From Yoonia sp. (lineage in GTDB: Bacteria > Pseudomonadota > Alphaproteobacteria > Rhodobacterales > Rhodobacteraceae): DNA of 62,587 bases. Positions 1-62,587 of the stretch are shown one piece after another. Below the pieces are notes generated by a model, which searched no databases, was not told the DNA's origin, and saw only the letters and a list, made by a program, of their open reading frames with translations. The stretch covers positions 1 to 62,587 of the forward strand of contig NZ_JAFMHR010000002.1 of NCBI RefSeq assembly GCF_017854415.1, in the 5' to 3' direction. A program made the position numbers and the translations under genes. The first letter of the stretch is position 1. Each line of letters opens with the position of its first letter.

Positions 1-168
1 CTCGAGAATGACAGCTTGTCCGAAGATGAAATCCTGCAGATCGAAGAAGATCGCGTGCGCGCCCAAGCGGCCGCAGATTTGCGCGAGGATGACTATCAAT
101 TGGCCTATGCGATTGATATTCTCAAGGGTCTGAATGCGCTTGGTCCGACAACCGTTGCTGATCGCTGA
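1..168 (+). CDS. C-terminal fragment of a protein, possibly S41 carboxyl-terminal processing peptidase (truncated by window edge)
   Basis: Frame 1 open from base 1 to TGA at 166-168; encodes ...DDYQLAYAIDILKGLNALGPTTVADR, resembling the C-terminal tail of alphaproteobacterial CtpA-type peptidases. Confidence 0.5.
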   Translation, partial: LENDSLSEDEILQIEEDRVRAQAAADLREDDYQLAYAIDILKGLNALGPTTVADR

Positions 169-175
169 ACGTAAA

Positions 176-211
176 CTGATGTAAGGTGGGTCTCGACCCA
201 CCTTGCATCAG
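176..211. terminator. Hairpin between convergent genes
   Basis: CTGATG-T-AAGGTGGGTC / GACCCACCTT-G-CATCAG near-perfect inverted repeat directly after the stop at 168 and before the convergent gene ending at 213. Confidence 0.7.
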
Positions 212-212
212 G

Positions 213-701
213 CTAGTCGCGCGTGATCCTGACCTGCCAGCAATTGTTTTTGGCTGACCTTATATCAACGAATGCTACGTCATCGCGGGCAAGCAGCGAT
301 CTTGCATAGCCTTCAATGTCGCTCCGCGGGGTGATCTGGCCCGTGCCATAGATGATCCGTTCATCGGCCGAATACGCCTTGAGCAAATAGTCCGGTGACG
401 CGACAACCTCTGGCAGGGCAGTGCCGGCTGGCGCACAGTGATCCGCGCATAAGAAAACCGGGCCGGTTTCGGCGTAAGCATGGACAGCTTCAAACGGGCG
501 GTACGCCAGCACAAGCATCGGCTTGCCCTGCGCAATCATCCGCAAGCAACAGCGGCACGGTGCGTCACCATCACTGATCTGTTGCTCTGGCGGGTTGCCA
601 TAAACATCAGCCATTCCCGCGCGGTATTGATCGGCTGTGGCCGCAGGCATTCCTGTGAAATTGGGCATTCTAGTCTCCTTTTCAGAGACAAGATCTCGCA
701 T
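213..701 (-). CDS. DUF1203-like protein
   Basis: 162 aa ORF, possibly starting internally at MPNFTGMP; CRCCLR...VFLCADHC pattern typical of DUF1203 proteins. Confidence 0.65.
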   Translation of the reverse strand: MRDLVSEKETRMPNFTGMPAATADQYRAGMADVYGNPPEQQISDGDAPCRCCLRMIAQGKPMLVLAYRPFEAVHAYAETGPVFLCADHCAPAGTALPEVVASPDYLLKAYSADERIIYGTGQITPRSDIEGYARSLLARDDVAFVDIRSAKNNCWQVRITRD

Positions 702-746
702 GCAACTAGATCAAAGCCGACCCGAAACATGCGCCAAACATGCGCG

Positions 747-3191
747 TTAGACCTTCACGCGTTCACTTTTGGGGTCATAAAACGGCTCTAGCTGCGCTTC
801 GGCCTTGACCCACGTACCCATCACGTCGATCTCAAAACTGCTACCTAGCAGATCAGCGACGCTTTCGCCCTTACACGGCACGTAACCCATGCCAATCGCG
901 GCACCAAGGTGATGACCGTAGCCGCCGGATGTCAGAAACCCGACAGTCTTACCATCACGCACAATCGGCTCGTTGTGATAAAGCAGCGGTTCTGGATCGG
1001 TCAGCTTGAATTGGACCAACCGTTGCGCCAACCCGTCTTCGCGCTTGCGCAGAACCGCGTCGCGACCAATGAAATCAGGTTTGTCCGTTTTGACGGCAAA
1101 GCCCAAACCCGCCTCTAGGACATGATCCTCTGACGTGATGTCATGGCCGAAATGCCGGAAGCCTTTTTCCATCCGCGCGGCATCCATCATATGCATGCCA
1201 CACAGCTTCGCGCCGATTTCCTGACCTGCGCCGTGCAGAGTTTCAAACACATGTCCCGCCATGTCAGAGGACATGTAGACCTCCCACCCTAACTCGCCCA
1301 CATAGGTCACGCGGTGCACACGAGCGAGGCCCATGCCGATTTCAATCTCTTGGGCAGTGCCAAATGGATTGATGTCATTGCTGAAATCAGCAGGCGATAC
1401 CATTTCCAACAGCTTGCGGCTGTTCGGTCCCATGACAGCCAACACACCTTCGCCAGCGGTCACATCTGTGATGACAACATTGAAATCACCCTGATTGCGT
1501 TGCATCCAAACTTGATCGGCCTGACGTGTCGCGGCGGGGGTTACGACCAAATAACAGGTTTCAGAGATGCGGGTGACGGTTACGTCCGCTTCGATCCCGG
1601 CTTTGCTATTCAAAAACTGCGTGTAGACGATTTTGCCAACAGGCACGTCGTAATCGCCGCCGCCAACATAGTTCATAAAGGCCATTGCATCGCGGCCTTC
1701 GACACGGATTTTGCCGAACGACGACATGTCATACATGCCAACATTGGTGCGCACTGCCTCGACCTCACGCGCGACATTGCCAAAGAAGTTCTGACGCTTC
1801 CAAGAGTATTCGTATGCGGGTGTCTGGCCTTCGTCGGCAAACCAGTTGGCACGTTCCCAGCCCGCTAATTCACCCATAACAGCGCCTTGGTCTAAAAGCT
1901 GTTGATGAAACGGCGTGCGGCGGATACCGCGCGCTGTCGCCTTTTGGCGGAAGGGGTAGTGGTCGGCGTAAAGCAGGCCAAGCGTTTCCTTGGACCGCTC
2001 GAACAGATACGTCTTGTTACCCTGAAACGGTTGCATCCGGCTAATATCGACATCGCCCAAATCAAACGGCTTTTCGCCTGCATCCATCCATTGCGACAGC
2101 GCCATGCCAGCGCCACCAGCGGATTGGATACCGATCGAGTTAAAGCCAGCAGCGACCCATACGTTGTCCATCTCTGGCGCAAGGCCAAGGTGGTAGGCGT
2201 CGTCGGGCGTAAAGCTTTCGGGGCCGTTAAAGAACGTGTGGATGCCCGCTTCGGCGAGCATTGGCATGCGTTCAACAGCGGCCTCCAGAATGGGTTCAAA
2301 GTGATCGAAATCCTCTGGCAGTTGGTCAAATTCGAAATCGTCGGGAATTCCCTTCATCGCCCAAGGTTTGGCGTTTGGTTCAAACGCGCCCAGCAGCATT
2401 TTTCCTGCATCTTCTTTGTAGTAGGCGCATTCATCTGGCACGCGCAGAACCGGCATTTGGGTCAAGCCTTTGATCGCTTCGGTCACAATGTAAAAGTGTT
2501 CGCAGGCGTGTAGCGGCACATTCACGCCCGCCATGCGGCCAACCTCGTGGCCCCACATGCCCGCACAGTTCACGATCATGTCGCAGGTCATTGTGCCAGC
2601 CTCGCCGCCTGCTTCCCACTCTACGGACTGTACGCGGCGGCCGGACTTATTGATCTTGGTGACCTTCGTCCGCTCAGCGACAACAGCGCCATTCATGCGC
2701 GCACCTTTGGCCAGCGCGAGTGCGATATTCGCCGGATCACCCTGACCGTCCAGCGGCAGGTAAACACCAGCTTTGACGCCTTCGATGTTTAGATGCTCGT
2801 AACGGGCTTTGACTTCGTCGGGTGTAATTTCTTCGACGCCGACACCAAATGCGCGGGCCATACCCGCTTGGCGAAAAATCTCTTCTTTGCGCTCTTCAGT
2901 GAGGGCGACAGTGATTGATCCCACACGCTTAAACCCGGTCGCGACCCCTGTTTCTTGTTCCAGACTGCCATAAAGTTCCTGGCTGTATTTCGCGAGTTTG
3001 GTCATGTTTGCCGTCGCACGCAGTTGCGCGATCAGGCCTGCCGCATGCCATGTGGTGCCTGACGTCAGCTGCTTGCGTTCCAGCAACACGACATCTTTCC
3101 AGCCAAGTTTGGCCAAGTGGTAAGCAACGGAACAACCGATAACACCACCGCCAATAATGACAACGCGTGCGTGATGAGGAAGTGTGGCCAT
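747..3191 (-). CDS. FAD-dependent oxidoreductase, dimethylglycine/sarcosine dehydrogenase-like, with C-terminal GcvT domain
   Basis: 814 aa; N-terminal VVIIGGGVIGCSVAYHLAKLGW dinucleotide-binding motif; C-terminal aminomethyltransferase-like region. Confidence 0.9.
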   Translation of the reverse strand: MATLPHHARVVIIGGGVIGCSVAYHLAKLGWKDVVLLERKQLTSGTTWHAAGLIAQLRATANMTKLAKYSQELYGSLEQETGVATGFKRVGSITVALTEERKEEIFRQAGMARAFGVGVEEITPDEVKARYEHLNIEGVKAGVYLPLDGQGDPANIALALAKGARMNGAVVAERTKVTKINKSGRRVQSVEWEAGGEAGTMTCDMIVNCAGMWGHEVGRMAGVNVPLHACEHFYIVTEAIKGLTQMPVLRVPDECAYYKEDAGKMLLGAFEPNAKPWAMKGIPDDFEFDQLPEDFDHFEPILEAAVERMPMLAEAGIHTFFNGPESFTPDDAYHLGLAPEMDNVWVAAGFNSIGIQSAGGAGMALSQWMDAGEKPFDLGDVDISRMQPFQGNKTYLFERSKETLGLLYADHYPFRQKATARGIRRTPFHQQLLDQGAVMGELAGWERANWFADEGQTPAYEYSWKRQNFFGNVAREVEAVRTNVGMYDMSSFGKIRVEGRDAMAFMNYVGGGDYDVPVGKIVYTQFLNSKAGIEADVTVTRISETCYLVVTPAATRQADQVWMQRNQGDFNVVITDVTAGEGVLAVMGPNSRKLLEMVSPADFSNDINPFGTAQEIEIGMGLARVHRVTYVGELGWEVYMSSDMAGHVFETLHGAGQEIGAKLCGMHMMDAARMEKGFRHFGHDITSEDHVLEAGLGFAVKTDKPDFIGRDAVLRKREDGLAQRLVQFKLTDPEPLLYHNEPIVRDGKTVGFLTSGGYGHHLGAAIGMGYVPCKGESVADLLGSSFEIDVMGTWVKAEAQLEPFYDPKSERVKV

Positions 3192-3285
3192 GACGGGAGA
3201 GTCCTTTAAGCGAGTACTAAGCGTAATATGCCAGAAGCGTTGCTAATATAGTGCGTAAAATGCGTCACTTTTGGCGCAAAAAGTA

Positions 3286-4230
3286 CTATTTTGGACGACC
3301 TTTCTTGCGGGCAGCATTTGGCGTCATGCCAAAGGCTTGGCGGTAGATTGTGGTAAAGCCGCTCGGAAATCCACAGGCCAATCCGATTTCGTTAATCCGC
3401 ATATCGGTATTGAGCAGGAGATTGTTCGCCTTGTTCAAGCGCAGCCCGCGATAATAGCCGTTTGGCGTGGTATTCATCATCCCGTTGAATTTACGCTCTA
3501 GCGAACGTTTGGAAAGCTGCGCTTGGGCGGCAATTTCGCTGATGGGCAGCGGGAACTCCAGATTATCTTGCATCAATGCAACGGCCGCATCTAACCCCGG
3601 ATCACCTGTCACGGTCACAGCCTGCCCCGAAAAAGGCTGAAGGGTATTGAAATGCCGGATACGCTCGTGCAGCAAAATAGCGGTCACCGTTGTCATGGTG
3701 CTGGCAGAAGCGTGCTGGCTGGCAATCGCAAGGACAATATCGAACGTTGCCCCCATACCCGCGCAAGTGATGATTGCTCCGCGATCAACGGCAAGCGTGG
3801 CTTTGGTATCAAATAGGCCCAAACGCTCCATCAATACGGTCCGGTTTTCCCAATGGGTTGTATGTCCATCAAGGGCATTTTCGTGCTCGGAAATATAGCG
3901 CGCCGCAGCCTCTGACAGCAGTACAACACGGGCCTGCCTGCTTGTGTAATTCCCAATTGCGCTGCCAAGCGATAATGCCGGAAGGGCCGGATCGGCATTA
4001 CCTAAAACAAACAGGTAATCTGCATCTGGACGAAGCGGCAAGGGCGTCGTTTCAACGTGAACGGCGCTGCTTGCGCTAATCATCCCCCCATGTGCCGACC
4101 GCACGGACCACGTGAAAACCGGGGTGGTGTTGATCCGGTTGGCAAGGCGTAGAACTTCGACAATTCCTGCGAATTCGGTGAGGATAAAATCCTCAGCGAC
4201 GTAGATGTCAAAGTTCCAGACTGTTTTCAT
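3286..4230 (-). CDS. GlxA-family (DJ-1/PfpI N-terminal, AraC-type C-terminal) transcriptional regulator
   Basis: 314 aa; C-terminal AraC HTH (ISEIAAQAQLSKRSLERKF...NEIGLACGFPSGFTTIYRQAFGMTPNAAR); ATGA overlap with upstream gene. Confidence 0.88.
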   Translation of the reverse strand: MKTVWNFDIYVAEDFILTEFAGIVEVLRLANRINTTPVFTWSVRSAHGGMISASSAVHVETTPLPLRPDADYLFVLGNADPALPALSLGSAIGNYTSRQARVVLLSEAAARYISEHENALDGHTTHWENRTVLMERLGLFDTKATLAVDRGAIITCAGMGATFDIVLAIASQHASASTMTTVTAILLHERIRHFNTLQPFSGQAVTVTGDPGLDAAVALMQDNLEFPLPISEIAAQAQLSKRSLERKFNGMMNTTPNGYYRGLRLNKANNLLLNTDMRINEIGLACGFPSGFTTIYRQAFGMTPNAARKKGRPK

Positions 4231-5105
4231 GGCGCTACAATGCGGTGTCCAGCAGAGGTGATCGTTTCGGCCATTCTAGCAATATGTGCGGGGCCAACTT
4301 CACAGCACCCACCAACGATGGTTGCACCTTGGTCGATCCACTTCATCGCAAACGCGGCATATGCATCCGGACCAAGGTCTTGGCGTGCACTCAGCGCATC
4401 AACAGTTGGTTTGTCTTCCAGAAACGCGTCAGTAATCTTGGTAAAGCCATTCGCATAGGCGCCAAACGGCAAGTTCCCCTTTGCCAGCACATCCATCGAC
4501 GCGGTTATCGCCTCGGGCAATGCGCAATTTATCAAGATCGCAGTGGCCTTTTGTGCAATTGGCAACACGTCCGTCAACAACTCGCCGGATCGCAGGCGCG
4601 TGCCATCGACGTCATCGACCGTCAGCGATAGCCAAACTGGTTTGCCTGTCGCCGTCGCCGCATCAAGGACGGCTTTGGCGTGGTCGATGGAGGCCACAGT
4701 TTCACACAGGATCAAGTCGACATGCGGTGCAATGATCGATGCAATTTCGGCATAAAGAGGCAGTGCGGTTTCATAGGGCGGGTGAATGTCGGGCCGGAAA
4801 GACGCAATCAAGGGACCGATGGACCCTGCAAGAACGCCCATGCCTTCGGCCTCTTTCAAAGCGGCCATATGCAGTTCCAAGAACTGACCTTCGAGGCCAG
4901 TACCTTCCAACCGGTCGTGATGAATTGTGTAAGTGTTGGTCGTGTGGACGGTCGCGCCCGCTTTGCGGTAATCAGCATGTACAGAAGCCACCATGCCGGG
5001 GTGATCAATCATCACTTGTGTGGACCACAGCGGTGTTGGGCTATCGCCTGCACGGCGAACCAATTCTTGGCCCATGCTGCCGTCTAAAAGGATGATATCA
5101 GTCAT
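4227..5105 (-). CDS. Homocysteine S-methyltransferase / BHMT-like protein
   Basis: 292 aa; DGSMGQEL start, ...LINCALPEAI..., GATIVGGCCEVGPAHI zinc-binding GGCC motif. Confidence 0.88.
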   Translation of the reverse strand: MTDIILLDGSMGQELVRRAGDSPTPLWSTQVMIDHPGMVASVHADYRKAGATVHTTNTYTIHHDRLEGTGLEGQFLELHMAALKEAEGMGVLAGSIGPLIASFRPDIHPPYETALPLYAEIASIIAPHVDLILCETVASIDHAKAVLDAATATGKPVWLSLTVDDVDGTRLRSGELLTDVLPIAQKATAILINCALPEAITASMDVLAKGNLPFGAYANGFTKITDAFLEDKPTVDALSARQDLGPDAYAAFAMKWIDQGATIVGGCCEVGPAHIARMAETITSAGHRIVAP

Positions 5106-5557
5106 GGGTAGATCGCTCCGAATTTGGCTTTGTAGGTCGCGATCATCTCGGCCTCGGTTGCGCCGTCGTCGTAGGGCGGTGTCCAGATTTCGCTGGCCGA
5201 ATGGATGTTAATCTCGACAAAGGATTGGATGCGTTTAGCCAAACCGCCAAATACATCAAGCCAAATCGGATGTTGGGCTTTGAACCAGTCCGACCCTTTG
5301 GGGTGCAAAACGGAGGTTCCTGCAACGCGGACTGCTTTGCGTTTGAAAGGATCGATAAAGTTTACCTCGACAGCGGGGTTCGCCATCAGATTGCGGCGCG
5401 TACCCGGTGAGCGGATATCGCTATACGCAATCCGGTGATCGTCCAGCACTAAGAAGGTCCCTTTGGGCGACACTGCAGGCGCACCATCCGAAGTCACCGA
5501 CGCCACGAACCCCAAGGGGAACGCAGCGATCAGGTCTTTCATCGGTGCCGTTAGCAT
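5102..5557 (-). CDS. Pyridoxamine 5'-phosphate oxidase family protein
   Basis: ORF 5102..5590; ATG at 5557 forms an ATGA overlap with the stop of the upstream FAD gene; GFVASVTSDGAPAVSPKGTFLVLDDHRIAYSD PPOX pattern. Confidence 0.82.
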   Translation of the reverse strand: MLTAPMKDLIAAFPLGFVASVTSDGAPAVSPKGTFLVLDDHRIAYSDIRSPGTRRNLMANPAVEVNFIDPFKRKAVRVAGTSVLHPKGSDWFKAQHPIWLDVFGGLAKRIQSFVEINIHSASEIWTPPYDDGATEAEMIATYKAKFGAIYP

Positions 5558-8010
5558 CACGCACGGATGCGTTCGTTTGTTGGATCCCAAAGCGGTTGTT
5601 CCTCTTGCACCGTTGCGGGATAGCGTATCCCGTAGATATCAATCGCAACTTTGGTGCCGGGCACAGCAAGATCTGCGCGCAGCATGCCCAATGCGATGGA
5701 TTTATCAACGCGGTAGCCCCATCCGCCGGATGTGGTTTCGCCCGCAACTGTGTCACCTGCCCAGATCGTTGACATATAAGGTGCGTCCGAAGGGCCATGT
5801 TCGTCCAGTGTCAGTGTAACAAAACGCTTGGCCACACCTGCCTGCTTTTCAGATAGCAATGCGGCCTTGCCCGGGAAGTCCTGCGGTTTGTCGAGCTTGA
5901 TAAACCGCTCTAGTCCGCCTTCAAGCATGGAATAATCCGTGCTCAGATCGCCTTTCCAAGCGCGGTAGCCCTTTTCAATGCGCAGCGCGTTTAGGGCAAA
6001 CATACCAAACGGCACAGCCCCTGCACCAAGGACCGCATCATAAAGCGCAGGCATATTGGCATTGGCCGCATGAATTTCCCAACCCAGTTCGCCTGCAAAG
6101 CTGACACGGGCCAAGGCGCAATCAACGCCTGCAACTTTTGCTGGTTGATGGCTAAGCCAACCAGTTGAAAGGTCCGCCTCAGTTCCAAGTGCTTCAAACA
6201 GGTCGCGCGACTTAGGGCCAGTCACAATTAGAGTTGAATACTCTGTGGTGTGGTCAGTCAGCGTCAGCCCCACTGGCAGCGCGTCATTCAGCACTTCAAA
6301 ATCATGCCATTGCGCAGAGGCGGCTGTGATCAGCGTAAAGAAGTCGTCAGCATGCCGCATCACGGACATCTCTGTCAGAATACGCCCACGGTCGTCTGCG
6401 AAATAAGCCAGGTTCATGCGGCCAATTTTCGGCAAAGCGCCAGTGATCCGGCCACGCAAGAATTCAGCGGCGCCATCGCCAGACAGATTGAAACGTGAAA
6501 AGCCGGGCAGGTCCAAAACGCCGACACCATCGCGGACAGCTTCGCACTCTTCTTTGACGCGTGGTTGCCATGGCCCTGCGCGATCCCAAGTCTCTGTCGC
6601 TTCAAGTGAGGTGTCATCGCCGTGTTTTGCAAACCAGTTTGCACGTTCCCAACCGTTATAAGCACCCATCTGACCGCCGAGTTCGCGGACTTTGGCGTGA
6701 ACAGGTGACAGTTTTTTGTCACGTCCTGCGGGCCATGCTTTGTGCGGGAAATGCATGCCGTATTCGTGGCCGTAGGTTTCCAACGCCTTTGACAGGCAAT
6801 GGTCATGATCGGTGTAGTCGGTATAGCGGCGTGGATCGACAGCCCACATGTCCCACTCGGTTTGGCCGTCCACGATCCACTCGGCTGCGACTTTGCCCGC
6901 GCCACCGCCTTGGGTGATGCCAAAGGTAAAGACGCACGCCTCGAACGCGTTTTTCACACCGGGCATCGGGCCAACCAGGGGCAGGCCGTCAGGCGCATAA
7001 GGGATCGGGCCGTTGATAATTCGGCCAACGCCAGCAGTGCCAAGGATAGGCACACGTGCCATCGCATCCTCAATATACCACTCCAACCGTTCCAGGTCGT
7101 CAGGGTAAAGCTGAAAGCTGAAATCATCCGGCTGGGGGTCGTCGGGAGTGACCCAATGGGCCTTGCAGTTCCGCTCGTAGGGGCCAAGGTTCAGGCCGTT
7201 TTTGTCTTGCCGCAGGTAATAGGACGAATCTACATCGCGCAGCAGTGGAACTTTGCTGCCGTTCTTGTCCGTCCACGCCTTCAGTTCTGGAATCTCATCG
7301 GTCAGGAAATACTGGTGTGACATCGTAACCATCGGCACGGTGCGCCCACCATATGGTTTAAACCACTCGCCCACGCGCTGGGCGCAATAGCCTGCAGCAT
7401 TCACAACCTTTTCGCAGTCAATATCACCCTTTTCGGTATGCACTGTCCACGTACCGTTCGGATGCTGGGTCACACCCGTCGCGCCGCAGAAACGTTCGAT
7501 CTTGGCACCCATTTGGCGCGCACCTTTGGCAAGCGCTTGTGTCAACTGAGCGGGATCAATATCGCCGTCATCGGGGTCGTAGAGCGTACCTTCTAGGTCG
7601 TGGGTTTCAAGGAACGGATACATTTCCTGCGCTTCGTCCGGCGTCATCATTTTCAGGTTCAGGCCCTGATAATTCGCCATGCTCATCGCGCGAGAAAATT
7701 CTTGGACACGTTCTTTGGAATGCGCCAGCCGGATCGATCCGGTGACGTGATAGTTCATTGGATAATCGACCTCTTCTGCCAACCCTTTGTAAAGGCCAAG
7801 CGAATAACGCTGCATGTTCATTATGGCCCAAGAGGTGCTGAATGACGGGCAGTTTCCGGCGGCATGCCACGTCGATCCGGCGGTCAATTCGTTCTTTTCT
7901 AGCAGAACGCAATCGGTCCAGCCCTTTTTGGCGAGGTGATAGAGGGTTGATACCCCCACAACACCGCCACCAATAATCACAACCCGTGCAGTCTTTGGGA
8001 AATCAGCCAT
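5557..8010 (-). CDS. FAD-dependent oxidoreductase, dimethylglycine dehydrogenase-like with GcvT domain
   Basis: 817 aa; VVIIGGGVVGVSTLYHLAKKGW motif; same architecture as 747..3191. Confidence 0.92.
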   Translation of the reverse strand: MADFPKTARVVIIGGGVVGVSTLYHLAKKGWTDCVLLEKNELTAGSTWHAAGNCPSFSTSWAIMNMQRYSLGLYKGLAEEVDYPMNYHVTGSIRLAHSKERVQEFSRAMSMANYQGLNLKMMTPDEAQEMYPFLETHDLEGTLYDPDDGDIDPAQLTQALAKGARQMGAKIERFCGATGVTQHPNGTWTVHTEKGDIDCEKVVNAAGYCAQRVGEWFKPYGGRTVPMVTMSHQYFLTDEIPELKAWTDKNGSKVPLLRDVDSSYYLRQDKNGLNLGPYERNCKAHWVTPDDPQPDDFSFQLYPDDLERLEWYIEDAMARVPILGTAGVGRIINGPIPYAPDGLPLVGPMPGVKNAFEACVFTFGITQGGGAGKVAAEWIVDGQTEWDMWAVDPRRYTDYTDHDHCLSKALETYGHEYGMHFPHKAWPAGRDKKLSPVHAKVRELGGQMGAYNGWERANWFAKHGDDTSLEATETWDRAGPWQPRVKEECEAVRDGVGVLDLPGFSRFNLSGDGAAEFLRGRITGALPKIGRMNLAYFADDRGRILTEMSVMRHADDFFTLITAASAQWHDFEVLNDALPVGLTLTDHTTEYSTLIVTGPKSRDLFEALGTEADLSTGWLSHQPAKVAGVDCALARVSFAGELGWEIHAANANMPALYDAVLGAGAVPFGMFALNALRIEKGYRAWKGDLSTDYSMLEGGLERFIKLDKPQDFPGKAALLSEKQAGVAKRFVTLTLDEHGPSDAPYMSTIWAGDTVAGETTSGGWGYRVDKSIALGMLRADLAVPGTKVAIDIYGIRYPATVQEEQPLWDPTNERIRA

Positions 8011-8021
8011 GTCTTCGCCTT

Positions 8022-8408
8022 CTAGTCTGGGATGTGCGGGGCATCATCCGGAATGGTGTAATAATCGCCGCAATCGGCGGTATAGATATGCTTACCAGCC
8101 CGCATCTGCGTCGGCAGGTCAAGGCAACCTGCGGCAATGGCTATGTGATTTGCGCCATTCGGCTGATAAAAAAGGCTTGATCCGCAAAGTTTGCAGAATC
8201 CACGTCTGCTGGTTGGGGATGACCGATACCACGCCAACCCGATGTCTTTGGTGAATATCACATCCGAAAAATCGGCGCGGGTTGCAGCCCAGTAATGCCC
8301 GCTGGTGCGGCGGCATTGGCTGCAATGGCAAAAGGTGACTGTATCGCGGATGTGTGCCACCTCAAAAGCGACCGCTGCGCATTCGCATCGTCCCTGTATG
8401 GTTTGCAT
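8022..8408 (-). CDS. GFA (glutathione-dependent formaldehyde-activating enzyme-like) family protein
   Basis: 128 aa; GRCECAAVAFEV, TFCHCSQCRRTSG and FCKLCGSSLFY cysteine motifs. Confidence 0.88.
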   Translation of the reverse strand: MQTIQGRCECAAVAFEVAHIRDTVTFCHCSQCRRTSGHYWAATRADFSDVIFTKDIGLAWYRSSPTSRRGFCKLCGSSLFYQPNGANHIAIAAGCLDLPTQMRAGKHIYTADCGDYYTIPDDAPHIPD

Positions 8409-8417
8409 GAATTCGCC

Positions 8418-8984
8418 TTAGTAAACCGGGGGCGAAATAACCCAGATAATTTCACAAGGTTCATCGTAGGGGTTCGCCCATTGAAATTGCTGCCCGCGCA
8501 AGCGAAAGCTATCGCCGGCCGCAAGAACAAACTTATCGCCATCAACGCTGATGTGGAAGCGACCTTTAGTGAGATAGCAAACCTCTTGGGTTGGGCGCGT
8601 CAGCGGTTCGGTAAGCCGTGAGTGTGGGGCGAAAGTCGAAATTAGAACTTCGAAATCATCTGTCAGGTCGGGCGACAAAAGTTCCTCGAACATACCGTCA
8701 GTACGACTCCCGATTGGGCGGCGCTTACCGGCGCGCACGACTGTGCCCTCTTCACCGTCCTGCGCGATGGGACGCAAAAAGCTGGTCAACGACACGTCCA
8801 ACACTGTGGCTATGCGTCCGAGATCATTGATGCTGGGTTGAGACTTGTTACGTTCTACTTGGCTGAGCCATCCGACAGAGCGGCCCAATGCGCCAGCAAG
8901 CTGTACCAGCGTCATTTTGCGGGATTTGCGCAATGACCTGATATCCACCCCAAGTGATGGCACGATGCGGATGCTATCGGGCAT
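8418..8984 (-). CDS. XRE-family HTH regulator with C-terminal cupin domain
   Basis: 188 aa; MTLVQLAGALGRSVGWLSQVERNKSQPSINDLGRIA HTH; cupin C-terminus. Confidence 0.88.
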   Translation of the reverse strand: MPDSIRIVPSLGVDIRSLRKSRKMTLVQLAGALGRSVGWLSQVERNKSQPSINDLGRIATVLDVSLTSFLRPIAQDGEEGTVVRAGKRRPIGSRTDGMFEELLSPDLTDDFEVLISTFAPHSRLTEPLTRPTQEVCYLTKGRFHISVDGDKFVLAAGDSFRLRGQQFQWANPYDEPCEIIWVISPPVY

Positions 8985-9080
8985 AATTAACCCGTGAATA
9001 ATTTATTGCACATTTCATAAATACCAACCTTTTCATATACTAATCCATCAATAAAATCCGTGGCTTCCATTGTTGACACC

Positions 9081-9539
9081 TTACGGTTGTCTTTCAAAGA
9101 CGTTTTCCAAAATAATCCCAAGACGGTCTGCATCTTCTTGCGTAAAGATATCGGGCTGATCGCTGTCGATATCAAAAACTGCAATCAAATTACCGTCCGA
9201 ATTGAACACGGGCAAGACCAGCTCCGATTGGGTGCTGCTTGCGCAAGCGATATGGCCAGTGAACGCATTGACGTCAGGCACCAGCTGCACTTTTTGCGTG
9301 CGCGCCGCTGCGCCGCAAACCCCGCGTTCAAATGGAATGACAAGGCAGCCATGCCCGCCTTGGTATGGTCCGATCTTTAACGTTTCCGGCGCGGTCACGC
9401 GGTAAAATCCGGTCCAGTCAAAACGGCTATCTGCGTGATGCACTTCGCAAGCGACGGTTGCCATCAGGGCCACCTGATCATCTTCGCCCTCAGTCAGGGC
9501 GGTAATCGACTTGGCTAGGTCATCGTAGTTTACGTGCAT
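9081..9539 (-). CDS. GAF-domain protein, free methionine-R-sulfoxide reductase-like
   Basis: 152 aa; DWTGFYRV...GPYQGGHGCLVIPFERGVCGAAART...VFDIDSDQPDIF matches the fRMsr family pattern. Confidence 0.82.
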   Translation of the reverse strand: MHVNYDDLAKSITALTEGEDDQVALMATVACEVHHADSRFDWTGFYRVTAPETLKIGPYQGGHGCLVIPFERGVCGAAARTQKVQLVPDVNAFTGHIACASSTQSELVLPVFNSDGNLIAVFDIDSDQPDIFTQEDADRLGIILENVFERQP

Positions 9540-9548
9540 CTTGGATCC

Positions 9549-10628
9549 TTATTCTGGGGTGCCGACAGTCAGTACGATTTTACCTGTATAGGCTTTATCT
9601 GCGAATGCGGATTGCGCTTTCGCAATGTCGCGCAGGGGAAACTGTGCTGCCACAAGTGGCACAACATCGCCGTTCTCTATTCGTTTGACCAGATTGCCAA
9701 ACACTTCGGGTTCAAGTGCTGTGCATCCAAAAAACTGCAGGTCTTTGAGGTAAAGCGTGCGTACATCCAATTCAACGACTGGACCGCCAACAGCCCCCGC
9801 GACTGCATAGCGTCCCTTTGGGCGCAGCAGATCCAGCAAGCTTGGGAATTTATCGCCTGCGACCAGATCTATCACGACGTCGACGCTGCTATGACCCAGC
9901 AAGGCCACATAATCGGCTGTGCGATCAACAATTGTCTTCGCGCCGATGTCGCGCAACGACAGGGCCTTGGCGGGACTAGTCACCGCAATAACATGTGCGC
10001 CGCGCGCTTTGGCAAGCTGCACCGCCGCTGACCCCACCCCGCCCGAAGCACCGGTGATCAAGACAGTTTCACCCGATTGTAACGCCGTCCGCGCCAGCAT
10101 GTTTTCAGCGGTAGAATAGGAACAGGGAAACGACGCAAGCGCCACATCACTTAAAGGACTGTTCACCGCGTAGGCATGCCGCGCGGCCACGACACAGAAC
10201 TGTGCAAACCCTCCATCGCATTCAGAGCCCAGAAACCAGGGCTGATCGCGCATTTCCCCACCCGCTTCGACCAGACAAGGCTCTACGATCACGCGCTCGC
10301 CGATGCGCGCGACATCAACCCCTGCGCCTACCGCTACGATCCGTCCGCAAACATCGATCCCTTGGATGCGCGGGAACTGCAACGCCTCACCAGCCCAACT
10401 TGCATCGTCTGCGTCATTGTCCCCTTTGGAATACCAGCCAACGCGCGTGTTGATATCCGTGTTGTTCACGCCAGCGGCAGCGACTGCTATCAAAACTTCG
10501 CCAGTTTTCGGGGCAGGTCGTGGCAGATCGTCACGCCAGATCAGGCACTCCGGGCCTCCATGTCCTGTCAGGGCCACGCCATACATCGTTGCATCATCCG
10601 TCATCAGAACTGTCCCACTTGTTTGCAT
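9549..10628 (-). CDS. Zinc-binding / quinone-type alcohol dehydrogenase superfamily protein
   Basis: 359 aa; MDR family: PRIQGIDVCGRIVAVGAGV, ETVLITGASGGVGSAAVQLAKARGAHVIAV. Confidence 0.9.
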   Translation of the reverse strand: MQTSGTVLMTDDATMYGVALTGHGGPECLIWRDDLPRPAPKTGEVLIAVAAAGVNNTDINTRVGWYSKGDNDADDASWAGEALQFPRIQGIDVCGRIVAVGAGVDVARIGERVIVEPCLVEAGGEMRDQPWFLGSECDGGFAQFCVVAARHAYAVNSPLSDVALASFPCSYSTAENMLARTALQSGETVLITGASGGVGSAAVQLAKARGAHVIAVTSPAKALSLRDIGAKTIVDRTADYVALLGHSSVDVVIDLVAGDKFPSLLDLLRPKGRYAVAGAVGGPVVELDVRTLYLKDLQFFGCTALEPEVFGNLVKRIENGDVVPLVAAQFPLRDIAKAQSAFADKAYTGKIVLTVGTPE

Positions 10629-10734
10629 GTCACGCTACGCCTGCGTTCGCACAAGGAAAAGCCCCGACCGCAGATTGGCATTGCACCCGCGCATAAGCAG
10701 CTTAAGTTCTGGCTTCAAATAAGAGGAATGGATC

Positions 10735-12309
10735 ATGCGCGACTTTCACCAACCCGGACGCTCGGCTGTTTATGCAACCAACGGCATGTGCGCCACATCG
10801 CACCCTTTGGCCGCCAAAGTGGCCGTGCAAATGATGGAAGCGGGCGGTAACGCCATGGACGCCGCCATTGCAGGCGCGGTGTTGTTGGGCTTTTGCGAAC
10901 CACAAATGACCGGGCTTGGCGGCGATTGCTTTGTGTTGATGACACCGCCTGGTGAAGACCGCGTTGTTGCATTGAACGGATCAGGCCGTGCGCCTGCGGG
11001 CATTGATGCAGATAAACTGCGCGCCAAGGGCGACGCGATCGCGCTTTTCTCTGCCGATGCGGTATCCGTACCGGGGGCCGTTGACGCGTTTTGCCAGTTG
11101 TCCAAAGACTGGGGCAACTTGGGGCTAAAGGCCGTGCTCGCGCCGTCTATTCATTACGCTGAAAACGGTATCCCTGTTGCGGAACGTGTGGCCTCTGACT
11201 GGGTCGGCGGTATGGGCAACTTGTCTGGCGTCGCGCGTGATATGTTCTTGCTGGACGGTAAGGCCCCTCAGCCGGGACAAATGTTTACCGCACCCAAACA
11301 GGCCGAAGTCTTGCGACGCATCGCCATGGAAGGGCGCGCAGGTTTTTACGAAGGCGAGGTTGCCGAAGACATGGTCGCCAGCCTGAACGCCTTGGGTGGC
11401 ACACATACCTTGGACGATTTCGCGAACACGGCTTGCGAATACACTGCACCGATCACAGGTAATTACGCTGGACTTGATCTGTTCGAGCATCCACCAAACG
11501 GGCAAGGTGCCACTGCGATCTTGTTGCTGAATATGCTCAAGCACTTCGACATCGCGGGCATGGACCCGTGGGGATCAGAGCGTGCGCATATCGAGGCAGA
11601 AGCAACCAAACTTGCCTATGACGTACGCAACAAATTCATGGCCGATCCCGACTATATGGATAGGCTAGACTACATGACTTCGCCTGAAACTGCCGAAAAG
11701 TTCGCTGCTATGATTGACCCCAAGCGCGTGCTGCCTGCTGGTTTTTCCGGAGTAGAGGCGACACATAAAGATACGATTTACATCACCGTGGTCGACAAAG
11801 ACCGCATGTGTGTTTCATTAATTTTTTCGATCTTCAAAGACTTCGGGTCAGGCATCGCATCCGACAAGTTCGGTGTGCTTTTCCAAAACCGGGGCGCAGG
11901 TTTCACCCTCGAGAAAGGTCACCCGAACGAGGTAGGACCGGGCAAGCGCCCGATGCACACGATCATTCCAGCGATCCTTAAGAAGGATAACAAAGTTTAC
12001 ATGCCATTCGGGGTGATGGGCGGGCAGTACCAGTCTACGGGTCACGCGCGCTTTGTGACCAACGTCACTGATTTCGGACTTTCACCGCAGGCCGCAATCA
12101 ACGGCCCGCGCTGCTTTGCCGAACTGAATAAACTAAACGTCGAGGACGGCTATAGCGACACCGTAAAAGCAGAGCTTTCGGCGATTGGTCACGATGTGCA
12201 AAAACCCGTAACAGCCATTGGCGGCGCGCAGGCAATCTTGTTGCATGAAAATGGCGTGCTTGAAGGCGGCAGTGATCCACGCAAAGACGGGTGCGCATTA
12301 GGATACTAA
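10735..12309 (+). CDS. Gamma-glutamyltransferase family protein
   Basis: 524 aa; SHPLAAKVAVQMMEAGGNAMDAAIAGA...MTGLGGDCF...HTIIPAIL. Confidence 0.9.
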   Translation: MRDFHQPGRSAVYATNGMCATSHPLAAKVAVQMMEAGGNAMDAAIAGAVLLGFCEPQMTGLGGDCFVLMTPPGEDRVVALNGSGRAPAGIDADKLRAKGDAIALFSADAVSVPGAVDAFCQLSKDWGNLGLKAVLAPSIHYAENGIPVAERVASDWVGGMGNLSGVARDMFLLDGKAPQPGQMFTAPKQAEVLRRIAMEGRAGFYEGEVAEDMVASLNALGGTHTLDDFANTACEYTAPITGNYAGLDLFEHPPNGQGATAILLLNMLKHFDIAGMDPWGSERAHIEAEATKLAYDVRNKFMADPDYMDRLDYMTSPETAEKFAAMIDPKRVLPAGFSGVEATHKDTIYITVVDKDRMCVSLIFSIFKDFGSGIASDKFGVLFQNRGAGFTLEKGHPNEVGPGKRPMHTIIPAILKKDNKVYMPFGVMGGQYQSTGHARFVTNVTDFGLSPQAAINGPRCFAELNKLNVEDGYSDTVKAELSAIGHDVQKPVTAIGGAQAILLHENGVLEGGSDPRKDGCALGY

Positions 12310-12315
12310 AAAGTA

Positions 12316-12335
12316 GGGCGGGGGTTTCCCCGCCC
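12316..12335. terminator. GC-rich hairpin between convergent genes
   Basis: GGGCGGGG-GTTT-CCCCGCCC right after the stop at 12309; 8-bp perfect stem. Confidence 0.75.
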
Positions 12336-12341
12336 GACCGT

Positions 12342-12734
12342 TCAGCCCGCGCGCAATGACCGTAAAAACAGCCCGATCCCGCCAACGAGCAAAACAAGAA
12401 TAACGATCAAATCAAACGCGCTCATCCGTGCAAGTTGCAGCGTCATATTTGCGATTACACCAAAGATCAGCGCGACCATTGATCCACCGGCAAGCAGCCA
12501 GCCAATCCAGTTCTTGGAACTGTAAAAGATCATCCCGACGCCGAACATAAACGGAATGAGCACCATGCCCGACGTGATCGGCACGCCACCAATGCCGAAC
12601 ACCCGCGATCCAAAGCCGAAATTGGGCCGCACGATGATCCCGTTCAGCAGCATATAGCCGCCACCGATCATCATAATCAGACCGATGAGGAACGTTCCCG
12701 TTCCGCCGTTGCTGCCGCCTGCGCCTCGTGCCAT
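12342..12734 (-). CDS. Small multi-pass membrane protein of unknown function
   Basis: ORF 12342..12782, likely ATG at 12734 (MARGAGGSNGGTGTFLIGLIMMIGGGYMLL); several hydrophobic stretches. Confidence 0.65.
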   Translation of the reverse strand: MARGAGGSNGGTGTFLIGLIMMIGGGYMLLNGIIVRPNFGFGSRVFGIGGVPITSGMVLIPFMFGVGMIFYSSKNWIGWLLAGGSMVALIFGVIANMTLQLARMSAFDLIVILVLLVGGIGLFLRSLRAG

Positions 12735-12796
12735 GAAAGTCTCCGCTTTGTGGGTCCTGGTTTTTGTATCCCAGTCATTCAAGCTTTGCTAGCTGA

Positions 12797-13327
12797 TCAA
12801 ATCCGTGCCTTCAATGCGTCCATCAACGCGGTCAGGTTCTTAATGTAAACCTCGCCGGTCAGTTTGCCGTTATCGTCGAATTCATTGCTGGAATTCGCCA
12901 ACATGATCTCTGGTCCTTGTAAGATGTCGGGACGAAACGCCGTCATCGCATGGCGCAACGAATACTGTGACCGCTCACCGCCTGCACGCCCCGCAGCGGC
13001 GGACATGATGGCGACCGGTTTCCCGCTCCATGGTGCGCCTTTGGTACGGCTGACCCAATCCAACGCGTTCTTGAGCGACCCTGACAGTGCTTTGTTGTAT
13101 TCGGGCGTTGCGATGATCACCGCGTCCGCAGCCGCGATCTGATCGGCCAGCGTCTGCACTGATGCGGGAACGCCTTCGGCGGCCTCTAGGTCACCATTAT
13201 AGAGCGGCAAATTGATGTCGCCTTCGATGAATGTATCCGCGTTGAAAATCGCGGCCGCATTGCGCATCAAAAGTGTATTTGTGGACGCCTTGCGCAGCGA
13301 TCCAGAGATACCAAGTAGGGTGGTCAT
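12797..13327 (-). CDS. NADPH-dependent FMN reductase family protein
   Basis: TLLGISGSLRKASTNTLLMRNA flavodoxin-like start, TPEYNKALSGSLKNALDWVSR; ATG at 13327. Confidence 0.9.
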   Translation of the reverse strand: MTTLLGISGSLRKASTNTLLMRNAAAIFNADTFIEGDINLPLYNGDLEAAEGVPASVQTLADQIAAADAVIIATPEYNKALSGSLKNALDWVSRTKGAPWSGKPVAIMSAAAGRAGGERSQYSLRHAMTAFRPDILQGPEIMLANSSNEFDDNGKLTGEVYIKNLTALMDALKARI

Positions 13328-13445
13328 TGTGGGCTCCTGTCCATTGTTACCTGTCCAACTAGAGCCCAATCAGAAATTAGCCATAGCAACGGTTGCACAG
13401 GCGCTGTGCGTGTCCCATTCTAGATCCACAAAGCGGGAGGTGGCG

Positions 13446-15098
13446 ATGATCCGACACGGTGGAAAAATACTTAGCGACCAGTTGTTAAAGCTTGGCGTGC
13501 GTCGTGTCTTTTCGGTGCCCGGCGAAAGCTTTCTAGCGGCCCTTGATGGGCTTTATGACAGCGGTATTCCCAACATCGTGTGCCGCCAAGAAGGCGGTGC
13601 CGCGATGATGGCCGAAGCTTACGGCAAAATGACTGGCAAGCCCGGAGTCTGTTTTGTCACGCGCGGTCCGGGTGCTGCAAACGCGTCGGCGGGCATTCAT
13701 ATTGCGATGCAAGATAGCACGCCAATGGTGCTATTTGTGGGCCAGATCGACAACCGCCACACTGATCGCGAAACCTTTCAAGAAGTTGACTATAAAGCCA
13801 TGTTTGGCGGGTTGGCCAAATGGGTCGCCCAAGTGAACGACACTGACCGTTTGCCCGAATACATCGGGCGCGCCTTTGCTGTGGCGATGTCGGGCAGACC
13901 CGGACCGGTGGTTCTTGCGTTGCCGGAAAACATGCTAAGTGCTGCAGCCGATGTGCCTGATCTGCGCTTGACCAAGCGTCTGAAAACAGTGCTGAGCGCT
14001 GACACACTGCAAGCCATCATGCATGCTTTGGCTGAGTCTGAACGCCCGTTGATTGTGGCTGGCGGCCCGCATTGGAACGCTGAGGCGCGCACCGATTTGC
14101 AAGCTTTCGCCGAACGGCAGCAAGTGCCAGTAGCCCTAGGCTTTCGCAGGCAAGACTACATGGACAATCACCACGCCAATTATGCCGGAGATCTGAACGT
14201 CGGCATCAATCCAAGACTGGCCGCGCGCGTGCGTGATGCGGATTTCTTGCTGCTTCTCGGCACGCGATTGGGTGACATTGAAACCCAAGGTTACACGCTG
14301 ATCGACCCTGCTGATCCGCAAAAAACGATCATTCATATCCATGCCGACGCCGATGAAATCGGGCGGGTTTATACTCCTGATATCGGCATATCCGCCACAG
14401 CGCCCGCCGCATTGCGGCAACTGGCAAATGCCAGCCCCGCCGGTGATTGGTTCACGTGGACTGCCGCCGCCCGCAACGATTACGAAGCATGGCTGGCCCC
14501 ACAGGAAAGCCCCGGCGCGCTTAAGCAAGAAGACGTCATCAAATGGCTGTCTGACAATTTGCCGGATGATGCGGTTTTGACTAACGGGGCAGGCAACTAT
14601 GCAGCATGGTTGCATCGATATTTCGTGTACAAACAACACGGAACCCAGCTTGCGCCGACGTCCGGTTCGATGGGCTACGGGTTTCCCGCTGCGATCTCTG
14701 CATCGTTGGAATACCCTGACCGCACAGTCGTTTGCTTGGCAGGTGACGGCTGTTTCCAGATGACCTGCAACGAGATGTCGACCGCCGTGCAACACGGGGC
14801 CAAGCCCATCGTGATCGTGATGAACAATGGCCGCTATGGCACCATTCGCATGCATCAGGAAAAACACTATCCGGGCCGTGTTTCAGGGACCGCCTTGACC
14901 AATCCCGACTTTGCCGCACTTGCGCGTGCCTACGGCGGGCATGGCGAAGTTGTCGAAACCTCTGCCGATTTTCCGGCGGCATTCAAACGTGCCAAGGCTG
15001 CGGGCACAATCGCGATCATAGAATGCAAAGTGGATGAAGAAGCGCTGTCAACGGGGGCGACCCTTAGCGCCGTGCGCGCGGCGGCAATGAAAAGTTAA
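13446..15098 (+). CDS. Thiamine-pyrophosphate-binding protein, acetolactate synthase large subunit-like
   Basis: ORF 13212..15098, likely ATG at 13446 (MIRHGGKILSDQLLKLGVRRVFSVPGESFLAALDGL); C-terminal GDGCFQMTCNEMSTAVQ...NNGRYGTIR TPP motif. Confidence 0.88.
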   Translation: MIRHGGKILSDQLLKLGVRRVFSVPGESFLAALDGLYDSGIPNIVCRQEGGAAMMAEAYGKMTGKPGVCFVTRGPGAANASAGIHIAMQDSTPMVLFVGQIDNRHTDRETFQEVDYKAMFGGLAKWVAQVNDTDRLPEYIGRAFAVAMSGRPGPVVLALPENMLSAAADVPDLRLTKRLKTVLSADTLQAIMHALAESERPLIVAGGPHWNAEARTDLQAFAERQQVPVALGFRRQDYMDNHHANYAGDLNVGINPRLAARVRDADFLLLLGTRLGDIETQGYTLIDPADPQKTIIHIHADADEIGRVYTPDIGISATAPAALRQLANASPAGDWFTWTAAARNDYEAWLAPQESPGALKQEDVIKWLSDNLPDDAVLTNGAGNYAAWLHRYFVYKQHGTQLAPTSGSMGYGFPAAISASLEYPDRTVVCLAGDGCFQMTCNEMSTAVQHGAKPIVIVMNNGRYGTIRMHQEKHYPGRVSGTALTNPDFAALARAYGGHGEVVETSADFPAAFKRAKAAGTIAIIECKVDEEALSTGATLSAVRAAAMKS

Positions 15099-15718
15099 AC
15101 TTCTTGCCAGATAGTCTGGGTATTCTCTTGCCAATCACTGCGATGCAGTAGGGGGGTATCATCGCTTTGCGCGGCTTTGCCGATGCAAAGATAGCCCGTT
15201 AAACGCCAATCTTCGGGGACATCCAGCGTCTTTGCGATGGCTTCAGGATCAAGGATCGAAACCCACCCAAGCCCAAGATTTTCAGCGCGTGCTGCCAACC
15301 AAAGCGTATGGATTGCCGCGACTGTCGAATAGCTGAGCATTTCTGGCATCGTTTGCCGCCCCAACCCATGACCTGCCTTTGGCTTGGCTTTGGTAAACAC
15401 AGCAAGGTGCACAGGTGCGACGCGCAAACCTGCGAGCTTTAGCTTGTTGTAACTCGCTCGCTTAGCGTCGGCATAAATCGCAGCTGCTTTGGTGTTCTCC
15501 GCTTCAAAATTCGCAATCACAGCCTCACGCAAGGCAGGCGTCGTGATTTGCAAAACGCGCCAAGGTCGCGCGTTTCCGACGGACGGGGCCAGATCCATCG
15601 CTTCGCGCAAACGCTCTAGGACGTCGGGTGCAACGGGATCGGGCAGAAAGTGACGCACATCGCGACGCCAACGCAAAACATCGCGCAAAGCGTCTCGATG
15701 GTTTTGCGTCAACTCCAT
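15095..15718 (-). CDS. bluB: 5,6-dimethylbenzimidazole synthase
   Basis: 207 aa; nitroreductase-fold RRDVRHFLPDPV...LREAMDLAPSVGNARPWRVLQI...LGLGWVSILDP; adjacent to cobalamin genes. Confidence 0.9.
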   Translation of the reverse strand: MELTQNHRDALRDVLRWRRDVRHFLPDPVAPDVLERLREAMDLAPSVGNARPWRVLQITTPALREAVIANFEAENTKAAAIYADAKRASYNKLKLAGLRVAPVHLAVFTKAKPKAGHGLGRQTMPEMLSYSTVAAIHTLWLAARAENLGLGWVSILDPEAIAKTLDVPEDWRLTGYLCIGKAAQSDDTPLLHRSDWQENTQTIWQEV

Positions 15719-16078
15719 TTAGGTCTGCGCCCATTTCCCCACTTGGCTGGGCAGAAACGCCTCAACCGATGCGGTGGCCACGACGGCCGTATCACCCGTT
15801 TCATCATTGGGAATATTCAGCCCGCCTTGGACGACATTCACCGTCGCACGGCCACGCGGTAGACCGGATTTCAACGCCTCGGCGTCGATCTTGTCCGGTT
15901 CTTGCACGGCCACTGTGACCTCCACGCGCATTTCGGTGTGCGACAAGTCGATGCTTTGAAAGATGGGCAGGGTAGAATGGCGGATCGCATCTTCGATCGC
16001 GCGGCGGGCGGCCTTTTGATAGTCCATCCCGTGCAGATCGTTGCCCATGCCCATTTCGATAATCACGCGTTGGTCCAT
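15719..16078 (-). CDS. Lin0512-family protein (paralogue 2)
   Basis: 119 aa; MDQRVIIEMGMGNDLHGMDYQKAARRAIEDAIRHSTLP; homologous by eye to the adjacent 16078..16422 product; 1-bp overlap with it. Confidence 0.75.
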   Translation of the reverse strand: MDQRVIIEMGMGNDLHGMDYQKAARRAIEDAIRHSTLPIFQSIDLSHTEMRVEVTVAVQEPDKIDAEALKSGLPRGRATVNVVQGGLNIPNDETGDTAVVATASVEAFLPSQVGKWAQT

Positions 16079-16422
16079 TATGTGCGCTCCATCTCGAATG
16101 ATACGTTAATCGCTACATTGGCGATTACGGTCGGTTTGCCGTCAGGACGCGGCACATCAAGGCCGCCGTGATGGACGGTGATGGTGGGCTGACCATAAGG
16201 GAAAATATCCATCAAACTTGCGGTATCGACCTGATCAGGTTGCTGCACGCCGACTTGGACGTCGATCAGCATCGCCTCTTTGGGAAAACCAAACAGCTCT
16301 GCCATATTGATTGAGTTATGCCAAAGCGCATCTTGCAAACCACGCCGTGCGGCTTGGGTATAGTCTTGGCGGCGCAGGCTGGTGCCCATGCCGAATTCAG
16401 TAAGAACGCGGTGCTTGGCCAT
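16078..16422 (-). CDS. Lin0512-family protein (paralogue 1)
   Basis: 114 aa; MAKHRVLTEFGMGTSLRRQDYTQAARRGLQDALWHNSI; 1-bp overlap with cobO. Confidence 0.75.
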   Translation of the reverse strand: MAKHRVLTEFGMGTSLRRQDYTQAARRGLQDALWHNSINMAELFGFPKEAMLIDVQVGVQQPDQVDTASLMDIFPYGQPTITVHHGGLDVPRPDGKPTVIANVAINVSFEMERT

Positions 16423-17030
16423 TAAAATTCAACCCCGATTTGCGCTTTGATGCCGGACCGGAACGGGTGTTTGATCAGTTCCATTTCGGTCACCAGATCG
16501 GCTAGTTCAATCAGGTCTTCATGCGCGTTGCGCCCTGTTAGAACGACGTGGGTCATTTCTGGCTTATGGTCACGCAAGAACTCCACGACTTCGGCAGCAC
16601 TGACGTAATCATAGCGGATTGCGATGTTGATTTCGTCCAGCAGCACCATGTGGTTGGTTTCATCAAGGATTAACTCCTTGGCCTTGCCCCATGCGGCTTG
16701 GGCCATTTCGATATCGCGGGACTTGTCTTGGGTTTCCCAGGTAAAGCCTTCGCCCATCGTGTGAAACGCGCAAGTATCCGTGAATTTTGCAAGGATCAGA
16801 TCACGCTCGCCGGTAGACATCCCGCCTTTGATAAACTGCACGACAGCGCATTTCATGTCATGCGCGATGCAGCGAAAAATCATCCCGAAAGCGGCCGAGG
16901 ATTTACCTTTGCCTTTGCCCGTATGGACGATCACCAGACCTTTCTTGTCGGTCTTGGTCGCCATGATCTTGTCACGCGCGGCTTTCTTTTTGGCCATCTT
17001 CATCGCGTGGCGGTCTGTATCTTCGGTCAT
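16422..17030 (-). CDS. cobO: Cob(I)yrinic acid a,c-diamide adenosyltransferase
   Basis: 202 aa; KKGLVIVHTGKGKGKSSAAFGMIFRC P-loop and VVLTGRNA motif of CobO/BtuR. Confidence 0.95.
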   Translation of the reverse strand: MTEDTDRHAMKMAKKKAARDKIMATKTDKKGLVIVHTGKGKGKSSAAFGMIFRCIAHDMKCAVVQFIKGGMSTGERDLILAKFTDTCAFHTMGEGFTWETQDKSRDIEMAQAAWGKAKELILDETNHMVLLDEINIAIRYDYVSAAEVVEFLRDHKPEMTHVVLTGRNAHEDLIELADLVTEMELIKHPFRSGIKAQIGVEF

Positions 17031-17109
17031 GGTATCCTCCGGTCATGCATAAAGGTTTTGTTAACCTCAAACGGGCACAACTGAACGCTAACGAAAATGG
17101 GGTAGTGCG

Positions 17110-17412
17110 ATGCGATATCAGTTGGCTGGGACCATACTTGTGGCAGCGTCATTGGCTGCATGCAATACCGCATCGCCGGGGTTTATGGGGGCGGATGTGC
17201 AAACAGTGACTGTTGATGGCAGCACATTTGATGTCCGCCGCAAAGGTGATCGCGTCGAGTTAATCCGCACTAACCGCGAGGCGGTTTTTTCTTTGCGCAG
17301 CATTGTTCCGCGCGCGGCTGAGGCAGTTGTCGCGGCAACAGGCTGCGCCCCAAAAGACGGAACTTGGACTGGTGATCAAGCCGTCATGCGGGTGCGGGTG
17401 GACTGCCCCTAG
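17110..17412 (+). CDS. Small putative lipoprotein/secreted hypothetical protein
   Basis: 100 aa; MRYQLAGTILVAASLAACNT: signal peptide with lipobox-like LAAC. Confidence 0.6.
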   Translation: MRYQLAGTILVAASLAACNTASPGFMGADVQTVTVDGSTFDVRRKGDRVELIRTNREAVFSLRSIVPRAAEAVVAATGCAPKDGTWTGDQAVMRVRVDCP

Positions 17413-20400
17413 GTCAGTAATCCGGCAATCCGCGCACGGGCCGAATTGGATTTGGGCTGCCAGAGATTGCGATCAATCGCTTCTTGCAGGCGCTGGGCGA
17501 TCTCTTTGAGGGCAGGCGCATTTGCATCGGCGATAAACGCGCGGGTATCGTCGTCTTTGATGAATGCTTCTTCAACCAAATCGAAATGGTGGTTGCGCAC
17601 GGCACCTGTCGTAGCCGCAAAGGCAAAGAGATAGTCCACTGTTGCGGCAATTTCGAAGGCGCCTTTGTAGCCGTGCCTTTTAACGCCATCGATCCACTTT
17701 GGGTTCACTACGCGCGAGCGGACAACCCGTCCGATTTCATCATCCAAAGTGCGGATCACCGGTCGTTCGGGGCGTGAATGGTCGTTGTGATAGATGGGCC
17801 TGTCTTGACCTTGCAGTGTGCTGATCGCCGCCGCAGCACCGCCTTCAAATTGGTAGTAGTCGTCGCTGTCTAGAATGTCGTGTTCGCGGTTATCTTGGTT
17901 TTGCACGATGGCTTCGGTTTGCGAAAGGCGTGCCTCAAAAGCGTTGCGGGCTTTGTGGCCTTGCGCGCCTTTGCCGTAGGCGTAGCTGCCCCATTCCAGA
18001 TAGGCCTCTGCAAAGTCGGATTTATCCGCCCAGATGCGTTCGTCAATTAATGCCTGCAGGCCTGCGCCGTAAGCACCGGGTTTGGAACCAAAGACGCGGG
18101 TTTGGTCTTCGCCTGCCTGGGTACGTGCCGCGGCAGGGTTTAGATCGGCGGGCTCGTCAAGGTCTTGGACTGCGCGGGATGCTGAATCGACTAGGGCAAT
18201 CAACTGTGGGAATGCGTCACGGAAAAAGCCCGAGATGCGCAAGGTGACATCAACTCGAGGCCGTCCAAGAACCGATTGCGGCAAGATTTCAAATCCAGTG
18301 ACACGCCGGTTGGCGCTGTCCCATGTTGGTTTGACGCCCATCAGCGCGAGTGCCTGCGCGATGTCATCGCCGCCCGTGCGCATGTTGGCGGTCCCCCATG
18401 CTGTGATCAGCATGCTGCGCGGCCAGTCACCATGGTCTTGAAGGTGCTTTTCGATCAATAGGTTCGCCGATTTCCATCCTAGCGCCCAAGCCGTTGGGGT
18501 CGGGACCGCGCGGCTGTCGACCGAGAAAAAGTTGCGGCCAGTTGGCAACACGTCCAAACGCCCACGAGTTGGTGCACCTGATGGGCCGGGATGGACGAAC
18601 TTTCCGGCCAATCCAGTCAGCAAGGCGGTCCCTTCGGCAGAGCCACAAGTTTGGATTGTCGGCAAGATACGTTCGGCGATCTCTGCTGCAACCAGCGCGC
18701 TTTGCGGACCTATTGCAGGTGTTTCCCCGCTCACGATCCGCTGGCTGAGCGCTTCGAGTTTTTCAACGGTGTCGCCATTGCTGCGCCAATGGGTTTCATC
18801 CAGCAATGCATCCGGTTTTTCTGGTGCAGGTGCCGCGAGATCGCAATCAAGCGGGTCGATTGAAAGGCCAAGGTCTTTCGCCAAAGCACGCAACAAAGAG
18901 GCGTCTCGGCCTTTGCCTGCACCGCGTGGCACGCGCGCCAGAGCAATCGCCAGATCGCGTTCTTGTTCACCTGTCGGGGACTGCCCGAAAATGTGCAGAC
19001 CGTCGCGGATTTGCGCTTCTTTGAGCTCGCAAAGATACGCATCAAGTTTGCCCAGATCACCGTCGCTATCGCCCGTGAAGCCGGCGTCTTTGCCAAGGCC
19101 CGTCACATCCGAAAGCGACAAAATCTCTTTGCGTAAATGCGCGATGCGGCGTGGATCGACGCCTGCTGCCTCGTAATACTCATCAACCAATGCCTCGAGA
19201 TCGCGAAGCGGTCCGTAGCTTTCGGCGCGTGTTAGCGGCGGGGTGAGGTGGTCGATTATCACCGCGGATGCGCGCCGTTTGGCCTGCGTGCCTTCGCCGG
19301 GATCGTTCACGATGAAGGGGTAAAGATGTGGTGTGGGGCCAAAGACGGCCTCGGGCCAGCAGGTTTCTGACAATGCCACCGCTTTACCCGGTAACCATTC
19401 AAGGTTGCCGTGTTTGCCCATATGCACGATCGCGTCGGCACCCCAGTGGTGCCGCAGCCAGAAATAGAATGCCAGATAGTTGTGGGGCGGGACCAGATCG
19501 GGGGAATGGTAGGTTTCGGTTGGATCAACATTGTAGCCACGTGCAGGCTGTAGCCCGACGACCGCATTGCCGAAACGGTGGATGCTCAAGGCGAAACCTG
19601 TCCGTGGGGTGTCTGTCGGAGCCTCCGGCGGAGGTATTTTTGAACAGAAGAAGACGTCGTCTTCGGGTGCGCCCCAGCGCGATGTGATTTGTTCTTTGAC
19701 GTCCCAAGGCAGTGCGTCGAAGTGCTGTTTGTAGGCGTCTAAAGCGAAAAATTCGCCGCCCTCTTTTTCGGCGCGATCGGTGAGCCAGTTTGTTGGACCT
19801 GCCATCATTTGCGCCATCAAGGTGGCACTGTCGACTGGGGGTGTCACCGCATGGCCGCTGGATTTCAGCAAGTTGAGAACATGTACCGTTGCTGCAGGGG
19901 TGTCGAGGCCGACACCATTGGCCAGCCGCCCGTCTTTGTTGGGGTAGTTGGCAAGGATCAGGGCCGTCTTTTTGTCAGCAGCGGCAGTGTTGCGTAGATT
20001 AGCCCAGCCTTTGACCAACTGCGTCACAAAATCAACGCGGTCGCCGCGTGCTTGATATGTGGCGATGGGGCATTCGGTGGCTTCGTCAAAGAACGCTTCG
20101 CCTTTGAAGCTGACTGCACGGGACAGGATGCGCCCGTCGACCTCTGGCAAGGCCACATTCATGGCGATATCGCGCGCGGTCAGGCCGTGTAATCCATCGG
20201 CCCATGATGCTTCTGATGCGCCTGAAAGGATGACTTGAAAGATGGGGGCGTCGTTGCTGAGCAGCGGATTGGTTGGGCTGTCGTCGCCATCATGTGGGCT
20301 GCCCACTGCGAATGCGGTGCAGTTGAGGATTACATCGGGCGGTGCGGACGCGAAGATTTGATCAAGTGTGGCGGTGCTGACAGGGTCTTTGAGGCTGGCC

Positions 20401-21110
20401 ACGAAAATCGGCAAAGGGTTCAGGCCTGCGCGTGATAGACTGCGCACCATGCGGTTGATGGGGTTAAGACCGCCGCCTTGGACCAGTGCGCGGTAGAAAA
20501 CGATTGGCACGATTGGTGCGCCATCCGTCCAGCCCGCTTTGGCCGCGGACAGATCAGCGATGCCTGCGCCGGGCCAATAGACGCCTGCACGTAACAACGG
20601 GCTTGGTGCGCTTGGCTTTTCGCCACCATCAAGCATGGCCTTCGCGTAGGCCAGCATATTAGCGCTATTCTGCGGGCCGCCTTCGACCAGATAAGACCAC
20701 AGCGTGTCGTAGTCTTCGCCGCTGACGGTCGAGAGTTCGCGCAGTTCTTGATCGGGTTTGTCGTCGCCGGGCAATGCCGCAAAGGGGATGCCAGCCTCGC
20801 GCAAACGCGCTGCATATTGGACCAGTCCATATTTCCAATAGCCCGCGCCGCCCAATATGCGGGCAATCACCAACCGTGATTTTGTGGCGCAATCATCCAG
20901 ATGCAGATCAACCGACATCGGGTGGATCAAATGCATCATGTTTGCCAAGCGCAGGCTGGGTGGGGCCGTCATTTCTGATCGCGCCTCTGACAATGCTGCC
21001 AACTCGGTATCGGCCGCCGAGATAATCACAACATCGGCGGGGGTTTGCCCCAGATCGACCGGTTCGGTGCCGTCAGAAATCGCACCGGGTGTTGCGGCTA
21101 GCAGGTGCAT
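17409..21110 (-). CDS. cobN: Cobaltochelatase subunit CobN
   Basis: 1233 aa; [73 protein letters not shown] is diagnostic of CobN/BchH. Confidence 0.96.
   Translation of the reverse strand: [1233 protein letters not shown]
19618..19653 (+). repeat. Dispersed repeat copy embedded in cobN coding sequence
   Basis: GGAGCCTCCGGCGGAGGTATTTTTGAACAGAAGAAG; antisense reads [13 protein letters not shown] in the CobN frame. Confidence 0.7.
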
Positions 21111-21157
21111 TGGCGAAACCCTCGTGCTAAAGAGCGGCCAAACATAAGGTTACGACC

Positions 21158-21322
21158 ATGGATTATAAAGCTACAGGAGCGGCGACATTGGGTAAGAATG
21201 CACCGAGACATAACGAACACAATGCCCACGGCAGCACCAAAAAACCATTTGGTCAGCGCCCCAGCAAAGAAGAATTGTTGGCGCGGATGAAAGCGGCGGC
21301 TGAGGCCAAAAAGGAAGAGTAA
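21158..21322 (+). CDS. Small charged protein of unknown function (54 aa), absent from supplied ORF track
   Basis: ATG at 21158 to TAA at 21320-21322: MDYKATGAATLGKNAPRHNEHNAHGSTKKPFGQRPSKEELLARMKAAAEAKKEE; below the track length cut-off, divergent from cobN. Confidence 0.55.
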   Translation: MDYKATGAATLGKNAPRHNEHNAHGSTKKPFGQRPSKEELLARMKAAAEAKKEE

Positions 21323-21324
21323 GT

Positions 21325-21774
21325 TCACAGCTTCTTTTCCATGAAAAGAGAGCTGTTTGCTTCTGCGTAGTCGCCAAAGACACCGCAGTCTTCAAATCCA
21401 AATCTGCGATAAAGCCTATGGGCTGCATGCAGTACATTGCCTGTTTCAAGCTTGATCACGGTCAAACCATCTGCGCGCGCTTGATCTTCGATCTGGCGCA
21501 GGATGGCGTCGGCGACACCTTTGCCGCGGGCGTTCTCTGCGACGAACATTGATTTCACTTCACCGTAGCCGTTATTGATCTTCAGCGCGCCAGTGCCGCA
21601 AAGGTCCTTGCCGATCCTTGCGGCAAAGAAATGAATGCTGGGGTCAACCAGATCAGCGATGTCGAGATAGAAGTTATCCTCCGGCGCAAACTGGCTTTCC
21701 ATCAAAGCATGACTTTGCTTTAGCAGCGCCGTGGCCTGCGGGTGGTGAGGATCTGTTTTCTCGACGATGATCAT
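21325..21774 (-). CDS. GNAT-family N-acetyltransferase
   Basis: 149 aa; VKSMFVAENARGKGVADAILRQIEDQARADGLTVIKLETG acetyl-CoA-binding motif. Confidence 0.88.
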   Translation of the reverse strand: MIIVEKTDPHHPQATALLKQSHALMESQFAPEDNFYLDIADLVDPSIHFFAARIGKDLCGTGALKINNGYGEVKSMFVAENARGKGVADAILRQIEDQARADGLTVIKLETGNVLHAAHRLYRRFGFEDCGVFGDYAEANSSLFMEKKL

Positions 21775-21781
21775 CTTGCAA

Positions 21782-22846
21782 TTAGGCTTGCAGGGCGGCG
21801 GTGATTGCGGCGTGATCCAGTCCGGCTTCGCCGATCACAACGAGCCGCGTTGTGCGCGGCGCATCGCCAAAGGGCTGGTCGAAATAGGTGTCAACGCGTG
21901 GGCCCACGGCCTGTAGGGTCAAACGCATCGGCTTGCCTTCGATTGCGACAAATCCTTTGAGCCGCAGAATGTTGTTGGCGCGGATCACGTCTGCGACTTG
22001 CGCGGCGAAGGCCGCCGCATCCGCGATTTCGCCGCGATTGACGATGAAGCTCTCGAACTCGTCATGACCATGCTCGTGGGCGTGATCATGGTGATCGTCT
22101 TCGTCGTCATCATGGTGATGGTGGTGATGCACCTCGTGGCGGGCCTCAAGATCGCTTTCGGCACCGATGCCTTGGCCCAGTAAAATATCAATAGGCAGCG
22201 CACCCATAGAGGTTTTGACGACTTGTACGCCAGCGCGCGATTCCGATTTAAGACGGGTGGTCAACGCGTCAGCCTCTGCCGGATCAAGTAGGTCGATTTT
22301 ATTCACAACGATCATATCGGCGCAGGCGATCTGGTCCTCGAACAACTCTGACAATGGCGTCTCGTGGTCCAGATTTTCGTCCTGCGCGCGCTGGGCGTCG
22401 ACCGCCGCAACGTTATGCGCAAACTGCCCATCATGAACGGCGCGGCCATCCACAACGGTCACAACACCGTCGACAGTCACTTTGGTCGAAATGCCTGGCC
22501 AGTTGAACGCGCGCACAAGTGGTTGCGGGAGGGCCAAACCGGATGTTTCGATCACAATGTGATCTGGTTTTGGGTCGCGCGCCAGCAAGGCTTCCATCGT
22601 AGGAATGAAATCATCGGCAACGGTGCAGCAAATGCAGCCGTTGGACAGCTCGACGATATCGTCTTCTGTGCAAACCTCTGCGCCGCAACCCTTCAGGATA
22701 TCCCCGTCCACGCCCAGATCGCCGAATTCGTTGATGATCAGCGCGATCTTCTTGCCCTGTGCGTTTTGTAGCATGTGGCGGATCAGCGTCGTTTTACCAG
22801 CGCCAAGAAAGCCGGTGACAACGGTAGCGGGGATTTTAGCGGCCAT
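21782..22846 (-). CDS. cobW: CobW GTPase with His-rich insert
   Basis: ORF 21782..22912, likely ATG at 22846 (MAAKIPATVVTGFLGAGKTTLIRHML); SNGCICCTVADDF motif; HHHHHHDDDEDDHHDHAHEHGHDE. Confidence 0.94.
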   Translation of the reverse strand: MAAKIPATVVTGFLGAGKTTLIRHMLQNAQGKKIALIINEFGDLGVDGDILKGCGAEVCTEDDIVELSNGCICCTVADDFIPTMEALLARDPKPDHIVIETSGLALPQPLVRAFNWPGISTKVTVDGVVTVVDGRAVHDGQFAHNVAAVDAQRAQDENLDHETPLSELFEDQIACADMIVVNKIDLLDPAEADALTTRLKSESRAGVQVVKTSMGALPIDILLGQGIGAESDLEARHEVHHHHHHDDDEDDHHDHAHEHGHDEFESFIVNRGEIADAAAFAAQVADVIRANNILRLKGFVAIEGKPMRLTLQAVGPRVDTYFDQPFGDAPRTTRLVVIGEAGLDHAAITAALQA

Positions 22847-23005
22847 GAAGAGTGTCCAGTTCAAAAAGGTTAGAATCGTGGGATAAGCAGGTTTGCGCAG
22901 AGACCTATTCAATCAAGCGCCCAGCTTCAATAACCCGTCATGCTGCAGTCGCCGCAGCGTCCAGCGGCAATTCCCCGCACGAAACCGCCCTAAACCGCAA
23001 TATCT

Positions 23006-23014
23006 TGTGGATAA
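23006..23014 (-). promoter_or_regulatory. Isolated consensus DnaA-box sequence
   Basis: TGTGGATAA on + strand = TTATCCACA on - strand, in the cobW/smc intergenic region; only one copy seen there. Confidence 0.25.
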
Positions 23015-23113
23015 CTAGCCCAATTCCGCCACATACGGGGGCTGCCCGTTGACAGCTACCGTGACGCAGGGCGATGCTTTTGAACCTTTAGGAATCACTT
23101 GGGACAATTGTAG

Positions 23114-26100
23114 GTGCGCTTTAGCAAACTGCGACTGAACGGCTTCAAAAGCTTTGTGGACCCCACCGATCTGATCATCACCGATGGTTTGACGGGCGTT
23201 GTGGGCCCAAACGGCTGTGGAAAATCCAATCTGCTAGAGGCGCTGCGCTGGGTCATGGGCGAAAACCGTCCGACGGCAATGCGCGGCGGCGGCATGGAGG
23301 ACGTGATTTTTGCCGGAACGGCCACGCGGCCTGCGCGCAACTTTGCCGAAGTGTCACTGGTCATCGACAATGGTGAGCGGCTCGCCCCTGCCGCGTTCAA
23401 CGACAATGATAACCTTGAGATCACGCGCCGGATCACGCGTGATGCGGGGTCTGCCTTTAAAGTAGGGACCAAGGACGTCCGTGCCCGCGACGTCCAGATG
23501 TTGTTCGCCGATGCATCAACCGGTGCGCATTCACCTGCGCTGGTCCGGCAAGGCCAGATTTCTGAATTGATCAACGCAAAGCCAAAATCGCGCCGCCGGA
23601 TTTTGGAAGAAGCTGCGGGAATTTCAGGTCTGTATCAACGCCGCCATGAGGCCGAGTTGAAGCTGAAGGGTGCGGAATCAAACCTCACGCGCGTTGATGA
23701 TGTGATTGAGCAATTGGCAGCGCAACTGGCGCAGTTGGCGAGGCAGGCAAAGCAAGCAGCACGCTACCGTGAAATCGGTGAAAAGCTACGCAAGGCCGAA
23801 GGATTGCTGTTGTTTCGCCGCTGGAAAGAGGCGGACGAGGCTTTGTTGGCTGCTGCTAACCAGTTACGCGAACGCACGACAGCGGCTGGTGCGGCCGAAA
23901 AGGCGGCCCGTGAAGCCGCCAAAGCGCGGGCTGTGGCTGAGGACGCATTGCCAGCTTTGCGCGAGGAAGAAGCGATTGCTGCCGCTGTCTTGCAGCGTCT
24001 GCAGGTCCAGCGCGATACGTTGAAAGATCAAGAAATTCGCGCCCGCGAGATGATTGAAACATTGCGCGCTCGCATTGATCAACTGACCCGCGATATGGAC
24101 CGTGAAAGTGGTTTGAACAAAGACGCGCACGAAACAATTGAGCGTCTAGAATGGGAAGCCCGCGAAATCGGGAAAGCCGGCGCAGGCCATGACGGCCGAC
24201 TGGAAGAGGCCCAAGTTGGCGCACGTGAAGCTGCTGGCGTTTTGCAACAACGCGAAGCGGATTTGGCACAACTAACAGAAGACGTCGCCCGACTGGCCGC
24301 GCGCCACCAATCTGCGCAGCGTTTGCTTGAAGATAACCGTACGACAATGACGAAAAGTGAAGCAGAAGCTGTGCGCGCTAAGGCTGCGATGGCTGATGCT
24401 GCTGCAGCGCTTGCCAAAGCCGAAGCTGATTTTGTAACGGCAGGTGAGGCTGAAACAGCGGCCGTCGCCGCTGCCGAGGCCGCAGATGCGGCACTGATTG
24501 CGGCAGAAACGAAACGCGCCGATACCCAGTCACGCGAAAGCGATGCCCGCGCTTTGCGGTCGGCTGCCGAAGGCGAAGCCAATGCGCTGCGTGCCGAAGT
24601 GTCTGCCTTGGCTAAACTGGTTGAACGCGACACGGCCGAAGGCGGGCAGGTTCTTGATCTGCTGCGTGTGCAGGGTGGTTATGAAAAGGCGCTAGGTGCT
24701 GCGTTGGCCGATGATCTGCGCGCGCCAGCTGTTGACGCAAGTGCGAAATCAGGCTGGGCGATGCTGCCCGGATATAAAGCTGCGCAAACCTTGCCCGAAG
24801 GGGTGAAGGCGTTAACAAACTACGTGACAGTGCCGGAAGTGTTGGCGCGCCGGATGAGCCAAGTTGGCCTTGTGGATGCCGAGGACGGCCCGCGCCTTCA
24901 AGCTGACCTTAAGCCCGGACAGCGGCTTGTCTCTGTTGACGGTGATTTGTGGCGTTGGGACGGGTTCCGTGCGGGTGCCGAAGATGCGCCCTCTGCAGCG
25001 GCATTGCGGTTGCAGCAGCTGAACCGCTTGACCGAACTCAAGCGTGACTTGGAAGAGATTTCAGCGACGGCCCAAGGTGCTGCTCAAGCGCACGAGACGC
25101 TGACTGCGATGCTCAAAACGCAATCCGAAGCGGATCATGCCGCCCGTCAGGCCCGCCGGAATGCCGATGGTGCAGTGGCAGATGCCAACCGTGCGGCGAG
25201 CCGCGCAGAGGCAGATCGTAACCTTTCGGAAGGCAAATTGGAAAGCTTTGGCTTGGCGGTGAAACGCCATGAGGAAGAAGCGTTGGGTGCACGCCGCGCT
25301 TTGGTTGAGGCTGAAAAAGCGGTTGCGGCGCTGGGCGATCTTGGGACGGCCCGTGCCGCTGTTGAAGATGTAAAAATGACCGTAGAGGCCGCGCGCATCA
25401 CGATGATGTCGCGAAGGTCAGCGCATGATGAAGTGCGCCGCGAAGGCGAAGCACGGCTAAAGCGTAGCCAAGAAATCACGAAAGAAGTCAGCGGCTGGAA
25501 GCACCGCCTTGAGACGGCCAGCAAGCGCACCGCTGAATTGGCCGAACGCAAAGATGCTTCGCAGGCCGAACTGACAGAGGCGTCAGCCGCGCCAGAGGAA
25601 ATTGCCGCCAAGCGCGCCGAACTCGCAGATGCAATTGACGAGGCTGAAATCAGACGACAGGCATCGTCCGATAAACTAGTGGTGGCGGATACTGCTTTGC
25701 GTGATGCAGGGCATTTAGAACGTGACGCAGAGCGGCTTGCCTCGGAAGCACGCGAAGCCCGTGCGCGGTCGGAGGCGCGTGCAGATGCTGCTCGCGAAAC
25801 TGTCGCTTATGCGGCAGAACGGATCATTGAAGCGCAAGAGGTAGCCCCTGAAAAACTGCTCGAGACGCTTGATATAGACGCTAGTCAAATGCCTGCCTCT
25901 GATATCGTTGAAGGGCAAGTCAACGCGCTGAAGCGGCAGCGCGACAGTCTGGGTGCCGTGAATTTACGTGCCGAAGAAGATGCCAAAGACGTGCAGGTCG
26001 AGCACGATGGATTGGTATCCGAAAAGATCGATCTTGAGGCGGCGATTGCTGCTTTGCGCTCTGGTATTGCTGGTTTGAACAAAGAAGGCCGTGAGCGGCT

Positions 26101-26569
26101 TTTGACTGCGTTTGAGCAGGTAAACGATAACTTTGGCCTGCTGTTTACACATTTGTTCGGTGGTGGTGAGGCCAAGCTGGTCTTGGTCGAATCCGATGAC
26201 CCGCTGGAAGCCGGACTTGAGATTATGTGCCAGCCGCCAGGTAAAAAGCTCAGCACGCTTTCGCTCTTGTCTGGTGGTGAGCAGACACTGACCGCCATGG
26301 CGCTGATCTTTGCGGTGTTCTTGGCAAACCCCGCGCCGATCTGTGTGTTGGACGAGGTTGACGCACCTTTGGACGACGCCAACGTCACCCGCTTTTGTGA
26401 TCTGCTGGACGAAATGACCCGCCGGACTGAAACGCGGTTCCTGATCATCACGCACCATGCCGTCACCATGAGCCGTATGGACCGGCTGTTTGGTGTCACG
26501 ATGGGCGAACAGGGCGTGTCGCAGTTGGTGTCGGTTGATCTGAAACGTGCGGCGGCGATGGTGGCCTAG
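23114..26569 (+). CDS. smc: Chromosome segregation protein SMC
   Basis: 1151 aa; LRLNGFKSFVDPTDLII...GVVGPNGCGKSNLLEALRWVMGE Walker A; LSGGEQTLTAMALIFAVFLANPAPICVLDEVDAPLDDANV signature/Walker B; long coiled-coil arms. Confidence 0.97.
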   Translation: MRFSKLRLNGFKSFVDPTDLIITDGLTGVVGPNGCGKSNLLEALRWVMGENRPTAMRGGGMEDVIFAGTATRPARNFAEVSLVIDNGERLAPAAFNDNDNLEITRRITRDAGSAFKVGTKDVRARDVQMLFADASTGAHSPALVRQGQISELINAKPKSRRRILEEAAGISGLYQRRHEAELKLKGAESNLTRVDDVIEQLAAQLAQLARQAKQAARYREIGEKLRKAEGLLLFRRWKEADEALLAAANQLRERTTAAGAAEKAAREAAKARAVAEDALPALREEEAIAAAVLQRLQVQRDTLKDQEIRAREMIETLRARIDQLTRDMDRESGLNKDAHETIERLEWEAREIGKAGAGHDGRLEEAQVGAREAAGVLQQREADLAQLTEDVARLAARHQSAQRLLEDNRTTMTKSEAEAVRAKAAMADAAAALAKAEADFVTAGEAETAAVAAAEAADAALIAAETKRADTQSRESDARALRSAAEGEANALRAEVSALAKLVERDTAEGGQVLDLLRVQGGYEKALGAALADDLRAPAVDASAKSGWAMLPGYKAAQTLPEGVKALTNYVTVPEVLARRMSQVGLVDAEDGPRLQADLKPGQRLVSVDGDLWRWDGFRAGAEDAPSAAALRLQQLNRLTELKRDLEEISATAQGAAQAHETLTAMLKTQSEADHAARQARRNADGAVADANRAASRAEADRNLSEGKLESFGLAVKRHEEEALGARRALVEAEKAVAALGDLGTARAAVEDVKMTVEAARITMMSRRSAHDEVRREGEARLKRSQEITKEVSGWKHRLETASKRTAELAERKDASQAELTEASAAPEEIAAKRAELADAIDEAEIRRQASSDKLVVADTALRDAGHLERDAERLASEAREARARSEARADAARETVAYAAERIIEAQEVAPEKLLETLDIDASQMPASDIVEGQVNALKRQRDSLGAVNLRAEEDAKDVQVEHDGLVSEKIDLEAAIAALRSGIAGLNKEGRERLLTAFEQVNDNFGLLFTHLFGGGEAKLVLVESDDPLEAGLEIMCQPPGKKLSTLSLLSGGEQTLTAMALIFAVFLANPAPICVLDEVDAPLDDANVTRFCDLLDEMTRRTETRFLIITHHAVTMSRMDRLFGVTMGEQGVSQLVSVDLKRAAAMVA

Positions 26570-26573
26570 GGCC

Positions 26574-26608
26574 GGAGCCTCCGGCGGGGATATTTAGGCT
26601 CTGAAGAA
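26574..26608 (+). repeat. Dispersed repeat copy
   Basis: GGAGCCTCCGGCGGGGATATTTAGGCTCTGAAGAA in the gap between smc and the M19 dipeptidase. Confidence 0.65.
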
Positions 26609-26612
26609 CAGT

Positions 26613-27776
26613 TTAGCGTAGGCGTGCGCGTAGGACTCTGATCATATTGCCGCCCATGATTTTCGTGATTTGTGCTTCGGTGAGGCCGGTTTCGAGTAGG
26701 GCATGGGTGAGGCTGGCGAGTTGTGATACGTCAAAACCGGTTGTCACTGCACCGTCAAAGTCTGACCCAAGCGAAACGTGATCTTCGCCCAGCAAATCGA
26801 CCGCTGCTTTGATTGTTGCGGCCACCCCTGATGGACTGTCGTCGCAGATGACATCGGCCCAATAGCCGATCGCGATGACCCCGCCTTTTGCAGCGATTGC
26901 TTGCATCAGGTGATCGGGAAAGTTGCGTTTGACGGGGCAGACGCTGAAAATACCTGTGTGACTGACGACGATGGGCATGTCAGTTATTTCCAGCACATCA
27001 CGCGCCACTTGCTGCGACGAGTGCGCAAGGTCCAGGATCAGCCCGCGTGCTTCGACGTCTGCCACAACTTGCCGTCCGAAATCGGTCAGGCCGTGGTCAC
27101 CCTCGCCATGCAAAGACCCACCCAAGACGTTATCAAAAAAGTGTTGCAGCGCGATCATGCGGTGCCCTGCTGCCATCAGTTTATCAAGGTTTGCGATGTC
27201 CCCTTCGAGCGCATGTGCCCCTTCGATACCCAACAAGCCGCCAACCACGATTTGCCCCGCAGCGCGGTCTGAAAGCAGTGTTTCAAGGTCGGCACGGGTT
27301 TTGATGACCCGCAGTTGCCCATTCGATGCATCCGCATAATCATGCAGTCGCTTTGCTTGGTGCATTGCGCGCTCCAGCAGGCTGTTCCATGTGCGCGGCG
27401 GCCAGAGTTGTGCGACAACCAGCGTTGTAATGCTGTCTGAAGCATCGGCTGAATTGCCATCATAATTTTGCCCTGCCGGGCTTTTTGTGACCGCAGTGAA
27501 CATTTGCAAGGCGACATTGCCTGCGATCAAACGTGGCAAATCCACATGCCCGCGATCGGAGTGATCCAGCAAGCTGCGTCGCCACATAAGAGTGTCAGCA
27601 TGCCAATCGCCGATGATCAGTTCATCGTGCAGGGCTTGCGCCTGCGCCGATACGGGAAATGGGACATGCGGTGTGACGGCGTTGCGGTTGTCTTCGACGA
27701 TGCCGGGGACAAATATCAAAAACCCCGCGACGGCCGCACAGAGGGCAAGGCCCAGAATTTTAACGAACAACTTCAT
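26613..27776 (-). CDS. Membrane dipeptidase (peptidase M19)
   Basis: 387 aa; IIGDWHADTLMWRR, LGIEGAHALEGD, ILDLAHSS, VVSHTGIFSVCP, LGSDFDGAV. Confidence 0.92.
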   Translation of the reverse strand: MKLFVKILGLALCAAVAGFLIFVPGIVEDNRNAVTPHVPFPVSAQAQALHDELIIGDWHADTLMWRRSLLDHSDRGHVDLPRLIAGNVALQMFTAVTKSPAGQNYDGNSADASDSITTLVVAQLWPPRTWNSLLERAMHQAKRLHDYADASNGQLRVIKTRADLETLLSDRAAGQIVVGGLLGIEGAHALEGDIANLDKLMAAGHRMIALQHFFDNVLGGSLHGEGDHGLTDFGRQVVADVEARGLILDLAHSSQQVARDVLEITDMPIVVSHTGIFSVCPVKRNFPDHLMQAIAAKGGVIAIGYWADVICDDSPSGVAATIKAAVDLLGEDHVSLGSDFDGAVTTGFDVSQLASLTHALLETGLTEAQITKIMGGNMIRVLRARLR

Positions 27777-27790
27777 TGGTTGCGGTCTAT

Positions 27791-28957
27791 CTAGAGCCGA
27801 CCTAACAGATCACGCGTAGGCCATGCATCGGCTGGCAACCCGAGGCGTCCCTGTTCAGCCTGTACCGCTGCCCGTGTCATCGCGCCCAGGATTCCGTCTA
27901 TGCCACCCACATCATGCCCGCGTGCGGTCAGTTTGCTTTGCAGTTGCTGCATTTCTTGACCGCTAAGTGCAGGCGTCGGATTGCCCGCATCATAGACGGG
28001 TGCGCCGCCCAAACGTGTCGCGAAATAGGCAGCAGTTGTGACGTAAACAAAGCTTTTGTTCCACTCAAAGTAGACCTCGAAATTCGGATAGGCCAAGAAC
28101 GCTGGGCCGTCGCGTCCCATTGGCAGCAGGACCGATGCTTCGAGGTTGGAGGGCCCCAGCGATCCAGTGCGCGCAGTGACCCCGCGACTGGCCCATTCAC
28201 GCACACTGGCTTTGTGGTTCAGGCCGGTTTGTGACCAGTCCAGATTGGAGGGCAAAGCGATCTCTTGCAGCCACGGTTCATTCGCCCGCCAGCCTAGTGA
28301 CGACAGAACATTCGCGCCCGTCATCAATGCGTCGGGTGACGAGTTTTTGAGGTCCACGACCCCGTCGCCATCCCCGTCCATGCCTTGGCGCACGATTTCA
28401 CGGGGCAGTTTTTGCAATTGCCCGATTTCGCCTGCCCATGCCCCAGTTGTTGTAGCCGGGTTCATGCCGCCGCGGCGGTAAAGTTCGATTGCGGCAATCA
28501 GTTGAGGGCGGAACAGCTCTGGCCTGCGGCAATCGTGGGCAAGTGTGAGCAGTGCGTTGCGTGTGTTAAAGTTACCTTGGACTTGACCAAAATCGGTTTC
28601 AAACGCCCAAAATGCCAAAAGGACGCCGCGCGGGATGCCAAAACGGGCTTCGATCGTGTCAAAGGTGCTGTCAAAGCGGCTTCCATAGGTTGCCCCGTTG
28701 TTGATGCGGTTTTGGCTGATTAAGGCACGCGAGAAACTTACAAAGTCTTTCTGGAAAACGCCTTGTGACCGATCTGCATTGATGACCGATTGTTCGATCT
28801 GCGCGCCTTGGAAAAAGGCATCTGTGACGGATGCGGGAATGCCCGTTGCTTGCGCTTCGGCTTTGACGTCGTTGATGAATGCGCCAACTGGCCCGCCGCA
28901 GGTTTGGGCATTGGCCGCATTTGCGAAAAGAATGAGGGCGAGGGCTGCTGCGCGCAT
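27791..28957 (-). CDS. Lytic murein transglycosylase
   Basis: ORF 27791..29029, likely start at 28957 (MRAAALALILFANAANA signal peptide); FDTIEARFGIPRGVLLAFWAFETDFG...; C-terminal PG-binding-like segment LQSKLTARGHDVGGIDGILGAMTRAAV. Confidence 0.9.
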   Translation of the reverse strand: MRAAALALILFANAANAQTCGGPVGAFINDVKAEAQATGIPASVTDAFFQGAQIEQSVINADRSQGVFQKDFVSFSRALISQNRINNGATYGSRFDSTFDTIEARFGIPRGVLLAFWAFETDFGQVQGNFNTRNALLTLAHDCRRPELFRPQLIAAIELYRRGGMNPATTTGAWAGEIGQLQKLPREIVRQGMDGDGDGVVDLKNSSPDALMTGANVLSSLGWRANEPWLQEIALPSNLDWSQTGLNHKASVREWASRGVTARTGSLGPSNLEASVLLPMGRDGPAFLAYPNFEVYFEWNKSFVYVTTAAYFATRLGGAPVYDAGNPTPALSGQEMQQLQSKLTARGHDVGGIDGILGAMTRAAVQAEQGRLGLPADAWPTRDLLGRL

Positions 28958-29051
28958 TGTGATCTCCGGCTTGGTTGATTGCGTTGAGCGTAGCAGTGCA
29001 GGGCAGGCGCGCAAGTGGTCATGCAACACAGCGGGGCAATACGCCGACTGG

Positions 29052-29948
29052 TTAGAGCAGAGCCAAAAGCAGGGCCATCACGAGCGACGCACCCCAGGTT
29101 TTCCAAAGCACGCCTATTGTCCGGTCGATATCGTCCGCACCCAGATCGCGCTCTCCATCGCCATTCACAAACGGGAAATCCTGCATTTGCCCATCATAGC
29201 TGCGCGGTCCACTGAGGGCGATGTCCAGACCATGCGCCATCGCGGCCTCTGGCCAGCCGGCATTTGGAGAGCGGTGCAGCGGGGCTTCGTGCAGGATTGG
29301 ACGCGGGTTCGGGCGCGTTGTCACAGCCCAAATCAACACTGCGGTCAAGCGCGCAGGGATCAGGTTCAGCAGGTCATCAAACCGTGCCGCTGCCCATCCG
29401 AATTGTTCATGTTTTGGTGTGCGGTAGCCGATCATACTGTCGGCAGTATTGGTAATCTTGTAGATTAAAAGCCCCGGCAGTCCTGCGATTGCGAACCAAA
29501 AGATTGGCGCGATTACGCCGTCTGACAGATTTTCAGCGGCACTTTCGATAGCAGAACGCGCAACTGAAGGTCTGTCCATCGTGCGCGTGTCGCGTCCCAC
29601 GATCATCGCCACGCTTTTTCGTGCATCGCCGAGTGAGAGGCGCAACGCGTTGCCCACGGCCTGCACATGTTCGACAAGAGATTTTTGTGCCAGCAGAATG
29701 GCGAGGATCACGATGTCTAGGAGGTTTGTCGGCAAAAGCTGGATCAGCCAGCCTGACAATCCCGCACTCACGCACAATCCAATCAACGTCATTACGCCCA
29801 TGAGCTGCTTGTTGTCGCCGCGATTGAACCGCGCGTCGCACCACCCGATGAGCCGTCCCATTAGCACGGCTGGATGTGGGACGCGGTTCCATAGCCAGCG
29901 CGGTTCGCCCAAAGCAGCATCCAGAAGCATCGCTATGACTAGCGTCAC
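29052..29948 (-). CDS. cobD: Adenosylcobinamide-phosphate synthase
   Basis: ORF 29052..29972; GTG at 29948 gives a GTGA overlap with upstream cobC; ALGEPRWLWNRVPHPAVLMGRLIGW, AENLSDGVIAPIFWFAIAGLPGLLIYKITNTADSMIGYR. Confidence 0.93.
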   Translation of the reverse strand: MTLVIAMLLDAALGEPRWLWNRVPHPAVLMGRLIGWCDARFNRGDNKQLMGVMTLIGLCVSAGLSGWLIQLLPTNLLDIVILAILLAQKSLVEHVQAVGNALRLSLGDARKSVAMIVGRDTRTMDRPSVARSAIESAAENLSDGVIAPIFWFAIAGLPGLLIYKITNTADSMIGYRTPKHEQFGWAAARFDDLLNLIPARLTAVLIWAVTTRPNPRPILHEAPLHRSPNAGWPEAAMAHGLDIALSGPRSYDGQMQDFPFVNGDGERDLGADDIDRTIGVLWKTWGASLVMALLLALL

Positions 29949-30880
29949 AACGCGGCTTCCAACTGGTCCCACCGATCAGCAGCAGGCAGGCCAAGGCGCA
30001 GCCAATTGTCTGCATAGGGAAATGTGCGCGACCATATGTGATGACGCGCTAGGCGGTCTTGCATGGCCGCAGCGTCCCCAACATCATAAAGCCGGAAAAG
30101 CGTTGTGCCGCCGACCAGTTTTGCTCCTGTCGCTGTGACCAAACGGTCAATGCGTTTGGTGTCACCTGTCAGACACATGCGGGTTTCATTGGCCCATTGC
30201 GGATCAGACAATGCCTTTGCCCCGATGGACAGGGCGGGGCCAGATATCTGCCAAGGGCCAAGTGTGTCCGTCAGATTGGCGATGATCGCAGGGTCGCCGA
30301 TTGCGAAACCAAGACGCAAGCCTGCCAACCCCCAGAATTTACCGAAGCTTTTCAAAACGACTGTGCCGGGGCGTTTGGCCAATGCGATCAGCGAAGCATT
30401 GGGCATTACATCGCAAAAGCTTTCGTCGATGATGACATAGGGGGCTGTCAGATTGTCAGCCTGCCACAAATGCCCGTCTGGATTGTTAGGATGCACCGCG
30501 ACGATCGCGTGGCTTGGTTCTTGACCCAAGATCCATCCGGATGCAGCAAACGCTGCCGCATGTTCATTGTAGGTCGGGCCGGGGATAGAAACTGTGCCCG
30601 TGGGAAGGACGCGCGGCATTGCTGCAATGATCGCCGACGCACCAGTGGCCCCAATGATAGCAGCCTCATCAGGGATGTTCCAAAAGCTCCGCGCTAAATC
30701 ATAAAGCCGCGTGAATGCTGCCTGATCCGGCAAGGCCGTCCAAGCGTCATGCGGAAGTGTCGGCATGGGGTAAGGTGTTGGATTAATTCCAGTCGACAGG
30801 TCCAGCCAGCTTTCACGCGTCCCACCGTATTGGGCAATCGCGGCATCAATACCGCCGCCATGATCGCGCTTTTGGGTCAT
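29945..30880 (-). CDS. cobC: Threonine-phosphate decarboxylase (pyridoxal-phosphate enzyme)
   Basis: ORF 29945..30940; likely ATG at 30880 (MTQKRDHGGGIDAAIAQYGGTRESWLDLSTGINPTPYP); ...VLKSFGKFWGLAGLRLGF PLP-lysine motif. Confidence 0.9.
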   Translation of the reverse strand: MTQKRDHGGGIDAAIAQYGGTRESWLDLSTGINPTPYPMPTLPHDAWTALPDQAAFTRLYDLARSFWNIPDEAAIIGATGASAIIAAMPRVLPTGTVSIPGPTYNEHAAAFAASGWILGQEPSHAIVAVHPNNPDGHLWQADNLTAPYVIIDESFCDVMPNASLIALAKRPGTVVLKSFGKFWGLAGLRLGFAIGDPAIIANLTDTLGPWQISGPALSIGAKALSDPQWANETRMCLTGDTKRIDRLVTATGAKLVGGTTLFRLYDVGDAAAMQDRLARHHIWSRTFPYADNWLRLGLPAADRWDQLEAAL

Positions 30881-31251
30881 TCGTCTGTCGGCAATGGCGG
30901 GTGACGGGTCACAAAGTGGCCCTTGATCGCGACCGGCCATTCACGAAACGGAACGCGGCCTGTTTCGGACTGGGCATGCTGCATGGCGTAAGCCACGATT
31001 CCAGCTGCGGCATCCGCGTCAGGATCAAACGCACCAAGGGTATAGTTCAGCTTTCCGGCGCCCTGAATTGCGACATTGCATGCGCCTTTGCAGCCCATCA
31101 GGCACGACACACGACGCGTTTTGACGCCGGACAAGCCCGTAGCTGCCGCTTCGATCAGTTCGGCAAGCGCCTCACCGTCGGTCTTTTCCATCGCACCCGC
31201 GTCCCAGCCTTCGCGCTTGCAGGTGTCGCAGGTCGTAATCCAAGTCGTCAT
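30877..31251 (-). CDS. DUF1636-family protein (thioredoxin-like/ferredoxin-like cysteine motifs)
   Basis: 124 aa; TCDTCKREGWDAG...SCLMGCKGACNVAIQGAGKLNYTLGAF; ATGA overlap with cobC. Confidence 0.8.
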   Translation of the reverse strand: MTTWITTCDTCKREGWDAGAMEKTDGEALAELIEAAATGLSGVKTRRVSCLMGCKGACNVAIQGAGKLNYTLGAFDPDADAAAGIVAYAMQHAQSETGRVPFREWPVAIKGHFVTRHPPLPTDE

Positions 31252-31315
31252 CGCTCACCGCCCAATCTGTGTTGCCGCGTTTCAAACGGATTCTTGCTCT
31301 GTGCACAAGGTATCA

Positions 31316-31349
31316 AGCGCCAAACTGCCGATTGGAACAGTTTGGCGCT
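31316..31349 (+). terminator. Perfect 12-bp inverted repeat followed by GCGTTTTT
   Basis: AGCGCCAAACTG-CCGATTGGAA-CAGTTTGGCGCT then GCGTTTTT on + strand. Confidence 0.5.
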
Positions 31350-31378
31350 GCGTTTTTGGGCTGAATGATGCTTGGCGC

Positions 31379-32353
31379 CTATGACCGCCCGTGTGGTGCA
31401 TCCAAATGCAGTTCCGGATTGATCGGGATAATCCGGTTTGGGTTAATCGTGTCATGGCTATAGTGATAGTGGCGCACGATATGCTCCATATTCACCGTCG
31501 CTGCGACCCCTGGGATTTGATAAAGTTCACGCATGTACCCTGTCAGGTTTGGGTAATCAGCAATGCGCTTGCGGTTACACTTAAAGTGCAGGTGATAAAC
31601 AGGATCAAAACGGACCAGTGTGGTCCAAAGCCGCCAATCGGCCTCGGTCAACTTGTCGCCCATCAGATAGCGGTTTTCAGCCAAACGTGCCTCTAGCCAA
31701 TCCAGAGTGTCAAATAGCGGGTGAATAGCCTTGTCGTAGGCCGCTTGAGTTGTCGCAAAACCGGATTTGTAGACGCCATTGTTCAGCGTGTCATAGATCC
31801 GGTCGTTCACAGGCGCGATGGCATCACGCAATTCTTCCGGCCAGTAATCGTCGTTGTTGCCGGTCACGTCATTGAACGCGCTGTTGAACATGCGAATGAT
31901 CTCGGACGATTCGTTCGAGACGATTTTGTTCGTCTGTTTGTCCCACAAGATCGGCACGGTTACGCGGCCGCTCACGTCTGGTACGGCTTTGATGTAAATA
32001 TCGCGTGCAAACTGCAGACCGAACAGCGTGTCACCTGTGGCGCCGTGTTCATCTGCCTCGAAGGTCCAGCCCTCGGACAACATATCGGGATGAACTGCAG
32101 AGATGCTAATATGATCGGTTAGGCCCTTAAGTTGGCGAAAGATCAATGTGCGGTGCGCCCATGGGCAAGCGTATGAAACATAAAGGTGGTAACGTCCTGA
32201 TTCCGCTTTGAAACCAGCCTCACCAGATGGGCCAGCAGACCCGTCCGCTGTGACCCAATCGCGAAAGCTTGCGTCTTTGCGCACGAATGCGCCGCCGGAT
32301 TTCTTTGTATCGTACCAAACGTCGTGCCAGACACCGTCAACAAGTTGGCCCAT
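31379..32353 (-). CDS. Glutathionyl-hydroquinone reductase / GST-family protein
   Basis: 324 aa; YVSYACPWAHRTLIFRQLKGL (CPWA motif) and ...ESSEIIRMFNSAF. Confidence 0.92.
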   Translation of the reverse strand: MGQLVDGVWHDVWYDTKKSGGAFVRKDASFRDWVTADGSAGPSGEAGFKAESGRYHLYVSYACPWAHRTLIFRQLKGLTDHISISAVHPDMLSEGWTFEADEHGATGDTLFGLQFARDIYIKAVPDVSGRVTVPILWDKQTNKIVSNESSEIIRMFNSAFNDVTGNNDDYWPEELRDAIAPVNDRIYDTLNNGVYKSGFATTQAAYDKAIHPLFDTLDWLEARLAENRYLMGDKLTEADWRLWTTLVRFDPVYHLHFKCNRKRIADYPNLTGYMRELYQIPGVAATVNMEHIVRHYHYSHDTINPNRIIPINPELHLDAPHGRS

Positions 32354-32654
32354 GTGTATTCTCCTTCAATGCGTTGATCCGTACTTAGCGCAACTGCAAC
32401 CTCGAACATAGGGCATTGAATGCGCAAAGAGCGTGCGATGATGCACACCAGAGGATCTTGCCGCGGCGCAGGTCCAAATTGTCGCTTATGCGTTTGCCCT
32501 GCACCTCACTGGCCACTATACGGACCACCAGACGAAGCCCACGCAGGGCCAGAACGGTTGGGGGCAGATCGGTCGACCCACTAAGGGGACCAGATGCCGC
32601 ATCGTCGATATCCGCAGTGCGGGTTTCTGGTCATGTCGTGAAACGGAGGGTCCC

Positions 32655-32867
32655 ATGCGCGGATTGCTAACACTGACGTTGATTTTTGCTGGAACTGCTG
32701 CGGCAGCACATCCCGGCCATTGGGCGGATATTGCAGGCCACGACCATTGGGTCGCAGGTGCGGCAATCGGTCTGGCGGGATTAGCCGCGATATGGGGTGC
32801 TCTTAAAGGCAAAAAAGCCCAAGAAGACGCAGAACCCGAAGAAGAAATGGAAGAGGAAGCAGCATGA
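32655..32867 (+). CDS. Small membrane protein, DUF6732-like, adjacent to cbiX
   Basis: 70 aa; signal-like N-terminus MRGLLTLTLIFAGTAAAA, then HPGHWADIAGHDHW, one TM helix, acidic tail; ATGA overlap with cbiX. Confidence 0.7.
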   Translation: MRGLLTLTLIFAGTAAAAHPGHWADIAGHDHWVAGAAIGLAGLAAIWGALKGKKAQEDAEPEEEMEEEAA

Positions 32868-34063
32868 AAACCGGTGTTATGATTTGCGGTCACGGTTCGC
32901 GCAGCCAATCGGCCGTGGACGAATTTGCAACGCTTGCTGACAAGTTGCCCGCCTACTTGCCCAAAGACTGGATGACTGACTACGGCTATCTGGAATTCGC
33001 CAATCCGGTCATCCGTGACGGCCTTGATAAACTACGCGAGGCAGGCTGCGAACGCATCCTTGCGGTGCCCGGCATGTTGTTCGCCGCGATGCACGCCAAG
33101 AACGATATTCCTACGGTTTTGAACACCTACGCTGCAAAACACGGCATGACCGTATCTTACGGCCGCGAATTGGGCGTTGATCCAAAGATGATCGCCGCCG
33201 CCGCTGGACGTATTCAGGCTGCGGTTGATGCGGCCAATGCAGAACATGGCGAAATGCCTCTGACAGAAACGTGCCTTGTGGTTATCGGACGCGGTGCATC
33301 TGACCCTGACGCCAACGGCAACGTCGCCAAGATCGCGCGCATGCTACAAGAAGGCATGGGCTTTGGCTGGGCAGAAGTTGGTTATTCCGGTGTCACTTTC
33401 CCACTTGTCGAACCCTGCCTGCAACACGTGGCAATGCTGCCTTACAAGCGCATTATAGTGTTCCCGTATTTCCTATTTTCCGGCATCCTGATCGACCGTA
33501 TTTACGGCTTCACCGATCAAGTCGCTGCCGAACACCCCGATCTTCAGTTCATTAAGGCTGGCTACTTGGGCGACCACCCCAAAGTCCTCGAGACCTTTGC
33601 CGAACGCATTATGGAACAAGACAGCGACACCCCGCCGCCCAACTGTGGCATCTGTGGATATCGCAGTCAGGTACTGGCGCTCGAGGACGGCAAATCACAC
33701 AAAATCAGCGTCGAAGACCGGAGCCATCCGGCCTTTGGCTCCGTCCCGCCGCCGACCTGCGTTCTGTGCAAGTACCGTACGCAAGTGTTGGGCTTTGAAG
33801 GCGAAGTGGGGGCCGTACAAGAAAGCCACCATCACCACGTCGAAGGCCAAGGCGCAAACGCACCCGGCTCTAACGTTGCTGATTGCGCGCTGTGCGACAC
33901 ATTCTGTACCGGCATGTGCCGGCTCGCGGCGCAGGACAAGCACGACCATGATCACCACCACGGTCACGACCATCACCACCATGATCACGACCACCAGCAC
34001 GCAACGTACCCACATGCTAAACACCCGCATGGCCCCGAAAGCGCGCGCAAGCCAAAGCCCTGA
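32864..34063 (+). CDS. cbiX: Sirohydrochlorin cobaltochelatase CbiX-like with CxxC repeats and His-rich tail
   Basis: 399 aa; MICGHGSRSQSAVDEFATLADKL; PPPNCGICGYRSQVLALEDG and PPPTCVLCKYRTQVLGFEGE; DKHDHDHHHGHDHHHHDHDHQH tail. Confidence 0.9.
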   Translation: MKTGVMICGHGSRSQSAVDEFATLADKLPAYLPKDWMTDYGYLEFANPVIRDGLDKLREAGCERILAVPGMLFAAMHAKNDIPTVLNTYAAKHGMTVSYGRELGVDPKMIAAAAGRIQAAVDAANAEHGEMPLTETCLVVIGRGASDPDANGNVAKIARMLQEGMGFGWAEVGYSGVTFPLVEPCLQHVAMLPYKRIIVFPYFLFSGILIDRIYGFTDQVAAEHPDLQFIKAGYLGDHPKVLETFAERIMEQDSDTPPPNCGICGYRSQVLALEDGKSHKISVEDRSHPAFGSVPPPTCVLCKYRTQVLGFEGEVGAVQESHHHHVEGQGANAPGSNVADCALCDTFCTGMCRLAAQDKHDHDHHHGHDHHHHDHDHQHATYPHAKHPHGPESARKPKP

Positions 34064-34100
34064 TCATCATCTTGCCCTGAAAACTCCCGCCGGAGGCTCC
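34062..34100 (-). repeat. Dispersed repeat copy (minus orientation)
   Basis: Reverse complement reads GGAGCCTCCGGCGGGAGTTTTCAGGGCAAGATGATGAT; matches the copy at 45881 including the GGCAAGATGATRA tail. Confidence 0.65.
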
Positions 34101-34131
34101 GACCTTCGCCTCCCGACACAAAGGCCAGCCA

Positions 34132-34767
34132 TTGCGCCCCTACGAAAAAGACCCAAAGGCGATCTACGCCCAAAGCTTCGCCACAGTGCGGGCAGAGGCG
34201 CGTCTGGACCGGTTTGCTCCGGCGATGCAGCCGTTGGTCACACGGTTGATTCATGCGTGTGGCATGATCGAAATCGCAGATCGCTTGGCGTTTTCCCCAG
34301 ATGCCGCAGTCGCCGGACATGCGGCACTTGCTGCCGGTGCTCCTGTCTTATGTGATTGTGAAATGGTCGGCGCGGGTATCATCCGGCGTTATTTGCCAGC
34401 CCAAAACGAGGTCATTGTGACTCTCAACAATCCGTCCGTGCCAGCGCATGCAGCAGAGATTGGCAATACGCGATCTGCCGCAGCGGTAGAGCTGTGGAAA
34501 GAACATATCGACGGCGCTGTTGTGGCGATTGGAAACGCGCCAACCGCACTATTCCACTTACTAGAGATGCTTGATGCTGGCTGGCCAAAACCTGCTGTGA
34601 TCTTGGGCTTTCCAGTCGGGTTTATCGGCGCCGCCGAAAGCAAGGCAGAACTTGCGTCGAACCCGCGCGGCAGCGAATTCGTCGCATTGCGCGGACGGCG
34701 TGGCGGGTCTGCAATGGCTTCGGCTGCGGTAAATGCGCTGGCTGCGGGATTACCCGAAGATGTCTGA
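34132..34767 (+). CDS. cobH: Precorrin-8X methylmutase
   Basis: 211 aa, apparent TTG start; YEKDPKAIYAQSFATVRAEA, VILGFPVGFIGAAESKAEL. Confidence 0.94.
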   Translation: MRPYEKDPKAIYAQSFATVRAEARLDRFAPAMQPLVTRLIHACGMIEIADRLAFSPDAAVAGHAALAAGAPVLCDCEMVGAGIIRRYLPAQNEVIVTLNNPSVPAHAAEIGNTRSAAAVELWKEHIDGAVVAIGNAPTALFHLLEMLDAGWPKPAVILGFPVGFIGAAESKAELASNPRGSEFVALRGRRGGSAMASAAVNALAAGLPEDV

Positions 34768-35962
34768 TCCTTGGCTGCATATCGTCGGGATTGGCGAGGA
34801 CGGAATGGAAGGGCTTGTGCCCGCGACCCGCGCCACTGTCGAAGCCGCAGAAATTATCATTGGTGGTGACCGCCATCATGCGCTGACAGATAATATCACC
34901 GCCGAGCGTCTCGCATGGCCCCACCCCTTTGATGCGCTAATTTCAATCATCGAAGGCTTGCGTGGACGGCGCGTCGTGATCCTTGCGACGGGCGACCCTT
35001 TGTGGTTTTCGGTCGGTGCGCGGATTGGACGGGCGCTTGACCCATCAGAGATCGTTTATCACCCGCAATTGTCAGCTTTCCAATTGGCTGCCGCCCGTAT
35101 GGGATGGTCGCTGCCCGACGTGGAAACACTGACCGTGCATGGGCGTCCTGTTGAACAGATGATCGCGTTTATCCAACCTGATGCGCGCTTGTTGGTGTTG
35201 ACGACGGGTGCTGAAACGCCAGCACAAATCGCAGCGTTCTTGACGCAACGGGGTTTTGGTGGCTCAAAAATGACCGTGCTTGCCGCGATGGGTGGCAAAG
35301 ATGAGGCCCGTTTTGACGGCATAGCGGAAAGCTGGAACCACGAGGTGCCGGCTTTCAACACACTTGCGGTTGAATGTATCGCCGCACCAGACGCCGCCCT
35401 TCTGCCGCGCGTCCCGGGTTTGGCGGATAACCTGTTCCAGTCAGACGGCACCATGACCAAGCAAGAGGTCCGCGCAGCAACTGTCGCCAAACTGATGCCG
35501 ATGCGAGGTGCGCTTTTGTGGGATATCGGCACAGGCTGCGGCTCTGTCGCAATCGAATGGATGCGCGCGGCACGCTATGCGCGCGCTATCGGGATTGAAC
35601 CGCGCGCTGACCGGCGCGCAATGGCAGCCGCAAACGCGCTGGCGTTGGGCGCACCCAAGCTTGAACTGATCGAAGGCACGGTGCCCGAGGCGCTGATTGG
35701 GCTGGACGCGCCGGATGCTATTTTTATTGGTGGCGGGCTTAGCCGTGCTACGTTTGATGCTGCTTGGGATGCCCTACGCCCCTTGGGTCGTTTGGTCGCC
35801 AATGCGGTCACCCTTGAAAGCGAAGCCGAATTGATTGCCCTGCATAAAATCTACGGCGGCGATCTGGTGAAAATATCGATCCACCGCGCAGAACCTGTGG
35901 GCCGTATGACGGGTTGGCGACCTTCAATGCCAGTCACACAGTGGAGCCTTGTGAAACGATGA
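34760..35962 (+). CDS. cobL: Precorrin-6Y C5,15-methyltransferase (decarboxylating)
   Basis: ORF 34733..35962; likely ATG at 34760; CbiE-type N-terminus and CbiT-type GALLWDIGTGCGSVAIEWMRA C-terminus. Confidence 0.94.
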   Translation: MSDPWLHIVGIGEDGMEGLVPATRATVEAAEIIIGGDRHHALTDNITAERLAWPHPFDALISIIEGLRGRRVVILATGDPLWFSVGARIGRALDPSEIVYHPQLSAFQLAAARMGWSLPDVETLTVHGRPVEQMIAFIQPDARLLVLTTGAETPAQIAAFLTQRGFGGSKMTVLAAMGGKDEARFDGIAESWNHEVPAFNTLAVECIAAPDAALLPRVPGLADNLFQSDGTMTKQEVRAATVAKLMPMRGALLWDIGTGCGSVAIEWMRAARYARAIGIEPRADRRAMAAANALALGAPKLELIEGTVPEALIGLDAPDAIFIGGGLSRATFDAAWDALRPLGRLVANAVTLESEAELIALHKIYGGDLVKISIHRAEPVGRMTGWRPSMPVTQWSLVKR

Positions 35963-36660
35963 CAGGAACACTTTATGGTGTCGGCCTTGGGCCGGGCGCG
36001 CCCGATTTAATGACTTTGCGCGCCGCCCGCTTGATAGAGGCAGCGCAGGTCATCGCCTATCCGACGCTTGCGGGTGCGGAAAGCTTTGCGCGTGCGATTG
36101 CAGCGGATTTAATCGCCAATGATGCCCGCGAAATTGTTATGGATGTCCCGATGTCCGTTGAACGCGCACCTGCACAGGCCGCCTATGATAAAGGCGCTGC
36201 CGAGATTGCGGCAGCGCTCGATGCGGGCGATGATGTTGTCTGCCTTTGCGAAGGCGATCCGTTCTTTTACGGGTCGTTTATGTATCTTTTTGCGCGCCTA
36301 TCTGATCGCTACCGCGTCGAGGTCGTGCCGGGCGTGACATCTATCACTGCATGCGCTGCACGTGCGGGCATGCCGCTTGCGGCTCGCAACGAACGCCTGA
36401 CCGTGCTGCCCGGCCCTTTGCCCGAAGCAGAATTGCGCGCGCGCATTGATGGCGCAGAAAGCGTCGTGATTATGAAGGTCGGCAGGCATCTGGCCAAGAT
36501 CCGTTCCGTGATCGCCGATCTTGGGCTGACTGCATCTGCGGTTTACGTCGAACGTGCGACCCTGCCACAAGAAGTTGTCTTGCCGCTGGCCGATGCCCCC
36601 GAGAAGGCACCATATTTTTCAATGATTTTGTTGACGAAAGGGGCCGATCCTTGGCTTTGA
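35959..36660 (+). CDS. cobI: Precorrin-2 C20-methyltransferase
   Basis: ORF 35914..36660; ATG at 35959; LYGVGLGPGAPDLMTLRAARLIEAA, CLCEGDPFFYGSFMYLF, EVVPGVTSITACAA. Confidence 0.94.
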   Translation: MTGTLYGVGLGPGAPDLMTLRAARLIEAAQVIAYPTLAGAESFARAIAADLIANDAREIVMDVPMSVERAPAQAAYDKGAAEIAAALDAGDDVVCLCEGDPFFYGSFMYLFARLSDRYRVEVVPGVTSITACAARAGMPLAARNERLTVLPGPLPEAELRARIDGAESVVIMKVGRHLAKIRSVIADLGLTASAVYVERATLPQEVVLPLADAPEKAPYFSMILLTKGADPWL

Positions 36661-38459
36661 AACCCGTTGTTTTGGCGCTGTCGCGCTCGGGTGAGGCGAC
36701 AGCCCACCGTGTCGCAGGCGTCCTTGGCGCACAAGTACATGGCCGCAAAGACCGTGTCACAAAGGCGGATGCATTCTTTGACAACGCGCTGGACCACGCG
36801 CGTGATCTGTTTGCGGCAGGTGTGCCTGTTGTTGGGGTCTGTGCGTCTGGCATTCTGATCCGCGCCGTGGCCCCCTTGTTGGCTGACAAGCGCACAGAGC
36901 CACCTGTGATTTCAGTCTCTGATGATGGTGCTGTTGTGGTGCCGCTGTTGGGTGGTCATCGCGGTGCAAATAAAATGTCTGCGCGGATCGCCGCCGCTTT
37001 GGGTGCGGTTTCGGCTGTTACTACGGCGGGCGATGTGGCCTTGGGGGTTGCCCTTGATGAACCGCCTGCTGGTTGGCGTTTGGTAAACCGCGATGATGCA
37101 AAGGGTGCCATGGCAGCGTTATTGTCTGGTGCCGGAGCCAATGTCGTTGGCGATGCACCTTGGTTGGCTGATTTGCCGAAAGGCGAGGGCGTAAAGTTAT
37201 CGGCTACAATGACGCGCCAGTCTGATTTGGGCGCGGCGCATTTGCAGTTTGCACCGTTGCGTCTGACACTGGGTGTTGGCTGTGCACGTAATTGCGATCC
37301 GGTAGAGCTGTCTGATCTTGTGGCCGAAGTCTTGGCCGAAGCTGACGTGGCACCTGAGGCAATTCATTCGGTTAATACGATTACCTTAAAAGCGGACGAA
37401 CCCGCGATTATTCAACTGGCAAATGCGCTTGATGCGCCGCTGTGTTTGTTCGAGGCCGAAGCACTTGAGGCGCAGACGCCACGTTTGGCAAACCCGTCCG
37501 ATGTTGTGTTCGCCGAAGTTGGCACACACGGCGTATCTGAGGCGGCGGCACTTGCCCAATCTGGTGCATCGGGTGAATTCCTAGTGACCAAGCGTAAGAC
37601 GGCAAATGCCACTTGCGCGTTGGTTTTATCCCCAACGCCGTTGACAGAGTTTGTTGGACGGTCACGTGGAAAGCTAAGTGTTGTTGGGATCGGCCCGGGT
37701 CAAGCTGCATGGCGGACACCCGAAGTATCTCGGCTTGTTTCCGAGGCGGAAGAGCTTGTTGGCTACGGCCTTTATATCGATCTGCTTGGCCCCTTGGCGA
37801 TTGGCAAGGACCGCTCTGATTTCCCGCTTGGCGGAGAAGAGGATCGTTGCCGCTATGCGCTGGAACAAGCGGGTAAGGGCAAGAACGTTGCACTGGTGTG
37901 TTCGGGTGATGCGGGTATTTATGCGATGGCGGCACTTGTGTTTGAATTGCTGGACCGTGGTCCTGAACAGATGGGTGTCACGGATGCTGCGCGGCGGGTT
38001 GAGGTTGTTTGCTCGCCGGGTGTCAGTGCGCTGCAAGGTGCCGCTGCAAGGGCTGGGGCCCCGCTGGGTCACGATTTCTGCGCGATCTCATTGTCTGATT
38101 TGCTTACCCCGCGCGAAGATATTGTGAAGCGTTTGAAGGCTGCAGCGGAGGGTGATTTTGTGATCGCCTTTTATAATCCGGTGTCGATGCGCAGGCGGAC
38201 GTTGCTGGCCGAAGCGCGGGATATCCTGCTGGAACATCGCCCTGCAGATACGCCCGTGATGTTGGCGTCATCGCTTGGCCGGCCAGAGGAATATGTCCGC
38301 TATCGTCGCTTGGATGAGTTACAGGTGGATGAGGTGGATATGTTGACTGTTGTTTTGATCGGGTCTTCGCATTCAAAGCTGGCCCAATTGGGCGAGGGGC
38401 CGCGGATGTATACCCCGCGCGGTTATGCCCGCAAGATTGACGGGGACTTGGCAGGATGA
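36651..38459 (+). CDS. cobJ: CbiG/CobE-CobJ fusion: cobalamin biosynthesis protein CbiG plus precorrin-3B C17-methyltransferase
   Basis: 602 aa, TTG start; N-terminal half VVGVCASGILIRAVAPLLADK...PPVISVSDDGAVVVPLLGGHRGAN (CbiG) and LTLGVGCARNCDP (CbiG/CobE C-term); C-terminal half LSVVGIGPGQAAWRTPEV...CSGDAGIYAMAALVFELLD (CobJ). Confidence 0.92.
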   Translation: MALKPVVLALSRSGEATAHRVAGVLGAQVHGRKDRVTKADAFFDNALDHARDLFAAGVPVVGVCASGILIRAVAPLLADKRTEPPVISVSDDGAVVVPLLGGHRGANKMSARIAAALGAVSAVTTAGDVALGVALDEPPAGWRLVNRDDAKGAMAALLSGAGANVVGDAPWLADLPKGEGVKLSATMTRQSDLGAAHLQFAPLRLTLGVGCARNCDPVELSDLVAEVLAEADVAPEAIHSVNTITLKADEPAIIQLANALDAPLCLFEAEALEAQTPRLANPSDVVFAEVGTHGVSEAAALAQSGASGEFLVTKRKTANATCALVLSPTPLTEFVGRSRGKLSVVGIGPGQAAWRTPEVSRLVSEAEELVGYGLYIDLLGPLAIGKDRSDFPLGGEEDRCRYALEQAGKGKNVALVCSGDAGIYAMAALVFELLDRGPEQMGVTDAARRVEVVCSPGVSALQGAAARAGAPLGHDFCAISLSDLLTPREDIVKRLKAAAEGDFVIAFYNPVSMRRRTLLAEARDILLEHRPADTPVMLASSLGRPEEYVRYRRLDELQVDEVDMLTVVLIGSSHSKLAQLGEGPRMYTPRGYARKIDGDLAG

Positions 38460-38503
38460 CGCTGTTTCGCAAATGCGAAATGCGCCCCACCCTGCCTGCC
38501 CGT

Positions 38504-38536
38504 GGCCTCTGGCAGACGTTTATTTGGAATAAGAAG
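38504..38536 (+). repeat. Degenerate dispersed repeat copy
   Basis: GGCCTCTGGCAGACGTTTATTTGGAATAAGAAG between cobJ and cobM; aligns by eye to the copy at 42538. Confidence 0.5.
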
Positions 38537-38550
38537 TATGAGGGTGCGCT

Positions 38551-39318
38551 ATGACTGTTTACTTTATTGGCGCAGGGCCGGGCGATCCTGAATTGCTGAC
38601 GATCAAGGCGGCTCGTATCATCGGGGAATGTCCGGTGTGCCTTTATGCAGGGTCTTTGGTCCCTGTCGAAGTTGTCGCATGCGCGCCCGAAGGGGCGTCT
38701 GTGATGGACACGGCCCCCATGACTTTGGATGATACCCATGCCGCGATTTTGGCAGCTCATGCCAAGGGTCAGAATGTGGCCCGTGTCCATTCAGGTGATC
38801 CGTCGCTTTATGGTGCGATTGCCGAGCAAATTCGCCGGTTAAAGGCGGATGGTATCGACTATCAAATCATCCCGGGCGTGCCTGCCTATGCTGCCGCTGC
38901 CGCCGCGTTGGGCACTGAACTAACTGTGCCAGAGGTGGCCCAATCTATTATTCTGACCCGTATGTCGATGAAATCAACGGGCATGCCAGCAGGTGAAACG
39001 CTTGAGAATTTTGCGCGTACCGGTGCGACTTTGGCGATCCATCTTGGCATTCGTGCTTTGCGTGAAATCGAGCGCCAGTTGGCCCCGTTTTACGGCGAAG
39101 ATTGTCCGGTAGCGGTGATTTACCGCGTTGGCTGGCCGGATCAGTTGATCATTCGCGGGACGTTGATGGATGTGCGTGAAAAGGTGCGTGAGGCCAAGAT
39201 CACCCGCACGGCGCTGATCCTTGTTGGGCCTGCATTATCTGATTCGCATGGTTTTCCGGACTCGGCGCTTTATGATGCAGCCAAACCGCATGTGTTGCGC
39301 CCCCGCGTTAAGGCATAA
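38551..39318 (+). CDS. cobM: Precorrin-4 C11-methyltransferase
   Basis: 255 aa; MTVYFIGAGPGDPELLTIKAARII, VARVHSGDPSLYGAIAEQ, IPGVPAYAAAAAALGTELTVPE. Confidence 0.95.
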   Translation: MTVYFIGAGPGDPELLTIKAARIIGECPVCLYAGSLVPVEVVACAPEGASVMDTAPMTLDDTHAAILAAHAKGQNVARVHSGDPSLYGAIAEQIRRLKADGIDYQIIPGVPAYAAAAAALGTELTVPEVAQSIILTRMSMKSTGMPAGETLENFARTGATLAIHLGIRALREIERQLAPFYGEDCPVAVIYRVGWPDQLIIRGTLMDVREKVREAKITRTALILVGPALSDSHGFPDSALYDAAKPHVLRPRVKA

Positions 39319-39408
39319 GAATAAGGCATTGCCGCACTGCGGCGGATTTTGTCATTTGATCTTTACCTTTTCCGTAGCATCTTTGGTGCAGGTAAAAAGG
39401 GTGCCGTT

Positions 39409-39756
39409 ATGTATACGTTTATGTCAGATGCCGTGCGTCAGGGTTTGGAAGATGCGCGTAAGGCCGCGCTAAAACGCAAAGATCGCCTTTCAGTCCATGA
39501 TGGCGACGATACATACCGTGTTCGTAGGCTTTGGGATGGCGGATTTGCGCTTGATCTGGATGGATCAGATCGGTTGCGCGGACGCGTCGATATCTATGAT
39601 GGTCCCAAACATCTCTACCAATGCCTTGTTATGTCGTCGGTTGCTGACGACAATGAGCGGGTGTTCGAATTCAAATGGCTGACACCTGCAGCAACTGCAC
39701 CAGCTGCAGATTTTGTGAAACCAGACTTTGTACCAGCAGGGCTAATCAGTAGATAA
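39409..39756 (+). CDS. Conserved-looking hypothetical protein
   Basis: ORF 39349..39756; likely ATG at 39409 (MYTFMSDAVRQGLEDARKAALKRKDRLSVHDGDDTYRVRRLWDGGFALDLDG). Confidence 0.6.
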   Translation: MYTFMSDAVRQGLEDARKAALKRKDRLSVHDGDDTYRVRRLWDGGFALDLDGSDRLRGRVDIYDGPKHLYQCLVMSSVADDNERVFEFKWLTPAATAPAADFVKPDFVPAGLISR

Positions 39757-39765
39757 AGCCAAGCG

Positions 39766-40938
39766 TTATTGCAGGTCTGCAAAGGCAGCTTGCATGCGCT
39801 CGACCGCTTCTTCAACGTTGGCGCGCTGTGTCGCGAGGTTAAACCGCATGAACGTTTCGCCACCTGCGCCGAATGTCGGCCCCTGAGAGACAGCAATTTT
39901 TGCTGTTTCACGAATGCGCGTTGCAACTTCTTCATGCGACATGCCTGTATCGGCAAAATCAACCCACGCCAGATACGTTGACTGCAACGGAAGCGATTTG
40001 ACGCCGGGGATTGCGTTGATACCGGCATCAAAGATTTCGCGATTGGTCTGTAGGTGTGCGATCTGTGCATCGACCCAAGCCGCCCCTTGGGGAGAGTAAG
40101 CCGCGGTAATCATCGTGATCCCAAAACCAGTTGGCGCGTAATCCAACGACCTTAACCGCTGGCGCATCTCACCGCGCAATTTATCATCAGCAATGATCAT
40201 GTTGCCTGTGCGTTGACCTGCGATGTTGAATGTCTTGGACGCGGCGGTCAGGTAGATCGTGTTGTCGCTATCATCGGGGGCTGCCACCCCTGTGGGGACA
40301 AAGCTGTTGCCTGCGTAAACCAGGTCGTGGTGAATTTCATCGCTGACCAGCAGCATGCCGTTCTTGCGCGCAAATGCTGACACCGCACGCAGTTCATCTG
40401 CTGTCCAAACCCGTCCAGACGGGTTTTGGGGTGAACACCAAATGAGCATTTTCTCTTTGCCAGTCAGCCTGCTTTGCGCGTCGTCAAGATCAAGAGCGTA
40501 AGTGTCGCCTTCGCGTCTCAAAGGGCATTCGGTCACAACACGCCCCGCCTTTCCAATCTTAAGCGCGAATTCATGATACACGGGGGTAAATATCGCGACT
40601 GCATCATCAGGCGCGGTCCAGACATCAATACAAAGCGCGATCGCATTGCCAAGACCTTGGGTCGTCAGAATCCAGTCGGGTTTTATCTCCCAGTTGTGGC
40701 GCGTCTGCATCCACCAAGTGATCGCATTTAGGTAGGCCTCATGTTCAAAGCTATAGCCGAACACACCACGGTCGACTGCTTCTTGCAGCGCAGCGGTCAC
40801 GCAAGGTGCTGTCGCGTAATCGGAATCAGCCGTCCACATTGCCAGTCCGTCGTCAGGCGAGACGCCAAAGAGCTTTTCCATCAAATCCCACTTTGTACTT
40901 TGTGTATTCCGGCGGTCGATGGGGGTGTTGAACGACAT
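39766..40938 (-). CDS. MalY/PatB-type PLP-dependent aminotransferase (C-S beta-lyase)
   Basis: 390 aa; FGVSPDDGLAMWTADSDYATAPCV, LLVSDEIHHDLVYAG, YLTAASKTFNIAGQRTGNMII. Confidence 0.9.
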   Translation of the reverse strand: MSFNTPIDRRNTQSTKWDLMEKLFGVSPDDGLAMWTADSDYATAPCVTAALQEAVDRGVFGYSFEHEAYLNAITWWMQTRHNWEIKPDWILTTQGLGNAIALCIDVWTAPDDAVAIFTPVYHEFALKIGKAGRVVTECPLRREGDTYALDLDDAQSRLTGKEKMLIWCSPQNPSGRVWTADELRAVSAFARKNGMLLVSDEIHHDLVYAGNSFVPTGVAAPDDSDNTIYLTAASKTFNIAGQRTGNMIIADDKLRGEMRQRLRSLDYAPTGFGITMITAAYSPQGAAWVDAQIAHLQTNREIFDAGINAIPGVKSLPLQSTYLAWVDFADTGMSHEEVATRIRETAKIAVSQGPTFGAGGETFMRFNLATQRANVEEAVERMQAAFADLQ

Positions 40939-41047
40939 GCATTTTCTCCTGCGATTATGCGGCCAAACTGCGGCGCTGCGCCACGAGGTGCAAGTCGATT
41001 TTCGTCCACTGCTTGCGATGTGCGCGCGGACGGATTAAATCACCCGA

Positions 41048-41569
41048 ATGTCAGTTAGAAACATCCTTCTTCACCCCGACCCGCGCTTGAAAAAAGTGGC
41101 CACGCCTGTGACGTCCGTCTCGGATGAATTGCGCCAATTGGCTGATGATATGCTTGAGACAATGTATGACGCGCCCGGCATTGGGTTGGCAGCACCACAG
41201 GTGGCTGTGATGAACCGTATGATTGTGATGGATTGCGCCAAAGACGAAGACGCAACCCCAGAGCCGATGGTTTTGATCAATCCAGAAGTTGTTTGGACCT
41301 CGGACGAACAATCCGTCTATGACGAGGGCTGTTTGTCCATACCAGAGCATTATGCAGAAGTTGAACGCCCCGCGGAAGTTGAAGTGTCGTGGATGAACCT
41401 TAATGGTAAAATTCAACGCGAACACTTTGACGGGTTGTGGGCCACCTGCGTGCAGCATGAAATAGATCACCTGGACGGAAAGCTGTTCATTGATTACCTG
41501 CGCCCGCTGAAACGCCAGATGATCACCCGCAAGATGCAAAAGCTGAAACGCGAAATGGCGCGGGGCTAG
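41048..41569 (+). CDS. def: Peptide deformylase (canonical)
   Basis: 173 aa; GIGLAAPQ, EGCLS, QHEIDHLDG all present. Confidence 0.95.
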   Translation: MSVRNILLHPDPRLKKVATPVTSVSDELRQLADDMLETMYDAPGIGLAAPQVAVMNRMIVMDCAKDEDATPEPMVLINPEVVWTSDEQSVYDEGCLSIPEHYAEVERPAEVEVSWMNLNGKIQREHFDGLWATCVQHEIDHLDGKLFIDYLRPLKRQMITRKMQKLKREMARG

Positions 41570-41573
41570 GGTT

Positions 41574-42035
41574 TTGGCATTGCGCGAAATCTGTTATGAA
41601 GGCGCGCCGGTATTGTTAGCGACAGCAGCGCCAGTCTCCAAATTTGACGACGCGCTTGGCCATTTGATCCGTGATATGTTCGAGACGATGTATGCAGCCC
41701 CTGGGCGCGGATTAGCCGCCCCGCAGGTTGGCGTCAGCCAGCGGGTGTTTGTTGTCGATACGAAATGGAAAGAAGCAGATCCAGAATCGATGCTTTTTGT
41801 GAACCCGCGTATTGCAACGCAGGCGGATACGCAAATTGATGGCGAAGAGGCCTGCTTGTCGATCCCCGACAAACGCTTTCGCGTCAGCCGCCCCGCTTGG
41901 GTCGAACTGGTCTGGCAAGACCTTGACGGTGTCGTCCAGAAAGGCCGGTTTGAAGGCATGAAAGCCGTCTGCATTTGTCACGAACTGGATCATCTGAACG
42001 GTATCTTGATTACCAAAAGTGGAATGCAATTATGA
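41574..42035 (+). CDS. Peptide deformylase paralogue (divergent)
   Basis: 153 aa, TTG start; GRGLAAPQ, EACLS, CHELDHLNG (Q of QHExDH replaced by C). Confidence 0.88.
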   Translation: MALREICYEGAPVLLATAAPVSKFDDALGHLIRDMFETMYAAPGRGLAAPQVGVSQRVFVVDTKWKEADPESMLFVNPRIATQADTQIDGEEACLSIPDKRFRVSRPAWVELVWQDLDGVVQKGRFEGMKAVCICHELDHLNGILITKSGMQL

Positions 42036-42532
42036 CTCATCGCCCTTTTGTCATGTGGCCCCATACATCACTCAAGACGGTCGCCGCCCCTGTGAAAGAA
42101 ATCACGGATGACGTGCGTGCGATTTGGGACGAAATGATCAATGCGATGGATACCATGCCGGGCGTTGGTTTGGCTGCCCCGCAATTGGGGATTGATATGG
42201 CATTGGCCGTTGTCGATGCGTCGAGCGAGCGCGGCAAAGCAATTCGTATGGCCAACCCAGAGATTTTGCACAGCAGTATAGAGCCGCGCGATCATGAAGA
42301 AGGATCGCCCAATTTGCCGGGTGTTTGGGCTAAAATCACGCGACCTCGTGCTGTGACTGTGCGGTTTTTGAATGCCCAAGGCCAATGGGACCGCCATGAT
42401 TTTGTGGGTCTTTGGGCGACATCCGTGCAGCACCAGATTGATCATTTGAATGGCAAGATGTTCTTTGATCGCCTGACACGTATGAAGCGGGATATGTTGA
42501 TCAAGAAAGCGCGCAAGCTTAAGCGTGGCTGA
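42032..42532 (+). CDS. Peptide deformylase-like protein with altered active site
   Basis: ORF 41975..42532; ATG at 42032 (ATGA overlap); GVGLAAPQ kept, EGCLS replaced by EGSPN, QHExDH replaced by QHQIDH. Confidence 0.88.
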
Positions 42533-42537
42533 CCACC

Positions 42538-42574
42538 GGATGCCTCCGGCGGAAGTTTTTTAGGAATAAGAAGG
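42538..42574 (+). repeat. Dispersed repeat copy
   Basis: GGATGCCTCCGGCGGAAGTTTTTTAGGAATAAGAAGG between the third def-like gene and fmt. Confidence 0.65.
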
Positions 42575-42582
42575 TGGAACCA

Positions 42583-43482
42583 ATGCGTGTGATTTTCATG
42601 GGGACACCTGATTTTTCAGTGCCGGTTTTGCAAGCTCTTGTGGATGCAGGGCACGAGATTGCCGCAGTTTATTGTCAGCCGCCCCGTCCTGCAGGGCGTG
42701 GCAAGAAAGATCGCCCCTCGCCCGTTCAATTACGGGCAGAGGCATTGGGGCTAGATGTGCGCTATCCGGTAACGCTCAAGTCCGTTGATGCGCAGGCAGA
42801 GTTTGCGGCGTTCAATGCCGATGTTGCTGTTGTCGTTGCGTATGGCTTGATATTGCCGCAAGCGATTTTGGATGCGCCGCGTCTTGGGTGTTTGAATATT
42901 CATGCGTCGTTGCTGCCGCGCTGGCGTGGCGCTGCCCCGATCCACCGCGCGATTATGGCGGGTGATGCGCAAACTGGCGTTTGCATTATGCAAATGGACG
43001 CGGGCCTTGATACTGGACCCGTTTTGTTGCGCGAAGCGACGGATATCGCAGCGGATGAGACGACCGGCGGTCTGCATGATCGGTTGTCTGCAATGGGTGC
43101 GTCCCTTGTCGTGACTGCTTTAGATCAGTTGCAGAACCTGACCGCGACGGCCCAACCGCAAGGGGGCGTGACTTATGCTGCCAAGATCGACAAAGCAGAA
43201 GCGCGCGTGGATTGGACCCAATCCGCAGCCGTTGTCGATCAACTCATCCGTGGATTGTCACCGTTTCCAGGTGCGTGGTGCGAGGTGTCGGGCGAGCGTC
43301 TTAAGTTGCTTGGGTCGCGTGTCGTTGACGGCGTGGGACAACCCGGAGAAGTCTTGGACGGGTTTGTTATTGCTTGCGGGCAAGGCGCTGTCGAGGTGAC
43401 GCAGGCCCAACGGTCCGGTAAGAAAGCAATGGCCGCCGCGGACGTGTTGAAGGGGCTGACGCTGGGCGCACGCATCGGATAG
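42583..43482 (+). CDS. fmt: Methionyl-tRNA formyltransferase
   Basis: ORF 42574..43482; [59 protein letters not shown]. Confidence 0.96.
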
Positions 43483-43611
43483 CGGAATTGCTAAATCGCT
43501 TTTCATTGCGGCGATGTTGTTTAAGAATTGCGCCAAAGCGCACACCAGATTTGAAAAGCACGGCAATAGTGCTTACGTATATTTCGACAGAATAATAAAT
43601 AGGGACGGGAT

Positions 43612-44694
43612 ATGGCGAATTTTGAGACTCAGATAAAGCAATCACAAACGCAGGTCGCCGAAGCGCAGAGCAAGATTTCAGAGCTGACAAGCCGGATTGA
43701 AATGGCGCGTAGCAAGATGGCAGAAGGTACCGATATCGCGGTCGATATCGAGAACGCCAGCCTTGAGGACGTGCATGCCCATACTGAGTTGATGAACGCT
43801 AATATTGCAGAACTGATCATGGGCTTGGATGACGTCACAACGGCGTTTTCCAAAGACTTTGACGAGATGCGATCAAAGACTGGCATGGAAAGCCTGATTG
43901 GATTTTTCAGCAAAGGAAAGTCCGACAGCATGCGCCAAGAGCGGATGCGCACTGCGTCAGTTGATGACAAATTGCAGGATCTGATTAGTAAGTCTGATGT
44001 CATTATGAAGCTACTCGAAGGTCAACTGGGTGTCCTGAACGAGCAGAAGATCAGTGTTGAAACGAACCTGACGGGCACTTTGGAAGAACGTGAAATGACG
44101 GTCGGTTCGCTTGAGGCGATCCGTACCGATATCCTGGCGATGGATCCGAAAATGATCACGCTAGAGAATAAGATTTCTGTTGAGCAAGACGCCGCCGCCC
44201 GAACTAAGCTTGAGACAGAGCTTGCAGGGTTGAACGGCCAATATAACGAAATGGTTCAGAACGAGCAGGTTCAATTGGCCAAATCGCAGACTTTGGAACG
44301 CTATATCGAAAAGGGAAAGACCTGGATTGATAGTTTGCAAAATCAGGCGGCCACGCAAATGGTGCTGATCAACAAATTGCAGACAGATACCAAGCAACGT
44401 GTTGTCTTGTATGACGCCTTATCCAAGTCGCTGAAGACGGCTCAGCAGCAAGATGTGGCTCATAAGATCAACGAGATCGGTGTGAAGACAGACCAAGAGG
44501 CACAGACGGCGATGGCCGCCATTGGATCGGCCACAAATGCGCGGATGGCGGACATGTTGGAAGCTCACGAGGATCACATGGTCTTTGCACGCGAAATTCT
44601 GGAACAGAAAGCGAAAGCGGATGAACGCTTTGTGCGTCGGTTCCAGAAGATTGTCGAAAAGCACGACAGCAACCAGTATGGGGATCAAAGCTAG
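43612..44694 (+). CDS. Predicted coiled-coil protein of unknown function (first gene of AAA cluster)
   Basis: 360 aa, Gln/Glu/Lys-rich, no signal peptide; clean ATG at 43612 after an AT-rich intergenic region. Confidence 0.75.
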   Translation: MANFETQIKQSQTQVAEAQSKISELTSRIEMARSKMAEGTDIAVDIENASLEDVHAHTELMNANIAELIMGLDDVTTAFSKDFDEMRSKTGMESLIGFFSKGKSDSMRQERMRTASVDDKLQDLISKSDVIMKLLEGQLGVLNEQKISVETNLTGTLEEREMTVGSLEAIRTDILAMDPKMITLENKISVEQDAAARTKLETELAGLNGQYNEMVQNEQVQLAKSQTLERYIEKGKTWIDSLQNQAATQMVLINKLQTDTKQRVVLYDALSKSLKTAQQQDVAHKINEIGVKTDQEAQTAMAAIGSATNARMADMLEAHEDHMVFAREILEQKAKADERFVRRFQKIVEKHDSNQYGDQS

Positions 44695-44734
44695 GGGTGC
44701 GCATTTGTACTGTGGTCAAATTGAGGGCAAGTGA

Positions 44735-45856
44735 ATGAGTGGTTCCAGCCTTCATGCTGATCACATGAAGCTTGAAGATACCCGCGTGACCCGTCGGTAT
44801 TTTGACAAGTTCGCCAAAATCACCAGCTATCTCACCAAGGTTGCTGCTACGATGGAAACCGAGGGCCGCTTTGACCGTCATGATATTGATGTCATGGCAC
44901 GCTATCTTGTCGCGCTAAACTGGACGTTCACGGCACTGGCGCACAAGTATCATTTTGCTGGCCGTTTTGAACATGCGGGCAAGTTGACATTTGACCGCAG
45001 TGAAAGCGGGTTCCCGATCTACCAAGAGATTTTGGAGATGGCGAATGATGCGCTTCAGGCCAAGCGGCATTTGGCGTCGCAGCCTTCGGTTGATGCGCTC
45101 AAGGATCAAATGTTGCAGGTTATTTTGCGCGAGCAAGAGATCCCTTCAAAGCTGCAGTTTGCGCTGTCCCAGCGGCTTTATTATGAAGAACTGTCGCGTG
45201 GAGATCAGTTTTGGGCGCGCAATGATCCACAGACTGTTTGGCTGGGTAATGAGGGCGATCGCCGACATTTCTTGGTGCATTGGGCGGTCTATGACAGTCA
45301 GGTCAATTTGCCGACAATCTATTTGATGAACGTCGAAGACACGGGCCGCACCGGTTTGCCCAAAGACGAACAGCGCTGGCCCGAAGCGCAGGCGCATTTA
45401 ATGGCGCAGTCCTTGGCACATCTAAAATTGCTGACGATTGCCAAGGGGTTTGATACCGATTTCGACGATTTGCACCCGACCCGTTTGCGCAGGTTTCACA
45501 TCGGGCCAATGTATAGCAGTGCGTTCACTCGTCAGACTGGCCCGTTGCGCGAAGTACTGAAGGAAGCGAATGCGCCGGTTGGCGAAGACTGGGCCTTGGT
45601 TTGGACCGAAGAAGAGTTGATTTCGGAGCGGGTCGAGAACGTCAAATCAGGCTGGTTTGGGTCGGTGGAACGGCAGATTTTTGCGCTTGATCCGTTTGAG
45701 GGTGGAGGTGCTGAAATGGGAGCCAGCCGGATGGAACGGTCTTTGATTATGCCGCAACGTCCCTATCAGGCGCTAGCCGAACGCAACCCCGCAGGGTTTC
45801 GTGATGTGCGGAAATTTGTGGTCAGTGAAACTGGCCGTGTGTTGAGCTATCGCTAG
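44735..45856 (+). CDS. Uncharacterised 373-aa protein (AAA cluster)
   Basis: Long co-directional ORF, no recognised motif: MSGSSLHADHMKLEDTRVTRRYFDKFAKITSYL. Confidence 0.75.
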   Translation: MSGSSLHADHMKLEDTRVTRRYFDKFAKITSYLTKVAATMETEGRFDRHDIDVMARYLVALNWTFTALAHKYHFAGRFEHAGKLTFDRSESGFPIYQEILEMANDALQAKRHLASQPSVDALKDQMLQVILREQEIPSKLQFALSQRLYYEELSRGDQFWARNDPQTVWLGNEGDRRHFLVHWAVYDSQVNLPTIYLMNVEDTGRTGLPKDEQRWPEAQAHLMAQSLAHLKLLTIAKGFDTDFDDLHPTRLRRFHIGPMYSSAFTRQTGPLREVLKEANAPVGEDWALVWTEEELISERVENVKSGWFGSVERQIFALDPFEGGGAEMGASRMERSLIMPQRPYQALAERNPAGFRDVRKFVVSETGRVLSYR

Positions 45857-45880
45857 CGTCCAGAGTGATGCGAAGGGGCG

Positions 45881-45925
45881 GGATGCCTCCGGCGGGAGTT
45901 TAAGAGGCAAGATGATAAGGATAAG
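45881..45925 (+). repeat. Dispersed repeat copy
   Basis: GGATGCCTCCGGCGGGAGTTTAAGAGGCAAGATGATAAGGATAAG, ending just before the AAA ATPase ATG at 45929. Confidence 0.65.
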
Positions 45926-45928
45926 ACG

Positions 45929-47869
45929 ATGAGCCAGACAAGCGATCAGATGGAGTTGCGTGAGGAAGATATTCGCGCCCACTATGTGCCAGCAGCCGAG
46001 ATGTTGATGCATCTGGATCATGCACCGCGTTTGGCAAAGGCGCGACTATCGTTGCAAACAGCAGAGAAATCACCAGATGTTGCGGCTACCCGCAGGCGGT
46101 TTCGGTCGACCACACCCGGGATATTGTCGCGCACGTCGGCCCCATCGGGAGGTGTGCGTTTGTTGGACCGGATAGCAGAATCGGACGAGGATGATCCACT
46201 GACGTCGCCAGCGCAGGCCGCGACCGCGCATGCGCTGCGCCGTGCATTGTCGATTGCCTTTACCGTCGCGGATGCGTTTTCGGATCAGACCGCTTTGACG
46301 GAACTTAAGCGTATCAATCTGGAGGGGCGGTTGTCGCCGGAAAGATCGGCTGAATTCACCGAGTACTTGGCCGCGGAATCGCTGGTTGCGCTTTATACAT
46401 TTGCCAATGCCACGACGTTTTTTCTGGCGACGCGCGCTGGTGAGCAAACTGTGGACGTGGGCAACGTTGATGAGGTGCTAACAGATAACGCGCCTCTTGC
46501 ATTGCATGGCGCCCTTTGGGAATTGGACCAGAAGCTAGGCCAATTCGCCACGGACGAGCCAACATTGATTGCGACGCTGTTGGGTTATTGCGAGCAGTTG
46601 ATGGCCAAAGTAGAAATGCGGGCCGCGAATGCAGGCCGCTTGGCGTCTTTTCATGCCGCATCTTGGCGCGTTGAAGCGGATGATTTCACGGTTCAAGGTT
46701 TTACGCCTGCGCGCAAAGCCAAGGGCACGGCGCTGACGATGACCTTCAAAAAGCCCAATGAGGTCGTGGGCAATCACATCGCAAAGTATCAGGCGATGAA
46801 GCTGTCCAAGATGCTGATGGCCTATGATTTCGAGCGTAAACTGAACCCCTTTGCCGAACTTGGCGGGTTTATCTTTACATTCATGGGGGACGGTAAGCCG
46901 GGCACAGGTAAGACCACTTTGATCCAGATGATGGCAGGGCTGGTTCATGAGTATTGCCAAAATGCGGGCTACCCGTTCCGGTATCAAAACCTATCGACGG
47001 ACAATATTGACAGTTATCAGGGCAAGTCGGGCCAGAATGCGAAAGCCTTTATCAACAACGTGCTTGATCCCGGTGTCATTGGCTTTGGTACGATTGATGA
47101 TATCGACCAATTGGCGGGCAAGCGTGGAGATAGGCAGTCTTCTGCGGGGCAACTTGAAATCACTGCCGTGCTGATGGAAAGCTTTGCGGGGGCCAACACA
47201 GTTGTGCGTGGCAACTGCACCTTTGGCATGTTTTCGAATTATCCTGAAAACGTTGATGACGCGCTGCGCCAACGGGCCGGTGCGCGGTTCTTGGTGGATG
47301 GGCCGCAAACGCTCGATGACTATATTGATATTCTGTATCTGCTGATGGGTAAAAACCACGATATCCCCGTTGGCGCGCATGAGGTTTTCAGTGCGCAAGA
47401 GATCAAAAAGGCGGTTGCTGCATCCTTTGAAGGGCATTCGCGTCCTCATGAAGAAGGGCTTCAAAAGGTATTTGAACAGGTCCAAGCGCAGGTCGGTGAT
47501 CTGGACACAATTGCGAAGTTGGGAACTTACCTGAAGGGAATTCAAGAGGCTGATCCGCGTTTCACAGGCCGTGCAATCAAGAACATCACTGATGCCGTTA
47601 AGGTCCGCGCGATGGATTTTGAGCTGCCTGATGAGTGGATAGAAGAGCCTGATTTGTTCTTGTTCAAAGACTACGACACAAAGAAGGGTATGATTTCGGA
47701 GTTGCGCCAACCCATCACGGTCGAGATGCTGATTCAAGAGATCAACCGCTATGCCGACAGCGAATTCCGCTATGCTGATAAGTCCGATGAGGTAGCGATT
47801 GATGCGATGGTCCGCGATTTCGGCCGTCAGGAATTAGCGAAGAAGCGTTATCTAGATGGGAAAATCTAA
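45929..47869 (+). CDS. AAA-family ATPase with unusual Walker A context
   Basis: 646 aa; FMGDGKPGTGKTTLIQMM Walker A, GVIGFGTIDDIDQLAG Walker B-like, RQRAGARFLVDGP arginine-rich segment. Confidence 0.85.
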   Translation: MSQTSDQMELREEDIRAHYVPAAEMLMHLDHAPRLAKARLSLQTAEKSPDVAATRRRFRSTTPGILSRTSAPSGGVRLLDRIAESDEDDPLTSPAQAATAHALRRALSIAFTVADAFSDQTALTELKRINLEGRLSPERSAEFTEYLAAESLVALYTFANATTFFLATRAGEQTVDVGNVDEVLTDNAPLALHGALWELDQKLGQFATDEPTLIATLLGYCEQLMAKVEMRAANAGRLASFHAASWRVEADDFTVQGFTPARKAKGTALTMTFKKPNEVVGNHIAKYQAMKLSKMLMAYDFERKLNPFAELGGFIFTFMGDGKPGTGKTTLIQMMAGLVHEYCQNAGYPFRYQNLSTDNIDSYQGKSGQNAKAFINNVLDPGVIGFGTIDDIDQLAGKRGDRQSSAGQLEITAVLMESFAGANTVVRGNCTFGMFSNYPENVDDALRQRAGARFLVDGPQTLDDYIDILYLLMGKNHDIPVGAHEVFSAQEIKKAVAASFEGHSRPHEEGLQKVFEQVQAQVGDLDTIAKLGTYLKGIQEADPRFTGRAIKNITDAVKVRAMDFELPDEWIEEPDLFLFKDYDTKKGMISELRQPITVEMLIQEINRYADSEFRYADKSDEVAIDAMVRDFGRQELAKKRYLDGKI

Positions 47870-47870
47870 C

Positions 47871-48215
47871 ATGGCCGAGGTGCTGTCAGACGGGTTAATC
47901 CTGCCGGCGCTTGTGTTGGCAACAATGGCATTCTTTGTGCCCCGTTTGCTGGCCCTTGCATTGCCAGAAGGTGTCGCGCCTTTGTTGGCCAATGCCTTTT
48001 TGTCCACCGTGTTCCTAATCGTCCTATCGGGCATTTTCTTTTGGTGTCTTTATATCTGGCAAGGTTTGCAGGTGGCACAGTTGACCAACCAAGGCGTCGC
48101 TGTGAACGTCGTGTACTTTGGCCAATTGGGTTTGATATCCGCGATCATTTGGGCGCCGATCATGATCTTGTCGGTTGCCGGGCTACCGCGCAAATGGGTG
48201 CACAGGACATGGTAA
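47871..48215 (+). CDS. Small integral membrane protein (AAA cluster)
   Basis: ORF 47856..48215; second ATG at 47871 lies 2 bp after the ATPase stop; about three hydrophobic segments. Confidence 0.72.
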   Translation: MAEVLSDGLILPALVLATMAFFVPRLLALALPEGVAPLLANAFLSTVFLIVLSGIFFWCLYIWQGLQVAQLTNQGVAVNVVYFGQLGLISAIIWAPIMILSVAGLPRKWVHRTW

Positions 48216-48228
48216 AAGGGGCGCCACT

Positions 48229-49593
48229 ATGCATCGTTTAATCGAGAAGGGCTTGATGTTCGGCAACCTTGTTCGGGTCGACTCGTCGATTCTGGTCGAT
48301 AGATATAATCGTGCGTTAAATCACCTAACTGGGCGAAAAACGGAACAAAAAGTATTCCATATTGATATATCAGGGTATTCACCAGAGATCGGCGAGGAGT
48401 TTGACGACCCGCTGTATCTGAACCATCAAGGCGTCAACCGGCAGTTTATTCTGGTGACTGTTGATCAAGTTACCGCACCGTTGCTGAACGCCAAGTTTTC
48501 GACGTCGCGGGGGACTTTGAAGCAGTTCATCGAAGACAACAGAGCAGAGCTATTTGCTTTAACCGCGCGCGATGCAGTTGCCGGAGAGTTGGTGAATTCA
48601 GTTTATAGTGCTCAGACGCCAGATAAATTGTTCGATATTCGTATGATAACGGTTGAGGCTGACACGACCAGCGGCACAGTTGCAGAGGCCAAGCAATTGG
48701 GCATCCTGATCGACCAGTTCAAAACAGAGCCGGATGGTTGGTACGATGACGTTCTAATCGCCAAAATGATTGGCATGGCCAAGCGCACGGGCGATGTGAT
48801 CCGAAATCCGGTTTCCCTCAAACAGATGTCGTTCGCCCAAGACAATTTCTGGACCAGTCACTTTGGCGGAATATATGTGTTTCGAGGGGTTGCGCATCCT
48901 GCTGCGATTACTGCGGCACCAAAGGAAGAGCTTGGCAAATTGCCGATCCCTTTTACGTTTGACTTCAACGACCGGTCCGCGATCGCGAAATTCCTATCTC
49001 TCAATAAGCTGGTAGAACCTATCATGGAGGCGCGCGGCGTCGATTCCGCCGCAATCATTCGTCAGAAAATGGACTTTATTGTCATGTCGGTTGCCACCGA
49101 GATGAAGGAAGAATTGACTGGTGCGACCCGCCGCGACTTGCGCCGGATGGGACGCCAATATGCCGACAAACTGCCAGAAGCGTGGCAGGGATTGGCAGAA
49201 TTGCTGCGCTGGGCCGAAGAAGACGGCCCTTGGCCTGTAATCACGTCAGAGCATCCAGCCTATTTCTATACTTTGCGCGCGCGTGCGCATGTAGATGCAG
49301 ACCTTGTGAATATGCTTTTGGCTGAACTGTCTCCGCTTGATATTCGCCAGCTCTTTATTTGCCACAAAGAGGCGTTTTATGCGGCCTACGCAAGCTGGCC
49401 GGATGAAAAGCGCGCCTATGTCGTTGATTTTCTTGACCGCGAGTACCAGGTCGATAAGGCAGGGACGCGCGAGGCGTTATTCGGACATGAGGGGTCTATG
49501 TTTGATATGCCTTCCGTGCCACATAGTGGATCGCAGCGCGATTTGATTGCGCGCGTTGGCCCTTGGGGCGCTGTTTCGCGAAGGAGTAACTGA
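48229..49593 (+). CDS. Uncharacterised protein, DUF6638-like (AAA cluster)
   Basis: ORF 48175..49593; likely ATG at 48229 (MHRLIEKGLMFGNLVRVDSSILVDRYNRALNHLTGRKTEQKVFHIDISGYSPEIGEEF). Confidence 0.75.
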   Translation: MHRLIEKGLMFGNLVRVDSSILVDRYNRALNHLTGRKTEQKVFHIDISGYSPEIGEEFDDPLYLNHQGVNRQFILVTVDQVTAPLLNAKFSTSRGTLKQFIEDNRAELFALTARDAVAGELVNSVYSAQTPDKLFDIRMITVEADTTSGTVAEAKQLGILIDQFKTEPDGWYDDVLIAKMIGMAKRTGDVIRNPVSLKQMSFAQDNFWTSHFGGIYVFRGVAHPAAITAAPKEELGKLPIPFTFDFNDRSAIAKFLSLNKLVEPIMEARGVDSAAIIRQKMDFIVMSVATEMKEELTGATRRDLRRMGRQYADKLPEAWQGLAELLRWAEEDGPWPVITSEHPAYFYTLRARAHVDADLVNMLLAELSPLDIRQLFICHKEAFYAAYASWPDEKRAYVVDFLDREYQVDKAGTREALFGHEGSMFDMPSVPHSGSQRDLIARVGPWGAVSRRSN

Positions 49594-49868
49594 TGGGATT
49601 TATCAAACTTGTTGTGTTCGGCTTTATCGGACTTAGCATTATTTATCTGTCCGTTTCAGTCTATTCGCGGTCGGTCCGCAAGGAACGCCTTGAAGACAGG
49701 TTCGATACTGAAAATCCGGACGGTGGAACGCCCGGCGCACGTGAGACCTTTATTACCGAAGGTATGGTGGCCTATAATAGTTCTATCCGGCCAAAGCTGA
49801 TTGGGTTGGTCTATGTTGTGCCTACGGTTGTGATTGGCGCAATCATCTACACAATCAACGCAAACTAA
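49593..49868 (+). CDS. Small single-TM protein (AAA cluster)
   Basis: 91 aa; hydrophobic N-terminus and C-terminus; 1-bp overlap with previous stop. Confidence 0.72.
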   Translation: MGFIKLVVFGFIGLSIIYLSVSVYSRSVRKERLEDRFDTENPDGGTPGARETFITEGMVAYNSSIRPKLIGLVYVVPTVVIGAIIYTINAN

Positions 49869-49878
49869 GGACATCACT

Positions 49879-50550
49879 ATGCAGCGTTTCAAAACGATTC
49901 TTCGTGTCACTGCCTTTTTGGTGATTGGCAGCTTTTTCCACTACGTTTTGCCGCAGCATGACGTCGTAAAGGTCACTTCGACCGAGATCATTCGCACCGA
50001 TTTCAGCTCTTTGAACCGCATTTTTTATGCGCAGGCAGACTCGGGTGCTTCAGAGCAACCGACACGGGACTTGCGCCTGATCAATACACAAAAGCAAAAG
50101 ACGTTTTTGTTGGGCTTTTTGCCGCGCGACACGTCCGGCGTGATGGTTTACCGCAATGAGGACACAGGCTGGATCTGGCCGCCCTATTTCAAGTTCGATA
50201 GCTCTGATTTGCAGGCAGAGGCCGCGAACTTGGCGCGCGGTGACGAGTGGGCCGTCGTGACGCATTATGGCTGGCGGATCCGCTGGGCGAGCATCTATCC
50301 AAACGCTGTTGGCGTGAGGACGATCTCTGGACCTGAAGTCACGATTATTCCGTGGTTCAATATTTTCTTCTTCGTGTTTTTGATGGTCGCACTTGTTTTC
50401 ATCCGTGCCATGTGGCGCCAGTTCCGCGAGCGGTCCGTTGATCCGCTATTGGATGCGGCGGGGCATGAATTTGACGAGGTGCAGGCGAGTGTCGCCGCGC
50501 GCAAAGGTCGATTGTCGCGTTGGATTGATACTTGGCGTAGCAAAAAGTAG
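49879..50550 (+). CDS. DUF1523-like membrane protein (AAA cluster)
   Basis: ORF 49834..50550; ATG at 49879: MQRFKTILRVTAFLVIGSFFHYVLPQHDVVKVTSTEI...RNEDTGWIWPPYFKFDSSDLQAEA...TYYGW-like motif; C-terminal TM. Confidence 0.8.
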   Translation: MQRFKTILRVTAFLVIGSFFHYVLPQHDVVKVTSTEIIRTDFSSLNRIFYAQADSGASEQPTRDLRLINTQKQKTFLLGFLPRDTSGVMVYRNEDTGWIWPPYFKFDSSDLQAEAANLARGDEWAVVTHYGWRIRWASIYPNAVGVRTISGPEVTIIPWFNIFFFVFLMVALVFIRAMWRQFRERSVDPLLDAAGHEFDEVQASVAARKGRLSRWIDTWRSKK

Positions 50551-50606
50551 GGGCTTTGCCCCCGGCGCTGCGCACCTCCCCCAGGATATTTTTTCTCGGA
50601 AGAAGG
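50550..50606 (+). repeat. Dispersed repeat variant overlapping a terminator-like hairpin
   Basis: GGGGCTTTGCCCC hairpin followed by CGGCGCTGCGCACCTCCCCCAGGATATTTTTTCTCGGAAGAAGG. Confidence 0.55.
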
Positions 50607-50607
50607 C

Positions 50608-52926
50608 CTATTCGCCGTAGGGAATCCAGATGTTTTTGACCTCTGTTGCGGCGGTAAGGTATTCCTTCGTGGTCGGGGATAATGCTTGACCGTTGTTGAC
50701 CCATGTCCGTTTGAGGTTGCCTGCGCTGGCTTTTTCAATTTGGGCTGAAAGGTCAGTGCTAGAGAAGGACCAGATGGCATCGATATCAAGGTGCTTGGCC
50801 AACGTTGGAGCGAGTTGCGCATGGCTGCCAGTGATGATGTTCACGACGCCCGCAGGCACGTCCGAGGTTTCGAGCACTTGATAGAAATCTGACGCGGCCA
50901 AGGGGAAGGGCTCGCTTGCGACAAGGACCACGCGGTTGCCCATCGCGATGGCAGGGGCCATTGCGTTGACCAGTCCAGCAAGGGGGGCTGCATCATCACA
51001 TAGCACGCCAATTGTGCCGACAGGTTCTTTCATTGCCAACGCGACCCCGCGAATGGGAACGCCGTGCGCTTGGCCGTCATATTTGTCTGCCCAAGCCGCA
51101 TAGGTGAACAATGTGCGGATCGCGGTTTCTACTTCGTCTGCACCGGATCGTTTGCCTGTCATGTTGTTGATGCGGGTCGCGAATTCGTCCGTCCGTGCTG
51201 ATAGGTTCTCGGCGATGTAGTAAAGGATTTGAGCGCGCAGATGCCCTGTGGTTTTGGACCAGCCCTTTGCCGCATTACATGCTTCAACCGCGTTGCGGAT
51301 GTCTTTGCGGTTGGCGACTGACGTATGCCCCAACAGTTTACCACGCGGGCTAAAGACCGGATTGGAGTAGCCTCCATCTGGGCGTGATTGTTTGCCGCCG
51401 ATATACAGTTTCGCGGTTCGGTCGAGTGGATCGGCAGGGTGGCCGTCTTGGGTCGTGAACGCTTCGATTTTCTCAAGCGGTTTATGCGTGCCTTTTGGTT
51501 TGGTGTAACCCGCAAGACCTTCCCAGCCGCCTTCGCGTCCAAAGCCGCTTTCGCGTACGCCGCCGAAACCGGCGGCCGCGTCCATCATGTTCGTGCCGTT
51601 GATCCAGACGATGCCCGCGACCAGTTTAGGCGCGATATCCAAAGCCAGATTAATGTTTTCCGACCAGACTGATGCCGCCAATCCATAGCGTGTATTATTG
51701 GCAATTTCGACCGCCTCGGACGGTGTCCGAAAGGTTGTCGCTACCAGTACTGGGCCAAAGATTTCTTCCTGCATCAGGGTCGATGCGGGTGACAAACCTG
51801 TGATTAATGTCGGCGGGTAGAAGCAGCCTTCGGGCGCTTTGGTCTGATAGATTTCGCCTTCGGTATTCGCGTCCACCATCTTGGTGATCTGCGCCAATTG
51901 GACAGGGTCCACGATCGCACCCACATCGATGCATTTGTCCAAAGGGTCGCCGATACGCAGCCCGTCCATGCGGGATTTCAGCTTGGTATAGAATTTATCT
52001 GCGATCCCTTCTTGGACCAGCAGGCGTGACCCTGCACAGCAAACCTGGCCTTGGTTGAACCAGATTGCATCCACTAGACCTTCGACGGCGGAATCGAGGT
52101 CTGCATCCTCAAACACGATGTAGGGGGATTTTCCGCCCAGTTCGAGGGACAGTGCCTTGCCGCTACCTGCGGTGGCTTCGCGGATTTTGCGGCCAACCTC
52201 TGTTGACCCCGTGAAGGCGATTTTGTCGACGTCAGATTCTACCAGTGCAGCCCCTGTTTCGCCGTCACCAGTGATGATGTTCACGACACCGGGCGGCACA
52301 CCTGCCTCTGTACAGATTTCGGCGAAAATCATCGCTGTGAGTGGCGTGTATTCTGCGGGTTTCAAGACAACGGTGTTGCCCATCGCCAAGGCAGGCGCGA
52401 TTTTCCATGCCAGCATCAGCAGTGGAAAATTCCATGGGATAATTTGACCGCAAACACCCAATGCTGCGCGGTCCGGCAGTTCGGCTTTCATTAGTTGGGC
52501 AAAGCCCGCGTGATGGTAGAAGTGCCGGATTGCCAATGGCACATCAATATCGCGGCTTTCGCGGATCGGTTTGCCGTTATCAAGCGTTTCCATGACTGCC
52601 AGCAAGCGGCTGTGTTTTTGCATCAACCGCGCGATGGCATAGAGAACACGCGCGCGTTTATGGCCGGACTTTGCCCAAGCTGGCTGCGCTTTGCGTGCGG
52701 CAGCGACGGCCAAAGCGACCTCGTCGGCTGTGCCTTTGGTCACGCCCGCCAGCTTGACGCCTGTAGCGGGATTGGTTGTCGCGAAATCATCGCGGAGCGC
52801 GCCCCATTTGCCGTTGATGTAGTGGCCAGCGATACCGCCGCGATCTGCAAGCCACGCCAGCGCTTCGGCGCTGCTTTCGGGGGCAGGGCCGTAGTCCATG
52901 GTGTCAAAAATCTCTTTAATGGTCAT
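50608..52926 (-). CDS. Two-domain aldehyde dehydrogenase, ALDH16-like
   Basis: 772 aa; N-domain has LELGGKSPYIVFEDADLD and FNQGQVCCAGSR; second ALDH-like domain (about residues 490-772) lacks those motifs. Confidence 0.9.
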   Translation of the reverse strand: MTIKEIFDTMDYGPAPESSAEALAWLADRGGIAGHYINGKWGALRDDFATTNPATGVKLAGVTKGTADEVALAVAAARKAQPAWAKSGHKRARVLYAIARLMQKHSRLLAVMETLDNGKPIRESRDIDVPLAIRHFYHHAGFAQLMKAELPDRAALGVCGQIIPWNFPLLMLAWKIAPALAMGNTVVLKPAEYTPLTAMIFAEICTEAGVPPGVVNIITGDGETGAALVESDVDKIAFTGSTEVGRKIREATAGSGKALSLELGGKSPYIVFEDADLDSAVEGLVDAIWFNQGQVCCAGSRLLVQEGIADKFYTKLKSRMDGLRIGDPLDKCIDVGAIVDPVQLAQITKMVDANTEGEIYQTKAPEGCFYPPTLITGLSPASTLMQEEIFGPVLVATTFRTPSEAVEIANNTRYGLAASVWSENINLALDIAPKLVAGIVWINGTNMMDAAAGFGGVRESGFGREGGWEGLAGYTKPKGTHKPLEKIEAFTTQDGHPADPLDRTAKLYIGGKQSRPDGGYSNPVFSPRGKLLGHTSVANRKDIRNAVEACNAAKGWSKTTGHLRAQILYYIAENLSARTDEFATRINNMTGKRSGADEVETAIRTLFTYAAWADKYDGQAHGVPIRGVALAMKEPVGTIGVLCDDAAPLAGLVNAMAPAIAMGNRVVLVASEPFPLAASDFYQVLETSDVPAGVVNIITGSHAQLAPTLAKHLDIDAIWSFSSTDLSAQIEKASAGNLKRTWVNNGQALSPTTKEYLTAATEVKNIWIPYGE

Positions 52927-52929
52927 GGC

Positions 52930-53925
52930 TTATCCAATCGCGTGCCGCCACTGGGCCGAATAGGCCCCCGTGACGTGATGTTCGAGTTGCCGTTCAATGT
53001 CGCCCAGCAAGCTGGATGCGCCAAAGCGGAAAAGGTCGGGTTGTAGCCAGCGGTCGCCCAGTTCGTCTTTGATCATGCTGAGGTAGACCAATGCGTCTTT
53101 GGCTTTTGAAATTCCGCCAGCGGGCTTGTAGCCAACTTTGATGCCTGTCCGGTCCTGGTAATCGCGGATTGCACGGATCATCGTTAGCGTGACTGGCAAG
53201 GTTGCGTTTACAGGCTCTTTCCCAGTCGATGTCTTGATGAAATCAGCACCAGCCATCATGCAGACCAATGATGCGCGGGCAACGTTGCGAAGGGTCCCAA
53301 GTTCGCCCGTCGCGAGGATCGCTTTTACGTGTGCATCACCGCAAGCGGCGCGCATTTCGCGCATTTCATCATAAAGTGCTTGCCAGTTGCCGGTCAGCAC
53401 ATGGCGGCGGCTGATCACGATGTCGATCTCTTGCGCGCCTGCGGCTACGCTGTCACCGATTTCGGCGATACGCAGGTGGAAAGGTGACAGGCCCGCGGGA
53501 AATCCGGTCGAAACCGCAGCCACAGGAATGTTCGTGCCTTGCAGTGCATCAACTGCCGTTGCGACCATATCGTGGTAAACGCAGATCGCACCTGTGGTCA
53601 GCCCCTCCATACCGAGGGCCTCCAGAATATGTTGCGAAACGGGTTGGCGTGCCTTGGCACATAAGCGCCGCACGCGCCCTTCGCTGTCGTCACCCGAGAG
53701 GGTAGTCAGGTCCATCAAACTAACGGCTTTGCAAAGCCATGCGGCCTGATAATCTTTTTTGACGCTGCGCCGTCCGGGTAAAGTTTGCGCCCGGCGTTCA
53801 ATTGCAGACGTGTTGGCTTGCACCGCCATGACCCAATCAAGGTCAAGCGGCATGCCTTCGTTGCGTGCTTCATGAAGCTGCGGCAGTTGCTGCGTCGTCA
53901 GCGTTGAGGATTGGGTGGTTTGCAA
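52930..53925 (-). CDS. deoC: Deoxyribose-phosphate aldolase
   Basis: ORF 52930..53997; probable TTG start at 53925 preceded by GGAGG; RRSVKKDYQAAWLCKAVSLMDLTTLSGDD, ADFIKTSTGKEPVNATL, GYKPAGGI. Confidence 0.92.
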   Translation of the reverse strand: MQTTQSSTLTTQQLPQLHEARNEGMPLDLDWVMAVQANTSAIERRAQTLPGRRSVKKDYQAAWLCKAVSLMDLTTLSGDDSEGRVRRLCAKARQPVSQHILEALGMEGLTTGAICVYHDMVATAVDALQGTNIPVAAVSTGFPAGLSPFHLRIAEIGDSVAAGAQEIDIVISRRHVLTGNWQALYDEMREMRAACGDAHVKAILATGELGTLRNVARASLVCMMAGADFIKTSTGKEPVNATLPVTLTMIRAIRDYQDRTGIKVGYKPAGGISKAKDALVYLSMIKDELGDRWLQPDLFRFGASSLLGDIERQLEHHVTGAYSAQWRHAIG

Positions 53926-54040
53926 GGGAGCCTCCTGCGGTACCGGATAAGGGTCGCACTTTGACTTTGTCTTGGCAAGTTTTGTCCAAATGGTCAAATT
54001 ATTTTAACGGGTCACGCGGCGCATTGCCTGCGACCTCGCG

Positions 54041-54874
54041 TCAGTTGGGCTGAACGACGTCGCGCTGCAACTTTTGACGGTATTGCAAGGGGGTGACGCC
54101 ATAAGCGGCCCGAAACAGCTTATGGAAATGCGACATGTTGGGAATACCGCATTCAGCGGCTATTTCACTGATCGCTTCGCTGTCAGTTGTTAGCGCACGG
54201 GCTGCATGGGTCATCCGAATGGTGTTCACGTAATCCGAAGGCGTCTGACCAAGGTATTTGCGCATCATCCGGCTGACATGCGGATGTGCTTTGCCTGCCT
54301 GTGCTACCAACCCAGCAGACCCTGCACGGAAAACTTCGGGATCATTTGCAGCAAGGCATGCTTGCGCAAGCCATGCCGGAACATCTGCTGCGAACGCTTC
54401 CGCAGTCAGGTCCGCGCAAAGTGGCAGCAGGAATGCTTCGGCGGCAAGAGTATCGCCCAAGCTACGTTCCAATTGAACGGCTGCATGGTTTAATGCCGCC
54501 AACTGCCGAATATCCCGATGGACTTGGACGGGGCCGGTTTTGGACCAAAACAGATGGCCGTTTACGCTGGGGTGCCGTTTGGCCAAAGACTTGATCGTCT
54601 GGGGATGAAAACAGATCGAGACTACTAGTGCATGTTCCCCACGCCCTTGCAGGGCATGTGTTTGACCGGGCTGGATGAAAACAACATCGCCTTCGGTCAG
54701 GGTCACGACTTTGCCCTCAAGATGATGACGTATCTTGCCGTTTTGCACCCAGACCAATTCAAAAAAGTCGTGGCCATGCAATGTCCGCGGGCGCGCAGTG
54801 GTTAGCGTTGCGCGCGTGAGGTGGGACTGGGCACCAGCTATTAGAATATCTTTGTGGCGAAGAATTTGCGTCAT
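54041..54874 (-). CDS. AraC-family transcriptional regulator with N-terminal cupin
   Basis: 277 aa; cupin [22 protein letters not shown]; AraC C-term [33 protein letters not shown]. Confidence 0.9.
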
Positions 54875-54985
54875 AAGTGCACTCTAGCACCGAATTTGCT
54901 GCACTGCAGCATGAAAATGTATCAGCTCGTGACAAACTGTACGTGTCAGGGTATCGCGTGGCCAACAAATCGCATGAGGTATGCC

Positions 54986-55666
54986 ATGACTTTTGACCGT
55001 TCCATCAAGATCGCCCCGTCGATCCTATCCGCTGACTTCGCCAATTTCGGGGCCGAGTGCGAAGCCATCGAAGCGCAAGGCGCCGATTGGGTGCATGTTG
55101 ACGTTATGGATGGGCATTTTGTCCCCAATATCACCTTTGGTCCAGCGATCTGCGCCGCGATCCGCCCGCATATCAAAGGCGTCATGGACGTGCATCTGAT
55201 GATTTCGCCTGTTGATCAGTACATTGAAGGCTTTGCCAACGCGGGTGCGGACATCATTACTGCCCACGTTGAGGCAGGCCCGCATATCCACCGCACACTG
55301 CAAGCAATCCGCGGTGCAGGTGCAAAGGCGGGTGTCGCGCTGAACCCCGGCACACCTGCGTCATCAATTGAGACATTGCTTGATATGGTAGATCTGGTTT
55401 GCGTGATGACAGTGAACCCCGGTTTTGGCGGGCAAAAGTTCATAAACAGCCAAGTCGAAAAGGTACGCGAGCTGCGCGCGATGATCGGTGATCGTCCAAT
55501 TCATATCGAGATTGACGGTGGTGTCGATCCGACCACTGCGCCCTTGGTTGCAGCGGCTGGTGCGGATGTACTGGTGGCAGGATCTGCGGTTTTCCGTGGC
55601 GGGTCTGTCAGCAACCCTGCGCCATACGGTGAGAATATTCGCGCAATCCGGGCTGCTGCGGAATAA
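54986..55666 (+). CDS. rpe: Ribulose-phosphate 3-epimerase
   Basis: ORF 54854..55666; ATG at 54986; [45 protein letters not shown]. Confidence 0.96.
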
Positions 55667-55679
55667 TCACGCAAAGAAA

Positions 55680-55707
55680 AGCCCCCTGAGCTTTGTGCTA
55701 GGGGGCT
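55680..55707. terminator. Hairpin between convergent rpe and bhcD
   Basis: AGCCCCCT-GAGCTTTGTGCT-AGGGGGCT. Confidence 0.8.
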
Positions 55708-55717
55708 CAATTCCGTC

Positions 55718-56683
55718 TTAAAAGTCGACTTCGATCGCGATGCCTTGCGCAATCGCCAATTTCACGATGCTTGCTGCAACCGCAAGATCCTGCAGGCCGA
55801 CACCTGTGCCGTCAAACAAAGTGATTTCGTCGTCTGACGTGCGCCCCGGATGCGTGCCATTGATGACCGCACCCAATTCGTTCACGTCGCTTTGCTTGAT
55901 CAAACCTGCGGCAATGGCATGCTGCGCCTCGCCGATGCTGATGGATTGCGCGACTTCGTCGGTGAAAACGGTTGCTTGCGCAAGAAGTGCTGTTTCAAGC
56001 TCTTGCTTGCCCTTTGTGTCAGTCCCCATGCAGGCAACATGTGTGCCCGGGCTGATATGCTTGGCCATGACTGTGGGGGCAAAGGTCGACGTGATCGAAA
56101 TCACGACATCGGCTTCGACCATGCCCTCTAGCGCGACCGCTTCAAAAGGCACGCCAGCTTCATTTGCAATCTTTTCAATGTTGGGCAGCATTTCTGGATG
56201 ATAGTTCCAGCCGATGACTTTCTCGAACTCACGTTGCTCAAGGGCAGCACGCAACTGGAATGTCGCCTGATGACCTGCGCCAACCATACCCATGACTTTC
56301 GCGTCTTTACGGGCCAAATGCTTGATCGAAACAGAGGACGCCGCAGCCGTCCGCAACGCCGTCAGCAGATTACCACCGACCATTGCGCTGACCTTGCCGG
56401 TATCGGGATCAAACAGGAAAACCGTGGACTGGTGGTTGATCGCCCCATGCTTTTCCATGTTGTTTGGCCAGTATCCACCAGCTTTCAGACCAAGCGCCAT
56501 GCCCGCCTTGTCGAACCCGCCTTTGAAGCCATAAAGCGCGTTTTCATAGCCAATCGCTTCGCGGATAACCGGAAAGTTGTAGGCGTCGCCTTTGGACATT
56601 GCGGCGAACACATTTTCAACGGCTGTAAACGCATCGGCGCGTGTTAGCAGGGCTGCGATCTCTTTTTCAGGGACAATATACAT
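55718..56683 (-). CDS. bhcD: Iminosuccinate reductase (ornithine cyclodeaminase / mu-crystallin family)
   Basis: 321 aa; MVGAGHQATFQLRAALEQREFEKVIGW; last gene of a bhcABCD-ordered cluster. Confidence 0.9.
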   Translation of the reverse strand: MYIVPEKEIAALLTRADAFTAVENVFAAMSKGDAYNFPVIREAIGYENALYGFKGGFDKAGMALGLKAGGYWPNNMEKHGAINHQSTVFLFDPDTGKVSAMVGGNLLTALRTAAASSVSIKHLARKDAKVMGMVGAGHQATFQLRAALEQREFEKVIGWNYHPEMLPNIEKIANEAGVPFEAVALEGMVEADVVISITSTFAPTVMAKHISPGTHVACMGTDTKGKQELETALLAQATVFTDEVAQSISIGEAQHAIAAGLIKQSDVNELGAVINGTHPGRTSDDEITLFDGTGVGLQDLAVAASIVKLAIAQGIAIEVDF

Positions 56684-56730
56684 CGTGGTTTTCCTTGCAA
56701 AACGGGCCGGTCTGAACGACCGACCCTGAC

Positions 56731-56766
56731 TTCTTTTTTCCTAAGTAAACTTCCCCCGGAGGGTCC
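56731..56766 (-). repeat. Dispersed repeat copy (minus orientation)
   Basis: Reverse complement GGACCCTCCGGGGGAAGTTTACTTAGGAAAAAAGAA between bhcC and bhcD. Confidence 0.55.
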
Positions 56767-56771
56767 GATGC

Positions 56772-57935
56772 TTAGTATGCTTTACCGCGTGCAGATACGG
56801 GCCACAGCGTTTCGACCTTGCCGTTGCGCACACCGACGTACCAGTCATGCACGTTGCACGTCGGGTCACAGTGACCTGGAACCAGCTTGAGCTTGTCATT
56901 GACCTTCAACACACCGTCGGGGTCAGCAACAACGCCGTGCTCGTCCGAACATTTGACATATTCGACATCGGTGCGGCCATAGATCGTTGGCAAGCCACTA
57001 TCGACGGACTGCGCTTTGAGGCCCGCATCAACGATAGCTTTGTCGGCCTTTGCGTGGCTCATCACGGATGTCAGGATGAACAGCGCGTTCTCCCACTCGC
57101 CTTGGTCGATGCGGTTGCCGTCCTTATCAAGGATACGGCCATAGTCGGCGTCCATGAAGGCATATGACCCACACTGCAATTCGTTGAAAACGTTTGACTC
57201 ACTCTCAAAGTAATATGAACCAGTGCCGCCACCGCCAACGATGTCGCACTCAAGCCCAGCGGCTTTCAGCAGGTCGACGCTTTCACGTACTTGTTCAATC
57301 GCGATTGCGGTTTTGCCCTGACGGTCCTCATACGAGTCCATGTGCTGCATGGCACCTTGGTAGGCTTGGATGCCCGCAAACTTGAGGCCCTCTGCCGCGT
57401 CGATTGCAATCGCAAGATCAACAACCGGCTGACCAAATTGCACACCGCAACGGCCTGCGCCTACGTCGATTTCAACAAGACATTCGATCTGCGTGCCATG
57501 CTTCATTGCAGCAGCTGACAAGTCTGCCACGTTGTCGATATCGTCGACGCAGCAGATAGCGCGTGCGCCTAGCTTCGGCAGACGTGCCAAACGGTCAATT
57601 TTTTCCGGCTGGCGTACTTGGTTGGAAACCAGCACGTCCTTGATGCCACCACGTGCGAACACTTCGGCTTCGGATACTTTCTGGCAGCACACACCGACAG
57701 AACCACCCAGCTTTTCTTGCAGCAGCGCCACGTCGACAGATTTGTGCATCTTGCCGTGCACGCGGTGACGCATGCCGTGTGATTTTGCGAAATCACCCAT
57801 CTTTTTGATGTTCCGCTCTAGCGCGTCCAGATCAAGCACAAGGCAAGGTGTCGCAATATCGGCTTCGTCCATACCAGGCAGGGCAGGCACGTCGTAGCCG
57901 ACTTCGAGGTCTTTAAGATTGCTCATATCGTTCAT
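56772..57935 (-). CDS. bhcC: Beta-hydroxyaspartate aldolase (D-threonine aldolase-like PLP fold)
   Basis: ORF 56772..57965; likely ATG at 57935; ATPCLVLDLDALERNIKKMGDFAKSHGMRHRVHGKMHKS; cluster context. Confidence 0.9.
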   Translation of the reverse strand: MNDMSNLKDLEVGYDVPALPGMDEADIATPCLVLDLDALERNIKKMGDFAKSHGMRHRVHGKMHKSVDVALLQEKLGGSVGVCCQKVSEAEVFARGGIKDVLVSNQVRQPEKIDRLARLPKLGARAICCVDDIDNVADLSAAAMKHGTQIECLVEIDVGAGRCGVQFGQPVVDLAIAIDAAEGLKFAGIQAYQGAMQHMDSYEDRQGKTAIAIEQVRESVDLLKAAGLECDIVGGGGTGSYYFESESNVFNELQCGSYAFMDADYGRILDKDGNRIDQGEWENALFILTSVMSHAKADKAIVDAGLKAQSVDSGLPTIYGRTDVEYVKCSDEHGVVADPDGVLKVNDKLKLVPGHCDPTCNVHDWYVGVRNGKVETLWPVSARGKAY

Positions 57936-57949
57936 GGTCTTCTCTCCCT

Positions 57950-58936
57950 TTAACCTTGCATCCAAGGTAGTTTGTCGAGGTCTACGTTACCGCCAGTTAC
58001 GACGACGCCAACGCGTTTGCCTTTAAAAAATTCACGGTTCTTGATGATGGTGGCCAGCGGCACGGCACAGCTAGGTTCCATCACGATCTTCATGCGCTGC
58101 CACGTCAGTTTCATTGCGTCGATGATTTCCTGCTCGGAGGCAGTAAAGATTTCGGTCACATGGTTGCTGACAAAGTGCCACGTCAGGTCCTTCAAAGGAA
58201 CCTTAAGGCCGTCCGCAACCGTCACAGGCGCATCATCAGCGATGATGTGACCCGCTTTAAAGCTGCGGTATGCATCATCAGCCTGTTCCGGCTCTGACGC
58301 AATGATCTGCACTTCGGGCGCAATGTTAGACAATGTCAGGCAAGTACCTGAAATCATGCCGCCACCGCCGATGGGCGCCACAACCATATCAAGTCCGTGA
58401 CCGTGCTCTTCCTGCATTTGCTCCATCAGCTCTTTGCTGCAAGTTCCCTGACCCGCGATAACCCGAGGGTCATTATAAGGATGGACGAAATCCCCGCCTG
58501 TTTCAGCCTGAACACCAGCAAACACTGCTTCGCGCGAAGACGTCGACGGTTCGCATTCTGTGATGATTCCGCCATAACCTTTGACCGCATCTTTCTTTGC
58601 TTGCGGCGCAGTGCGCGGCATCACGACGTTACACGGAATGCCCCTGCGACCTGCTGCGTAAGACAGCGATAGCGCATGATTGCCGGATGAATGTGTGCAA
58701 ACACCTTTGGCAGCTGCTTCATCAGATAACCCAAAAACCGCATTGGAAGCGCCACGTACTTTGAACGCGCCGGCCTTTTGAAAGTTCTCGCATTTAAAGA
58801 ACAGTTCTGCGCCAGTCAGTTCGTTCAGGTACGTCGACGTCAGCACAGGCGTGCGGTGAATGTAGGGTTTGATACGTTCGTGGGCTTCGATCACGTCTTG
58901 GTAGGTCGGGATATACATTTCGTGGCTGTCCTTCAT
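57950..58936 (-). CDS. bhcB: Beta-hydroxyaspartate dehydratase (threonine dehydratase-like PLP enzyme)
   Basis: 328 aa; GAELFFKCENFQKAGAFKVRGASNAV, HSSGNHALSLSYAA, APIGGGGMISG; cluster context. Confidence 0.9.
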   Translation of the reverse strand: MKDSHEMYIPTYQDVIEAHERIKPYIHRTPVLTSTYLNELTGAELFFKCENFQKAGAFKVRGASNAVFGLSDEAAAKGVCTHSSGNHALSLSYAAGRRGIPCNVVMPRTAPQAKKDAVKGYGGIITECEPSTSSREAVFAGVQAETGGDFVHPYNDPRVIAGQGTCSKELMEQMQEEHGHGLDMVVAPIGGGGMISGTCLTLSNIAPEVQIIASEPEQADDAYRSFKAGHIIADDAPVTVADGLKVPLKDLTWHFVSNHVTEIFTASEQEIIDAMKLTWQRMKIVMEPSCAVPLATIIKNREFFKGKRVGVVVTGGNVDLDKLPWMQG

Positions 58937-60127
58937 TTACGCTACAACTTTGAGCGGAACAGAGATGCTGCCGCGGTAGTATTCCTGTGCTGCCGCAACA
59001 CCAGAGCCGAGTTTGATGTCGAGGCCCAAGTCAACCATACACATTTCTGCGGTGGCGATACCGGATAAAGCCATCACGTCTGTCATGCTGCCCAAGTGAC
59101 CGATGCGGAAGACCTTGCCTGCAACTTCTCCAAGGCCAGTGCCAAAGGCGACGCCGTATTTTTCTGCGGCAAGCGACACGATGTCAGTTGCGTTGAAACC
59201 TTCTGGTGTCTTGATTGCGCTGACTGTGTCTGAATACAGATCAGGCGAAGCTGCGCAAAGCTCAAGGTCCCAAGCGTGGATCGCTGCACGAATACCGGAT
59301 GCAATCCGTGTATGACGCGCAAAAACGTTATCAAGTCCCTCTTTCAGCAGAGTTTCGGTCGCCAAAAGCAATCCGTTCATCAAGCCAACAGGTGGTGTGT
59401 AAGGGAATGCGTTCGCGTTGTAGCCCTTCGTCATGTCGTTGATGTCAAAGAACGTGCGCGGCAGACCCGCAGTTTTGGTGGCATCAACAGCACGCTGGCT
59501 AAAGCCAACAATCGCCAGACCCGCAGGCAACATGAAACCCTTTTGCGATCCGGTTACGGCAACATCTACGCCCCATTCGTCAAAGCGAAAGTCCATCGAT
59601 CCGATCGAGCTTACGCCATCGACGAACAACATGGCAGGGTGCCCCGCCGCATCCATTGCGCGGCGCACGGCTGCGATGTCGGACTTTACACCAGTTGCAG
59701 TTTCATTGTGTGTGGCCAGAACTGCTTTGATCTTGTGACCTTTGTCAGCTGCCAAAATCTCTTCGTAGCGATCGGCAGGCAGGCCGTGGCCCCAGGGAGT
59801 TTCAACGATTTCGACGTTCAAACCGTGGCGCTGACACATGTCAATCCAGCGGTGGCTGAACATGCCGTTACGTGCGGCCAATACGGTGTCGCCAGCGGAC
59901 AATGTATTGGTCAGCGCTGTTTCCCAGCCGCCAGTTCCAGTCGATGGGAAGATGAACACTTCGGCAGTTTCGGACTTTAAGATTTCTTGAACGCCGGCGC
60001 GGGCTGGGTGTAGAATTTGACCAAACAAGGGTGAGCGATGGTCAATCGTTGGCATATCGCAGGCTTTGCGAATGGCCTCGGGCATATTCGTTGGGCCGGG
60101 TATAAATACTGGGTTCTGAAAACTCAT
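58937..60127 (-). CDS. bhcA: Aspartate-glyoxylate aminotransferase
   Basis: ORF 58937..60205; ATG at 60127 (MSFQNPVFIPGPTNMPEAIRKACDMPTIDHRSPLFG); PLP fold-type I, GSQKGFMLPAGLAIVGFS; cluster context. Confidence 0.9.
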   Translation of the reverse strand: MSFQNPVFIPGPTNMPEAIRKACDMPTIDHRSPLFGQILHPARAGVQEILKSETAEVFIFPSTGTGGWETALTNTLSAGDTVLAARNGMFSHRWIDMCQRHGLNVEIVETPWGHGLPADRYEEILAADKGHKIKAVLATHNETATGVKSDIAAVRRAMDAAGHPAMLFVDGVSSIGSMDFRFDEWGVDVAVTGSQKGFMLPAGLAIVGFSQRAVDATKTAGLPRTFFDINDMTKGYNANAFPYTPPVGLMNGLLLATETLLKEGLDNVFARHTRIASGIRAAIHAWDLELCAASPDLYSDTVSAIKTPEGFNATDIVSLAAEKYGVAFGTGLGEVAGKVFRIGHLGSMTDVMALSGIATAEMCMVDLGLDIKLGSGVAAAQEYYRGSISVPLKVVA

Positions 60128-60186
60128 GGTCCGTTCCTCCATTGGATTGAGCCTGTTCTGGCAGAGGTCAGCGCGCCACTCAATTT

Positions 60187-60207
60187 TTTTGAAATTATTT
60201 TTCAAAA
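60187..60207. promoter_or_regulatory. Perfect inverted repeat in bhcA-bhcR intergenic region, candidate BhcR operator
   Basis: TTTTGAA-ATTATTT-TTCAAAA. Confidence 0.5.
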
Positions 60208-60250
60208 GGTGATTTAGGTATAAATTTGTTTGTTGTCAGGGGCTTGTATT

Positions 60251-60286
60251 TTTCATAAAGTGAAATCGAATTTCAAAATTGGAAAT
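60251..60286. promoter_or_regulatory. Two further inverted repeats next to bhcR start, candidate operator
   Basis: TTTCA-TAAAG-TGAAA (60251-60265) and ATTTC-AAAATTG-GAAAT (60270-60286). Confidence 0.4.
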
Positions 60287-60290
60287 ATTC

Positions 60291-61115
60291 ATGCAAGATG
60301 ACGTAAAGCGCGGTCGCGGCAGGCCCAAAGCGTGGGACGACAAGGGCACGCAGAATACCATCAAGTCCCTTGATCGGGCGCTAGAGGTCTTGGTGCAGTT
60401 AGGCGAGATGCAGGGAGGCACGTTATCGCAAGTCGCAGGCGCGCTTGATCAGTCACCTGCAACGGTTTACCGCGTTCTGACCACTTTTCAGGGGCGCGGC
60501 TTTGTAGACTTTGACGAGCAAACCCAAGTTTGGACCATTGGACCCGCTGCATTCTTAACGGGATCTCAATTCTTGCGGCGCACATCATTGGTGGAACGCG
60601 CTCGCCCGATTATGCGCGAACTGATGGAAGCGACAGGTGAAACGGCGAACCTAGGGATCGAGCGTGACGGGATGGTATTATTTTTGGGGCAAGTCGAAAC
60701 CCACGCAACAATTCGTGCCTTTTTTCCACCCGGAACTGCGTCAGCGATGCATGCGTCGGGCATAGGTAAAGCTTTGCTCTGCCGGATGGATGACAAACGC
60801 CAAAGACAGGTCTTGGCGGCCAGCCAGCTGGAACAATACACGCCCTTCACCCTGACTGATCCAGAAGCAATGATCGCCGATCTGCGCGCATCCAAGACGC
60901 GCGGATACGCCGTGGACGCAGAAGAGCGCAACATCGGAATGCGCTGTATCGCAGCACCCGTGTTCAACGTATTCGGAGAGGTCGTCGCCGGTATTTCAGT
61001 CTCTGGCCCAACAACGCGCATCACCGAAGACCGTATTGATGCGCTTGCTGCGCATGTGATGGACGCGGCCGCGCGTTTGACCCGTGCGATTGGCGGTAAC
61101 AACCGTCCCGCGTGA
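60291..61115 (+). CDS. bhcR: IclR-family regulator of the beta-hydroxyaspartate cycle cluster
   Basis: ORF 60279..61115; ATG at 60291; IKSLDRALEVLVQLGEMQGGTLSQVAGALDQSPATVYRVLTTFQGRGFV IclR HTH; divergent to bhcABCD. Confidence 0.9.
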   Translation: MQDDVKRGRGRPKAWDDKGTQNTIKSLDRALEVLVQLGEMQGGTLSQVAGALDQSPATVYRVLTTFQGRGFVDFDEQTQVWTIGPAAFLTGSQFLRRTSLVERARPIMRELMEATGETANLGIERDGMVLFLGQVETHATIRAFFPPGTASAMHASGIGKALLCRMDDKRQRQVLAASQLEQYTPFTLTDPEAMIADLRASKTRGYAVDAEERNIGMRCIAAPVFNVFGEVVAGISVSGPTTRITEDRIDALAAHVMDAAARLTRAIGGNNRPA

Positions 61116-61120
61116 TCGGC

Positions 61121-61324
61121 CTAACGTTTGGTCGAGCGAATAGCGCTGTTCTTATAGTTGGGATCATCCACAATCGGGTGATCGACAGTGCGGTCGTGCA
61201 GGTCTGTGAATGCAGGCCTTGGTTGCGAAATCCGTGCCCAAAGTCTGCGCGCAAAGAATTGCAAAATAACTACAATCAGAAAGAACGCGCCAAGTGCGGA
61301 CAAAATCGACCACATGTCCACCAT
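61121..61324 (-). CDS. Short single-TM hypothetical protein
   Basis: ORF 61121..61396; possible ATG at 61324 (MVDMWSILSALGAFFLIVVILQFFARRLWARI). Confidence 0.45.
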   Translation of the reverse strand: MVDMWSILSALGAFFLIVVILQFFARRLWARISQPRPAFTDLHDRTVDHPIVDDPNYKNSAIRSTKR

Positions 61325-61550
61325 GATGCACGCGCCATCTGCACCAAAAACAATGGCGTAAAGGATGCTGACTGTCTGAGTGCATGCGTCGAACACGGTG
61401 TGTGCCTCGTTGATTTAGGGCATCTTAGCAGCGTCTGATTTCAAGAGCAAAGGTAGCGTCGCAGAAAGGCCGCGACAGTGCGTTATTCTGCATGACTTTC
61501 GCACAATCGGTTCTTAGGGTTTTGCTTGTAACACCTGACCGGAGATCGCG

Positions 61551-62587
61551 ATGCAGTTTGGCCTTACCGACGAGCAACAAATGATTGTGGATACCGTCCG
61601 TAGTTTTGTTGAGAACGAGATCTACCCTCACGAGGATGCGGTCGAACGCAGTGGCGAGGTGCCGCAGGAAATAGCGGACGAGATCAAGCGAAAGACAATC
61701 GAACTTGGCTTCTACGCCTGCAACTTTCCCGAAGACGTAGGCGGCGCTGGCCTGTCCCACGTTGATTTCGCGCTTGTCGAGCGTGAATTGGGCCGTGGTT
61801 CAATGGCGTTGAACCATTTCTTTGGCCGCCCCCAGAACATTCTGATGGCTTGCAAAGACGATCAGGTTGATCGCTATTTGCTGCCCGCCGTGCGCGGTGA
61901 ACGTATGGATGCGCTGGCGATGACCGAACCAGACGCCGGATCGGATGTGCGTGGCATGAAGTGTAGTGCCGTACGGGACGGGGGTGATTGGGTTTTGAAC
62001 GGGTCAAAACACTTTATCTCCGGTGCGGACCACGCGGATTTCTTCATTGTTTTTGTGGCGACAGGTGTTGATGACACGCCGCGCGGCCCCAAAAAACGGA
62101 TCACAACCTTTCTGGTCGATCGCGGCACGCCGGGCTTTGAGGTGCGCGATGGGTACGCTTCGGTCAGCCACCGGGGCTACAAAAACTGCATCCTTGATTT
62201 CGACAATTGCCGTCTGCCCGATGCCCAAGTGTTAGGCGAGGTCGATGGTGGTTTCGCTGTAATGAATGAATGGCTTTATGCCACACGCATCACGGTCGCG
62301 ACCATGTCCGTTGGGCGTGCGCGGCGTTGTTTTGACTATGCGCTGAATTATGCCGCCGAGCGAAAGCAATTTGGCCAACCGATTGGCAAATTTCAGGGCG
62401 TCAGTTTCCAGATTGCCGATATGATTACCGAAATTGATGCCGCTGATATGCTGACCCTCGCCGCTGCATGGCGTCTTGACGAAGGGCTGCCCGCGAACCG
62501 TGAAATTGCATCTGCCAAGGTGTACGCGACCGAAATGCTTGCCCGCGTCACTGATGCGACGCTGCAAATCTACGGTGGCATGGGCCT
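61551..62587 (+). CDS. Acyl-CoA dehydrogenase (C-terminally truncated by window edge; absent from ORF track)
   Basis: ATG at 61551, open to window end; MQFGLTDEQQMIVDTVRSFVENEIYPHE...AMTEPDAGSDVRGMKCSA...AERKQFGQPIGKFQGVSFQIADM...QIYGGMG. Confidence 0.93.
   Translation, partial: MQFGLTDEQQMIVDTVRSFVENEIYPHEDAVERSGEVPQEIADEIKRKTIELGFYACNFPEDVGGAGLSHVDFALVERELGRGSMALNHFFGRPQNILMACKDDQVDRYLLPAVRGERMDALAMTEPDAGSDVRGMKCSAVRDGGDWVLNGSKHFISGADHADFFIVFVATGVDDTPRGPKKRITTFLVDRGTPGFEVRDGYASVSHRGYKNCILDFDNCRLPDAQVLGEVDGGFAVMNEWLYATRITVATMSVGRARRCFDYALNYAAERKQFGQPIGKFQGVSFQIADMITEIDAADMLTLAAAWRLDEGLPANREIASAKVYATEMLARVTDATLQIYGGMG

Follow-up and report, generated by a model that had tools for sequence, protein, structure and literature searches.

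The cobN locus and its repeat copy

The window, meaning the whole stretch of 62,587 nucleotides analysed here, is one contig of a 3.12 Mb genome (G000; 244 contigs, 93% complete). One of its ORFs was assigned to cobN by a match to Pfam PF02514 (1218 bits) and by a full-length alignment to the CobN of PDB entry 9uk9, and its nearest relatives are CobN proteins from Yoonia. This ORF contains one copy of a short dispersed repeat, and further copies lie between genes of the window (Table 1).

Table 1. Features of the window, with positions counted from its first letter
Feature	Position	Strand	Remarks
cobN, cobaltochelatase large subunit	17409..21110	minus	1233 aa, uninterrupted ORF; hosts the in-frame repeat copy
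Additional codons flanking the cobN repeat at its core end (TDTPRT and neighbour)	19600..19617	minus	Not repeat-derived letters
Repeat copy in cobN	19618..19653	plus	Subfamily C: GGA GCCTCCGGCGG AGGTATTTTTGAACAGAAGAAG
Intergenic copy, subfamily B	26574..26609	plus	4 nt past the stop codon of a 1151-aa ORF
Intergenic copy, subfamily A	34065..34100	minus	Flanked by two plus-strand genes
Intergenic copy, subfamily E	42539..42574	plus	Flanked by two plus-strand genes
Intergenic copy, subfamily A	45882..45917	plus	Flanked by two plus-strand genes

On the minus strand, the cobN copy reads TTC TTC TGT TCA AAA ATA CCT CCG CCG GAG GCT CC, i.e. FFCSKIPPPEA. In line with the original prediction, it leaves the ORF open from end to end, and the translation proposed for it was correct. 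The 36-mer occurs only once in the window, where shuffled sequences would be expected to hold none. It had also been described as nearly the same as the intergenic copy at 26574. Both indeed belong to one family, but they agree at only 28 of 36 positions and represent different subfamilies, the 26574 copy having the form GGATATTT...GCTCTGAAGAA, unlike the CobN copy with AGGTATTTTTGAACAGAAGAAG. By comparison, the CobN copy matches another intergenic copy (L011) over 33 nt, from the core through the tail end, with no mismatch.

The CobN of the window exceeds the shortest repeat-free form by approximately 13 residues, TDTPRT included, which is more than the repeat itself. The codons on the TDTPRT side are missing in repeat-free CobN and are partly kept among relatives with differing subfamilies. 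Empty homologues and the 33-nt identity to L011 show that the Pro-rich segment originates from the repeat, as an insertion, as had been suggested; the core-side TDTPRT part is non-repeat sequence. Just before the insert (19653-19661, minus), this CobN has DVF, while nearly all others have DPF with a nearly invariant Pro.

An AlphaFold model of CobN residues 384-709, built with 42 sequences, was of moderate quality (mean pLDDT 70.5, pTM 0.62) and matched solved CobN/ChlH structures. The insert is modelled as a loop that connects a helix to a beta-hairpin; at its centre (fragment residues 108-113), pLDDT falls below 50. This moderate evidence points to a flexible loop.

A family of 33-36-nt repeats in Rhodobacteraceae

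The exact core GCCTCCGGCGG was found 55 times in G000, compared with 2 matches for the reversed pattern. A single one of these matches, without the element tail, is due to chance, and the remaining 54 are element copies, which were sorted by tail. A longer repeat pattern gave 25 matches in the same genome vs. none for its control. In the common subfamilies, the unit consists of the 11-nt core and a tail of approximately 22 nt, which amounts to about 33 nt (33-36), a multiple of three. The tails define subfamilies A (GAGTTTnnnnGGCAAGATGATRA), B (GGATATTTATGCTCGGAAGAA), C (AGGTATTTTTGAACAGAAGAAG), D (GAGTATTTGAACAAAGCGAGG) and E (AAGTTTTTTAGGAANAAGAAG); a few copies in G000 carry odd tails that fall outside these groups.

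Some form of the pattern was present in 309 of 397 Rhodobacteraceae genomes, with a maximum of 188 copies and almost none for the control. Annotated plasmids of Ruegeria, Paracoccus, Dinoroseobacter and others also carry the repeat, outside annotated genes wherever annotation exists; three of these cases were inspected closely.

Folding gave no support for a strong RNA structure of the repeat: its energy was no better than that of shuffles, and subfamily E hardly folds. The outer pair of a 9-nt core nevertheless covaries, being mostly G..C, with several C..G copies across several genomes. The CobN copies comprise 38 with G..C, 6 with C..G and none with a mixed pair; among the copies listed, mixed pairs were present only in matches without the element tail. 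An Rfam scan of the window gave no match, and neither the CobN copy nor the one at 26574 was found to be flanked by terminal inverted repeats. Weak matches to Pseudomonas phages (E ~0.2) were the only indication of a phage origin, which was discarded. The literature covered on Roseobacter, Rhodobacter and Octadecabacter repeats, largely from outside the subscription journals, does not describe the family, and the core sequence turned up only in four unrelated papers.

Two further patterns were noted. In five genomes (G426, G280, G029, G009 and G003), inverted pairs of copies lie approximately 45-175 nt apart and resemble paired REP elements. In G009, G019, G003 and G007, a separate conserved sequence, [GC]CCTCCGGCGGC(T/A)ATCTTAGCCGGCGGC, has the core in common with the family, but not the tail, and looks like a different hairpin.

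The CobN site in related genomes

We compared 110 CobN loci at the stretch from DPF to FxLS. Its length is 5 residues in the shortest CobNs and about 10 in a second common form that lacks the repeat, while carriers mostly have 13-20. Counterparts with an empty site read DPFIHADGFALS in G012, DPFFDGQGFKLS and similar elsewhere, and FARELDAFAL in the solved CobN 9uk9. The carriers include nearly all Yoonia/Loktanella, and at least five further genera are represented, namely Pseudooceanicola and Marimonas as well as a Litoreibacter, a Jannaschia and a Pseudooctadecabacter. Decayed, remnant-like segments were observed in Celeribacter, a Maritimibacter and Limimaricola hongkongensis. Site, frame and orientation are identical throughout the carriers. 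The alignment of homologues thus bore out the insertion that had been anticipated, but not its restriction to one lineage, since the same site is occupied in many genera. The repeat explains the odd Pro-rich loop of CobN alignments.

A readable CobN site was also available for 48 further genera. Nine of these have an insert or a remnant, and all nine carry the dispersed family too. The segment was not found conserved in CobN of genomes without the family, as expected for a repeat origin: none of the nine family-less genera has the insert, a contrast that falls short of significance by itself (Fisher p = 0.18).

A CobN tree computed with the insert left out requires at least 13 changes in the presence of the insert and at least 18 changes of subfamily among its bearers. 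The insert was lost imprecisely in G012, where a scar is left, and is retained in the sister genome G018. In two CobN proteins of Pseudooceanicola (L089 and L113), extra residues lie between DPF and the repeat; those of L089 resemble a duplication of the DDPF site and are possibly a trace of an insertion event.

In-frame copies in BchB and PutA

The genome-wide list for G000 contained two more in-frame copies, both in inter-domain linkers. In PutA (L003), the insert TSSEPKYPRRRLQ is located between the proline and aldehyde dehydrogenase domains, in an ORF that runs off both ends of the extracted slice. In BchB (L162), the insert DASGGSLDSKMIE separates the nitrogenase-like and PCP_red domains. 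The three coding copies use different strands or frames of the element (BchB the other strand, PutA another frame). In 11 of 25 relatives, BchB has the repeat at a single linker site; the subfamilies differ, but all of these copies include the codons GCC TCC GGC GGG. In PutA, the repeat is present in some species and in a decayed form in others.

Other candidate in-gene copies (L017, L022, L140 and antisense ORFs) were dropped because the starts had been mis-called, the ORFs were spurious or the cores matched by chance. A type D copy (L006; G000:C197, minus) supplies the final codons (FEILPPEAPTLAKGMTL) to a small membrane-like ORF that immediately precedes a gene for an iron-sulfur protein, and may be a fourth coding copy.

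Subfamily differences at the coding sites

Different subfamilies occupy the CobN site in different species, and they resemble copies of the same genome. For 34 in-gene copies of CobN, BchB and PutA from 19 genomes, the own genome had a mean rank of 2.6 (expected, 10) and was ranked first for 14 copies, a result matched in none of 5000 permutations, which do not fully remove shared ancestry and in which the repertoires of larger genomes were sampled in part. A rare form, CGGTATTTTTGAACAAAAGAAG, is present both in cobN of G018 and elsewhere in that genome. Likewise, cobN of G015 and G027 contains GGCAAAATGATA, which is also present between genes there, and their bchB contains GGGCAAAATGATA.

Sister loci point to a probable exchange in place. 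L046 and L048 have the core in common and agree at 23 of 24 nt in the non-repeat flank, while the tails, from subfamilies D and B, agree at only 11 of 22 positions. Other sister pairs with different subfamilies have flank identities of 50-80%, compared with 34% for distant pairs. Hybrid copies were also found in CobN, i.e. L059, with the core side of B and the tail of C, and L055 (G010), which mixes two subfamilies.

Codon choice within the CobN repeat differs from that in the rest of the gene: Pro is encoded by CCG in 41 of 49 cases (38% usage elsewhere in CobN) and Glu by GAG in 47 of 49 (39%). Synonymous positions within the repeat hardly vary; what is conserved is the DNA family and not the peptide alone.

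Discussion

The repeat probably represents an element family similar to the Rickettsia palindromic elements (RPEs), apparently unrelated to them, whose coding copies are still being overwritten in place by genomic copies. The 33-36-nt elements would reside mainly just past gene 3' ends in Rhodobacteraceae, and their 33-nt length, together with the absence of stop codons from most frames, would make them tolerable in frame within the flexible linkers of CobN, BchB and PutA. At the CobN site, an old insertion was probably followed by repeated overwriting of the coding copy, through a process resembling gene conversion or template switching rather than through a new targeting of the site each time. 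The added CobN peptide would then lack a dedicated function and be tolerated as a loop that is probably disordered. Patchy conversion of this kind is consistent with hybrids between subfamilies, L059 being one example. Conversion tracts of approximately 25-30 nt are short for RecA-type recombination, which counts against overwriting, and we know of no such short-tract conversion process in these bacteria. In addition, the patchy presence across the tree (13 changes) leaves room for some repeated insertion, and flanks are strongly shared by a single sister pair, the others reaching only moderate values (0.5-0.8).

A broader reading, to which we give even weight for and against, is that the coding sequences of CobN, BchB and PutA, all core metabolic enzymes, take part in the genome-wide concerted evolution of a non-coding repeat, in which ORF segments of about 30 nt would repeatedly be replaced by intergenic copies via an undescribed short-tract conversion or mobility system.

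Several other explanations have to be weighed against in-place overwriting. The repeat could be a functional conserved site, such as a DNA-binding site, an uptake-like signal or an RNA-processing site, with species dialects arising by selection or transfer bias and the in-gene copies serving as further sites. The occurrence of the core across several hundred genera would fit this, as would the covarying outer core pair, where mixed pairs are absent from all listed copies bearing the element tail, and the synonymous sites kept in coding copies; DNA uptake sequences with dialects and intragenic copies are known (PMC3630211). However, several unrelated tail subfamilies coexist within one genome, copies number in the tens rather than the thousands typical of uptake sequences, and many genera have no copy at all, so that we hold this explanation to be possible but doubtful.

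Less probable still is recurrent targeted insertion, whereby a mobile unit would re-insert at the CobN, BchB and PutA sites and be lost in between, each change of subfamily being a new insertion. Such a unit might be guided by GAAGAA micro-homology between its tail end and the Phe-Phe codons, and GAAGAA or GATGAA is already present at the junction in many empty CobNs. The patchy presence across genera and the many near-identical copies per genome also agree with it. In contrast, sisters with different subfamilies have common non-repeat codons beside the repeat that are absent from empty genes, and the loss in G012 was not a precise excision. No target-site duplication was recognised beyond GAAGAA-type micro-homology at one junction. 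Further, Y1/RAYT transposases (PF01797) gave no match in G000 (93% complete), and they scored above the cut-off in 6 of 41 congeners, none of them the copy-rich G003, G009 or G016.

We likewise regard it as unlikely that the intergenic copies are intrinsic transcription terminators with the coding copies as by-products. According to gene calls from a simple codon-usage caller, 41 of 44 classifiable spacers with copies in G000 border the 3' end of one or more genes, which leaves just 3 divergent spacers, and some subfamilies have a short GC stem followed by a T-run, as a terminator would. Between tandem genes, however, copies lie in both orientations (17 in the same direction vs. 12 opposite), and because of this mixture a plain terminator is an insufficient account. 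Folding at the level of shuffles speaks against it as well, and termination needs no conserved 22-nt tail; a terminator scan of the 33-47 kb region did not list the three repeat copies located there. Finally, an ordinary variable loop with a chance likeness to the repeat can practically be dismissed, for while loop length varies in all CobNs, the 33-nt exact intergenic match, the subfamily match over 19 genomes and the codon-level conservation refute it.

With regard to known systems, the repeat family is best set beside the RPEs, to which the original prediction had drawn a parallel. In both cases, dispersed alphaproteobacterial repeats lie in frame inside unrelated metabolic genes with the ORFs unbroken (PMC3767692, PMC10969869), orthologues carry the insert at the same place, and loop positions are used. 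Different element groups at one gene site have been noted for RPEs too (PMC3767692, PMC10969869). The parallel thus held for in-frame spread and was weak for a palindromic nature, given folding at shuffle level, although the outer core pair covaries. RPEs are approximately 100-150 bp with a long palindrome, unlike the 33-36-nt repeat, which in turn is found in free-living hosts, lies mostly between genes, comprises several tail subfamilies and follows, in its coding copies, the subfamilies of its own genome. Because length and host differ, we classify the family as a like phenomenon and not as an RPE, a separation made by description.

REP/REPIN elements are likewise short, dispersed, mostly extragenic, sometimes in inverted pairs and represented by several subfamilies per genome (PMC3116915). 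They are moved by RAYT (Y1) transposases (PMC3116915), a partner that was rejected for the repeat in G000 with no PF01797 match. A strong hairpin was not evident in the repeat, whose short core stem covaries although its folding energy is not significant. Neisseriaceae uptake sequences resemble the family in having species-specific versions of one short repeat, intragenic copies included, but they reach thousands of copies, usually with one dialect per genome (PMC3630211), in contrast with tens of copies and several unrelated tails together in Rhodobacteraceae. MITEs, too, are small, non-autonomous-looking repeats that are sometimes fused in frame with genes (PMC10969869), whereas the present repeat has no recognised terminal inverted repeats, target duplications or known partner transposase.

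Rickettsia and Wolbachia are the main known cases in which small repeats have spread in frame into proteins. In the present case, a much shorter, apparently unrelated family is found in free-living, cultivable marine bacteria of many genera, with repeated replacement at the same gene site between close species. Both the self-copying of tiny elements and their effects on host enzymes could be tested in culture through this family. Spreading non-coding DNA appears to keep rewriting parts of working enzymes, and if the broader reading is true, protein loops would be rewritten in single steps with whole new peptides.
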